Part shown: in pieces, positions 1-33,692 of the stretch
Position numbering within the stretch: position 1 is the stretch's first letter
How the letters are laid out: every line of letters starts with the position of its first letter
From: Candidatus Hydrogenedentota bacterium
GTDB taxonomy: Bacteria > Hydrogenedentota > Hydrogenedentia > Hydrogenedentales > CAITNO01
Assembly (NCBI GenBank): GCA_012523015.1
Contig: JAAYJI010000140.1
Span: 1-33,692 of the forward strand
Direction of reading: 5' to 3'
Length of the DNA stretch: 33,692 bases
The notes under the pieces: generated by a model
Seen by the model: only the letters and a program-made list of their open reading frames with translations
What the model was told of the DNA's origin: nothing
The model's database searches: none
Made by a program: the position numbers and the translations under genes

Positions 1-942
1 GGCTACTTCAATTTATTAATGCTCACTCACAAGGAAAAGGTTCCTGCCCAAGCTCCGGAAGACCTGCCGTCATCCCGCGTCTTTCGGGGCACCGGTCTGG
101 CCGTGTTAAACACGACGATCCTTAATGGCGAAGATAATATCCAAATCCATTTCAAATCCAGCCCCTTCGGTTCTCAGAGTCACGGTCATAACGCAAATAA
201 CAGTTTTCTTTTGAATCTGCACGGGGAATGTGCCTTGATTCAATCGGGCAAACGCGATATTCACGGCAGTCCCTTTCACCGAGAATGGATGTGGCAAAGC
301 AAGTCGAATAATGCCATCCTTGTCAACGGCAAGGGACAGCATTCACACACCGCGTCAGCAAAGGGCGCTATCACACATTTCTACACCGGCGACGCCTTGG
401 ATGTAGTGGCCGGGGAAGCCATTGATAATTACGAAGATCTCCACCGCTGGGGCCGCAGAATCCTTTTCTTCAAACCGAATGTGATTCTCATCCATGATGT
501 ACTGGAAGCCGAAGAACCCGCCACCTTCCAGTGGCTCTTGCATGCAGAGTCCCCTTTTATTCTTGGTGAAAATAACCTGCAGCTGGAAACCAAAGGTGGA
601 CAAGTGGAGGTAGACTTCCTGAGGCCCGAAAAGTTGACCCTTTCACAAAGCGATGTCTTTGACACACCGCCCCATGAATGGGCAAAACTTAATTTAAAAG
701 AATGGCATTTTACAGCGGCCACAGAAAAACCACAAGACGCGATGGAGTTCATCACCCTCTTTCGTATTGATGAAGCCGATGCAGATGCCTCGATTACAGA
801 AGAAGACAGCAAGACCCGTATAGAACTGCGTTTCGCGGCAGATAGAGCAACCGTTGTATTGGAACGGCGGGGCTTTCAGATTCAATACCGATCCATCGAT
901 AAACAGTGGAATGACGACCACCCGTCTTTAGATGCCTCTTAA
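1..942 (+). CDS. Heparinase II/III-like C-terminal domain protein, 5' partial
   Basis: The reading frame is open to the first base of the window, so this is the C-terminal 313 residues of a longer protein; the ATG at 19 is probably internal. The stretch GHNANNSFLLNLHGE (about 60 residues in) matches the conserved region at the start of the heparinase II/III beta-sandwich, where family members read roughly HGHxDxNSFxLxxxGxxLxxDSG. It is followed by strand-rich sequence with a family-typical RRILFFKPNVILIHD segment. Such proteins are polysaccharide lyases or relatives acting on uronic-acid polymers, with an alpha/alpha toroid N-terminal to this domain; that part lies outside the window, so catalytic competence cannot be judged. 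The usual Asp of the GHxD motif reads Asn here. It stands alone on the plus strand, 137 bp before the PHP gene. Family is fairly sure, substrate unknown. Confidence 0.75.
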   Translation, partial: GYFNLLMLTHKEKVPAQAPEDLPSSRVFRGTGLAVLNTTILNGEDNIQIHFKSSPFGSQSHGHNANNSFLLNLHGECALIQSGKRDIHGSPFHREWMWQSKSNNAILVNGKGQHSHTASAKGAITHFYTGDALDVVAGEAIDNYEDLHRWGRRILFFKPNVILIHDVLEAEEPATFQWLLHAESPFILGENNLQLETKGGQVEVDFLRPEKLTLSQSDVFDTPPHEWAKLNLKEWHFTAATEKPQDAMEFITLFRIDEADADASITEEDSKTRIELRFAADRATVVLERRGFQIQYRSIDKQWNDDHPSLDAS

Positions 943-957
943 AAAATACGATTTTTT
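941..957 (+). terminator. Weak A/T hairpin after the heparinase-like gene
   Basis: Starting within the stop codon, AAAAAAT and ATTTTTT (941-947 and 951-957) can pair over a three-base loop, and the right arm supplies a run of six T. The stem has no G:C pairs, so a stable intrinsic terminator is doubtful. Confidence 0.25.
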
Positions 958-1079
958 CGGAAATTGACATACCCCGCATATTTATGAAATGCTTTATAGA
1001 CTTTTCAAATAATTTACGGATTCTTGGCTCAACTGTCGAGTTCCATTGAATCTAAAAACGCCCTTGGGAGAATTGCTTT

Positions 1080-2597
1080 ATGGAAGAGAAAATGGAAGAG
1101 AAAAAAGGATGTCTTAGTTTCTTATGGCGTGCAATACGACGCTTTTTATTCTGTCTGCTCTGTTTAATATTACTCCTTGGCGGTTTGTTCTGTGGGTTCT
1201 TCTCGAACCAATTGTACAACCGTTATTCCTTGTATCCTCGACAGGCGGCGGCTTGGAAGAAATACGCGGAAGAACTGCAACCAGTACAATTGAAAACGGG
1301 CTGGAATGAATACCGCGGCGTCATGCACAGCCACTCTGAAATCTCCCATGACAGCTTGGTCAAATTCCCTGAAATTGTGGAATATATGCACGAGGCACGT
1401 TGTAATTTCATTTTCATGTCCGACCATTTTGTAGACGGTAAAGCGGATTACTCTTTAGGTTGGAAAGGGATTCATGACGGCGTTTTGTTTATCCGCGGTT
1501 TTGAGATGCAAGAAGGATTTTTCCCTTGGGGTCTTCCCGACGATACGGTATTTTCGCAAAACGATGACCCTGCCGAGCTTGCCCGCCGTATCCGATCCTT
1601 AGGCGGTATCCTGTGCCTGGGTCACAATGAAGAAATGCGGCCTTGGGAAATTCCGGAAATTGACGGTATGGAAATTTACAACATCCATACCGATCTGAAA
1701 GATGAAATGGCAGATCGATATGACAAGATCGAAACCTTCAAAGATCTGCTGATCAATTACCGCAAATATGGGGATCAGGCGCTGCGCGGCACCTTTGACG
1801 CCTGGACACTCAACAGGGTCGTTCAGAAGTGGGATGATATGAGCAAATTCAGGAAGATCTCCGCTTATGCCGCCAATGATTGCCATCAAAACGTGGGGGT
1901 ACGGGGCTTCTACACAGAAAATGACACGCTCATGTTATTGGATACCGGCCACGACGATCCCGCACGGAAGAGCGGCGAATATAAATTAAATTTCGCCACA
2001 CGCCCCTTGCTGCGCCTTTTCTTCGGTGAATTGACACCGGGTAAAGAACTGTTTCGTATCGATCTGGATCCTTATGTCCGTTCCTCGCGCTTTGTAAATA
2101 CCCATTTGCTCGCCAAAGAAATGACCGAAGAAGCCCTCCTTGATGCTGTCCGTGTAGGCCGCGCCTTTGTTGCCTTCAACATGCTGGCTGATGCCGAAGG
2201 TTTCGCCTATATTGCGGAAAGCAACGGCAAACAAGTAACCATGGGCGAAAGTATTCCCCTCGCACCGGGACTGAAGCTGATTGCGGAAGCGCCCTTGTCC
2301 TGTCGGTTTATACTGATCAAAAAAGGGAAAAAGGTTGTGTCTCAAGACGGGAAGCGTTTCGAGTTTGAAGTGACGGAACCGGGCAAATATCGTCTGGAAG
2401 CGGCGCTCGCAATTCCGGGCGAAACGATGCTCATCGACGACAGCACCGTCAACAACATGGCGCCTTGGATCATTACGAATCCTATCGAAGTAACCGCCCC
2501 GGCAGCGAGTGTTGTTGAAAGTGCAACGCCCCGGGAAATTCAAGAATCAAAACCCATGAATCAGAGTCCGACACCGATTTTGGAAGAGACGCTATAG
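1080..2597 (+). CDS. Membrane-anchored PHP-domain metal-dependent hydrolase
   Basis: Protein of 505 residues. A basic N-terminus precedes one hydrophobic span at about 21-42, so the enzyme should be anchored with its bulk outside the cytoplasm. The PHP metal-binding set is visible in order: HSH at 83-85 and His90, the SDH pair at 115-116, Glu142 in the GFEM segment, His182 in LGHNEE, and the AANDCH motif with Asp267 and His269. PHP proteins hydrolyse phosphoester bonds with a multinuclear metal centre; the substrate cannot be inferred here. After the PHP core (about 78-370) comes a beta-rich C-terminal region and a Thr/Pro/Glu-rich tail. The start is supported by GGGAG at 1066-1070, nine bases before the ATG; a second in-frame ATG lies four codons on. 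No obvious operon partner. Confidence 0.8.
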   Translation: MEEKMEEKKGCLSFLWRAIRRFLFCLLCLILLLGGLFCGFFSNQLYNRYSLYPRQAAAWKKYAEELQPVQLKTGWNEYRGVMHSHSEISHDSLVKFPEIVEYMHEARCNFIFMSDHFVDGKADYSLGWKGIHDGVLFIRGFEMQEGFFPWGLPDDTVFSQNDDPAELARRIRSLGGILCLGHNEEMRPWEIPEIDGMEIYNIHTDLKDEMADRYDKIETFKDLLINYRKYGDQALRGTFDAWTLNRVVQKWDDMSKFRKISAYAANDCHQNVGVRGFYTENDTLMLLDTGHDDPARKSGEYKLNFATRPLLRLFFGELTPGKELFRIDLDPYVRSSRFVNTHLLAKEMTEEALLDAVRVGRAFVAFNMLADAEGFAYIAESNGKQVTMGESIPLAPGLKLIAEAPLSCRFILIKKGKKVVSQDGKRFEFEVTEPGKYRLEAALAIPGETMLIDDSTVNNMAPWIITNPIEVTAPAASVVESATPREIQESKPMNQSPTPILEETL

Positions 2598-2809
2598 TAT
2601 TAAGGAGGCAAGAGCCGCGCCGATTAAAATAAGTTAGGAAAGCGCCGAAGAGAAGAGTCCTTCCCCAAAGGCATAAAATTACCTTTGGGGAAGAGAATAG
2701 AATGCCCCTTTGTTTATGTTATGATCAAGGAGTTGGCGGGCACCCTTGGTGGAACCGCCTCTAAAACTATAACTATTGGATCACCGGTACAACAGATGAG
2801 GTTGCCGCC
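2598..2809. other. Intergenic region with hairpin, no gene seen
   Basis: Between the PHP gene and the phosphatase. Apart from the 2660-2693 hairpin I see no convincing gene. A short ATG ORF at 2796 ends after five codons. GATGAGG at about 2795-2801 is purine-rich and correctly placed to act as a ribosome-binding site for the ATA codon at 2810. Confidence 0.5.
2660..2693. repeat. 12-bp perfect inverted repeat (hairpin)
   Basis: CTTCCCCAAAGG (2660-2671) and CCTTTGGGGAAG (2682-2693) are perfect complements around a ten-base A/T-rich loop. It lies 62 bp after the PHP gene stop. It could act as a transcription end or RNA-stability hairpin, but neither side is followed by a T run, so it is not a textbook intrinsic terminator. 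Confidence 0.6.
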
Positions 2810-3466
2810 ATAAAAACTTTTTTTAAAGGGATTCTACTCGTACTTGCGCTTATCGCCGTTTTTCTCGCAGGCCCTGTCTTCTATTATTTTCCCTGCTACA
2901 ACTTTCGCGTGGTAAGTCCGGGTTCTTTTTACGGGTCACGCCAAATGGGCGGCTCTGCACTGGAATCTACCATCAACAAATATGGCATCGGTACAGTCTT
3001 TAATTTGCGCGGCGCTCATCCGGGAGAGGCATGGTATGACGCGGAAGCGGCGGCCTGTGAACGTACAGGCGCGACGTTGGTAAATCTGGGATGGTCCAAA
3101 AGCAGTTTGCCTGATCCCGCCTCGTTGATGGAATTTGTAGAAACCATTGAATCCGGCAAAGGCGCTTTCTTGGCGCACTGTTCCGGCGGCACCCACCGGA
3201 CCGGTGTCGCTTCAGCCGTATTTTTATTGCTTCAAGGCGAGGATGTGCCGACGGCGCGCAAACAATTCCGACTCGGATTCAATGATGCGCCCATCGGTAA
3301 ATTACTAGACCTTTACGAAAAAAATGATCTCGCCTTCCGTCAATGGGTTGAAGAAATATATCCCAATGAATATGAAACGCTGAAAGCCCGAGACAAAGCC
3401 ATGCTGCCTTTGCAAAGCGCGCCAGAAGAAGCGCTGCAGTTGGCTTTGAATACAGCCTCTTTTTAA
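2810..3466 (+). CDS. Membrane-anchored tyrosine/dual-specificity protein phosphatase
   Basis: The C-x5-R phosphatase loop is clear as HCSGGTHRTG, with Cys124 and Arg130 when counted from 2810, and a candidate general-acid Asp in the SLPDP segment. The fold region resembles the small DSP/cyclin-dependent-kinase-inhibitor-like phosphatases of bacteria. The first usable standard start is GTG at 2909, but the frame stays open upstream and encodes KTFFKGILLVLALIAVFLAG, an ideal basic-plus-hydrophobic anchor, immediately preceded by ATA at 2810 and a purine-rich ribosome-site candidate 8-9 bases earlier. I therefore place the start at 2810, giving 218 residues. Starting at GTG 2909 would give 185 residues, remove the anchor and begin within the conserved SPGSFYGSRQ segment. 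Substrate could be a phosphoprotein, lipid or nucleotide; unknown. It stands alone. Confidence 0.72.
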   Translation: MKTFFKGILLVLALIAVFLAGPVFYYFPCYNFRVVSPGSFYGSRQMGGSALESTINKYGIGTVFNLRGAHPGEAWYDAEAAACERTGATLVNLGWSKSSLPDPASLMEFVETIESGKGAFLAHCSGGTHRTGVASAVFLLLQGEDVPTARKQFRLGFNDAPIGKLLDLYEKNDLAFRQWVEEIYPNEYETLKARDKAMLPLQSAPEEALQLALNTASF

Positions 3467-3842
3467 CGGTCCTCCCCAAAACTCCGCCCTTCACGGTGCC
3501 CCCTCAGATTCTTGAAGGATTCCGTCTCTTTGTAGGGTTCTAAGGCGACGCGCACAAGGCCATCCCAAAGTATCCGCATGGGTAGGGTAGGTGTCAAAAC
3601 GCCGCGCCACCGTTATTTCTTGACACGAAGTCATTTTTCATTACAAAAATGAATAAATATCCGTCTGTATCGTCTTATCCAGTGTAGGGCAGTATAAAAT
3701 GCGCTTATGGTCGTTGTTCATGGCGTTGTCGGTTTTCTGTCCGGTTCATAGATACACCGGCTGCATTGAAGATTTTCATTCAAATCAAGCAGCTTTGTGA
3801 AGGCGGTAAAATGGTGTATTATATGGGCAAAGAGGGAACCCT
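3467..3842. other. 376-bp intergenic region before the sigma operon
   Basis: No gene is convincingly present. A 38-codon ATG ORF on the minus strand (3463-3579) overlaps the phosphatase stop and has no clear ribosome site; it may be a decayed remnant. A TTGACA at 3620-3625 is followed 16 bases later by TACAAA, a possible promoter far upstream of the sigma gene. TCATTTTT/AAAAATGA (3631-3638/3645-3652) forms a small A/T hairpin overlapping it. Confidence 0.4.
3795..3822 (+). promoter_or_regulatory. Candidate promoter for the ECF sigma operon
   Basis: TTGTGA (3795-3800) and TATTAT (3817-3822) are separated by 16 bases and lie just upstream of the sigma start at 3843, with GAGGG at 3832-3836 as ribosome site. 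Match to the housekeeping consensus is partial; an ECF-type autoregulated promoter could not be recognised by eye. Confidence 0.3.
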
Positions 3843-4433
3843 ATGCCGACCACACAAAGCGCAATCACAGTTGAAGACAATGAACTTGTCGCCCAAGCAC
3901 GCAAAGGCGATATGAAAGCTTTTGAAGCCCTTGTCCGCAAGTACCGCAATGACGTGTATGCGCTGTGCTATTACTTTACACGGAACCGCGAAGATGCGTG
4001 GGACTTGTCTCAGGAAGTTTTCATTAAGGCCCATCGCGGTCTGAGCAAGTTTCGCGGTGATGCGGCATTCAAGACGTGGTTGTTGCGAATCGCTGCGAAT
4101 CAAAGCAAAGATCACCTAAAAAAACGGCGCATACAGACCACGCCTTATGAAGACAGTTGGCGTGTTGGGGAAGTGGAAACTGATCACAACCCCCGTTCAG
4201 CCATAGAAGCCAAGGAATTGGGCAAGGCCATTGATGCCGCAGTCAGTCAGCTTCCGATCAAGCAGCGCACCGCCTTTATTTTGCGTGAATATGACGGACT
4301 TTCCTATCAGGAAATGGCCGAGGTCATGGAATGCAGTATCGGCACCGTAATGAGCCGTTTATTCCACGCGCGACAACGTCTACAGCAACTATTGAGTCCC
4401 ATGGGGCTTTGGGAGAATGATACAAATGTTTAA
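3843..4433 (+). CDS. ECF-family RNA polymerase sigma factor (sigma-70 group 4)
   Basis: Protein of 196 residues, the usual ECF length, with only sigma regions 2 and 4. Region 2 spans about 14-95: the core-binding segment includes DLSQEVFIKAHRGL, followed by FRGDAAFKTWLLRIAANQ, which forms the -10 recognition helix area. Region 4 spans about 133-184 with LPIKQRTAFILREYDGLSY and the helix-turn-helix EVMECSIGTVMSRLFHARQR that reads the -35 element. It directs RNA polymerase to a small regulon, normally in response to an envelope signal relayed by an anti-sigma factor. The next gene starts inside its 3' end, so the two are translationally coupled and the downstream protein is the likely partner. 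Family certain; regulon unknown, but the co-transcribed GH5 gene is an obvious candidate member. Confidence 0.93.
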   Translation: MPTTQSAITVEDNELVAQARKGDMKAFEALVRKYRNDVYALCYYFTRNREDAWDLSQEVFIKAHRGLSKFRGDAAFKTWLLRIAANQSKDHLKKRRIQTTPYEDSWRVGEVETDHNPRSAIEAKELGKAIDAAVSQLPIKQRTAFILREYDGLSYQEMAEVMECSIGTVMSRLFHARQRLQQLLSPMGLWENDTNV

Positions 4434-4878
4434 AAAGAAAAAGAAAATGTTAATCGCGGCACAGTTCGACAATGTGCCTCATGATAAAAACGCCGATCCG
4501 ACGAAGCAGCAGGATGCCCCCCGATCCTCTTACGAAACCATGCTGTCCCGATTACGAGAAGGCGCCGCCGCCCATGTGGCGGATACGCCTGTCATCAGCG
4601 ATGGGCAATTTGGTCTTTTCATGGAAGGCATCCACGAGGGTATTCATGAAAGGACACCAAAGGTTTCAGGCTTATGGGCCATGGCGTCCTTCGCCACGGT
4701 GACGCTTCTGATCCTCCTTTCCTTGCTAGCCTTTTTCGCAGGCGGCCCCGATCCTGTCCGCGCCACCGAAATCGAATCAGTATCCACGGAATTGCAAGGT
4801 GTCACGATCAACTTCTATGAAAATGCACAGGGCCTGTCCACGGTGAAGGTCACCATGCCGGAGAATGGCTTGTGGTAA
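4417..4878 (+). CDS. Single-span membrane protein, putative anti-sigma factor
   Basis: Up to 153 residues. The first ATG (4417) lies only one base after GGGAG (4411-4415); the in-frame ATG at 4426 has ten bases of spacing and is the better start. Either way the gene overlaps the sigma gene (stop 4431-4433). The N-terminal 85 residues are hydrophilic and begin with a poly-Lys patch; one transmembrane helix follows at about 86-108, and about 45 residues lie outside. That topology and position match a membrane anti-sigma factor. However, no HxxxCxxC zinc motif of classical ZAS-type anti-sigmas is present, so the assignment rests on context. The extracytoplasmic tail (ESVSTELQGVTINFYENAQG) looks like a small beta hairpin and could sense or bind a partner. 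Its stop overlaps the next start. Confidence 0.7.
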   Translation: MIQMFKKKKKMLIAAQFDNVPHDKNADPTKQQDAPRSSYETMLSRLREGAAAHVADTPVISDGQFGLFMEGIHEGIHERTPKVSGLWAMASFATVTLLILLSLLAFFAGGPDPVRATEIESVSTELQGVTINFYENAQGLSTVKVTMPENGLW

Positions 4879-5336
4879 GGCTTCGCGCTATTTTTCTCTT
4901 CTCATTACTGCTGAGTTGTGCCGCCCTTGCCGATAACGCCCTTTCGCTGCGCTGTCAAGTGGTGCAAGCAACAACTGAAGAGCACAGTACCCCTTATTTT
5001 GACGCAAAAGCAAAGGCTATAAAACATTTACTTGACGATCTCCCCTTCAACACCTTTCGAACCCTCAAGGAGTCTGAGGAGAAGGTGGATGAAAATCTGC
5101 AGACAAAGGTCGCCTTAAATCCGCGCTATACCATGACCATGCTCACTTCCGGCACAGACAGCACAGGACGTATCCGGCTTATTGTACGCGTAAACTTACT
5201 GCCCAAAGAGCCCGACAAATCTGAACAACAAGTGCTTGAAACAACCTTGCTGCTTGCTCCCGGCGGTAAAGCACGGGTCTGTGGATTGCGTTGTGAAAAA
5301 GAAAGTGAGCTCATTGTCGTTTTGACGCGCATTTAA
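4872..5336 (+). CDS. Small exported protein of the sigma operon, unknown function
   Basis: Protein of 154 residues starting at GTG 4872, which overlaps the stop of the preceding gene (4876-4878) and has GGAG at 4860-4863, eight bases upstream. A signal peptide is clear: MVRLRAIFLFSLLLSCAALA, cleavage probably near residue 20. The mature part begins with a helical KAKAIKHLLDDLPFNTFRTL segment and continues as mostly beta strands, ending in a strand pair with Cys137/Cys140-like spacing (VCGLRCEKESELIVVLTRI). I recognise no named family. Translational coupling to the putative anti-sigma factor suggests a periplasmic co-sensor or modulator of that pathway; this is inference from context only. Confidence 0.68.
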   Translation: MVRLRAIFLFSLLLSCAALADNALSLRCQVVQATTEEHSTPYFDAKAKAIKHLLDDLPFNTFRTLKESEEKVDENLQTKVALNPRYTMTMLTSGTDSTGRIRLIVRVNLLPKEPDKSEQQVLETTLLLAPGGKARVCGLRCEKESELIVVLTRI

Positions 5337-5370
5337 GGAACCCACCACGCCAACCACAGGGAGTGCCGCC

Positions 5371-6987
5371 ATGACTGTCCGGGTATACAGCATTTTATCG
5401 ATTTTTGTCTATGCGGCGCTGAGCCCATTCATTCATGCCTCCGAAACAATCACGCTGCCTCTGATTCGCGTGGAGGAAGGCAGGCTCCAAGACGACGACG
5501 GGGGACATTATTTTCTACGAGGCATCAATCAAGGCAGGAAGTCGCCGAGGAACCTACACCGAAGCTGGCAACAGCCGGAAGACTACCACAACCTGCGCCG
5601 TTGGGGTATGAATGCCCTTCGCATGATGATGTTCTGGTCCGCGTTGGAACCGGAACCCGGCGAATACAATGAAGCCTATTTGCAGGTCTTAGACGAGCAA
5701 ATCGATTGGGCACGGGATGCAGGGCTCTATGTGATTCTGGACATGCACCAAGATCTGTGGGGATACAGCATCCCGGGCGGCAACGGCGCGCCCCAATGGG
5801 CAACTTTAGATGACGGACAAGCCCATCAGACCTTGGGATCCGTGTGGAGCACCGCCTATTATGTGAGCCCACAGATCCAACACGCCTTTGATAACTTTTG
5901 GAAGAATACCAAGGGACCGGGCGATATCGGTATTCAAGATCGCTACGCCGCTGCATGGCGTCACGTAGCAGCGCGCTACGCCGACCGCACGGAAGTCATC
6001 GGTTTCGACCTCATGAACGAAGCTTTTCCGGGATCCATGGTTCAAGAATCGGCAGCGGCGCTGCTGGAACTCGTCCCCAAGCTCCTTGACACGGCATCAC
6101 TGCCCGCCAGCCTCCCCGAAATTCTCGACAGTATCGACGCCAACACCATGCCGCCATGGCTCCTTGAGGCGCTCGATAATACGGAAACCTACCGGATGAT
6201 TTTAGACGCGCTCCACCCAATGACGGCACGTTTCGAAACGGACTATTTGATGCCCATGTACGAGCGGGTACATCGCGCCATTCGCGAAGTGAACAAGACC
6301 GGTATATTCTTTTTGGAACCCTGTGTGCTCGCCAATATTGGCGTTGCCACCGCCATCACGGCGCTGAAAGATTCGGAGGGCGTCCGCGATCCGCTGCAGG
6401 CTTATATGCCCCATGCCTACGATATTGTCACAGACACGCCCTTCTCCCACCAACCCAGTGAAAAACGCCTGCAGATCATTGTCCAACAAAAACGCCTGGA
6501 TGCGGCGCGCTTGGAAATGCCGCTACTCATCGGTGAATGGGGAGCCTATTATCGCTCCGATAAAACGCAGGATGCAGCGCGGATGATGAACCGCCTTCTC
6601 GAAGAAGCACAGGTATGCGGCGCCTTCTATTGGGAATATCACCGGGCTTTGGATACAGCCGTTTATTTCGAAGTCTTGAGTAAAGCGGCTCCTCTCCGTG
6701 TGGCAGGCATTTTGGAGACAGCCCGTTTCAACGCCGAGGAAGGGCTCTTTTCCTGTCAATGGAAAAACATTCCGGGCACGGGCGTTAGCGTTTTTTCATT
6801 GCCCCCCGCTTGGCAGCAAAAAACGCTTGACATCACTGTGTCACCTCCCGAACTGCAGGGGGAAATAAAAGCGAACCCCCGTTGGCAGGATACACCACAG
6901 CTGGTTGTAGACGCTTCGGATAGCCCTGTGACGGCAAGCCTTGAAGTACGGCTGACCACGCCGGTGGAACGAGCAGTAAGCCCCTAA
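5371..6987 (+). CDS. Exported GH5 glycoside hydrolase, endoglycoceramidase-like
   Basis: Protein of 538 residues with a signal peptide (about 1-23). The (beta/alpha)8 barrel of glycoside hydrolase family 5 runs from about 30 to 430. Visible signatures are LRGINQGRKSP at the barrel start, VILDMHQDLWGYSIPGGNGAPQW (113-143 region), acid/base Glu217 in GFDLMNEAFPG, and nucleophile Glu389 in LLIGEWGAYY. The DMHQDLW and NEAFPG pattern, plus a C-terminal beta-sandwich of about 90 residues, resembles endoglycoceramidases and related glycolipid-cleaving GH5 members more than cellulases. It should cleave a beta-glycosidic bond outside the cytoplasm; substrate unproven. GGGAG at 5359-5363 sets the ATG. 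It is 34 bp behind the small exported gene, so it likely belongs to the sigma operon, and ends 14 bp from the convergent methyltransferase gene. Confidence 0.82.
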   Translation: MTVRVYSILSIFVYAALSPFIHASETITLPLIRVEEGRLQDDDGGHYFLRGINQGRKSPRNLHRSWQQPEDYHNLRRWGMNALRMMMFWSALEPEPGEYNEAYLQVLDEQIDWARDAGLYVILDMHQDLWGYSIPGGNGAPQWATLDDGQAHQTLGSVWSTAYYVSPQIQHAFDNFWKNTKGPGDIGIQDRYAAAWRHVAARYADRTEVIGFDLMNEAFPGSMVQESAAALLELVPKLLDTASLPASLPEILDSIDANTMPPWLLEALDNTETYRMILDALHPMTARFETDYLMPMYERVHRAIREVNKTGIFFLEPCVLANIGVATAITALKDSEGVRDPLQAYMPHAYDIVTDTPFSHQPSEKRLQIIVQQKRLDAARLEMPLLIGEWGAYYRSDKTQDAARMMNRLLEEAQVCGAFYWEYHRALDTAVYFEVLSKAAPLRVAGILETARFNAEEGLFSCQWKNIPGTGVSVFSLPPAWQQKTLDITVSPPELQGEIKANPRWQDTPQLVVDASDSPVTASLEVRLTTPVERAVSP

Positions 6988-7001
6988 CAGCAGGCGATGG
7001 A

Positions 7002-7643
7002 TTAGATACCCGGCGAAAAGAAAAGGGCGGTATCATCTTTGTTATGGGTGTCGGCCCCTATATTTTTTCCGTCCTCATCAGTGGTCGGCTTCGCTTTTTT
7101 CCGCCATTCGTCCAGAATATGGTAGACAACGATCCCGAAAGCGGTAGCCACATTAATACTCTTTTTGTAGCCGAACATGGGGATCTGAACCACAGCGCTG
7201 CAACGACGCAAGACTCGGGCATTCACCCCATTTTCTTCATTACCGAAAACGACCGCTACGGGACTGGGCCAGCAGAAATCACGATAATCGGGCGCGCCCT
7301 CCACCGTCTCTACTGCCACTACGGGAATGCCCTGTTCCTCCAGCACATCCAGACAATCCCGATTCCGCTCATAGTAGCTCCACGGCACATAATCAAATGC
7401 GCCCAAGGCCGTCTTCTCCAGTTTCTTGTGGGGAGGGTGGGCGGTCATACCGCAAAGATGCAAATGGGTGACGGCACAGGCGTCCGCCGTTCTAAAGATG
7501 CTTCCCACGTTGAAGGCACTGCGCAGATTGTCCAGCATGACGTGTATAGGCGCGCGCGCCAAGGCTATGCGCTCCTCGTCGGGCACCCCTGCATACCATG
7601 GTTCACGATTCACCAATGTATGATAATGTTGCTCTTGAACCAT
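7002..7643 (-). CDS. SpoU/TrmH-family RNA 2'-O-methyltransferase
   Basis: Protein of 213 residues. The three SPOUT motifs are present: motif 1 NLRSAFNVGSIFRTADA (39-55) with the catalytic Arg, motif 2 AVVFGNEENGV (130-140), and motif 3 IPMFGYKKSINVATAFGIVVY (154-174) with the conserved Asn of the S-adenosylmethionine knot. It transfers a methyl group from SAM to a ribose 2'-OH of tRNA or rRNA; which RNA cannot be told. It lacks the extra N-terminal substrate-binding domain of RlmB-type enzymes and has a hydrophilic tail of about 30 residues. Its ATG overlaps the stop of the upstream gene as TAATG, so it is translationally coupled to an unrelated-looking exported protein. Confidence 0.88.
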   Translation of the reverse strand: MVQEQHYHTLVNREPWYAGVPDEERIALARAPIHVMLDNLRSAFNVGSIFRTADACAVTHLHLCGMTAHPPHKKLEKTALGAFDYVPWSYYERNRDCLDVLEEQGIPVVAVETVEGAPDYRDFCWPSPVAVVFGNEENGVNARVLRRCSAVVQIPMFGYKKSINVATAFGIVVYHILDEWRKKAKPTTDEDGKNIGADTHNKDDTALFFSPGI

Positions 7644-9091
7644 TAGTCAATTCTAAGTACGGCGCTCATCTCTTCAGTCTGCGCTTTTATTTCCGCCTTG
7701 TACTCAAGCTGCAGCATGGTTTTGAGTATTTCTTTGTCCAGCCCTTCCGAGTAATCTGTGATGACCCTTTCCAAATCCTTGGCGAAACCTGTGCCGCTGA
7801 AACGCTGCGTATCGGTCAAAAGACTTTGCTGCAACTCATTGATCCGTGACTGTACTTCACGGAGCCCACGCATCCGATGTTGAGCCTCTGAAGGGAATTC
7901 ATCGCCAATAACGCGGTAGGCGTCTTCTGATTGTTTGAGCAAAGCCACGGCTTCGGCAAAATGATTTCTTGCCGCCTCTTCTTCAGCCAGACTTTTCAAA
8001 TCATCAGCTTGCCGTAATTGCTCTTGATATTGCGCCAACTGCTCATCCCGTTTTTGTATGAGTGCCGCCACTTCCAAGCGCCGCTTTTCCGCCGAAGGAT
8101 GCAGCATATTCACAGACAAGGCTTTTGCAAAGCCGCCAAGGGCTTCTTCAAGCATACCTTTTTGGAGTTTATCTTCTGCCGATTCATAATAATAATTGGC
8201 TATCTTTGCCACAACATCCCGACGTTCCGGCGAACTCGCGACAGCCTGTTCATATTCCCAGACGGCCCGTTCGCGAAAACCTGCCTCATAGAGCATATCC
8301 CCAATTTTCGCGTACATGTCGGCAGTGAAAGACGTCAATTTTTGGTAGTTCGTATCTGCCGCATCCAGTTCATTTTCTTTTCCCCGTTCCACATAAAAGG
8401 CATAGGCATTCAGTACATACCGTTCTAACTGTGCTGTTGAAATGGAGCTTTGAACCGTTGTCGAGGTAATGACAGACCACCACACATCCGCCACCGCATT
8501 CACAGAACGGCTAATATCTGTTATGCTCCTTGCAGCAGCGCCCCCGCGAAAACCGGAACCGCTTTTGTACTCGCTTTCAAGCAAATCATTGGCTTTGTTA
8601 GCCTCCAAAACACTGCGCTCTAAAGGTTCCATTGATTCGAGGGTACGACGTGATTCGGGCTTCAAATTTCCCGCATCAGCCAAGGACTCGGCATCACGGT
8701 AATATTGTGTGCGTATGGCGGGATCGCCTGTTGCCATGGGCGCCGTAACACGGCTGACCAATTTACCGAGGACCCCCAATCGCCATGCAAAATAAGCATC
8801 AATACGCGCGCCCCGCGTCGTACTCAATAGCGCCATTTCATTTTCGATTGCATGGATCGGGTCAGCGTTCATATCGGGAAATAAGGTTTCCATCTCAACA
8901 GGCGACAAAGCTGCGCCGGCACGGACTTCTTCTTGCAGCCTTGTCAAGGGCAAGTTTTTTTCTCGTGAAAGGAGGTGCAGCGCCGTGTTCACGACCGTCG
9001 ACTCTACACGAGGTCCCCAAGCCTGAGCCGACAGCGTACAACCGACTACTGCCACGACAAGAAGCATATGAAAATAAAAACGATTATTCAT
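7643..9091 (-). CDS. Exported helical-repeat (TPR-like) protein, unknown function
   Basis: Protein of 482 residues. The signal peptide MNNRFYFHMLLVVAVVGCTL plus SAQA gives cleavage after about residue 24, so the mature protein would start with WGPRVE. The middle (about 270-345) carries tetratricopeptide-like helices: MYAKIGDMLYEAGFRERAVWEYEQAV and KLQKGMLEEALGGFAKALSV-type segments. The C-terminal third (350-430) is charged and coiled-coil-like. N-terminal about 150 residues are helical without a recognised domain. It lies 26 bp behind the zinc-ribbon/TPR gene and overlaps the methyltransferase start by one base. Probably a periplasmic scaffold working with the neighbouring TPR membrane protein; function unknown. 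Confidence 0.72.
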   Translation of the reverse strand: MNNRFYFHMLLVVAVVGCTLSAQAWGPRVESTVVNTALHLLSREKNLPLTRLQEEVRAGAALSPVEMETLFPDMNADPIHAIENEMALLSTTRGARIDAYFAWRLGVLGKLVSRVTAPMATGDPAIRTQYYRDAESLADAGNLKPESRRTLESMEPLERSVLEANKANDLLESEYKSGSGFRGGAAARSITDISRSVNAVADVWWSVITSTTVQSSISTAQLERYVLNAYAFYVERGKENELDAADTNYQKLTSFTADMYAKIGDMLYEAGFRERAVWEYEQAVASSPERRDVVAKIANYYYESAEDKLQKGMLEEALGGFAKALSVNMLHPSAEKRRLEVAALIQKRDEQLAQYQEQLRQADDLKSLAEEEAARNHFAEAVALLKQSEDAYRVIGDEFPSEAQHRMRGLREVQSRINELQQSLLTDTQRFSGTGFAKDLERVITDYSEGLDKEILKTMLQLEYKAEIKAQTEEMSAVLRID

Positions 9092-9117
9092 GGAACAGTT
9101 TCCTTGTTTCTTCAGGG

Positions 9118-10665
9118 CTACTGCCTGGATTGACGGATTTGCGAGACCAGCACCTCAATCTCATTCAAACGCAGCTTTTGCGGATCCTCTTTCGCCAAGT
9201 CAAGATAATATTCCAGCTCTTGCAGTCCCGCTTCGGTGGAACCGCGATTGATCAACAGCAAGCCCAGCTCCAGCCGTGCCGCAGGATAATCAGCATGCAT
9301 GGATATGGCACGGCGATAGGCTTGTTCCGCTTGGTTGGTATCATGCTGCAGTGCAAAGATACGCCCTTGAATCGTTGCTTGGCGCGCCGTGTTCAAGCCG
9401 GATTCGCTTGCTTGCCGTGCCATGGCCGCGGCGCGGTCTAAGACATCTTTGTCCATGTAGGCAATCGCCATTTGCAGGGCAGCTGCGCCTGCAAATTCAC
9501 TTTTACCGTTGGAGATGGGTTCCAATGCCGCCAAGGCTTCGTCGACCAATTTGTTTTCCTGAAGGCACAGTGCATGAAAAAAACTTGCGCGCACATCGTC
9601 GGGCAATAATTTTTTGGCATCTGTCAATAAGCTCAGCGCCTTGCCGTTTTCACCTTGTTTCATTTCCAATAGGCCGGCATTTAATTTGACCAATCCCTCC
9701 AGATCATCGGGCAGTTCGGTTACCGATTCCAACAAGGGCAGCGCCTGTGCTTCTTCATCACGCATTAAAGAAGCGACGGCACGCACGACGGTCGCCCGCA
9801 TGTTTTCCGGATGATCCGCCAAGACTTTGTCCAACTCGGATACTGCCGCATCAGGCGCATCATCCAACAGCATGGACAGGCCCGGAAGGGATGGGGCAAC
9901 AGGAGCGCCCATGATCTGCGCCAAGCGTACGCGCTCACGAAATTCCTTATATTCTTCTTCGACGCCGCGAAGCAAGGCAAGCAACTTCAACAGTTCCGCG
10001 TCCCCTGAATACCGTTCTTGAACCGCCAGCTCCAGCAACGCGCTGAGACGTGCTCTGTCTGTGGTCTTCTGATCGCGTTCAGCAGCGAGGACGGCAAGAA
10101 TCAAGGCGTCCCGTTCACGGGCGCCGTGCTGCCTTGCCACGGCCTCAAAAGTCTCTGATGCGCGCCCAAACTGATTCGCATTCCAACAGATGACGCCCAA
10201 GAGGAACTGGGCTTCTTCATCTTTCGGCGCATTATGGATATGGCTTTGCAATAATTCGATGGCGTCTCCGTAATCACCGGAAGCCGCAACACGGCGCGCC
10301 TCTCCAACAGGATCTTGAAGCATAAAGAAGGCAAAGAAAGCCAATCCCGCCAGAATGAGCAGTACCAAGACGCCTAAAACAGCATAGCCGAAAATGCGAT
10401 TGAAATTGGCCCTGACTTTTTTATCGTCCTGTTTATCCTGTTGTTCTATTTTTTGGCCGGTCAGCAGATTCGTTCCGCACTTCACACAAACGATGTCTCC
10501 GGAACCCACAGCAGCGCCGCAGGCGGGACAGTGTGAACTGCTTGAAGTTCCCGTATCAGCGGCGGGTACGGCCCGGTTTTTAAGCGGTCCTCCGCAATGG
10601 ATGCAGTCGTCTGACGAGGCATCCGCCAGACCGCCGCAGAAAGGACACTTGATCATTTTTGCCAC
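9118..10665 (-). CDS. Zinc-ribbon, single-span membrane protein with TPR repeats
   Basis: Protein of 515 residues with a clear three-part plan. Two zinc ribbons lie in the cytoplasmic N-terminus: C7-x2-C10...C21-x2-C24 and C46-x2-C49...C60-x2-C63. A transmembrane helix follows at about 91-114 (FGYAVLGVLVLLILAGLAFF). The remaining 400 residues are tandem TPR-type helix pairs, for example GDYGDAIELLQSHIHNAPKD, ASETFEAVARQHG, DEALAALEPISNGK and AEQAYRRAISMHADYPAARL. TPR arrays bind proteins, so this may organise an envelope complex, with the ribbons reading something in the cytoplasm. No enzymatic motif. It sits 78 bp behind the microprotein, which carries a similar ribbon, and 26 bp ahead of the exported repeat protein. 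Confidence 0.8.
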   Translation of the reverse strand: MAKMIKCPFCGGLADASSDDCIHCGGPLKNRAVPAADTGTSSSSHCPACGAAVGSGDIVCVKCGTNLLTGQKIEQQDKQDDKKVRANFNRIFGYAVLGVLVLLILAGLAFFAFFMLQDPVGEARRVAASGDYGDAIELLQSHIHNAPKDEEAQFLLGVICWNANQFGRASETFEAVARQHGARERDALILAVLAAERDQKTTDRARLSALLELAVQERYSGDAELLKLLALLRGVEEEYKEFRERVRLAQIMGAPVAPSLPGLSMLLDDAPDAAVSELDKVLADHPENMRATVVRAVASLMRDEEAQALPLLESVTELPDDLEGLVKLNAGLLEMKQGENGKALSLLTDAKKLLPDDVRASFFHALCLQENKLVDEALAALEPISNGKSEFAGAAALQMAIAYMDKDVLDRAAAMARQASESGLNTARQATIQGRIFALQHDTNQAEQAYRRAISMHADYPAARLELGLLLINRGSTEAGLQELEYYLDLAKEDPQKLRLNEIEVLVSQIRQSRQ

Positions 10666-10743
10666 GATAAAATCCCTTCTTGTGTTTTCAATCAGTCTTC
10701 CAGCTTCAACGTGTTACAACCCGTTTCCGTTGGGAAGCAGGCA

Positions 10744-10917
10744 TCATAAATCTAAGTCATCGGGCAAATAGCTGCCACAATGGGAGCATTCTTCTTTGGC
10801 GACCCACGTGCGGCGGCCGCAATGAGGGCATTTGGGCCAAAACAGAGACGGAATACTCAGTCCTGCAATAGCTACTACAAGGGTACTCATAATTACCAAA
10901 TAGGGTATATGAATCAT
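10744..10917 (-). CDS. 57-residue membrane zinc-ribbon microprotein
   Basis: A small gene below usual length cut-offs. From ATG at 10915-10917 the protein is 57 residues: a hydrophobic span at about 4-26 (IPYLVIMSTLVVAIAGLSI...), then one zinc ribbon C30-x2-C33...C44-x2-C47, ending PDDLDL. GGAAG on the minus strand at 10925-10929 lies seven bases before the ATG. A second in-frame ATG at 10890 would give 48 residues and cut the helix, so the longer form is preferred. A TATAAT on the same strand (10968-10973) lies upstream, without a good -35. The ribbon resembles those of the next gene, 78 bp downstream, suggesting that the two proteins share a partner or form a complex. Function unknown. Confidence 0.7.
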   Translation of the reverse strand: MIHIPYLVIMSTLVVAIAGLSIPSLFWPKCPHCGRRTWVAKEECSHCGSYLPDDLDL

Positions 10918-10977
10918 GGAAAAACTTCCAATGGCACTATCGAACTTTCCGTCAGTTGTCCTAAATGATTATACCTG

Positions 10978-11010
10978 AAAACAAAAGCAAAGCATGAGTG
11001 CTTGTTTTCT
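10978..11010 (-). terminator. Imperfect hairpin after the three-span membrane protein gene
   Basis: GAAAAC plus AAGCA on the left pair with TGCTT plus GTTTTC on the right across a short bulge. On the minus strand it lies 13 bp past the stop of the 11023-11544 gene. The T-rich arm is part of the stem and no separate T run follows, so termination is only possible. Confidence 0.3.
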
Positions 11011-11022
11011 CTTTTCCGTCCG

Positions 11023-11544
11023 CTATCTTTTGAACAGATCTTTAGCAGACGAATTGAGTCCTGTGTATTTGCGCGGTACTCCCCAATCATCATCGTCGAC
11101 GGTACTTTTCGTCTTCGGTTGTTCCTGGTAAAAGCGGGACTTATGTTTGTATTGCGGCTTCAAAGGACGCAAACGGTGAACGAGCGCAAGTATAACAATG
11201 AATAGAACAAGCTCAAGCCATATGATCCAATTGGGATCGTATTCCTCCCATTCCCAAAACCGAAGAAGCGGTGTTGTCCAATATACATGATCTGTCTCAT
11301 CATGGATAATCCGCATGGACGACGTACTTTTGAACCAAGCAGACACTTTTACCAACACAAAGATAAAAACGTGCATCACATAGCTTAAAACAACAATCTG
11401 AAGCAAAAACACCAAGGCAGGCACAGAATAACGGCGTGTAAAATAAAATATGACCCCCAGTAAAAGCGCGCCAACAATCAGTAGAACGGCATTTTCTTTC
11501 AGAAAAGGTAAAATCGGCTGAAAGAGTTCTGCATAAAATTCCAT
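11023..11544 (-). CDS. Three-span membrane protein, unknown function
   Basis: From ATG 11544 the protein is 173 residues. The frame is open further to a TTG at 11604, but the ATG has GGAG seven bases upstream, and the extra 20 codons cover a TATAAT-like sequence (about 11589-11594) that may be the promoter. Three hydrophobic helices are visible: about 18-35 (AVLLIVGALLLGVIFYF), 41-67 (PALVFLLQIVVLSYVMHVFIF) and 105-123 (WIIWLELVLFIVILALV), followed by a charged cytoplasmic tail ending SAKDLFKR. The loop between helices two and three is rich in Trp, Asp and Glu. No family recognised. It heads the minus-strand cluster; the microprotein follows after 105 bp. Confidence 0.7.
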   Translation of the reverse strand: MEFYAELFQPILPFLKENAVLLIVGALLLGVIFYFTRRYSVPALVFLLQIVVLSYVMHVFIFVLVKVSAWFKSTSSMRIIHDETDHVYWTTPLLRFWEWEEYDPNWIIWLELVLFIVILALVHRLRPLKPQYKHKSRFYQEQPKTKSTVDDDDWGVPRKYTGLNSSAKDLFKR

Positions 11545-11716
11545 GAACGCGCTCCAGTCTGTTTTTTTCGCTTCTATAGCACACTTTGGAATATTATAGT
11601 ACAAGAAACCAAAAGAAAAAACAAAGAGTCTTTAATGAATAGCTCATGCTATTTTTAGCATCAGAAATCAAAAAACTATCTTTGCTTCATTGATCTTTAA
11701 AAAAGGAGTCTGAACC

Positions 11717-13066
11717 ATGCGCATTTTAAAACGGATCATCGTCATTAGTTTAGGAGTACTACTGCTTCTTGGTATCGGCGCATATGTATGGCTCCATCCC
11801 GGCCGCGGTCCCCGTGAAGAAATTGATCCAAACGCCAACGGTTGGGCAGAAGAGGTGGACGGCGCTATGGTGCTGCATCTCAAAGGAACACCCTACGAAA
11901 TGGGCTATCAACGGGGTTACCTCGCCAAAGAAAAGGTTCGGCTTACCATGGATCTTTTCGACGGTTTGCTGAAACAGGCAGAACAGGAAGTGGGGCTGCC
12001 CCGATTCGCCTCCAATCTGATCCTTGATATTACCTACGCCCTATGCGCGCCTTACATTCCGGAAAGCTACAAACGAGAAATGGAAGGGCTTGCCGACGGA
12101 AGCGGCTGCGATCTCAGGATCTTTAGACGGGGACATGTCTTGTCCGTGATTACTGAACGTGGCTGCAGCGCCTTCGCTGTTTGGGGTAAAGCAACAACAG
12201 ACGGCGCTCTCTATCACGGCCGTAATTTTGACTGGATCACTTCTGCCGGGCTGGAAGACACCGCCTTGCTTTGTTTATATGAACCTGAAGGATTGAAAGC
12301 CTTCGCATCCGTGGGCTACGCAGGATTAATCGGTGTTTACAGCGGCATGAATATGGAAGGCATATCGATTAGCCAGATTGGCGCCGTCACCAAAGATAAA
12401 TCGCTGCGCGGGCTGCCCCTCGAATTAATTTTACGCAGGATACTGGAAGAATGCGGCAATATTGACGAAGTGCGGGCACTCATGAATCAGGTTAAACACA
12501 CGGTAGGCTTCAATTATGTGGTTGCCGACGGTGACGCCAAAACAGCGCGCGCCTTTGAAACTACGGCCCATCATGTGGCGGAATTCGGGCCCAACGACCC
12601 CAAAGAAACCGTGGAATATGCCAAGCCCATGGAAGACGCCGTTTATCGTTCAGACGAGGCAATGGATCCCGTGGTCCGCAGTCTGCAAGACTGCGCCAAT
12701 GCGCCGCAATTGCCCTATGGCTCCAATTCCTATGATCACCGTTACATGGGCATCGTCAACGGTATCACTGAAAATTACGGGAACATCGATCAAGCCATTG
12801 CTTTAGAAATCTTGAAAGCAACGGCCATGAAAAACGCGAATCTCCACGGCGTCCTTGCCAATTCAACTACCCGTGAATTATGGGTAGCCCATGCGAAGAA
12901 TGGTCAAAACGCCTCCCTGCAGCCTTACATTCATTTCGACCTGAAACGGCTCTTTTTGAAACCTGAAGAAAGACCCGCCCTTGAAGCGGAACCGGCGGAG
13001 GAGGTGGAGCCGCCCGTTGAAGTTGAAGCGGCTGCTGAACCCGAAACCCCTGAAACAACGCCCTGA
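11717..13066 (+). CDS. Membrane-anchored peptidase C45 / acyl-CoA:6-APA acyltransferase-like hydrolase
   Basis: Protein of 449 residues with an N-terminal anchor at about 6-26. The family pattern is evident: GTPYEMGYQRGYLAKE (57-72), then Cys150 in RGCSAFAVWGKATTDG, which is the expected Ntn-hydrolase nucleophile, then YHGRNFDW (166-173), and VGYAGLIGVYSGMNMEGISIS. Relatives include penicillin isopenicillin-N acyltransferase and many uncharacterised amidases/acyltransferases; in some the Cys is exposed by autocleavage. Here it would act on an amide or acyl donor outside the cytoplasm. The C-terminal 35 residues are a Pro/Glu/Val-rich, low-complexity tail. AAAGGAG at about 11701-11707 sets the start. 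Monocistronic by spacing. Confidence 0.83.
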   Translation: MRILKRIIVISLGVLLLLGIGAYVWLHPGRGPREEIDPNANGWAEEVDGAMVLHLKGTPYEMGYQRGYLAKEKVRLTMDLFDGLLKQAEQEVGLPRFASNLILDITYALCAPYIPESYKREMEGLADGSGCDLRIFRRGHVLSVITERGCSAFAVWGKATTDGALYHGRNFDWITSAGLEDTALLCLYEPEGLKAFASVGYAGLIGVYSGMNMEGISISQIGAVTKDKSLRGLPLELILRRILEECGNIDEVRALMNQVKHTVGFNYVVADGDAKTARAFETTAHHVAEFGPNDPKETVEYAKPMEDAVYRSDEAMDPVVRSLQDCANAPQLPYGSNSYDHRYMGIVNGITENYGNIDQAIALEILKATAMKNANLHGVLANSTTRELWVAHAKNGQNASLQPYIHFDLKRLFLKPEERPALEAEPAEEVEPPVEVEAAAEPETPETTP

Positions 13067-13067
13067 T

Positions 13068-13096
13068 ATGACAGTTTTACATCGATAACGTATAAT
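13068..13096 (+). promoter_or_regulatory. Strong sigma-70-type promoter candidate upstream of the transglycosylase
   Basis: ATGACA (13068-13073) and a perfect TATAAT (13091-13096) are separated by the ideal 17 bases. It starts immediately after the C45 gene stop and points toward the leader ORF and lytic transglycosylase. Confidence 0.55.
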
Positions 13097-13107
13097 TTTC
13101 AGTTATC
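13084..13107. promoter_or_regulatory. Inverted repeat enclosing the -10 box, possible operator
   Basis: GATAAC (13084-13089) and GTTATC (13102-13107) are perfect complements with twelve bases between, and the TATAAT of the 13068-13096 promoter lies inside. A repressor bound here would block the promoter; alternatively it is a weak hairpin. Confidence 0.35.
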
Positions 13108-13167
13108 ATGAAGAATGCAAATCCTGATGGTTTTAACTGAAAAACACATCTTGTAGACGGATATTAC

Positions 13168-13196
13168 TTGACATATCACAGGATATAGTATAAACT
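13168..13196 (+). promoter_or_regulatory. Second promoter candidate upstream of the transglycosylase
   Basis: A perfect TTGACA (13168-13173) is followed 17 bases later by TAAACT (13191-13196), or 15 bases later by TATAAA (13189-13194). It lies 61 bp before the leader ORF. Confidence 0.45.
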
Positions 13197-13256
13197 ATGC
13201 GCAAATGGGTCTGAAGAACCTGCTGAATAAACATAGCTCAACGGAGACGAGTCATT

Positions 13257-13367
13257 GTGCGTGAAGGGAGTCCATCCAATTTGATCCGCTTGGTTTATGC
13301 CGATAGCAGACCTATTATTTGCAATGACCAACTCGACACGGCAGATAAGGAGAGCGTTCGCACGTGA
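13257..13367 (+). CDS. 36-codon leader ORF overlapping the transglycosylase start
   Basis: From GTG 13257 the frame reads MREGSPSNLIRLVYADSRPI and ends at TGA 13365-13367, which overlaps the GTG start of the next gene (13364) as GTGA. GGAG at 13242-13245 is a plausible ribosome site eleven bases upstream. The exact stop/start overlap and the promoters upstream argue for translation, perhaps as a coupling leader. No homology recognised, and a chance ORF of this size is possible. Confidence 0.33.
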   Translation: MREGSPSNLIRLVYADSRPIICNDQLDTADKESVRT

Positions 13368-15634
13368 AAACCGTAGCCACTTTACCTGAAGCATGTCGCC
13401 GATTCATTTCGTCTTACATTACATACAATTCGGTGATCCTTTTTGTCACAGTTATTTTCCTAATCACCGGTTGCGCCAATCAGTCCTATGACCAAGGTCA
13501 TATACGTCCCTCCGTTCGTATAGATCATGCCCCCGTCGATACGGACGCCGACCGAGTTGTCGACGTGAACGCTTTGCTCAACGAAGCAGAAGCAGAACTT
13601 CAAAAAGCTAATGCCGCCCACGAACAAGGTAATTTTGACGCTGCCCAAGCCCATTACCAACGGGTACTGAAACTGCTTTTAGATGCCAACCTGGATCCTG
13701 CTCTTTTCTATGAATCCAACGGACAGCTTGAAGCAATCTTGAAGATGTACTTGAAACATGCCCACCTTTACCATCATCCTGAGGGGCGTCTCGGTTCTTC
13801 CAAAACAGGGGTCTACAACGACATTGCCATTAGTCTGCCCCTGCCTAAATATGTAGAAGCAGAAATTGCCGAGCTGCGGGAACGCTATCCCGGTACCTTT
13901 CAGCGGGGACTCGATCGCAGCGCACGCTATATGCCTTATATAAGAGAATACTTCCGCTCCCAAGGCTTGCCCGAAGATCTAGCGTGGCTCGCCATGGTTG
14001 AAAGCATGTTTCGTCCTGATGCCGTTTCTCCTGCAGGCGCAGGCGGTATGTGGCAGTTCATGCGCGCCACGGGACGGCGCTTCTCGCTGCGAATGGACAG
14101 TTACGTAGATGAACGGAAAAACTGGCGCAGTTCAACCCAAGCGGCGGCAGAATATCTGAAGTGTTTGTACAATTTCTTTGATGGTGATTGGTCGCTTGCT
14201 GTAACAGCATACAATATGGGTGAAGGCGGCTTATCACGGGCGATGGAAGCCAATGGCGGCGACCGCAATTTTTGGAATCTTATTGAGACGCCTCCTGCTT
14301 CCGAGCGCATTAAACAAGAATCGAAAAAGTATTATCCCCGTCTGCTCGCCTATATCGTGGTTGCCAACGCGCCGGAAAGATACGGATTTAACCGCCCGGA
14401 CAGTACCATCGAAAGCATAGATTTTGTGCCCGTAAATGGACGCTACAACTTGGCGGAACTGGATAAGACCTTAGGATTAAACGCAGGGACCCTGTCGGAG
14501 CTTAATCCCGATCTGATCCAAAAAGCGACACCCCCTCAAGGGGAATATATGATGGCTGTACCGCTAAGCCATCGAGAACAATTGTTGGCTGCCCTCAAAA
14601 CGACGAAGCCCGTTCAGTATGCGGCGCCCGTGGAAAAGGCACCTGCATCAGCGCCTCAAAAAGGCGGCGTACACAGAGTGCGCAAAGGCGAAACGATTTC
14701 CAGCATCGCACGCACTTATGGCGTGTCGGAACAGCAGCTCATGCAAGCCAATCGGATTCGTAACGCCAGACAGCTGCAGGCGAATCAATCGCTCCATATC
14801 CCCGGCGTCGTATCGACCAGCAAAGATCCCGCCCTTGCTCTAGCTCAAGAAAAAGCCTCCACCGTGACCGTCAAAGAGTCTGCCGCTTCGACCTATACCG
14901 TAAAAACAGGGGATACCTTGTCTGCCATAGCCTGCAGTCATAAAACCTCGGTAACGGCGCTGACAAAACTGAACAACCTCAAAGAAGGCGATTGTATCCG
15001 TGTCGGCCAGGTGCTTAATCTCGGCACAGCAGCCGCGCCCGCACAAGAATCTGCCCCGCGCTACCATGAAGTCAAATCCGGTGAATATCCCAGCGTCATC
15101 GCCAAACTCTACGGCGTTTCCACCCCTGATCTGCTCCGCTGGAATAATCTCACACCCCAATCCGTGATTCGCGCAGGTGATCGTCTGGTCATCGGCGGTC
15201 CCGGCGGGAAAGCCGCTTCGACAACCGCTGTCGCCGAACAAAATAATACACCGAGCAAAGCACAAAAAGCTGAAGTGAAGACCCATAAAATTGCGCCGGG
15301 TGAAACCGCCTCCGCCATTGCGGCCCGTTATGGCGTTAAAACGGCGAACCTCCTCGCTGCCAATGATCTCACCGCCAAATCTATATTGATCGTTGGACAC
15401 ACATTGACAATCCCACAGGCGCAGCAAGGTATCAGCACCCGTGACCAATCGAAGGACATCCAGCTCTCCAAGGCATCACAAAAGAAAACGGTGCACACCG
15501 TCACGGCGGGACAAAACCCCACCTCCATCGCACAACGTTATGGCGTTAAAGTCAAAGATTTGTTTGAATGGAACAACTGGCCGGATGCGCCCGTCCTGCG
15601 TGTAGGTGATAAGGTCTCCATTTACCAAGATTGA
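13364..15634 (+). CDS. MltD-like membrane-bound lytic transglycosylase with five LysM repeats
   Basis: Protein of 756 residues from GTG 13364, with AAGGAG at about 13347-13352. A long hydrophobic signal ends in lipobox LITGC (Cys37), so it is probably an outer- or inner-membrane lipoprotein. Residues 75-110 contain a TPR-like helix pair. The SLT/transglycosylase domain (about 185-320) has the catalytic Glu213 in WLAMVESMFRPDAVSPAGAGG and the AVTAYNMGEGG motif; it cleaves the MurNAc-GlcNAc bond of peptidoglycan forming 1,6-anhydro-muramyl ends. Five LysM peptidoglycan-binding repeats follow at about 435-480, 505-548, 563-608, 638-684 and 710-755, separated by Ala/Thr/Ser-rich linkers. E. coli MltD has the same order with two LysM repeats, so this one is unusually long. 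Confidence 0.9.
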   Translation: MKTVATLPEACRRFISSYITYNSVILFVTVIFLITGCANQSYDQGHIRPSVRIDHAPVDTDADRVVDVNALLNEAEAELQKANAAHEQGNFDAAQAHYQRVLKLLLDANLDPALFYESNGQLEAILKMYLKHAHLYHHPEGRLGSSKTGVYNDIAISLPLPKYVEAEIAELRERYPGTFQRGLDRSARYMPYIREYFRSQGLPEDLAWLAMVESMFRPDAVSPAGAGGMWQFMRATGRRFSLRMDSYVDERKNWRSSTQAAAEYLKCLYNFFDGDWSLAVTAYNMGEGGLSRAMEANGGDRNFWNLIETPPASERIKQESKKYYPRLLAYIVVANAPERYGFNRPDSTIESIDFVPVNGRYNLAELDKTLGLNAGTLSELNPDLIQKATPPQGEYMMAVPLSHREQLLAALKTTKPVQYAAPVEKAPASAPQKGGVHRVRKGETISSIARTYGVSEQQLMQANRIRNARQLQANQSLHIPGVVSTSKDPALALAQEKASTVTVKESAASTYTVKTGDTLSAIACSHKTSVTALTKLNNLKEGDCIRVGQVLNLGTAAAPAQESAPRYHEVKSGEYPSVIAKLYGVSTPDLLRWNNLTPQSVIRAGDRLVIGGPGGKAASTTAVAEQNNTPSKAQKAEVKTHKIAPGETASAIAARYGVKTANLLAANDLTAKSILIVGHTLTIPQAQQGISTRDQSKDIQLSKASQKKTVHTVTAGQNPTSIAQRYGVKVKDLFEWNNWPDAPVLRVGDKVSIYQD

Positions 15635-15810
15635 TCGCTGGCCAATCCGCTGCAGCCTAAGCTGAGAGTCTTAGGATCCAAAAGCATGTCTGTATTTCGG
15701 ACCGCCTGTCCCCGCTTCATTTTCTTTCCTCTAAATCTTCGAAAAAGACATTTTCCCTTCGCAAAAATCCATGGCGCCCTGCCCCGCGTCAATGTCTCCA
15801 TAAGATATTC

Positions 15811-15839
15811 TTTACTGTGCCCTATTTTCTGTGCATAAT
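15811..15839 (+). promoter_or_regulatory. Promoter candidate for the carbohydrate operon
   Basis: TTTACT (15811-15816) and CATAAT (15834-15839) are 17 bases apart and lie 69 bp before the oxidoreductase start. The rest of the 273-bp gap (15635-15907) shows no gene or clear terminator. Confidence 0.4.
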
Positions 15840-15907
15840 AACAGTTCCCCAATAGCAAAAAGGCTATACCGGAAAGAAGCCTACACCCTATCATAAGGAC
15901 GTCTTTT

Positions 15908-17224
15908 ATGAAGCTTCGACACAAGTCTGTGAGTCGACGCCAATTTTTAGCTGCCTGCGCCCGCACTGCCGCCTTGGGAACAACCGTGACAAGTCTCTAT
16001 GCGCCCCGCGCCCACAGCGCCTTATCCATGGCACGCCGGGTGCCGCCTTCCGAACAAATCCGATTGGCAGTCATTGGCACAGGCGGCATGGGCCGTCGTC
16101 ATATCGAAGCCCTAAGCGAGAATCCCCAATGCAGCTTGGCGGCCGTATGTGATGTTGCCACGGGACGCTTCAAACCCGTTTTGGAATGGCTCAAAAAAGA
16201 GCGTAATATTGAACCGGACGGTTATCAAGATTTTAGGCACATTCTGGATCGTAAAGATATTGATGCCGTACTCGTGGCAACACCGGATCATTGGCATCCC
16301 ATGCTCACGATTCTCGGATGTCAGGCGGGCAAAGATGTCTATGTGGAAAAACCGGCGGCAACCACCGTTGCGGAAGGCAGGGCTATGGTTGAAGCGGCAC
16401 GCCGTTACGGGCGGGTCGTCCAATTGGGAACACAACAGCGGACGATGCCTCTTTTCCAAACTGCCATGACTCGGATACACCGCGGCGATATTGGCAAGGT
16501 GACCGCCGCATCCGTATGGGTAGGGCAAAACGTGTGGCAGACCGGCGAGACGCGCCAAGAAGTGCCCCGCGGTCTCGATTGGGATCTTTGGCTTGGGCCC
16601 GCTCCTAAAGTGCCCTTTTCCATGGAACGTTATACTGGATGGATGGGCTGGCACGACTATGCCCGAGGCGGCCAGTTCACCAATTGGGGCGTTCATCTGC
16701 TCGACATTGTTCATTGGGGAATCGGTCAGGATCGTCCGCTCAGCGTCCAGGCTTCGGGCGGCAGTTTTACAAAAGAAATCGGACAGGACAATTATGAAAT
16801 CCTGACTGCCCTCTATGAATACCCCGGTTGTCTCGTGAGCTGGGAACAGCGCCCAAGCGATTTTCGCGAAGGGAAAAGTTATGGCATTTGCTTTTACGGG
16901 GAAGAGGGCGCACTCAGCGTTGACCGTGCTTCCCTCGTAATCCGACGAAATGAGCAGGTCAAAGAGGAACTCGTAGGAGAGCCTGAGGAAAGTTGGGCAC
17001 ATCCCCCCCACCACAACGATTTCTTCGCGTCCATTCGCAGCCGCAGCCGACCTGCCGCCGACATCGAACAAGGAGTGCGTTCGACCAATGCGCCCTTACT
17101 CGGAGGCATTGCCCTTAAAACGCGACGCAAATTATATTGGGATGGCGACCAAGAATTGTTTAGGAACGATCCCCAAGCCAATCAGCATTTAACCCGCGCC
17201 TATCGTACACCATGGTATATTTGA
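15908..17224 (+). CDS. Tat-exported Gfo/Idh/MocA-family oxidoreductase
   Basis: Protein of 438 residues. The N-terminus has a Tat signal, SRRQFLAACARTAALG (9-24 region), so the folded NAD(P)-loaded enzyme would be exported. The Rossmann loop IRLAVIGTGGMGRRH (51-65) gives GxGxxG, and VYVEKPAATT (144-153) holds the family Lys148. The C-terminal alpha/beta domain includes WDLWLGPAP and FTNWGVHLLDIVHWG, the bacterial planctomycete-style subfamily. Members oxidise or reduce sugars, inositols or pyranosides; specific substrate unknown. AAGGA at 15896-15900 sets the ATG. It is first of four closely spaced genes with a HEAT protein, a beta-propeller and a symporter, suggesting a sugar-utilisation operon. 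Confidence 0.88.
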   Translation: MKLRHKSVSRRQFLAACARTAALGTTVTSLYAPRAHSALSMARRVPPSEQIRLAVIGTGGMGRRHIEALSENPQCSLAAVCDVATGRFKPVLEWLKKERNIEPDGYQDFRHILDRKDIDAVLVATPDHWHPMLTILGCQAGKDVYVEKPAATTVAEGRAMVEAARRYGRVVQLGTQQRTMPLFQTAMTRIHRGDIGKVTAASVWVGQNVWQTGETRQEVPRGLDWDLWLGPAPKVPFSMERYTGWMGWHDYARGGQFTNWGVHLLDIVHWGIGQDRPLSVQASGGSFTKEIGQDNYEILTALYEYPGCLVSWEQRPSDFREGKSYGICFYGEEGALSVDRASLVIRRNEQVKEELVGEPEESWAHPPHHNDFFASIRSRSRPAADIEQGVRSTNAPLLGGIALKTRRKLYWDGDQELFRNDPQANQHLTRAYRTPWYI

Positions 17225-17235
17225 GGCAAGGAAGC

Positions 17236-19338
17236 ATGATGAGACACTATCTATACCTTTGGTTGTTCGCAGTTGTTATAAGCAGCACTGCTTTGAGCGG
17301 CATTCCGCCGGCCTTGGATCAATTGGTGATAGACCTCGAGAGCGGAGACAATGGCACGCTGCAGGCCCGGGCGCGCCAAGTGCTGCCTTCATATGGAATA
17401 GGGGCCGCGGAAAAAATGATTCCCCTCCTCACCCATGCAAACCAAAAAACCGCTGCCGCTGCGCTCCGCGTCTTGGAAGATATCCTCCATGAAAGTATCC
17501 ATCAAGCGACACAGGAAGAACAGCAGTGCCTCAGCGCGCTCATCGTCTCCCTGCTGGCGCCCGAAACAACAGACCAACAAAAAGTACTCGCTTTACAGCT
17601 CCTGCCCTATGTTCCCTATCTCCAAATACCTCTCGATAATCTTTCCGCTTTGCTTCAACAGGAAGCGTGGCGTGAAGCGACACGAACCGCTTTGCAACAG
17701 CTGCAAAGCCCACAGGCTCATGAGCTTTTATGCGAAGCCTTGAACGACGCCGATGACTCCTTTAAAGTGGCGCTGCTTCGTTCCATCGCCGCCTTTCCAC
17801 CGGAAGCGCTTTGCCCCGAACTCAAGAAATATTTAGATGCGCCTTCCGACGCGGTACGGGCTGCCGCCTTGCGTGCACTGGCAAAAACAGGCGATCCGGA
17901 TCTCTTGCCGCGGGCACAGCAGATCTGTGAAGAAGTTTCCGAAGAATATGCTTTTGACGCGTGGGATGGCAGGCTCCGCATCAATGATGCGCTGGCTGAG
18001 CGCGGCGGTATGTGGGAACAGGTCATGGAGTCCTATCGAAACATACTGAAACATGCGCCCTATACGCTTATTCAGGGCGGCGCTATAATCGGGCTCGGCC
18101 GTTACGGAGACAGCGGCAGTATCTCAATGATTATGGACGCTCTGGATGAGGACAAGGAAGGTGTCTTGGAAGCCGCTGCCCTGGAAGCCTTTCGCGCCCT
18201 CAAAGGCAGGGAAGTGCGGATGGAGCTTGCAGCACTGTGGGCTCATTGCAGCGCCACCATGAAAATAGGATTCGTGGAGCTCTTTGCAGATCATCCCTAT
18301 CCCGAATATAAGGAAGTACTGCTGGCTGCCGCTGAAGACGATAATCTCCTCGTCCAAAAGGCTGCACGAAAGGCGCTGGTACAAACAGCCCTTCCCGAAG
18401 GTGTCGCTATTTTTGAGGCCTGTCTCAGGGCAGACAAAGACACAGCCCACACCGATACCTACAAGGAAGCGCTCGAAGCGCTCCCATTGCTAGCGGAACG
18501 CTTGCTGCAAGCAGGGCATAAAGAAGCGTCGGGGCAGGCTTGGCTTAGTATCTATCGCCACGCTGAGCAAGACGCGCTGCGCGGCCAAGCCCTTGAACAT
18601 ATCATTCAGAATCCTGTAGCCGAAGCCTTTGATATAATCCTTGACCTCGCAGATGGAGACACCCTGCTCCATCTGCCGCCCGTCGGTCTTTTCGGAATCG
18701 CGTTGAAGGCGATCGCAGGAGACCGCGTTGAAGAAGGGCAGCGGCTTTTGGAGCGGGCGCTGCCGCAGATGACCACGACGCAGACCGTTCAAGAAGCCCT
18801 TGCAATGCTGCCCGCCCATGACAGCGATCCCACACTAAGGAGTAAATTGGGAATCATTCCAAGTTGGCATATTGTCGGACCTTTCCCATGGTCAGCAGCA
18901 GCGGGTTTCTCCCAAAATTATATCAACGAGCCGCAGATTAATTTGAAAGCTTCCTACATACGCGATGAAGATACATTGACATGGAAAGAAGTGCATAGCG
19001 CTGACCCGGGCGGGCTCATCAACCTACACAGCGTGCTCGGTGCTATCGACGCATCTGTCGCCTTCGCCTTTATACAAATTGAGGTTGAAGAAGGCGGCCC
19101 CGCGCAACTGCGCGCAGGTTCTGATGACGGCCTCCGTGTCTGGGTCAATGAGACGTTGGTGTGGGAAAAAGATGCAGACCGCGGCTATACCTTAGATGAA
19201 GATGTGGTCGACATTGAGCTGCGCCCGGGTATCAACAGCTTGCTCGCAGCGATCACACAACATGCAGGCGGATGGGCCTTCGGAATACGTCTCACCTATC
19301 CCGACGGCAGCCCCATGTACTGCACCCCTGTTTTATAG
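17236..19338 (+). CDS. Exported HEAT-repeat protein with C-terminal carbohydrate-binding-like domain
   Basis: From ATG 17236 (or the adjacent ATG 17239) the protein is 700 residues; the upstream ATG at 17212 would overlap the preceding stop and lack a ribosome site, whereas GAGG/AAGGA precede 17236. A signal peptide covers about 1-22. Residues 25-530 are repeated helix pairs with HEAT/PBS-lyase signatures such as DAPSDAVRAAALRALAKTGD, GAIIGLGRYGDSGSI and EDDNLLVQKAARKALVQTA. The last about 160 residues, from SWHIVGPFPW onward, form a beta-sandwich with RAGSDDGLRVWVNETLVWE, the pattern of PA14/CBM-like domains that display a bound ligand site. Likely a periplasmic or surface binding scaffold in the operon; no enzymatic motif. 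Confidence 0.78.
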   Translation: MMRHYLYLWLFAVVISSTALSGIPPALDQLVIDLESGDNGTLQARARQVLPSYGIGAAEKMIPLLTHANQKTAAAALRVLEDILHESIHQATQEEQQCLSALIVSLLAPETTDQQKVLALQLLPYVPYLQIPLDNLSALLQQEAWREATRTALQQLQSPQAHELLCEALNDADDSFKVALLRSIAAFPPEALCPELKKYLDAPSDAVRAAALRALAKTGDPDLLPRAQQICEEVSEEYAFDAWDGRLRINDALAERGGMWEQVMESYRNILKHAPYTLIQGGAIIGLGRYGDSGSISMIMDALDEDKEGVLEAAALEAFRALKGREVRMELAALWAHCSATMKIGFVELFADHPYPEYKEVLLAAAEDDNLLVQKAARKALVQTALPEGVAIFEACLRADKDTAHTDTYKEALEALPLLAERLLQAGHKEASGQAWLSIYRHAEQDALRGQALEHIIQNPVAEAFDIILDLADGDTLLHLPPVGLFGIALKAIAGDRVEEGQRLLERALPQMTTTQTVQEALAMLPAHDSDPTLRSKLGIIPSWHIVGPFPWSAAAGFSQNYINEPQINLKASYIRDEDTLTWKEVHSADPGGLINLHSVLGAIDASVAFAFIQIEVEEGGPAQLRAGSDDGLRVWVNETLVWEKDADRGYTLDEDVVDIELRPGINSLLAAITQHAGGWAFGIRLTYPDGSPMYCTPVL

Positions 19339-19392
19339 CGATACAAATAGTTTTTAAGATAGACATAAAACCCTTGGCAAGAAAGGACTAGC

Positions 19393-20541
19393 ATGATGAG
19401 AATGATATTGGTATTCACAATGATATTTGCTGTAGTCGGCGTTGCAGAAGAAGCTACGCTGCACTTCGAGAAGATGCGGATCGGCACCGCCAATTTTGAA
19501 GCTGCCTCCATTTTTGATGTGGACAATGATGGTGTTAAAGACCTTTTCTCAGGCGGCTTCTGGTATAAAGGACCTGATTTTAAGACCGCCCATAAAGTGA
19601 CCGAAATTCAGGCAATCCAAAATTATTTTGACGACTTCTCCAACATACCTGTTGATGTAAACGGTGACGGGCTGATGGATATTATCACAGGCGGCTGGTG
19701 GGGGCTCACCCTGCAGTGGCGCGAAAACCCCGGCAATACCGGAGAATGGATCACCCACGACATCGCAGAAGTGGGTAATATTGAACGCACCTGCCCTTGC
19801 GATTTCGACAATGACGGTTATCCTGAATTCATTCCTGTAGTCACCCCTGTAAGTGTTTTCAAGCTGATCCGAGATGAAGACGGCAAAGGGACAGGCCGCT
19901 TTGAAAAGTATGTCATTTCCGGCGGTACCGGCGGGCACGGCTTGGGCTGTGGCGATATCAACGGTGACGGGCGCAACGATATCATTCTTGCCGGAGGCTG
20001 GCTGGAAGCACCGGAAGATCCGTATCAAGGCGACGCCTGGATTTGGCATGAAGAATTTGAGCTGGATCATGCAAGCCTGCCTATTTTGGTCTATGATGTG
20101 AACGGTGACGGGCTGAACGATCTCATCTATGGCGCCGCACATGATTACGGATTGTGGTGGATGGAACAGGGCAAAGACGAGGCGGGCAAGCGCAGCTGGA
20201 CACGCCACGACATTGATACTGAACGTTCCCAATATCATGACTTGCGCTTGGTCGATCTGGACAATGACGGCAAATTAGAGCTGATCACAGGCAAACGGTA
20301 CTATGCTCACAACGGCAGCGACCCCGGCGCTGACGATCCCATAGGGCTCTATTACTTCAAGATCGACGGCACCACCTTCACACGGCACACCATTGATTAC
20401 GGTGAGGCGGGCAAAGCAAGCGGCGCAGGTATTTATTTCTGGGTCGATGATGTGGACGGCAACGGCTGGCAAGACATCTTAGCGCCGGGCAAAGACGGAC
20501 TCTACCTTTTCCTAAACCAAGGTTTCAAAGACACCAACTGA
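19393..20541 (+). CDS. Exported FG-GAP/VCBS seven-bladed beta-propeller protein
   Basis: Protein of 382 residues with a signal peptide (about 1-19). Seven calcium-loop motifs of the FG-GAP/VCBS type can be counted: FDVDNDGVKD, VDVNGDGLMD, CDFDNDGYPE, GDINGDGRND, YDVNGDGLND, VDLDNDGKLE and DDVDGNGWQD. One per blade gives a complete seven-bladed propeller filling the whole mature chain. Such propellers bind ligands, often sugars or protein partners, outside the cell; integrins use the same fold. AAGAAAGGACTAGC precedes the start; a second ATG follows directly. It lies 54 bp after the HEAT gene and 80 bp before the symporter. Confidence 0.85.
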   Translation: MMRMILVFTMIFAVVGVAEEATLHFEKMRIGTANFEAASIFDVDNDGVKDLFSGGFWYKGPDFKTAHKVTEIQAIQNYFDDFSNIPVDVNGDGLMDIITGGWWGLTLQWRENPGNTGEWITHDIAEVGNIERTCPCDFDNDGYPEFIPVVTPVSVFKLIRDEDGKGTGRFEKYVISGGTGGHGLGCGDINGDGRNDIILAGGWLEAPEDPYQGDAWIWHEEFELDHASLPILVYDVNGDGLNDLIYGAAHDYGLWWMEQGKDEAGKRSWTRHDIDTERSQYHDLRLVDLDNDGKLELITGKRYYAHNGSDPGADDPIGLYYFKIDGTTFTRHTIDYGEAGKASGAGIYFWVDDVDGNGWQDILAPGKDGLYLFLNQGFKDTN

Positions 20542-20566
20542 GCCGGATGATGGAACAAAGATAGGG

Positions 20567-20591
20567 AGCCCGGGTACACAATACCCGGGCT
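20567..20591. repeat. 10-bp perfect GC-rich hairpin between propeller and symporter genes
   Basis: AGCCCGGGTA (20567-20576) and TACCCGGGCT (20582-20591) pair around loop CACAA. There is no following T run, so it more likely attenuates or protects the mRNA between the two genes than terminates fully. Confidence 0.6.
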
Positions 20592-20621
20592 TCGCCGCGT
20601 ACAACAAGGAGAGGAAGCGCT

Positions 20622-22325
20622 ATGCTGGGATTAACCCTGTGGGATTGGGCGGCCCTCGCCGTCTATTTCTGCATCGTGCTGATAATCGGTATCTGGACCG
20701 CGCGCCGTGTTTCCAATACCTCCGATTTTTTTATAGGCGGCAGGCGTTTCGGAAAAACCATGATGGTCTTTTTCGCCTTTGGCGCAGGCACCAGCGGCAA
20801 TGATGCGGTCGGTGTTTCTTCAAAAACCTATGTGGGCGGTTTATCCGGCATCTGGTTCCAATGGCTGTGGTTGTTCTGCACCCCCTTCTATTGGTTGATC
20901 GCGCCCGTCTTTCGGCGTATGCGCGCCCTGACTACGGGCGACTATTTCGAACAGCGCTATAACGGCAGTGTGGCAGGGCTCTACGCCTTCGTTGGCATGG
21001 GCCTCCTTACCGTCAATATCGGCGTATTACAATTGGGCGCGGCCTCGATGATTGAAGCCTTAACGGGCGGCGCTGTGAGCCGTTACGCCGCTGTTCTAGC
21101 CATGACCGCCCTCATTTTATTTTATGGTATTGCCGGAGGATTGGTGGCCGCCATTCTCACCGATTTCCTGCAGGGCATCCTAACCCTCGTCCTGTCCTTC
21201 TTGCTGATCCCCTATGCGCTCAGTGCGGTAGGCGGATTTTCAGGGCTCCATGAAGGCATTCAGGACAGCCACATGTTCAGTCTTGTGGCACCCGGTGAAA
21301 TAAACTTGTTCTATATCATCATGCTCTGTACGAGCGCCCTAGTAGGTATCGTTACCCAACCCCATACCATGGGTACGTGCGCGGCAGGACGTACGGAGAT
21401 GGATGGTCAAATCGGCTTTGCAGCCGGCAACCTGCTCAAACGCTTCTGCACAGTGGCATGGATGATTGTCGGTCTTTGCGGCGTGGTCATGTTTGCCGGC
21501 GAAAGCCCCGCCATGGATCCTGACTTGGTCTATGGAGCCGTGGCGCAGCGGCTGCTGCCCGCCATCATGCCCGGCCTTGTCGGTATCTTTTTGGCCGCTT
21601 TAATCGCATCACTCCAATCTTCCTGTGACGCCTTCATGGTGTCCTGCTCCGCCTTGTTCACACAAAACTTTTACCGCCGCTGGCTGGTGCGCGACAAAGC
21701 AGATGGACATTATGTATTGGTGGGACGTGTGACCGCCGTAGTCGTTGTTTTAATTGCCGTTGTGTTTTCGTTCTGGGTTCAGGACGTGCCCAGCGGATTG
21801 GTCTGGTTTTTCAAACTACAAGCTTTAATGGGCGCGGCGTTCTGGCTCGGTCTGTTCTGGCGCCGTGCTACCGTCGCCGGCGCGTGGGCATCTACTTTGG
21901 TCGGCTTTGCTGTCCTCGCAGTGACCTCCCTGCCGCAGTTCCACGCTTGGGCGGTCACACATCTTCCTGACACCATGATCTGGGAAGAACGTTTCCGTGA
22001 CTCGTGGCAAATTGCAGCCTATCTTTCTTCCGCCTTTGCCGCAGGCATTATCGTCAGTCTCCTGACGCGGCGCGTCGATAAAGCAAAGCTGGATCGCTTC
22101 TATGACTGCCTGCGTACCCCTATACAGCGCGACGAGCTTCACCACCCTGATCCCTTCACCCTGCCCGAAGGCGTAACGCCGCCTCCGGCACGCAAAATCA
22201 TCCAACACCCTGATTTCGAAATTCTCGTGCCATCGCGAAGCGCTGTATACGGATTTCTATTTTTCTGGGCGTGGGTCGCCCTATTGATCGGTTTTGTCTA
22301 TTGGCTCAGCGGCGTAGGCGCCTAA
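20622..22325 (+). CDS. Sodium:solute symporter (SSS family)
   Basis: Protein of 567 residues with about thirteen to fourteen hydrophobic helices. The N-terminal family pattern is present: LAVYFCIVLIIGIWTARRV, then SDFFIGGRRFGKTMMVFFAF and GAGTSGNDAVGVSSKTYVGG. It couples inward sodium flow to solute uptake across the inner membrane. Relatives carry sugars, amino acids, nucleosides or vitamins; in this operon, behind an oxidoreductase and secreted binding proteins, a sugar or sugar derivative is the reasonable inference. GGAG about ten bases before ATG 20622 sets the start. The gene ends 67 bp from the convergent prepilin gene. Confidence 0.88.
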   Translation: MLGLTLWDWAALAVYFCIVLIIGIWTARRVSNTSDFFIGGRRFGKTMMVFFAFGAGTSGNDAVGVSSKTYVGGLSGIWFQWLWLFCTPFYWLIAPVFRRMRALTTGDYFEQRYNGSVAGLYAFVGMGLLTVNIGVLQLGAASMIEALTGGAVSRYAAVLAMTALILFYGIAGGLVAAILTDFLQGILTLVLSFLLIPYALSAVGGFSGLHEGIQDSHMFSLVAPGEINLFYIIMLCTSALVGIVTQPHTMGTCAAGRTEMDGQIGFAAGNLLKRFCTVAWMIVGLCGVVMFAGESPAMDPDLVYGAVAQRLLPAIMPGLVGIFLAALIASLQSSCDAFMVSCSALFTQNFYRRWLVRDKADGHYVLVGRVTAVVVVLIAVVFSFWVQDVPSGLVWFFKLQALMGAAFWLGLFWRRATVAGAWASTLVGFAVLAVTSLPQFHAWAVTHLPDTMIWEERFRDSWQIAAYLSSAFAAGIIVSLLTRRVDKAKLDRFYDCLRTPIQRDELHHPDPFTLPEGVTPPPARKIIQHPDFEILVPSRSAVYGFLFFWAWVALLIGFVYWLSGVGA

Positions 22326-22392
22326 GCGCAGCGCACAGCTGATCTCAACAATCTCAATCAAGGCATGAGACGTTGTCCGCACAGCAAGGCCT

Positions 22393-23442
22393 TTAGATCT
22401 GTACGCTGAATATACCGATGATCGTGGCAATACTGGGAAGCACAGGCTGTGTCGCGCCCAGATCCATAGACGGCGTATCATCCTGACCGGGAGCAGGCGG
22501 TACATAAGGAATCCATTCCACGTGCCCATCCATGAACATTACGTTACAGCCGCCGGGTACGTGGTTGAACATGCTCACGCCTTCCCGGTTACCAAAAAAA
22601 TCCATCATGGTATAAATAGTGCTCTGCGCCATGGCGGACGTTTGAGGATTGTTCACGTCTGTAACCAAAAAGCGTTCATTCCCTTCCTTAAAACGGTAGA
22701 TCGTATCGCTGCCCCCATTTCCACGACCTGCTGCAACTTGAACATTGTTATCACCGATTTTACGCAGTGCAATGCCGGCAGGTTCATTGGCGTAAGGGCC
22801 TGTGTTCATGGCATATTGGACGAAGCTCTTTAAGACGCCATCCAAGGCAGCGCCAAATTGCTGCGCCACAAAACAGCCTTCCGGCGCTTCGTATCCCACA
22901 ACGCCCGCGCCGGCAGAGATATAATCGAAAGTCTCGATTGGTACCGGCGGCAAATCACGGGCTTGCAAACGGTCTGACATCCAGCCAAAATAAACATAGC
23001 TGGGACCTGCCTTCCAATTTTCGCCGGGCTTCCAAAAATTCCAATCGCCATTTTCATCTCTCAGGGAATCAACATCATCTTCCGCATCAGACGGGCAAAT
23101 TAAAATGGAAGGATCGCTGTTGTAGTTCGGATACCAAGCACTGATAAGGGGGGTCGACGCAATTTCAAAAACGGAGGCATCTCCCGATAAGCCCGCCAAG
23201 CCCGCCGGCCCCGGCCAGCCTTCTTTATGGATATTGGTATCTTGGATGGGAGGCCAATAATCCTTTTGTTCATCGGCATACAATTTAAAGATGGTGCCCC
23301 ATTGTTTTAAATTGTTTTGACACGACTTTCTGCGTGCCGCTTCACGGGCACGTGCCAAGGCCGGAAGTAAAATAGCGGCCAAAATTCCAATTATTGCAAT
23401 GACAACCAACAGTTCGATAAGTGTAAAGCCTTGTTTTTTGAT
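22393..23442 (-). CDS. Prepilin-like secreted protein with H-X-DG C-terminus (copy A), irregular start
   Basis: The mature part matches its paralogue at 25974-27014: the type IV prepilin/pseudopilin helix [27 protein letters not shown], the invariant [27 protein letters not shown] region, and the C-terminal [22 protein letters not shown] motif of DUF1559-type proteins. The leader [11 protein letters not shown] is intact and contains the cleavage Gly, but the codon where Met is expected is ATC (23440-23442), with AGGA eight bases upstream; I start there, giving 349 residues, close to the paralogue's 346. Alternatively ATG 23447 is used and one A is missing from the A6 run (23434-23439). Starting at an internal TTG (23409) would destroy the leader. 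Probably a surface or pseudopilus protein. Confidence 0.75.
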
Positions 23443-23514
23443 GACATGAATCCTTCATAAGTAATGGGATAAAGACAGGTGTTTAAAAATCGTATAAAAA
23501 CAAATAGAACTGAA

Positions 23515-23544
23515 ATTATAACTGTGCCTGAAATGTAAGTACAA
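23515..23544 (-). promoter_or_regulatory. Promoter candidate for prepilin copy A
   Basis: On the minus strand TTGTAC (23544-23539) and TATAAT (23520-23515) are 18 bases apart, about 73 bp before the start. The surrounding region is A/T-rich. Confidence 0.4.
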
Positions 23545-23697
23545 CTTTATATAAATTATCGCGACCGGCGGAGAAGAACACCTGCACACATGATTCTTTC
23601 TGAATGGATATGGGCCTGTGTATAAACCCGGCAGAGAGAATGGACCGTCTCCGTTCTTTTCTCATTCATGGAAAAACGGGACACGTCGGATCGCCGA

Positions 23698-24390
23698 TTA
23701 TTTCTCTCTCCGCGCCTGTCCCTTGTGAAGATAAAACCAAAGATCTGCATTTTTGGCAATCGAATCATCATGGGTCACAATGATCAAGGTGACGCTTCCG
23801 CTTTGGTTGAGATCGCAAAGTAATTCAACGATTTCAATACCGGTGCGCTCGTCCAGATTGCCGGTCGGCTCATCACACAACAATACGGAAGGATGATTGA
23901 AAAGGCCTCGGGCAATGGCGACCCGTTGTTGTTCACCCCCGCTGAGCTGGCCCGGCTTATGGGTCATACGCTCCTTCAATCCCACTTGTTCCAAGAGCCC
24001 GGCGGCGCGTTCCTTACATTCTTTTCGTCGTGCCCCTTTACACAATGCCGCCATCATCACATTTTCCAGCGCCGTAAATTCAGGGAGCAGATGATAGAAT
24101 TGGAACACAAATCCGATTTCACGATTGCGAATGTGATTAATTTTTGCACTCGTCAAGGCGCTTAATTTTTCGCCTCGAAAAAAGAGATCGCCTGAAGAAG
24201 GGTTGTCTAAGGTTCCCAAAATATGGAGCAAGGTACTTTTGCCCACACCGGACGGTCCCGTAATAGAAACCATTTTCCCTTCGGGAATTTCGAGGCTGAT
24301 GCCATCCAGTATGACCAGTTCACGATTGCCGTCACGGTATACTTTCCGAATCTTATCACAAGCGATAACGTTGTTGACCCCATTATTCAT
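23698..24390 (-). CDS. lolD: Lipoprotein-releasing ABC transporter ATPase, LolD-type
   Basis: From ATG 24390 the protein is 230 residues, the usual LolD length; an ATG at 24426 in the same frame lies inside the permease gene and adds residues not found in the family. Walker A GPSGVGKST (45-53), Q-loop Gln97 in FVFQFYHLLPEFTALENV (a LolD hallmark), signature LSGGEQQR (149-156), Walker B VLLCDEPTGNLD with Glu174, and H-loop His207 in VTHDD are all intact. It powers extraction of outer-membrane lipoproteins from the inner membrane to LolA. Its start overlaps the permease stop by eight bases, so the two are coupled. Confidence 0.88.
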   Translation of the reverse strand: MNNGVNNVIACDKIRKVYRDGNRELVILDGISLEIPEGKMVSITGPSGVGKSTLLHILGTLDNPSSGDLFFRGEKLSALTSAKINHIRNREIGFVFQFYHLLPEFTALENVMMAALCKGARRKECKERAAGLLEQVGLKERMTHKPGQLSGGEQQRVAIARGLFNHPSVLLCDEPTGNLDERTGIEIVELLCDLNQSGSVTLIIVTHDDSIAKNADLWFYLHKGQARREK

Positions 24391-25636
24391 AGCGCAGCGC
24401 GTCCACCGGATTGAGGCGTGTGGCACTCCACGCCGGATATAGAGTTGATACTAGGGTGAGCAAAACCGCAGAAACGGTTATCCACACCAAATCAGAAATG
24501 ACAATGGCGACGGGGATGCCGTCGAAGTAGTAGATGGTACTATTAAATAAATCCACGCCCAAGAACCACGCGATAAGTTCTGCAACAGGGTTGATGTTGT
24601 AGGAAAGCACCACGCCGAAGATCAGCCCTATCACGGTACCTGTCAGTCCTATAAGCAATCCTTCCACAATGAAGATACTGAGTATAGACCAGCCGCTTGT
24701 ACCGAGCGTGCGCAGTATGCCGATGTCTCGTTGCTTTTCCATGACGATCATAATCAGCGTGCTCGTGATATTAAAAGCGGCAACAAGCACAATGAACACA
24801 AGAATAATAAACATCGCCACTTTTTCCTGCTTCAACGCTTCGAAAAATGCTTCCTGACTTTCATACCACGTTTCCGCACGGTAAGGCAGCTCATCACGAA
24901 TCAAGGCGGACACCTTGTCGGCAAGAAAGGCATCGGTCAGGCGCACATGTATGCCGTCGACCACGTTGCGGCCCGTAAGCATTTGTGCCGTGTCAATATC
25001 GACAAAGGCATATAGATTGTCGAAGTCAGACATTTTCGCTTGCGAAATACCGCTCACCGTAAGAAACACTTGGTTGCCCGGGCGCATGCCAAAAGGCGTG
25101 ACCGTGGGCTTATCCGTCATGACCGCCACTTCAGAACCTACCCTCGCGGCGAGACGGTGGGCGAGCCGAAAGCCCAGCACAATTTCTTTTTCACCGGGCA
25201 TTTTCCCCTCGCCAAACATGCGGCCGCCCTCATGGGTAAGGTTGCGCGGCAGATCCGTAACTTCTGCTTCTAGTTCCGGATCAATACCCAACACAAAAGC
25301 ACCCGTCGTGTTATCGCCCCGTTTGATTAAAGCCTCCATTTGCATCACGGGACCTGCCCCCAAGATTTCCGGGGAAAGGGCTTTCAATTCGGAAATAACC
25401 GTGTAGGGCTCTTCAAGCGGCAGGCCTGCACGATTGAAGACCGTTAAATGGGAACGATTGCCGATAATCGTTTCGCGCAGCGCATTGTCGAAACCGGTCA
25501 TGACACTCATCACCACGATTAACGCTGTAACACCCACACTCACGCCTGCCACAGAAATAAAGGTGATCAGGCTGATGAAACGTGTTTTGCGTTTTCCCCG
25601 TAAATAGCGGGCTGCTACAAAAATTTCAAATCGCAC
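24383..25636 (-). CDS. Lipoprotein-releasing ABC transporter permease, LolC/LolE-type
   Basis: Protein of 417 residues, standard for the family. It starts RFEIFVAARYLRGKRKTRFI, followed by transmembrane helix one at about 22-46 (SLITFISVAGVSVGVTALIVVMSV), a large periplasmic domain (about 50-265) and three C-terminal helices at about 270-295, 320-345 and 380-403, ending PAWSATRLNPVDALRYE. This is the MacB/LolE type-VII exporter fold. Only one permease gene is present, so it probably works as a homodimer (LolF-like) with the LolD downstream. GGAGG precedes the start. Whether it is called LolC, LolE or LolF cannot be decided from sequence alone. Confidence 0.88.
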   Translation of the reverse strand: MRFEIFVAARYLRGKRKTRFISLITFISVAGVSVGVTALIVVMSVMTGFDNALRETIIGNRSHLTVFNRAGLPLEEPYTVISELKALSPEILGAGPVMQMEALIKRGDNTTGAFVLGIDPELEAEVTDLPRNLTHEGGRMFGEGKMPGEKEIVLGFRLAHRLAARVGSEVAVMTDKPTVTPFGMRPGNQVFLTVSGISQAKMSDFDNLYAFVDIDTAQMLTGRNVVDGIHVRLTDAFLADKVSALIRDELPYRAETWYESQEAFFEALKQEKVAMFIILVFIVLVAAFNITSTLIMIVMEKQRDIGILRTLGTSGWSILSIFIVEGLLIGLTGTVIGLIFGVVLSYNINPVAELIAWFLGVDLFNSTIYYFDGIPVAIVISDLVWITVSAVLLTLVSTLYPAWSATRLNPVDALRYE

Positions 25637-25973
25637 CGGAAGGTACTTCCTCCATCATAATTTAATCGGCCCGGACAAGGAAAAGACTGTGAACCGGGGC
25701 AAGATTTGTTGTGAAAGAAAAAAAAGATGTGTGGACACTCCTACGTATAAGAGTATATCTGAGAGCGGCCCATAGCTGCAACGCGATGAAAATTCAATTG
25801 ATATATATTGACATCCATTATAAACTTATGATACGTTAAAAGTGTTGTTTTTATAATTATAGGACTAACCATCAACAGAAAGGAGTGTCGAATTCGGTCT
25901 AAATTTAATTTGCCTTAGAAGAAATATGTCTTGTTAGTCTGTTATCTTATTTAATTTTACAAGGAGAACAAAC
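25637..25973. other. Divergent regulatory region between the permease and prepilin copy B
   Basis: A 337-bp A/T-rich region with no gene. It must hold promoters for both flanking genes. Toward copy B it contains a TTGACA (25808-25813) with TATGAT too close downstream, and the better ATGATA/TATAAT pair listed separately. AAGGAG at about 25961-25966 serves copy B. Confidence 0.5.
25828..25857 (+). promoter_or_regulatory. Promoter candidate for prepilin copy B
   Basis: ATGATA (25828-25833) and a perfect TATAAT (25852-25857) are 18 bases apart, giving a leader of about 110 bases before the ATG at 25974. Confidence 0.42.
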
Positions 25974-27014
25974 ATGAAACGTAAAGGCTTTACACTGATT
26001 GAGCTGCTGGTAGTGATTGCAATCATTGGTATTCTGGCTGCAATCCTCCTGCCGGCGCTGGCGCGTGCCCGAGAAGCCGCACGACGCAAATCCTGCCAAA
26101 ACAATTTGAAGCAATGGGGCACCATTTTCAAATTGTACGCCGATGAACAAAAAGATTATTGGCCGCCTCTCCAAATCACCAACCAAAATGCTCCCGGTTG
26201 GCCGGATCTGACCCTTAGCAGCAATCCCTCCGTTCTGGAACTGATCCCCACAGCCCTTGTGACGGCGTGGTATCCCAACTACAACAGTGATCCGTCAATC
26301 TGCATTTGTCCCTCAGACTCGGAAGAAGACCTCGACACACTCCGTGATTCCAATGGTGACTGGGAATTTTGGAAAGCCGGAAAGAACTGGCAAGCAGGCA
26401 GCAGCTATGCTTATATTGGCTGGATCTTCGACCTCATGCAGCACCCCCAAATTCCTCCCGTAGAAGTGGGTATTTTTACCCATTTAGATGCAACATCAAG
26501 CATGCTTGGTTTTACACCGCCTGAAGGCGGACTTGCCTCCGCACAATTTGGTGCCACCATAGACGCACTGCTCCGCGAACTCTTCGGTAAACTGACCAGT
26601 GCCGGCAGCACGCCCCACGGTATTGTACTGCGCAGAGTTGTTGACAACGACCTGAAATTAGAGTCTGCCTTTAATACATGGGGTAATGGCCGAGGCGACC
26701 GCGTTTACCGTCTTAAGGAAGGTAACGAGCGCTTCATGATCACGGACGTCAATAATCCACAGACCGCCGCCATGGCTCAAAGCACGCTTTTCGCCATGAT
26801 GGATCTTTTCGGGAATTACGGTAAAGCAGTAGCTTACTTTAACCACGTTCCCGGCGGATGTAACGTGTTGTTCATGGACGGCCACGTGGACTGGATCCCT
26901 TATGTGGCGCCTGCGCCCGGTCAGGACAATACGGCCAGTATGGACTTGGGAGCGACCCAACCAGTACTGCCGAGCTTGGCGAATATCATTGGTATCTTTA
27001 AAGGCGTTAACTAA
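25974..27014 (+). CDS. Prepilin-like secreted protein with H-X-DG C-terminus (copy B)
   Basis: Protein of 346 residues with an intact class III signal: [20 protein letters not shown], cleaved after Gly5 by prepilin peptidase with methylation of Phe. The hydrophobic helix runs to about 30, then the [19 protein letters not shown] region. The large C-terminal globular domain carries [22 protein letters not shown], related to the H-X9-DG motif of planctomycete-type DUF1559 proteins but with ten residues between His and Asp. These proteins are numerous in PVC-type genomes and probably assemble pseudopili or decorate the surface. The whole chain, including residues after the motif ([13 protein letters not shown]), is shared with copy A. 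AAGGAG sets the start. Confidence 0.85.
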
Positions 27015-27046
27015 GCCCCATACAGTAATCTAACCTAGCTAATTTA

Positions 27047-27078
27047 AACGCCCCCGCAGTGATGCTGTCGGGGGCGTT
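27047..27078. terminator. Bidirectional terminator between convergent genes
   Basis: AACGCCCCCG (27047-27056) and CGGGGGCGTT (27069-27078) form a ten-base-pair GC-rich stem. Plus-strand read-out continues into GTTACTTATT; minus-strand read-out continues into TTTAAATT. It lies between the stops of copy B and the GLUG protein. Confidence 0.6.
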
Positions 27079-27125
27079 ACTTATTCACGATGAAGATATA
27101 ACAGCGGGCGCAAAGAAGGTCTTGC

Positions 27126-28271
27126 CTATTTCTCCCAAGCAAGACGAGGCATTTCACCATCAACCAAAAACCAGGGATAGGTTTCCCAACCCTTATTTTT
27201 AAAGTAAAGGGTTTTACTCATTTGTTGGGATAATAAGGCACGGCCGCCGGCACTTTCATCTCTGCCGCTGCGCTCCTTATCCCAAAAACAAAAATGAACA
27301 AGACCTTGCAGGTTCTGTCCCACCAGTCCCCCCACATGATGCAGCCCGATCACCAATCCCGTACTATACGAAGCGATAATCTTATCCCGATTCAATCCTA
27401 CCAAGCCGCCCACATTATTAAACATTCCCTTTGCAGAAGTTGTGGCATAACAGGCGAGGATCGTACCCAGTGTTTGCGTTCCCACCAAGCCGCCCATGCC
27501 CCAGCCTCCCGTTACAGATCCTGAGGCACAGGAAAATTTAATAGCGCCGCCATCATTGACACCAACCAGTCCGCCCACATCGACTGTGCTGACAAATCCG
27601 ATGACATCGACTTGAGCGCTGCATTCCGTGATGGTTCCGGAATTGTATCCCGCCAAGCCGCCGATCTTTTGACAATAAGCAGCACCAGTCAGCGTCCCTT
27701 CACTATGACATCCCGCCAAAACACCACCATCATTGTATCCGACTAAGCCGCCCACATGACTCCCGTACATACTTCCTTCAACAGCTCCCTGTACACGGCA
27801 ATTCCTTAAGGTGCCTTGGTTAATTCCCGCGAGACCGCCCACATTGATCTTGCCCCGTACGGTCACATCAGTGACACGAAGATTCTTGATCAGCGCCCCC
27901 GCCCCTACGATGCGAAAAAGTCCGACAGGGGAATCATTGTCGCCAACAATCTCAGCGCCTGACAAAGAGTAATCCCCACCGTTCAAGATCCCTTGAAAGG
28001 GCTGTTCATCTCCAACAGGGCGCATAGCGCTGCCGCCACAATCCACATTTGCCGTGAGAAGAAAATGTTGGAGCTCTGTATCCACCGCCTCCACAAGGCA
28101 TAGCCAATCGGCAAGGCAGGCAATTTGATAAGGATCCTCTTTTGTCCCCACCCCACCGCTGTACGCATAAGCATTCTTGGCAGAAAGTAGGACCGCAGCT
28201 GTCAGGCACAGCAGATATAGCAGCGCTGCAGCACGGGTCAATGAATCTTTATAAAATGCCTTCATCCTCAT
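27126..28271 (-). CDS. Secreted GLUG-repeat protein
   Basis: Protein of 381 residues with a signal peptide (about 1-37, ending AKNAYA). The start of the mature chain, GGVGTKEDPYQIACLADW, is the usual lead-in to GLUG beta-helix proteins. Seven GLUG repeats can be counted by the VGGLxGxN core: VGGLAGIN, VGGLVGYN, IGGLAGYN, VGGLVGVN, MGGLVGTQ, VGGLVGLN and VGGLVGQN. The C-terminal cap has FCFWDKERSGRDES and ends PRLAWEK, as in M26-protease-associated and adhesin-like GLUG proteins. The repeats build a right-handed beta-solenoid, probably a surface or secreted binding protein. It follows the second oxidoreductase on the same strand after 124 bp. Confidence 0.85.
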   Translation of the reverse strand: MRMKAFYKDSLTRAAALLYLLCLTAAVLLSAKNAYAYSGGVGTKEDPYQIACLADWLCLVEAVDTELQHFLLTANVDCGGSAMRPVGDEQPFQGILNGGDYSLSGAEIVGDNDSPVGLFRIVGAGALIKNLRVTDVTVRGKINVGGLAGINQGTLRNCRVQGAVEGSMYGSHVGGLVGYNDGGVLAGCHSEGTLTGAAYCQKIGGLAGYNSGTITECSAQVDVIGFVSTVDVGGLVGVNDGGAIKFSCASGSVTGGWGMGGLVGTQTLGTILACYATTSAKGMFNNVGGLVGLNRDKIIASYSTGLVIGLHHVGGLVGQNLQGLVHFCFWDKERSGRDESAGGRALLSQQMSKTLYFKNKGWETYPWFLVDGEMPRLAWEK

Positions 28272-28395
28272 GGACTTTCCTCATATATCTTTCGAGTCAA
28301 TAAGCGGACGAAAAACAGTATGCGTACCGATTCTTTAGAAGAACCGAGTCGTCATGCCATTCTTCGGCCGTATTCATTCATGTTTCAGTTAAGGT

Positions 28396-29730
28396 TTACA
28401 ACCCCCGGATTTGCCAGCCTTTGCGATAAGAACGTCGAAGTAAGCCGGTGGCATCCGTATTGTTGTCGAATTTTAGTTGATGACTGTTCCACTGCAATGT
28501 TTTGCCCGGGAAACGATTGGCAATATTGCCGAGCAATACGGCTTCAGTCAGGGGCCCGGAGAAGTGGAAGCCCGCGTCTCCCGTAGTTCCCGATAAGGCA
28601 GCATCCACAAATTCATGATAATGATTCTTGGGTTCCAATTCGGGCTTCGGATAGTCCACAAACTTTTCTTCAGGGTAAAGATGCGGCGGCCCCACATGGG
28701 GAAGGATCATCGTTCCTTCTTCCCCGATGATAATGGAACCGCTTGCGGGCAATTCAAAGTCTGCGGAAAGGTGAGGGGAAAGACTCGGATCCGGCTTTTT
28801 ACCGCCGTCGCGCCAAGTCGCTGAAATTTCACGATCCGCCGTCCACTGTGTGCCGGGGAAGACATAGTGTGAAATGGTCCACGCAGGATGCACTTCATCA
28901 CTGACACATTCGGTCTCAGCGGTGATGGTGCGGGGCGCGCCAATTTCTAGGGCCGTAAAAACAGGATCGAAAATGTGACAGCCAAAATCGCCGACAGCGC
29001 CGCTTCCAAAATCACGCCAACAGCGCCATTTAAAAGGATGATAAAGTACTTCCTTGTAGGGACGTTGCGGCGCAACCCCCAGCCAAAAATCCCAGTTCAC
29101 ATGTTCCGGTATGGCGTCTTCCCCTTCCGGCCGTTGCTTGTCGTCGGTGGTGTAGACAGCGGAACACCACGAATGCCACGATTTCACCTTGCCGATGGCG
29201 CCTTCCTGCAGCCAAATGACCGCCGTACGATAAAAATCATGGGCGTGTATTTGGATGCCCATTTGCGTGGCGATGCCTTGTTTTTTAGCCGCCAACGTCA
29301 GACGCCGCGCTTCAAAGACGCTGTGAGTCAGCGGCTTCTCGCAAAAGACATGCAGTTTCTTTTGGATTGCAGTCATGGCAGCCGGGGCATGCGTATGATC
29401 GGGCGTGGAGACATTCACCGAGTCTATCTGATCGCCTTCCATTTCGAGCATCTCACGCCAATCCCGATATAAACGGGCATCAGGATAACGTTTCGATGCC
29501 TTTTCCAAACTCACAGCGTCAATATCGCACAAGGCGCGAACTACCACTTTACCGCTGCTAAAAATTTGCTCAAGATCATAGGCACCTTGCGCAGCAACGC
29601 CAATGGCGGCATGATGCAGTTTCTCCGAAACAGGCGCTCCAAGGCTGAGCCTCGGCAAAATAAGCGGTACGGACAGACCGGCAAGACTCGTTTGTTTCAT
29701 AAAAGATCGTCGTGACAATGTCTTTTTCAT
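28396..29730 (-). CDS. Second Tat-exported Gfo/Idh/MocA-family oxidoreductase
   Basis: From ATG 29730 the protein is 444 residues; the frame extends 52 codons upstream but AAGGA about ten bases before 29730 and the Tat signal SRRSFMKQTSLAGLS (6-20) fix the start. The family Lys132 is in VFCEKPLTHS and the VSTPDHTHAPAA segment is typical. The dinucleotide loop reads AAIGVAAQGAYDL, so the central Gly of GxGxxG is Ala. The C-terminal domain has WDFWLGVAP and DFGCHIFDPVF, as in glycoside-oxidising or inositol-type relatives. Only about 30% similar by eye to the 15908 gene. Substrate unknown. Confidence 0.87.
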   Translation of the reverse strand: MKKTLSRRSFMKQTSLAGLSVPLILPRLSLGAPVSEKLHHAAIGVAAQGAYDLEQIFSSGKVVVRALCDIDAVSLEKASKRYPDARLYRDWREMLEMEGDQIDSVNVSTPDHTHAPAAMTAIQKKLHVFCEKPLTHSVFEARRLTLAAKKQGIATQMGIQIHAHDFYRTAVIWLQEGAIGKVKSWHSWCSAVYTTDDKQRPEGEDAIPEHVNWDFWLGVAPQRPYKEVLYHPFKWRCWRDFGSGAVGDFGCHIFDPVFTALEIGAPRTITAETECVSDEVHPAWTISHYVFPGTQWTADREISATWRDGGKKPDPSLSPHLSADFELPASGSIIIGEEGTMILPHVGPPHLYPEEKFVDYPKPELEPKNHYHEFVDAALSGTTGDAGFHFSGPLTEAVLLGNIANRFPGKTLQWNSHQLKFDNNTDATGLLRRSYRKGWQIRGL

Positions 29731-30334
29731 TACAACTATTTTCCTTAAATTTCCGGCGTGAAATGGGCAGTCACTTACTGCGCCATTGTTTGGACATGGG
29801 CGGTGACCCTTCCAAGACAGCAAGGGGAGAGCACGTTGCCTTTGAAAACCACCGCTGATTATTTTATATCTACAACACTTCCTCAAGTGAGTTGTGCTAC
29901 CCCAGTATAGGGGATAGGTGAATTCTACATCAAAAGAATTTGTTTCATCAATTAATTGAAATAATGCTCAGATGATGTTTTCAAGAAATACGGTGCACTC
30001 AAACCCTCTTGCACCCAGCCTCTTCCAAGCCTAATAAAGGCTGATACGCGTCCCATGGATAGAAGCCGGTCTTTTTAAAGTGGTGTTTCAGGCATCATAC
30101 ATGTTACTGTGTAGGGAGGTAAAAATCTTCGCTTTTCCGGGCTGTATTGCAAACCAACCCGCTCCATGCCAAGTCAAAAATAGGATTTCTCACGAGAAGC
30201 TATAGGGAGCACGGTCAAAATAGTGTTTGTCATTGCAACGGAATTGTTGTAGAAAACTATGGTTTATGTTGTTGCGTATACGCCCTTTATGAAATATCGC
30301 GGCAGCGCAGCGAAACAACAAGATAAGGATCTTT
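29731..30334. other. 604-bp divergent intergenic region
   Basis: Between the divergent oxidoreductase and DUF1080 genes. I see no gene on either strand. Small features: the minus-strand promoter at 29858-29886, an AGCCT/AGGCT hairpin at 30028-30042, and a possible plus-strand promoter TTGCAA (30234-30239)/TATGGT (30258-30263) with 18-base spacing before the DUF1080 gene. Confidence 0.45.
29858..29886 (-). promoter_or_regulatory. Promoter candidate for the second oxidoreductase
   Basis: Minus-strand TTGAGG (29886-29881) and AATAAT (29863-29858) are 17 bases apart, about 128 bp before the start. Confidence 0.38.
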
Positions 30335-31342
30335 ATGATGCGATTGTTTACGTTACTCTTACTGGGTGCCCTGTGTTTTGCTCCGATGGCACAATCGGAC
30401 GATGATAATGGAATCATGGGCAATTATCATGGAAGCTTTGAAAATGAAGAGTGGGCTGACTACTACATCCGTGCGCAAATTGTCGCCATTACCAAAACTG
30501 ATCACCGCGCGGTAATCTTTGTGGGCGACTCAGAGGAAAATGCTACCCGCCGTGAAATGAGAGGCACGACAGAAGAGAATGGAAGCATCACCTTTGAGAA
30601 TCGCTTCAGCATACGCTCTTTAAAAGACACCTTTCTCCTTCAGGCAACCGTTGAAAATGAAGTCATGAAGGGCTCGTTCACAGCTGCCGACGATGAATCG
30701 GCACCGGCCCGCGATTTCGTCTTAAACCGCGTCTTTCTCACACCGCCCAGCTTGGGCGCAGCCGTGCCGGAAGACGGTATACTTCTTTTTGACGGCTCCA
30801 ACACCGATTTGTGGGAACGGTGGCCCTTGGGCTGGTGCCTGACCGGGGAAAATGCCATGGAAGTGTGCGGCAGCAGCTTTAAAACCCGTGAAGATTATGG
30901 CAGCGGCCTTTATCATGTAGAATTCCGGACACCGTTCATGCCCACCAGCCGCGGACAAGGACGCGGCAACAGCGGCGTCTACCTCCTGGGCCGCTATGAA
31001 GTGCAGGTACTGGACAGCTTCGGACTAGTCCCGAAAGATAATCTCTGCGGCGGCATTTATCAATTTGCCGTTCCTGCCGTAGATGCCGTATTACCGCCGC
31101 TGCAATGGCAAAGTTATGATATCCAATTTTCAGCGCCGCAATTCGATGAAGAAGGCAATAAAACAAAGAATGCGCGCATTACGGTAGTCCATAATGGCCA
31201 CACCATTCACGACGATGTAGAGCTTGAATCCGGCACGCCCGGCGGCGTCAGCGACCAAGAAACAACGGCAGGTCCGCTCCTCCTCCAGGACCATGGAGAC
31301 CGTGTGCAATTCAGAAATATCTGGTTTAAACCGGAAAAATAA
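30335..31342 (+). CDS. Secreted DUF1080 (3-keto-disaccharide hydrolase-type) protein
   Basis: Protein of 335 residues with a signal peptide (about 1-20). After an N-terminal beta-rich region (25-140) comes the DUF1080 concanavalin-like domain at about 150-333: DGILLFDGSNTDLWERW, YGSGLYHVEFRTPFMP, GQGRGNSGVYLLGRYEVQVL and PLLLQDHGDRVQFRNIWFKP. Members of this family hydrolyse 3-keto-glycosides produced by Gfo/Idh/MocA-type oxidoreductases, so together with the two such enzymes in the window it suggests oxidative glycoside cleavage; that link is inference. It ends two bases before the glycosyltransferase start. Confidence 0.87.
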   Translation: MMRLFTLLLLGALCFAPMAQSDDDNGIMGNYHGSFENEEWADYYIRAQIVAITKTDHRAVIFVGDSEENATRREMRGTTEENGSITFENRFSIRSLKDTFLLQATVENEVMKGSFTAADDESAPARDFVLNRVFLTPPSLGAAVPEDGILLFDGSNTDLWERWPLGWCLTGENAMEVCGSSFKTREDYGSGLYHVEFRTPFMPTSRGQGRGNSGVYLLGRYEVQVLDSFGLVPKDNLCGGIYQFAVPAVDAVLPPLQWQSYDIQFSAPQFDEEGNKTKNARITVVHNGHTIHDDVELESGTPGGVSDQETTAGPLLLQDHGDRVQFRNIWFKPEK

Positions 31343-31344
31343 TT

Positions 31345-32097
31345 GTGACTACCCCCATCTTTTTATCCTTGGTCATCCCGGCATATAACGAGGCGGCGCG
31401 CATTAGCCAAACGCTTGCCGCCGCCGATCGTTATTTCTCAGCCTGCGCTTATGATGCCGAGATTATTGTTGTCGATGATGGCAGCACCGACCAAACCAAA
31501 GAGGTGGTAACCCAATTTCAGCAGAAAAGCGGCACACCGATTCACTTGGAATCCTTGCCTAAAAATAGAGGCAAGGGCTTCGCCGTAAAAACCGGAATGC
31601 TCCACCGTGCCACGGGAAAGTTTCGCTTCTTTTACGACGCAGACGGCTCAACACCCATTGAAGAGCTGGATCGCTGTGAAGCGCTCTTTGAGGGGCGGGC
31701 AGATATTATCATCGGATCCCGCGCCTTGCCCGATTCCATTATTCAACAACGCCAAGCTTGGTATCGAGAAATGATGGGGCGCTGTTTCAACCGCATCGAA
31801 AGAATATTAGGGATCACCGCTTACACCGATACGCAATGTGGTTTTAAAGGCTTTTCCGCGGAAGCGGCTGTCTTATGCTTCTCCCATCAAAGCATTGACC
31901 GTTTTAGCTTCGATGCGGAACTCCTCTACATTGCCGTGAAACATGGCCTGCAGATTGAGGAGCTGCCCGTACGCTGGATTAACAGCCCCAATTCAAAAGT
32001 CAATCCTCTTCGCGACGCGTCACGCATGTTCCTTGATCTATTTGCCATACGCCTCAAAGATTTCAGAGGCGTCTACGACAACAAAACCCGTCTCTAG
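31345..32097 (+). CDS. Family 2 glycosyltransferase, dolichyl/polyprenyl-phosphate glucosyltransferase-like
   Basis: Protein of 250 residues starting at GTG 31345, two bases after the preceding stop. GT2 motifs are present: LVIPAYNEAARI (9-20), VVDDGSTDQT (42-51), NRGKGFAVKTGM (74-85), the DAD metal site at 98-100 and GSRALPDS (124-131). The segment TAYTDTQCGFKGFS (158-171) is characteristic of the ALG5/DPM1-like branch, which makes polyprenyl-phosphate-linked hexose from a UDP or GDP sugar. There is no membrane helix, so it acts at the cytoplasmic face. Possible role in a glycan or lipid-linked sugar pathway. Confidence 0.85.
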   Translation: MTTPIFLSLVIPAYNEAARISQTLAAADRYFSACAYDAEIIVVDDGSTDQTKEVVTQFQQKSGTPIHLESLPKNRGKGFAVKTGMLHRATGKFRFFYDADGSTPIEELDRCEALFEGRADIIIGSRALPDSIIQQRQAWYREMMGRCFNRIERILGITAYTDTQCGFKGFSAEAAVLCFSHQSIDRFSFDAELLYIAVKHGLQIEELPVRWINSPNSKVNPLRDASRMFLDLFAIRLKDFRGVYDNKTRL

Positions 32098-32236
32098 CCC
32101 ACCACTCCGAACGCCCGCTATCAAACAACACTTCGCTCCGCGCGCCCATTTCGCGCTGCTCATGAAGAAATGAAGCCTCCTTTTTGTTATAGATATACAG
32201 TGATGCTTACCCGTAAAATAAGGAGCTTAATGCACT

Positions 32237-32596
32237 ATGACCAAGACAAAAATCAAGATAAAACGTGTGTATGAAGCGGCCGACGCTGATGACGGAACCC
32301 GTGTATTGGTCGATCGGGTGTGGCCCCGCGGAATTGCCAAAGAAAAATTGAAGGCCGATTTGTGGATGAAAGATATCGCGCCAAGCACAGATTTGCGTAA
32401 GTGGTTCAACCATGATCGAAGCCGATGGGAACCATTCAAGGAGCGCTATTTTACAGAGCTAGCGAAAAGGCCCGCATTAATCGATGAACTCGTGCAGCTG
32501 GCGTCAAAACACACGATCACCCTCCTTTACTCCGCAAAAGATGAGACCTGCAACCAAGCCGTTGCACTTTTGGAATATTTACAAAGCCGTCGTTAA
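32237..32596 (+). CDS. DUF488 family protein (YeaO-like)
   Basis: Protein of 119 residues. The family signature RVLVDRVWPRGIAKEKL lies at 22-38, followed by LWMKDIAPSTDLRKWF and a C-terminal TLLYSAKDETCNQAVALLEYL. Function of the family is not established. AAGGAG about 12 bases upstream precedes the ATG at 32237; another ATG at 32230 is out of frame. Its end is 36 bp from the convergent thioredoxin-fusion gene. Confidence 0.87.
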   Translation: MTKTKIKIKRVYEAADADDGTRVLVDRVWPRGIAKEKLKADLWMKDIAPSTDLRKWFNHDRSRWEPFKERYFTELAKRPALIDELVQLASKHTITLLYSAKDETCNQAVALLEYLQSRR

Positions 32597-32632
32597 AGGG
32601 GACAGCGCTGCCCTCGAAAGCGGTATCCCTTC

Positions 32633-33655
32633 TCAAGAACGGAGACTGACCCCGATTTTTTGCAGCTCGTGGTTAATATCTTCTTTTCGCAATGCCCCTT
32701 CTTGCCGCGTCACCAAATTTCCAGCGGCATCATAAAAGAGCAACAAAGGTATATTCTGTGCCTTATGACGGGCAGCAAGAAAAGGTTCTGCGTCCACATT
32801 CACCGTTACCACTGTCAATTGATCCCCATAGCTTTCTTTGATGGCTTCAATGTGGGGCTTAATCATTTTACAAGGGCCGCACCAGTCCGCGTAAAAATCG
32901 ACCAATACGGCTTTCCCTTTTCCAAGGACTTTATCAATGGGATTGGTTTTAAATTGAGCAACTCGCTCTTGTGTCCAGCTCTTTTCTAAACGGAGGGACA
33001 CCGTATCGCCAAAATGGATCAAATAGTCGGTAAATACGGCTTCTTGCCGATCCAGTGTCAGAAACTCTTCTAAATCTTTTTTAACTTCTTCAAAACTTGC
33101 CCCTTCCATCAAATCTTGATGATCCTCATAAAAGCTAAGCAATTCCGCTTCACTTGGCCGTGCTTTCTCTGTGATCTCCGCAATAAAACGCTGCACCTGC
33201 TGATCCCAATCCCTATCTCCCGGATTGGAACCGCTCTCTTTTGCTACCTGTCCTTTAATGATCCGATCCGTGGCCATATGCTGCAACACATAAAAGCCGT
33301 AAGGAGATTCGTCCACCTCGTCGTCGTTCATGTATTTCATCATTTCACCGCGGTAATCTTCTTTGGTAATCACAAGATCCTCGGACGCTAAAATGGTATT
33401 ACCGTCAAGTTCCTCCAATTGTGCGCCCGCCAAAATACCATCTGCAAAATTGGGGTATACCTCAGCGACACGCGCTATTTTCGGAGTAGGCGGCGCTTCA
33501 ATGACCGCAGCAGCGTTGTCTTCCTTCTTTTCTTGCACCACTTCTACAGGCTCCGACTCCGGCCTTGTGTCAAGTGCAACTACTTCCTCCGACACGGCTT
33601 CTGATACCGTTTCTATTTCCGGGAGCACTTCATCCTCAACAAGAGCTTCCACCAC
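32633..33655 (-). CDS. SurA-N-like / thioredoxin fusion protein, probably 5' interrupted
   Basis: From GTG 33655 the protein is 340 residues. An acidic, Glu/Val-rich low-complexity segment (1-60) leads into a helical SurA-N/trigger-like chaperone region (about 80-215; EDLVITKEDYRGEMMKYMND and AKPSEAELL-type helices), then a C-terminal thioredoxin domain (about 235-338) with active site WCGPC (258-262) and cis-Pro303 in NIPLLLFYD. It should perform disulfide exchange while holding clients. The frame upstream of the GTG is closed by TAG at 33665-33667, but beyond that stop the same acidic composition continues in frame to the window end, so the true N-terminus, including any signal peptide, may lie outside the window. 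Confidence 0.78.
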   Translation of the reverse strand: MVEALVEDEVLPEIETVSEAVSEEVVALDTRPESEPVEVVQEKKEDNAAAVIEAPPTPKIARVAEVYPNFADGILAGAQLEELDGNTILASEDLVITKEDYRGEMMKYMNDDEVDESPYGFYVLQHMATDRIIKGQVAKESGSNPGDRDWDQQVQRFIAEITEKARPSEAELLSFYEDHQDLMEGASFEEVKKDLEEFLTLDRQEAVFTDYLIHFGDTVSLRLEKSWTQERVAQFKTNPIDKVLGKGKAVLVDFYADWCGPCKMIKPHIEAIKESYGDQLTVVTVNVDAEPFLAARHKAQNIPLLLFYDAAGNLVTRQEGALRKEDINHELQKIGVSLRS

Positions 33656-33692
33656 TACGATTTCCTACTCCGCTGCCTCTTCTTCAGCCGCA

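Follow-up and report, generated by a model that had tools for sequence, protein, structure and literature searches.

Three adjacent genes, designated B, C and D, form a unit that is conserved phylum-wide in the Hydrogenedentota. We consider it about an even chance (a probability near 0.5) that their products make up an inner-membrane-anchored periplasmic scaffold within the core gene set of this phylum. The genes were read from a 33,692-nucleotide stretch of DNA from a Candidatus Hydrogenedentota bacterium, the whole of which is referred to here as the window. No description of the B-C-D cluster was found in literature searches. A set of uncharacterised proteins that is kept in order across an uncultured phylum probably has a basic role in these bacteria. 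The analysis yields a defined three-gene target, together with a new exported domain family that has a paralogue in nearly every genome.

Layout of the locus

The cluster lies on the minus strand of the window, where the order of genes from 5′ to 3′ is A, B, C, D, E. Gene A (11023-11544) encodes 173 amino acids with hydropathy spans at residues 18-36, 47-65 and 107-125, and gene B (10744-10917) encodes 57 amino acids with a span at residues 4-22 that is followed by CPHCG...CSHCG. Gene C (9118-10665) begins with GTG and encodes 515 amino acids. The product of gene D (7643-9091) is 482 amino acids long and carries a signal peptide ending in ...AQA, immediately ahead of WGPR. Gene E (7002-7643) encodes a SpoU/TrmH-type RNA 2′-O-methyltransferase, and its product matches PF00588 (SpoU_methylase, 123.4 bits versus a cut-off of 29.7).

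A preliminary description of this DNA had placed four adjacent minus-strand genes at 7643-11544 with spacings of 26-105 bp. Open reading frames and translations agree with that layout, and the computed gaps (A-B, 105 bp; B-C, 78 bp; C-D, 26 bp) match the spacing given. Gene E was omitted from that set, although it is the closest-coupled neighbour of the cluster in the window genome, with a one-base overlap between its start and the D stop codon. Using Pfam, TPRs and a double zinc ribbon were identified in C and a zinc ribbon in B; searches with A or D singly returned no significant family. All scores of A through D against NCBIfam equivalogs were far under the cut-offs. Chance open reading frames are excluded for A through D by their phylum-wide conservation. 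A dedicated promoter for B was considered and rejected: TATAAT-like sequences are present upstream of both A and B, with poor −35 boxes, and the scan did not rise above shuffled sequences.

Several other genes of the window were also inspected. Beside A, on the plus strand, is a divergent gene for an AAT/C45-type acyltransferase-peptidase (11717-13066), which adjoins the cluster in several relatives too. Also divergent from the cluster is a gene for an MltD-like exported lytic transglycosylase with an SLT domain and several LysM domains (13364-15634, plus strand); it was rejected as a partner because the retrieved loci of relatives did not show it as a recurrent neighbour. The plus-strand region 2909-5336 has genes for a tyrosine-phosphatase-like protein and an ECF sigma factor, along with two small open reading frames that overlap each other (4417-4878 and 4872-5336). 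Neither of these small frames has a Pfam match, and they are possibly anti-sigma partners of the ECF sigma factor.

Conservation of gene content and order

Gene content was surveyed in 68 genomes of Hydrogenedentota. C was found in 65 of these and D in 66, and the window genome holds one true copy of C. At all 64 loci with both genes, D is located immediately 3′ of C on the same strand, the intergenic distance being −4 to 159 bp (median 16). The two genes overlap at 21 of the 64 loci, 19 times by 4 bases. Such overlap points to translational coupling and often marks a stoichiometric complex. At 52 loci B directly precedes C (median gap 68 bp). B is absent from some genera that keep C-D (g4, g6, G041, G061-063), so it is not strictly needed.

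The flanking genes behave differently. A was found in 56 of 68 genomes (36 of the 38 good ones) and adjoins B-C-D in most of family f1, in f2, f6, f7 and f9, and in one f8 genome, but it is unlinked and beside unrelated genes in f3, f4, f5 and f11, for which reason it was rejected as a core member. E is linked to the cluster in genera g1, g4 and g7 only, and the non-core flanking genes of the fetched loci recur in few loci. Since order and strand are kept for B-C-D while A and E are often unlinked, the conserved unit consists of these three genes, and neither A nor E is obligate in it. The preliminary description would have been refuted by neighbours not staying together in relatives; for B-C-D this refutation failed, as order and strand are the same throughout the phylum, but A does not belong to the core, being elsewhere in several families.

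Note that local arrangements vary. In genus g17, A is followed not by B-C-D but by a small gene and then one that resembles topoisomerase I. Genus g6 has a soluble zinc-ribbon protein of ∼175 amino acids upstream of C, replacing B (L091, ∼5335-5900; L096, ∼5390-5950); the family of this protein is phylum-wide and is located elsewhere in other genomes. Genomes G030 and G059 are without B, C, D and the D paralogue described below, yet keep A. These losses may be assembly gaps or joint loss, and their joint absence is not pressed as a functional link, since incomplete genomes are expected to give a case or two.

Proteins A, B and C

The architecture drawn in the preliminary description, with zinc ribbons, membrane spans, TPRs and an exported helical protein, is right as judged by Pfam, hydropathy, charge and AlphaFold predictions. 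In 40 aligned relatives of B, the four cysteines of the C4 zinc ribbon are invariant and the span motif YL..M.....SVPSLF is kept. A single span was identified in 50 of 50 relatives, and net charge on the side that bears the ribbon averages about +3.4. B is thus predicted to be bitopic, with its N terminus outside and its C-terminal ribbon in the cytoplasm. A conserved membrane microprotein of 57 residues is easily missed by automatic annotation. A is predicted to be N-out/C-in, with a conserved extracytoplasmic loop.

The eight cysteines of C, which form two N-terminal zinc ribbons, are all invariant in phylum-wide alignments. The AlphaFold model of C (pLDDT 89.9) consists of two small ribbons, a membrane helix at residues 91-116 and then TPR-like helix pairs, about 11-12 in number, that run to the C-terminal end. 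The nearest solved folds are TPR superhelices, namely O-GlcNAc transferase (OGT; TM-score 0.71 on the target), SPINDLY and consensus TPR. Of the two flanks of the span, the one with the ribbons is the more positively charged. The predicted topology has the ribbons in the cytoplasm and the TPR superhelix in the periplasm; for both B and C, the cytoplasmic placement of the ribbons is based on their invariant cysteines and on the positive-inside pattern. The most strongly conserved parts of C are the ribbons, with 2.8 and 3.2 bits per column versus 1.3 for the linker, and the last, membrane-distal repeat, TPR11. Such peaks are expected if both ends bind something.

Protein D and its relatives

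Protein D has a signal peptide, an all-helical N-terminal domain (W25 to ∼215), TPRs at ∼257-330 and a coiled coil at 334-431. Its AlphaFold model (pLDDT 86.5) has the helical N-terminal domain, the TPR block and long helices extending to residue 431. D had been described at the outset as an exported helical protein, which it appears to be, but it has TPRs as well: 34 of 42 relatives match Pfam TPR_2, and the model agrees. Among 60 full-length relatives, W25 is invariant directly after the predicted cleavage site (between AxA and WGP), and about a dozen further residues are nearly invariant. A fold search using the whole protein gave only TPR-type proteins among the matches listed; TPR matches swamp such a search. 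From its predicted signal peptide and these comparisons, the N-terminal domain of D is a putative exported domain that matches no described family in this analysis.

Nearly every genome has, at a separate locus, a second and longer member of the D family (∼540-610 amino acids), designated D2; an example is G000:C317:26762-28132 (L131). At the D2 loci that were viewed, D2 was never beside C, and neither C nor B was present. Because the D2 locus has neither, the D fold can work without C. In some genomes D2 follows a large predicted PlsC/PlsB-like acyltransferase gene.

To look outside the phylum, GTDB contigs were scanned for D using a single 10-residue pattern. Candidatus Abyssobacteria is the only lineage outside Hydrogenedentota that was clearly matched; two further matches (L167 and L171) are counted within the phylum of the window by genome search. 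As only one such pattern was used, absence from other phyla is weak evidence and the range may be wider. A contig scan using C alone as query gave no match. Abyssobacteria encode an exported protein of 626 amino acids (L199:5941-7821) in which a relative of the D N-terminal domain precedes an SLT transglycosylase domain. Matches (L199, L241, L242) were obtained in 3 of 3 genomes searched, and the fusion was read in two of these genomes. These relatives keep the WG.RAH start, and no relatives of A, B or C were found beside the fusion gene at the first locus. Fusion to SLT points to cell-wall work, a hint that comes from one other phylum and concerns the N-terminal domain alone.

Proposed function and alternatives

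In the scaffold to which we give roughly even odds, C would be anchored in the inner membrane, its two zinc ribbons lying on the cytoplasmic side and its TPR superhelix on the periplasmic side. B would most likely pair with C in the membrane, stabilising or tuning it. Exported D would use its TPRs or its coiled coil to dock on the superhelix of C. The N-terminal helical domain of D would then be presented in the periplasm, where its targets could be substrates or enzymes of the envelope or cell wall. From gene order, gene overlap and matching predicted topology, we infer mutual binding among B, C and D, and a physical B-C-D complex is plausible. The process served would be envelope or peptidoglycan assembly; here the link to the cell wall is by analogy with the Abyssobacteria fusion, which suggests cell-wall remodelling as the place to look.

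A more ambitious version of the scaffold has B and the ribbon-span-TPR protein relaying the state of the cytoplasm to exported D, whose new helical domain would control cell-wall enzymes, making the whole a signature envelope machine of Hydrogenedentota. We regard this version as a long shot. If it were true, the domain at its business end would be one that another phylum has fused directly to a cell-wall enzyme.

Of the alternatives, the one that fares best is still unlikely. It holds that the cluster is a YfgM-PpiD-like export accessory. On this view C would be a membrane-bound TPR protein that assists the Sec translocon, D would be a periplasmic chaperone that catches emerging proteins, and both B and C would contact the ribosome or SecA through their cytoplasmic ribbons. 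C shares with YfgM a predicted N-in topology with periplasmic TPRs, and exported D could fill the groove of the C superhelix. However, D is without a PPIase or chaperone domain and C gives no match to TPR_21, the YfgM family; moreover, the four TPRs of YfgM compare with about 11-12 in C, which has ribbons in addition.

Somewhat more doubtful is a transmembrane signal relay, the idea put forward in the preliminary description. Here C, through its tandem ribbons and with B, would bind a cytoplasmic regulator, a metal or nucleic acid that is controlled by the state of the periplasmic TPRs and D, or the reverse. This would suit the ribbons being the most conserved part of C, the strong conservation of its last TPR and the predicted location of the B and C ribbons on the same side of the membrane. 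Conservation of the ribbons is equally expected of a structural dock, however, and the rest of the cluster is without a sensor, kinase, protease or regulator.

A further reading, and one that we think improbable, takes D and D2 to be degenerate relatives of zinc-dependent phospholipase C or S1-P1-like enzymes, acting as pseudoenzymes that bind lipids or nucleotides. Many Hydrogenedentota have an exported PF00882 phospholipase-C-like family with an IGxRTHAEIG start and a HNIADIPWHF-type motif (L217-L231, L235). The invariant tryptophan after the predicted signal-peptide cut and the WG.RxH start kept in Abyssobacteria relatives would fit such an origin, and by eye the start region and YFAYRLGxLG of D resemble the IGxRTHAEIG and FFLGxLCHNIAD motifs of these same-phylum proteins. 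Profile comparison does not bear this out. Against 14 same-phylum PF00882 proteins, hhalign gave probabilities of 0.07-0.7%, below 1% and in the same range as control alignments, and a zinc phospholipase C origin of the D N-terminal domain was not supported. The zinc-ligand histidines are absent from D and D2 (one is kept in Abyssobacteria relatives), and the whole-protein fold search listed TPR-type matches only.

Lastly, adjacency of B, C and D might be ancestral synteny inherited across the phylum by genes of unrelated function, as all the genomes come from one phylum and A, though not obligate, is also found close by in many families. This is very improbable given that rearrangement has separated all other neighbours, A and E included, from the cluster in some families, while C-D is kept at 64 of 64 loci, with 21 of these pairs overlapping.

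Comparison with known systems

Several described families resemble C in part. MamA, PrsT and other TPR families have a generic TPR likeness to C and score far under their cut-offs (68.6 versus 200; 61.8 versus 312.2). TcaA-type proteins have an N-terminal zinc ribbon followed by a span, and C matches them weakly over ribbon and span (20.9 bits versus a cut-off of 550 for the TcaA NCBIfam equivalog); C differs in having two ribbons and an outside part made of TPRs. LapB/YciM combines one span, a TPR superhelix and a zinc/rubredoxin module (PMC8745692). In LapB, however, the span comes first and both the TPRs and the C-terminal rubredoxin are cytoplasmic, whereas the ribbons of C precede the span and its TPRs follow, on what are predicted to be opposite sides of the membrane. 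Against the LapB NCBIfam equivalog, C scored 27.4 bits versus a cut-off of 474.

YfgM, which acts with PpiD in E. coli, has a single N-terminal span in N-in orientation, and its TPR domain lies in the periplasm, where it binds a partner (PMC9643414). By hydropathy, charge and AlphaFold, C is predicted to have the same arrangement of N-in single span and periplasmic TPRs. No match of C to TPR_21 (PF09976) was obtained at E values up to 0.1. C differs from YfgM in its tandem cytoplasmic ribbons and its microprotein neighbour; the partners differ also, that of YfgM being a membrane-anchored PPIase-type protein whereas D has no PPIase domain. YfgM with PpiD is the nearest functional analogue and LapB the nearest domain set, and B-C-D would be of the membrane TPR scaffold kind, carrying an exported domain that matches no described family here.
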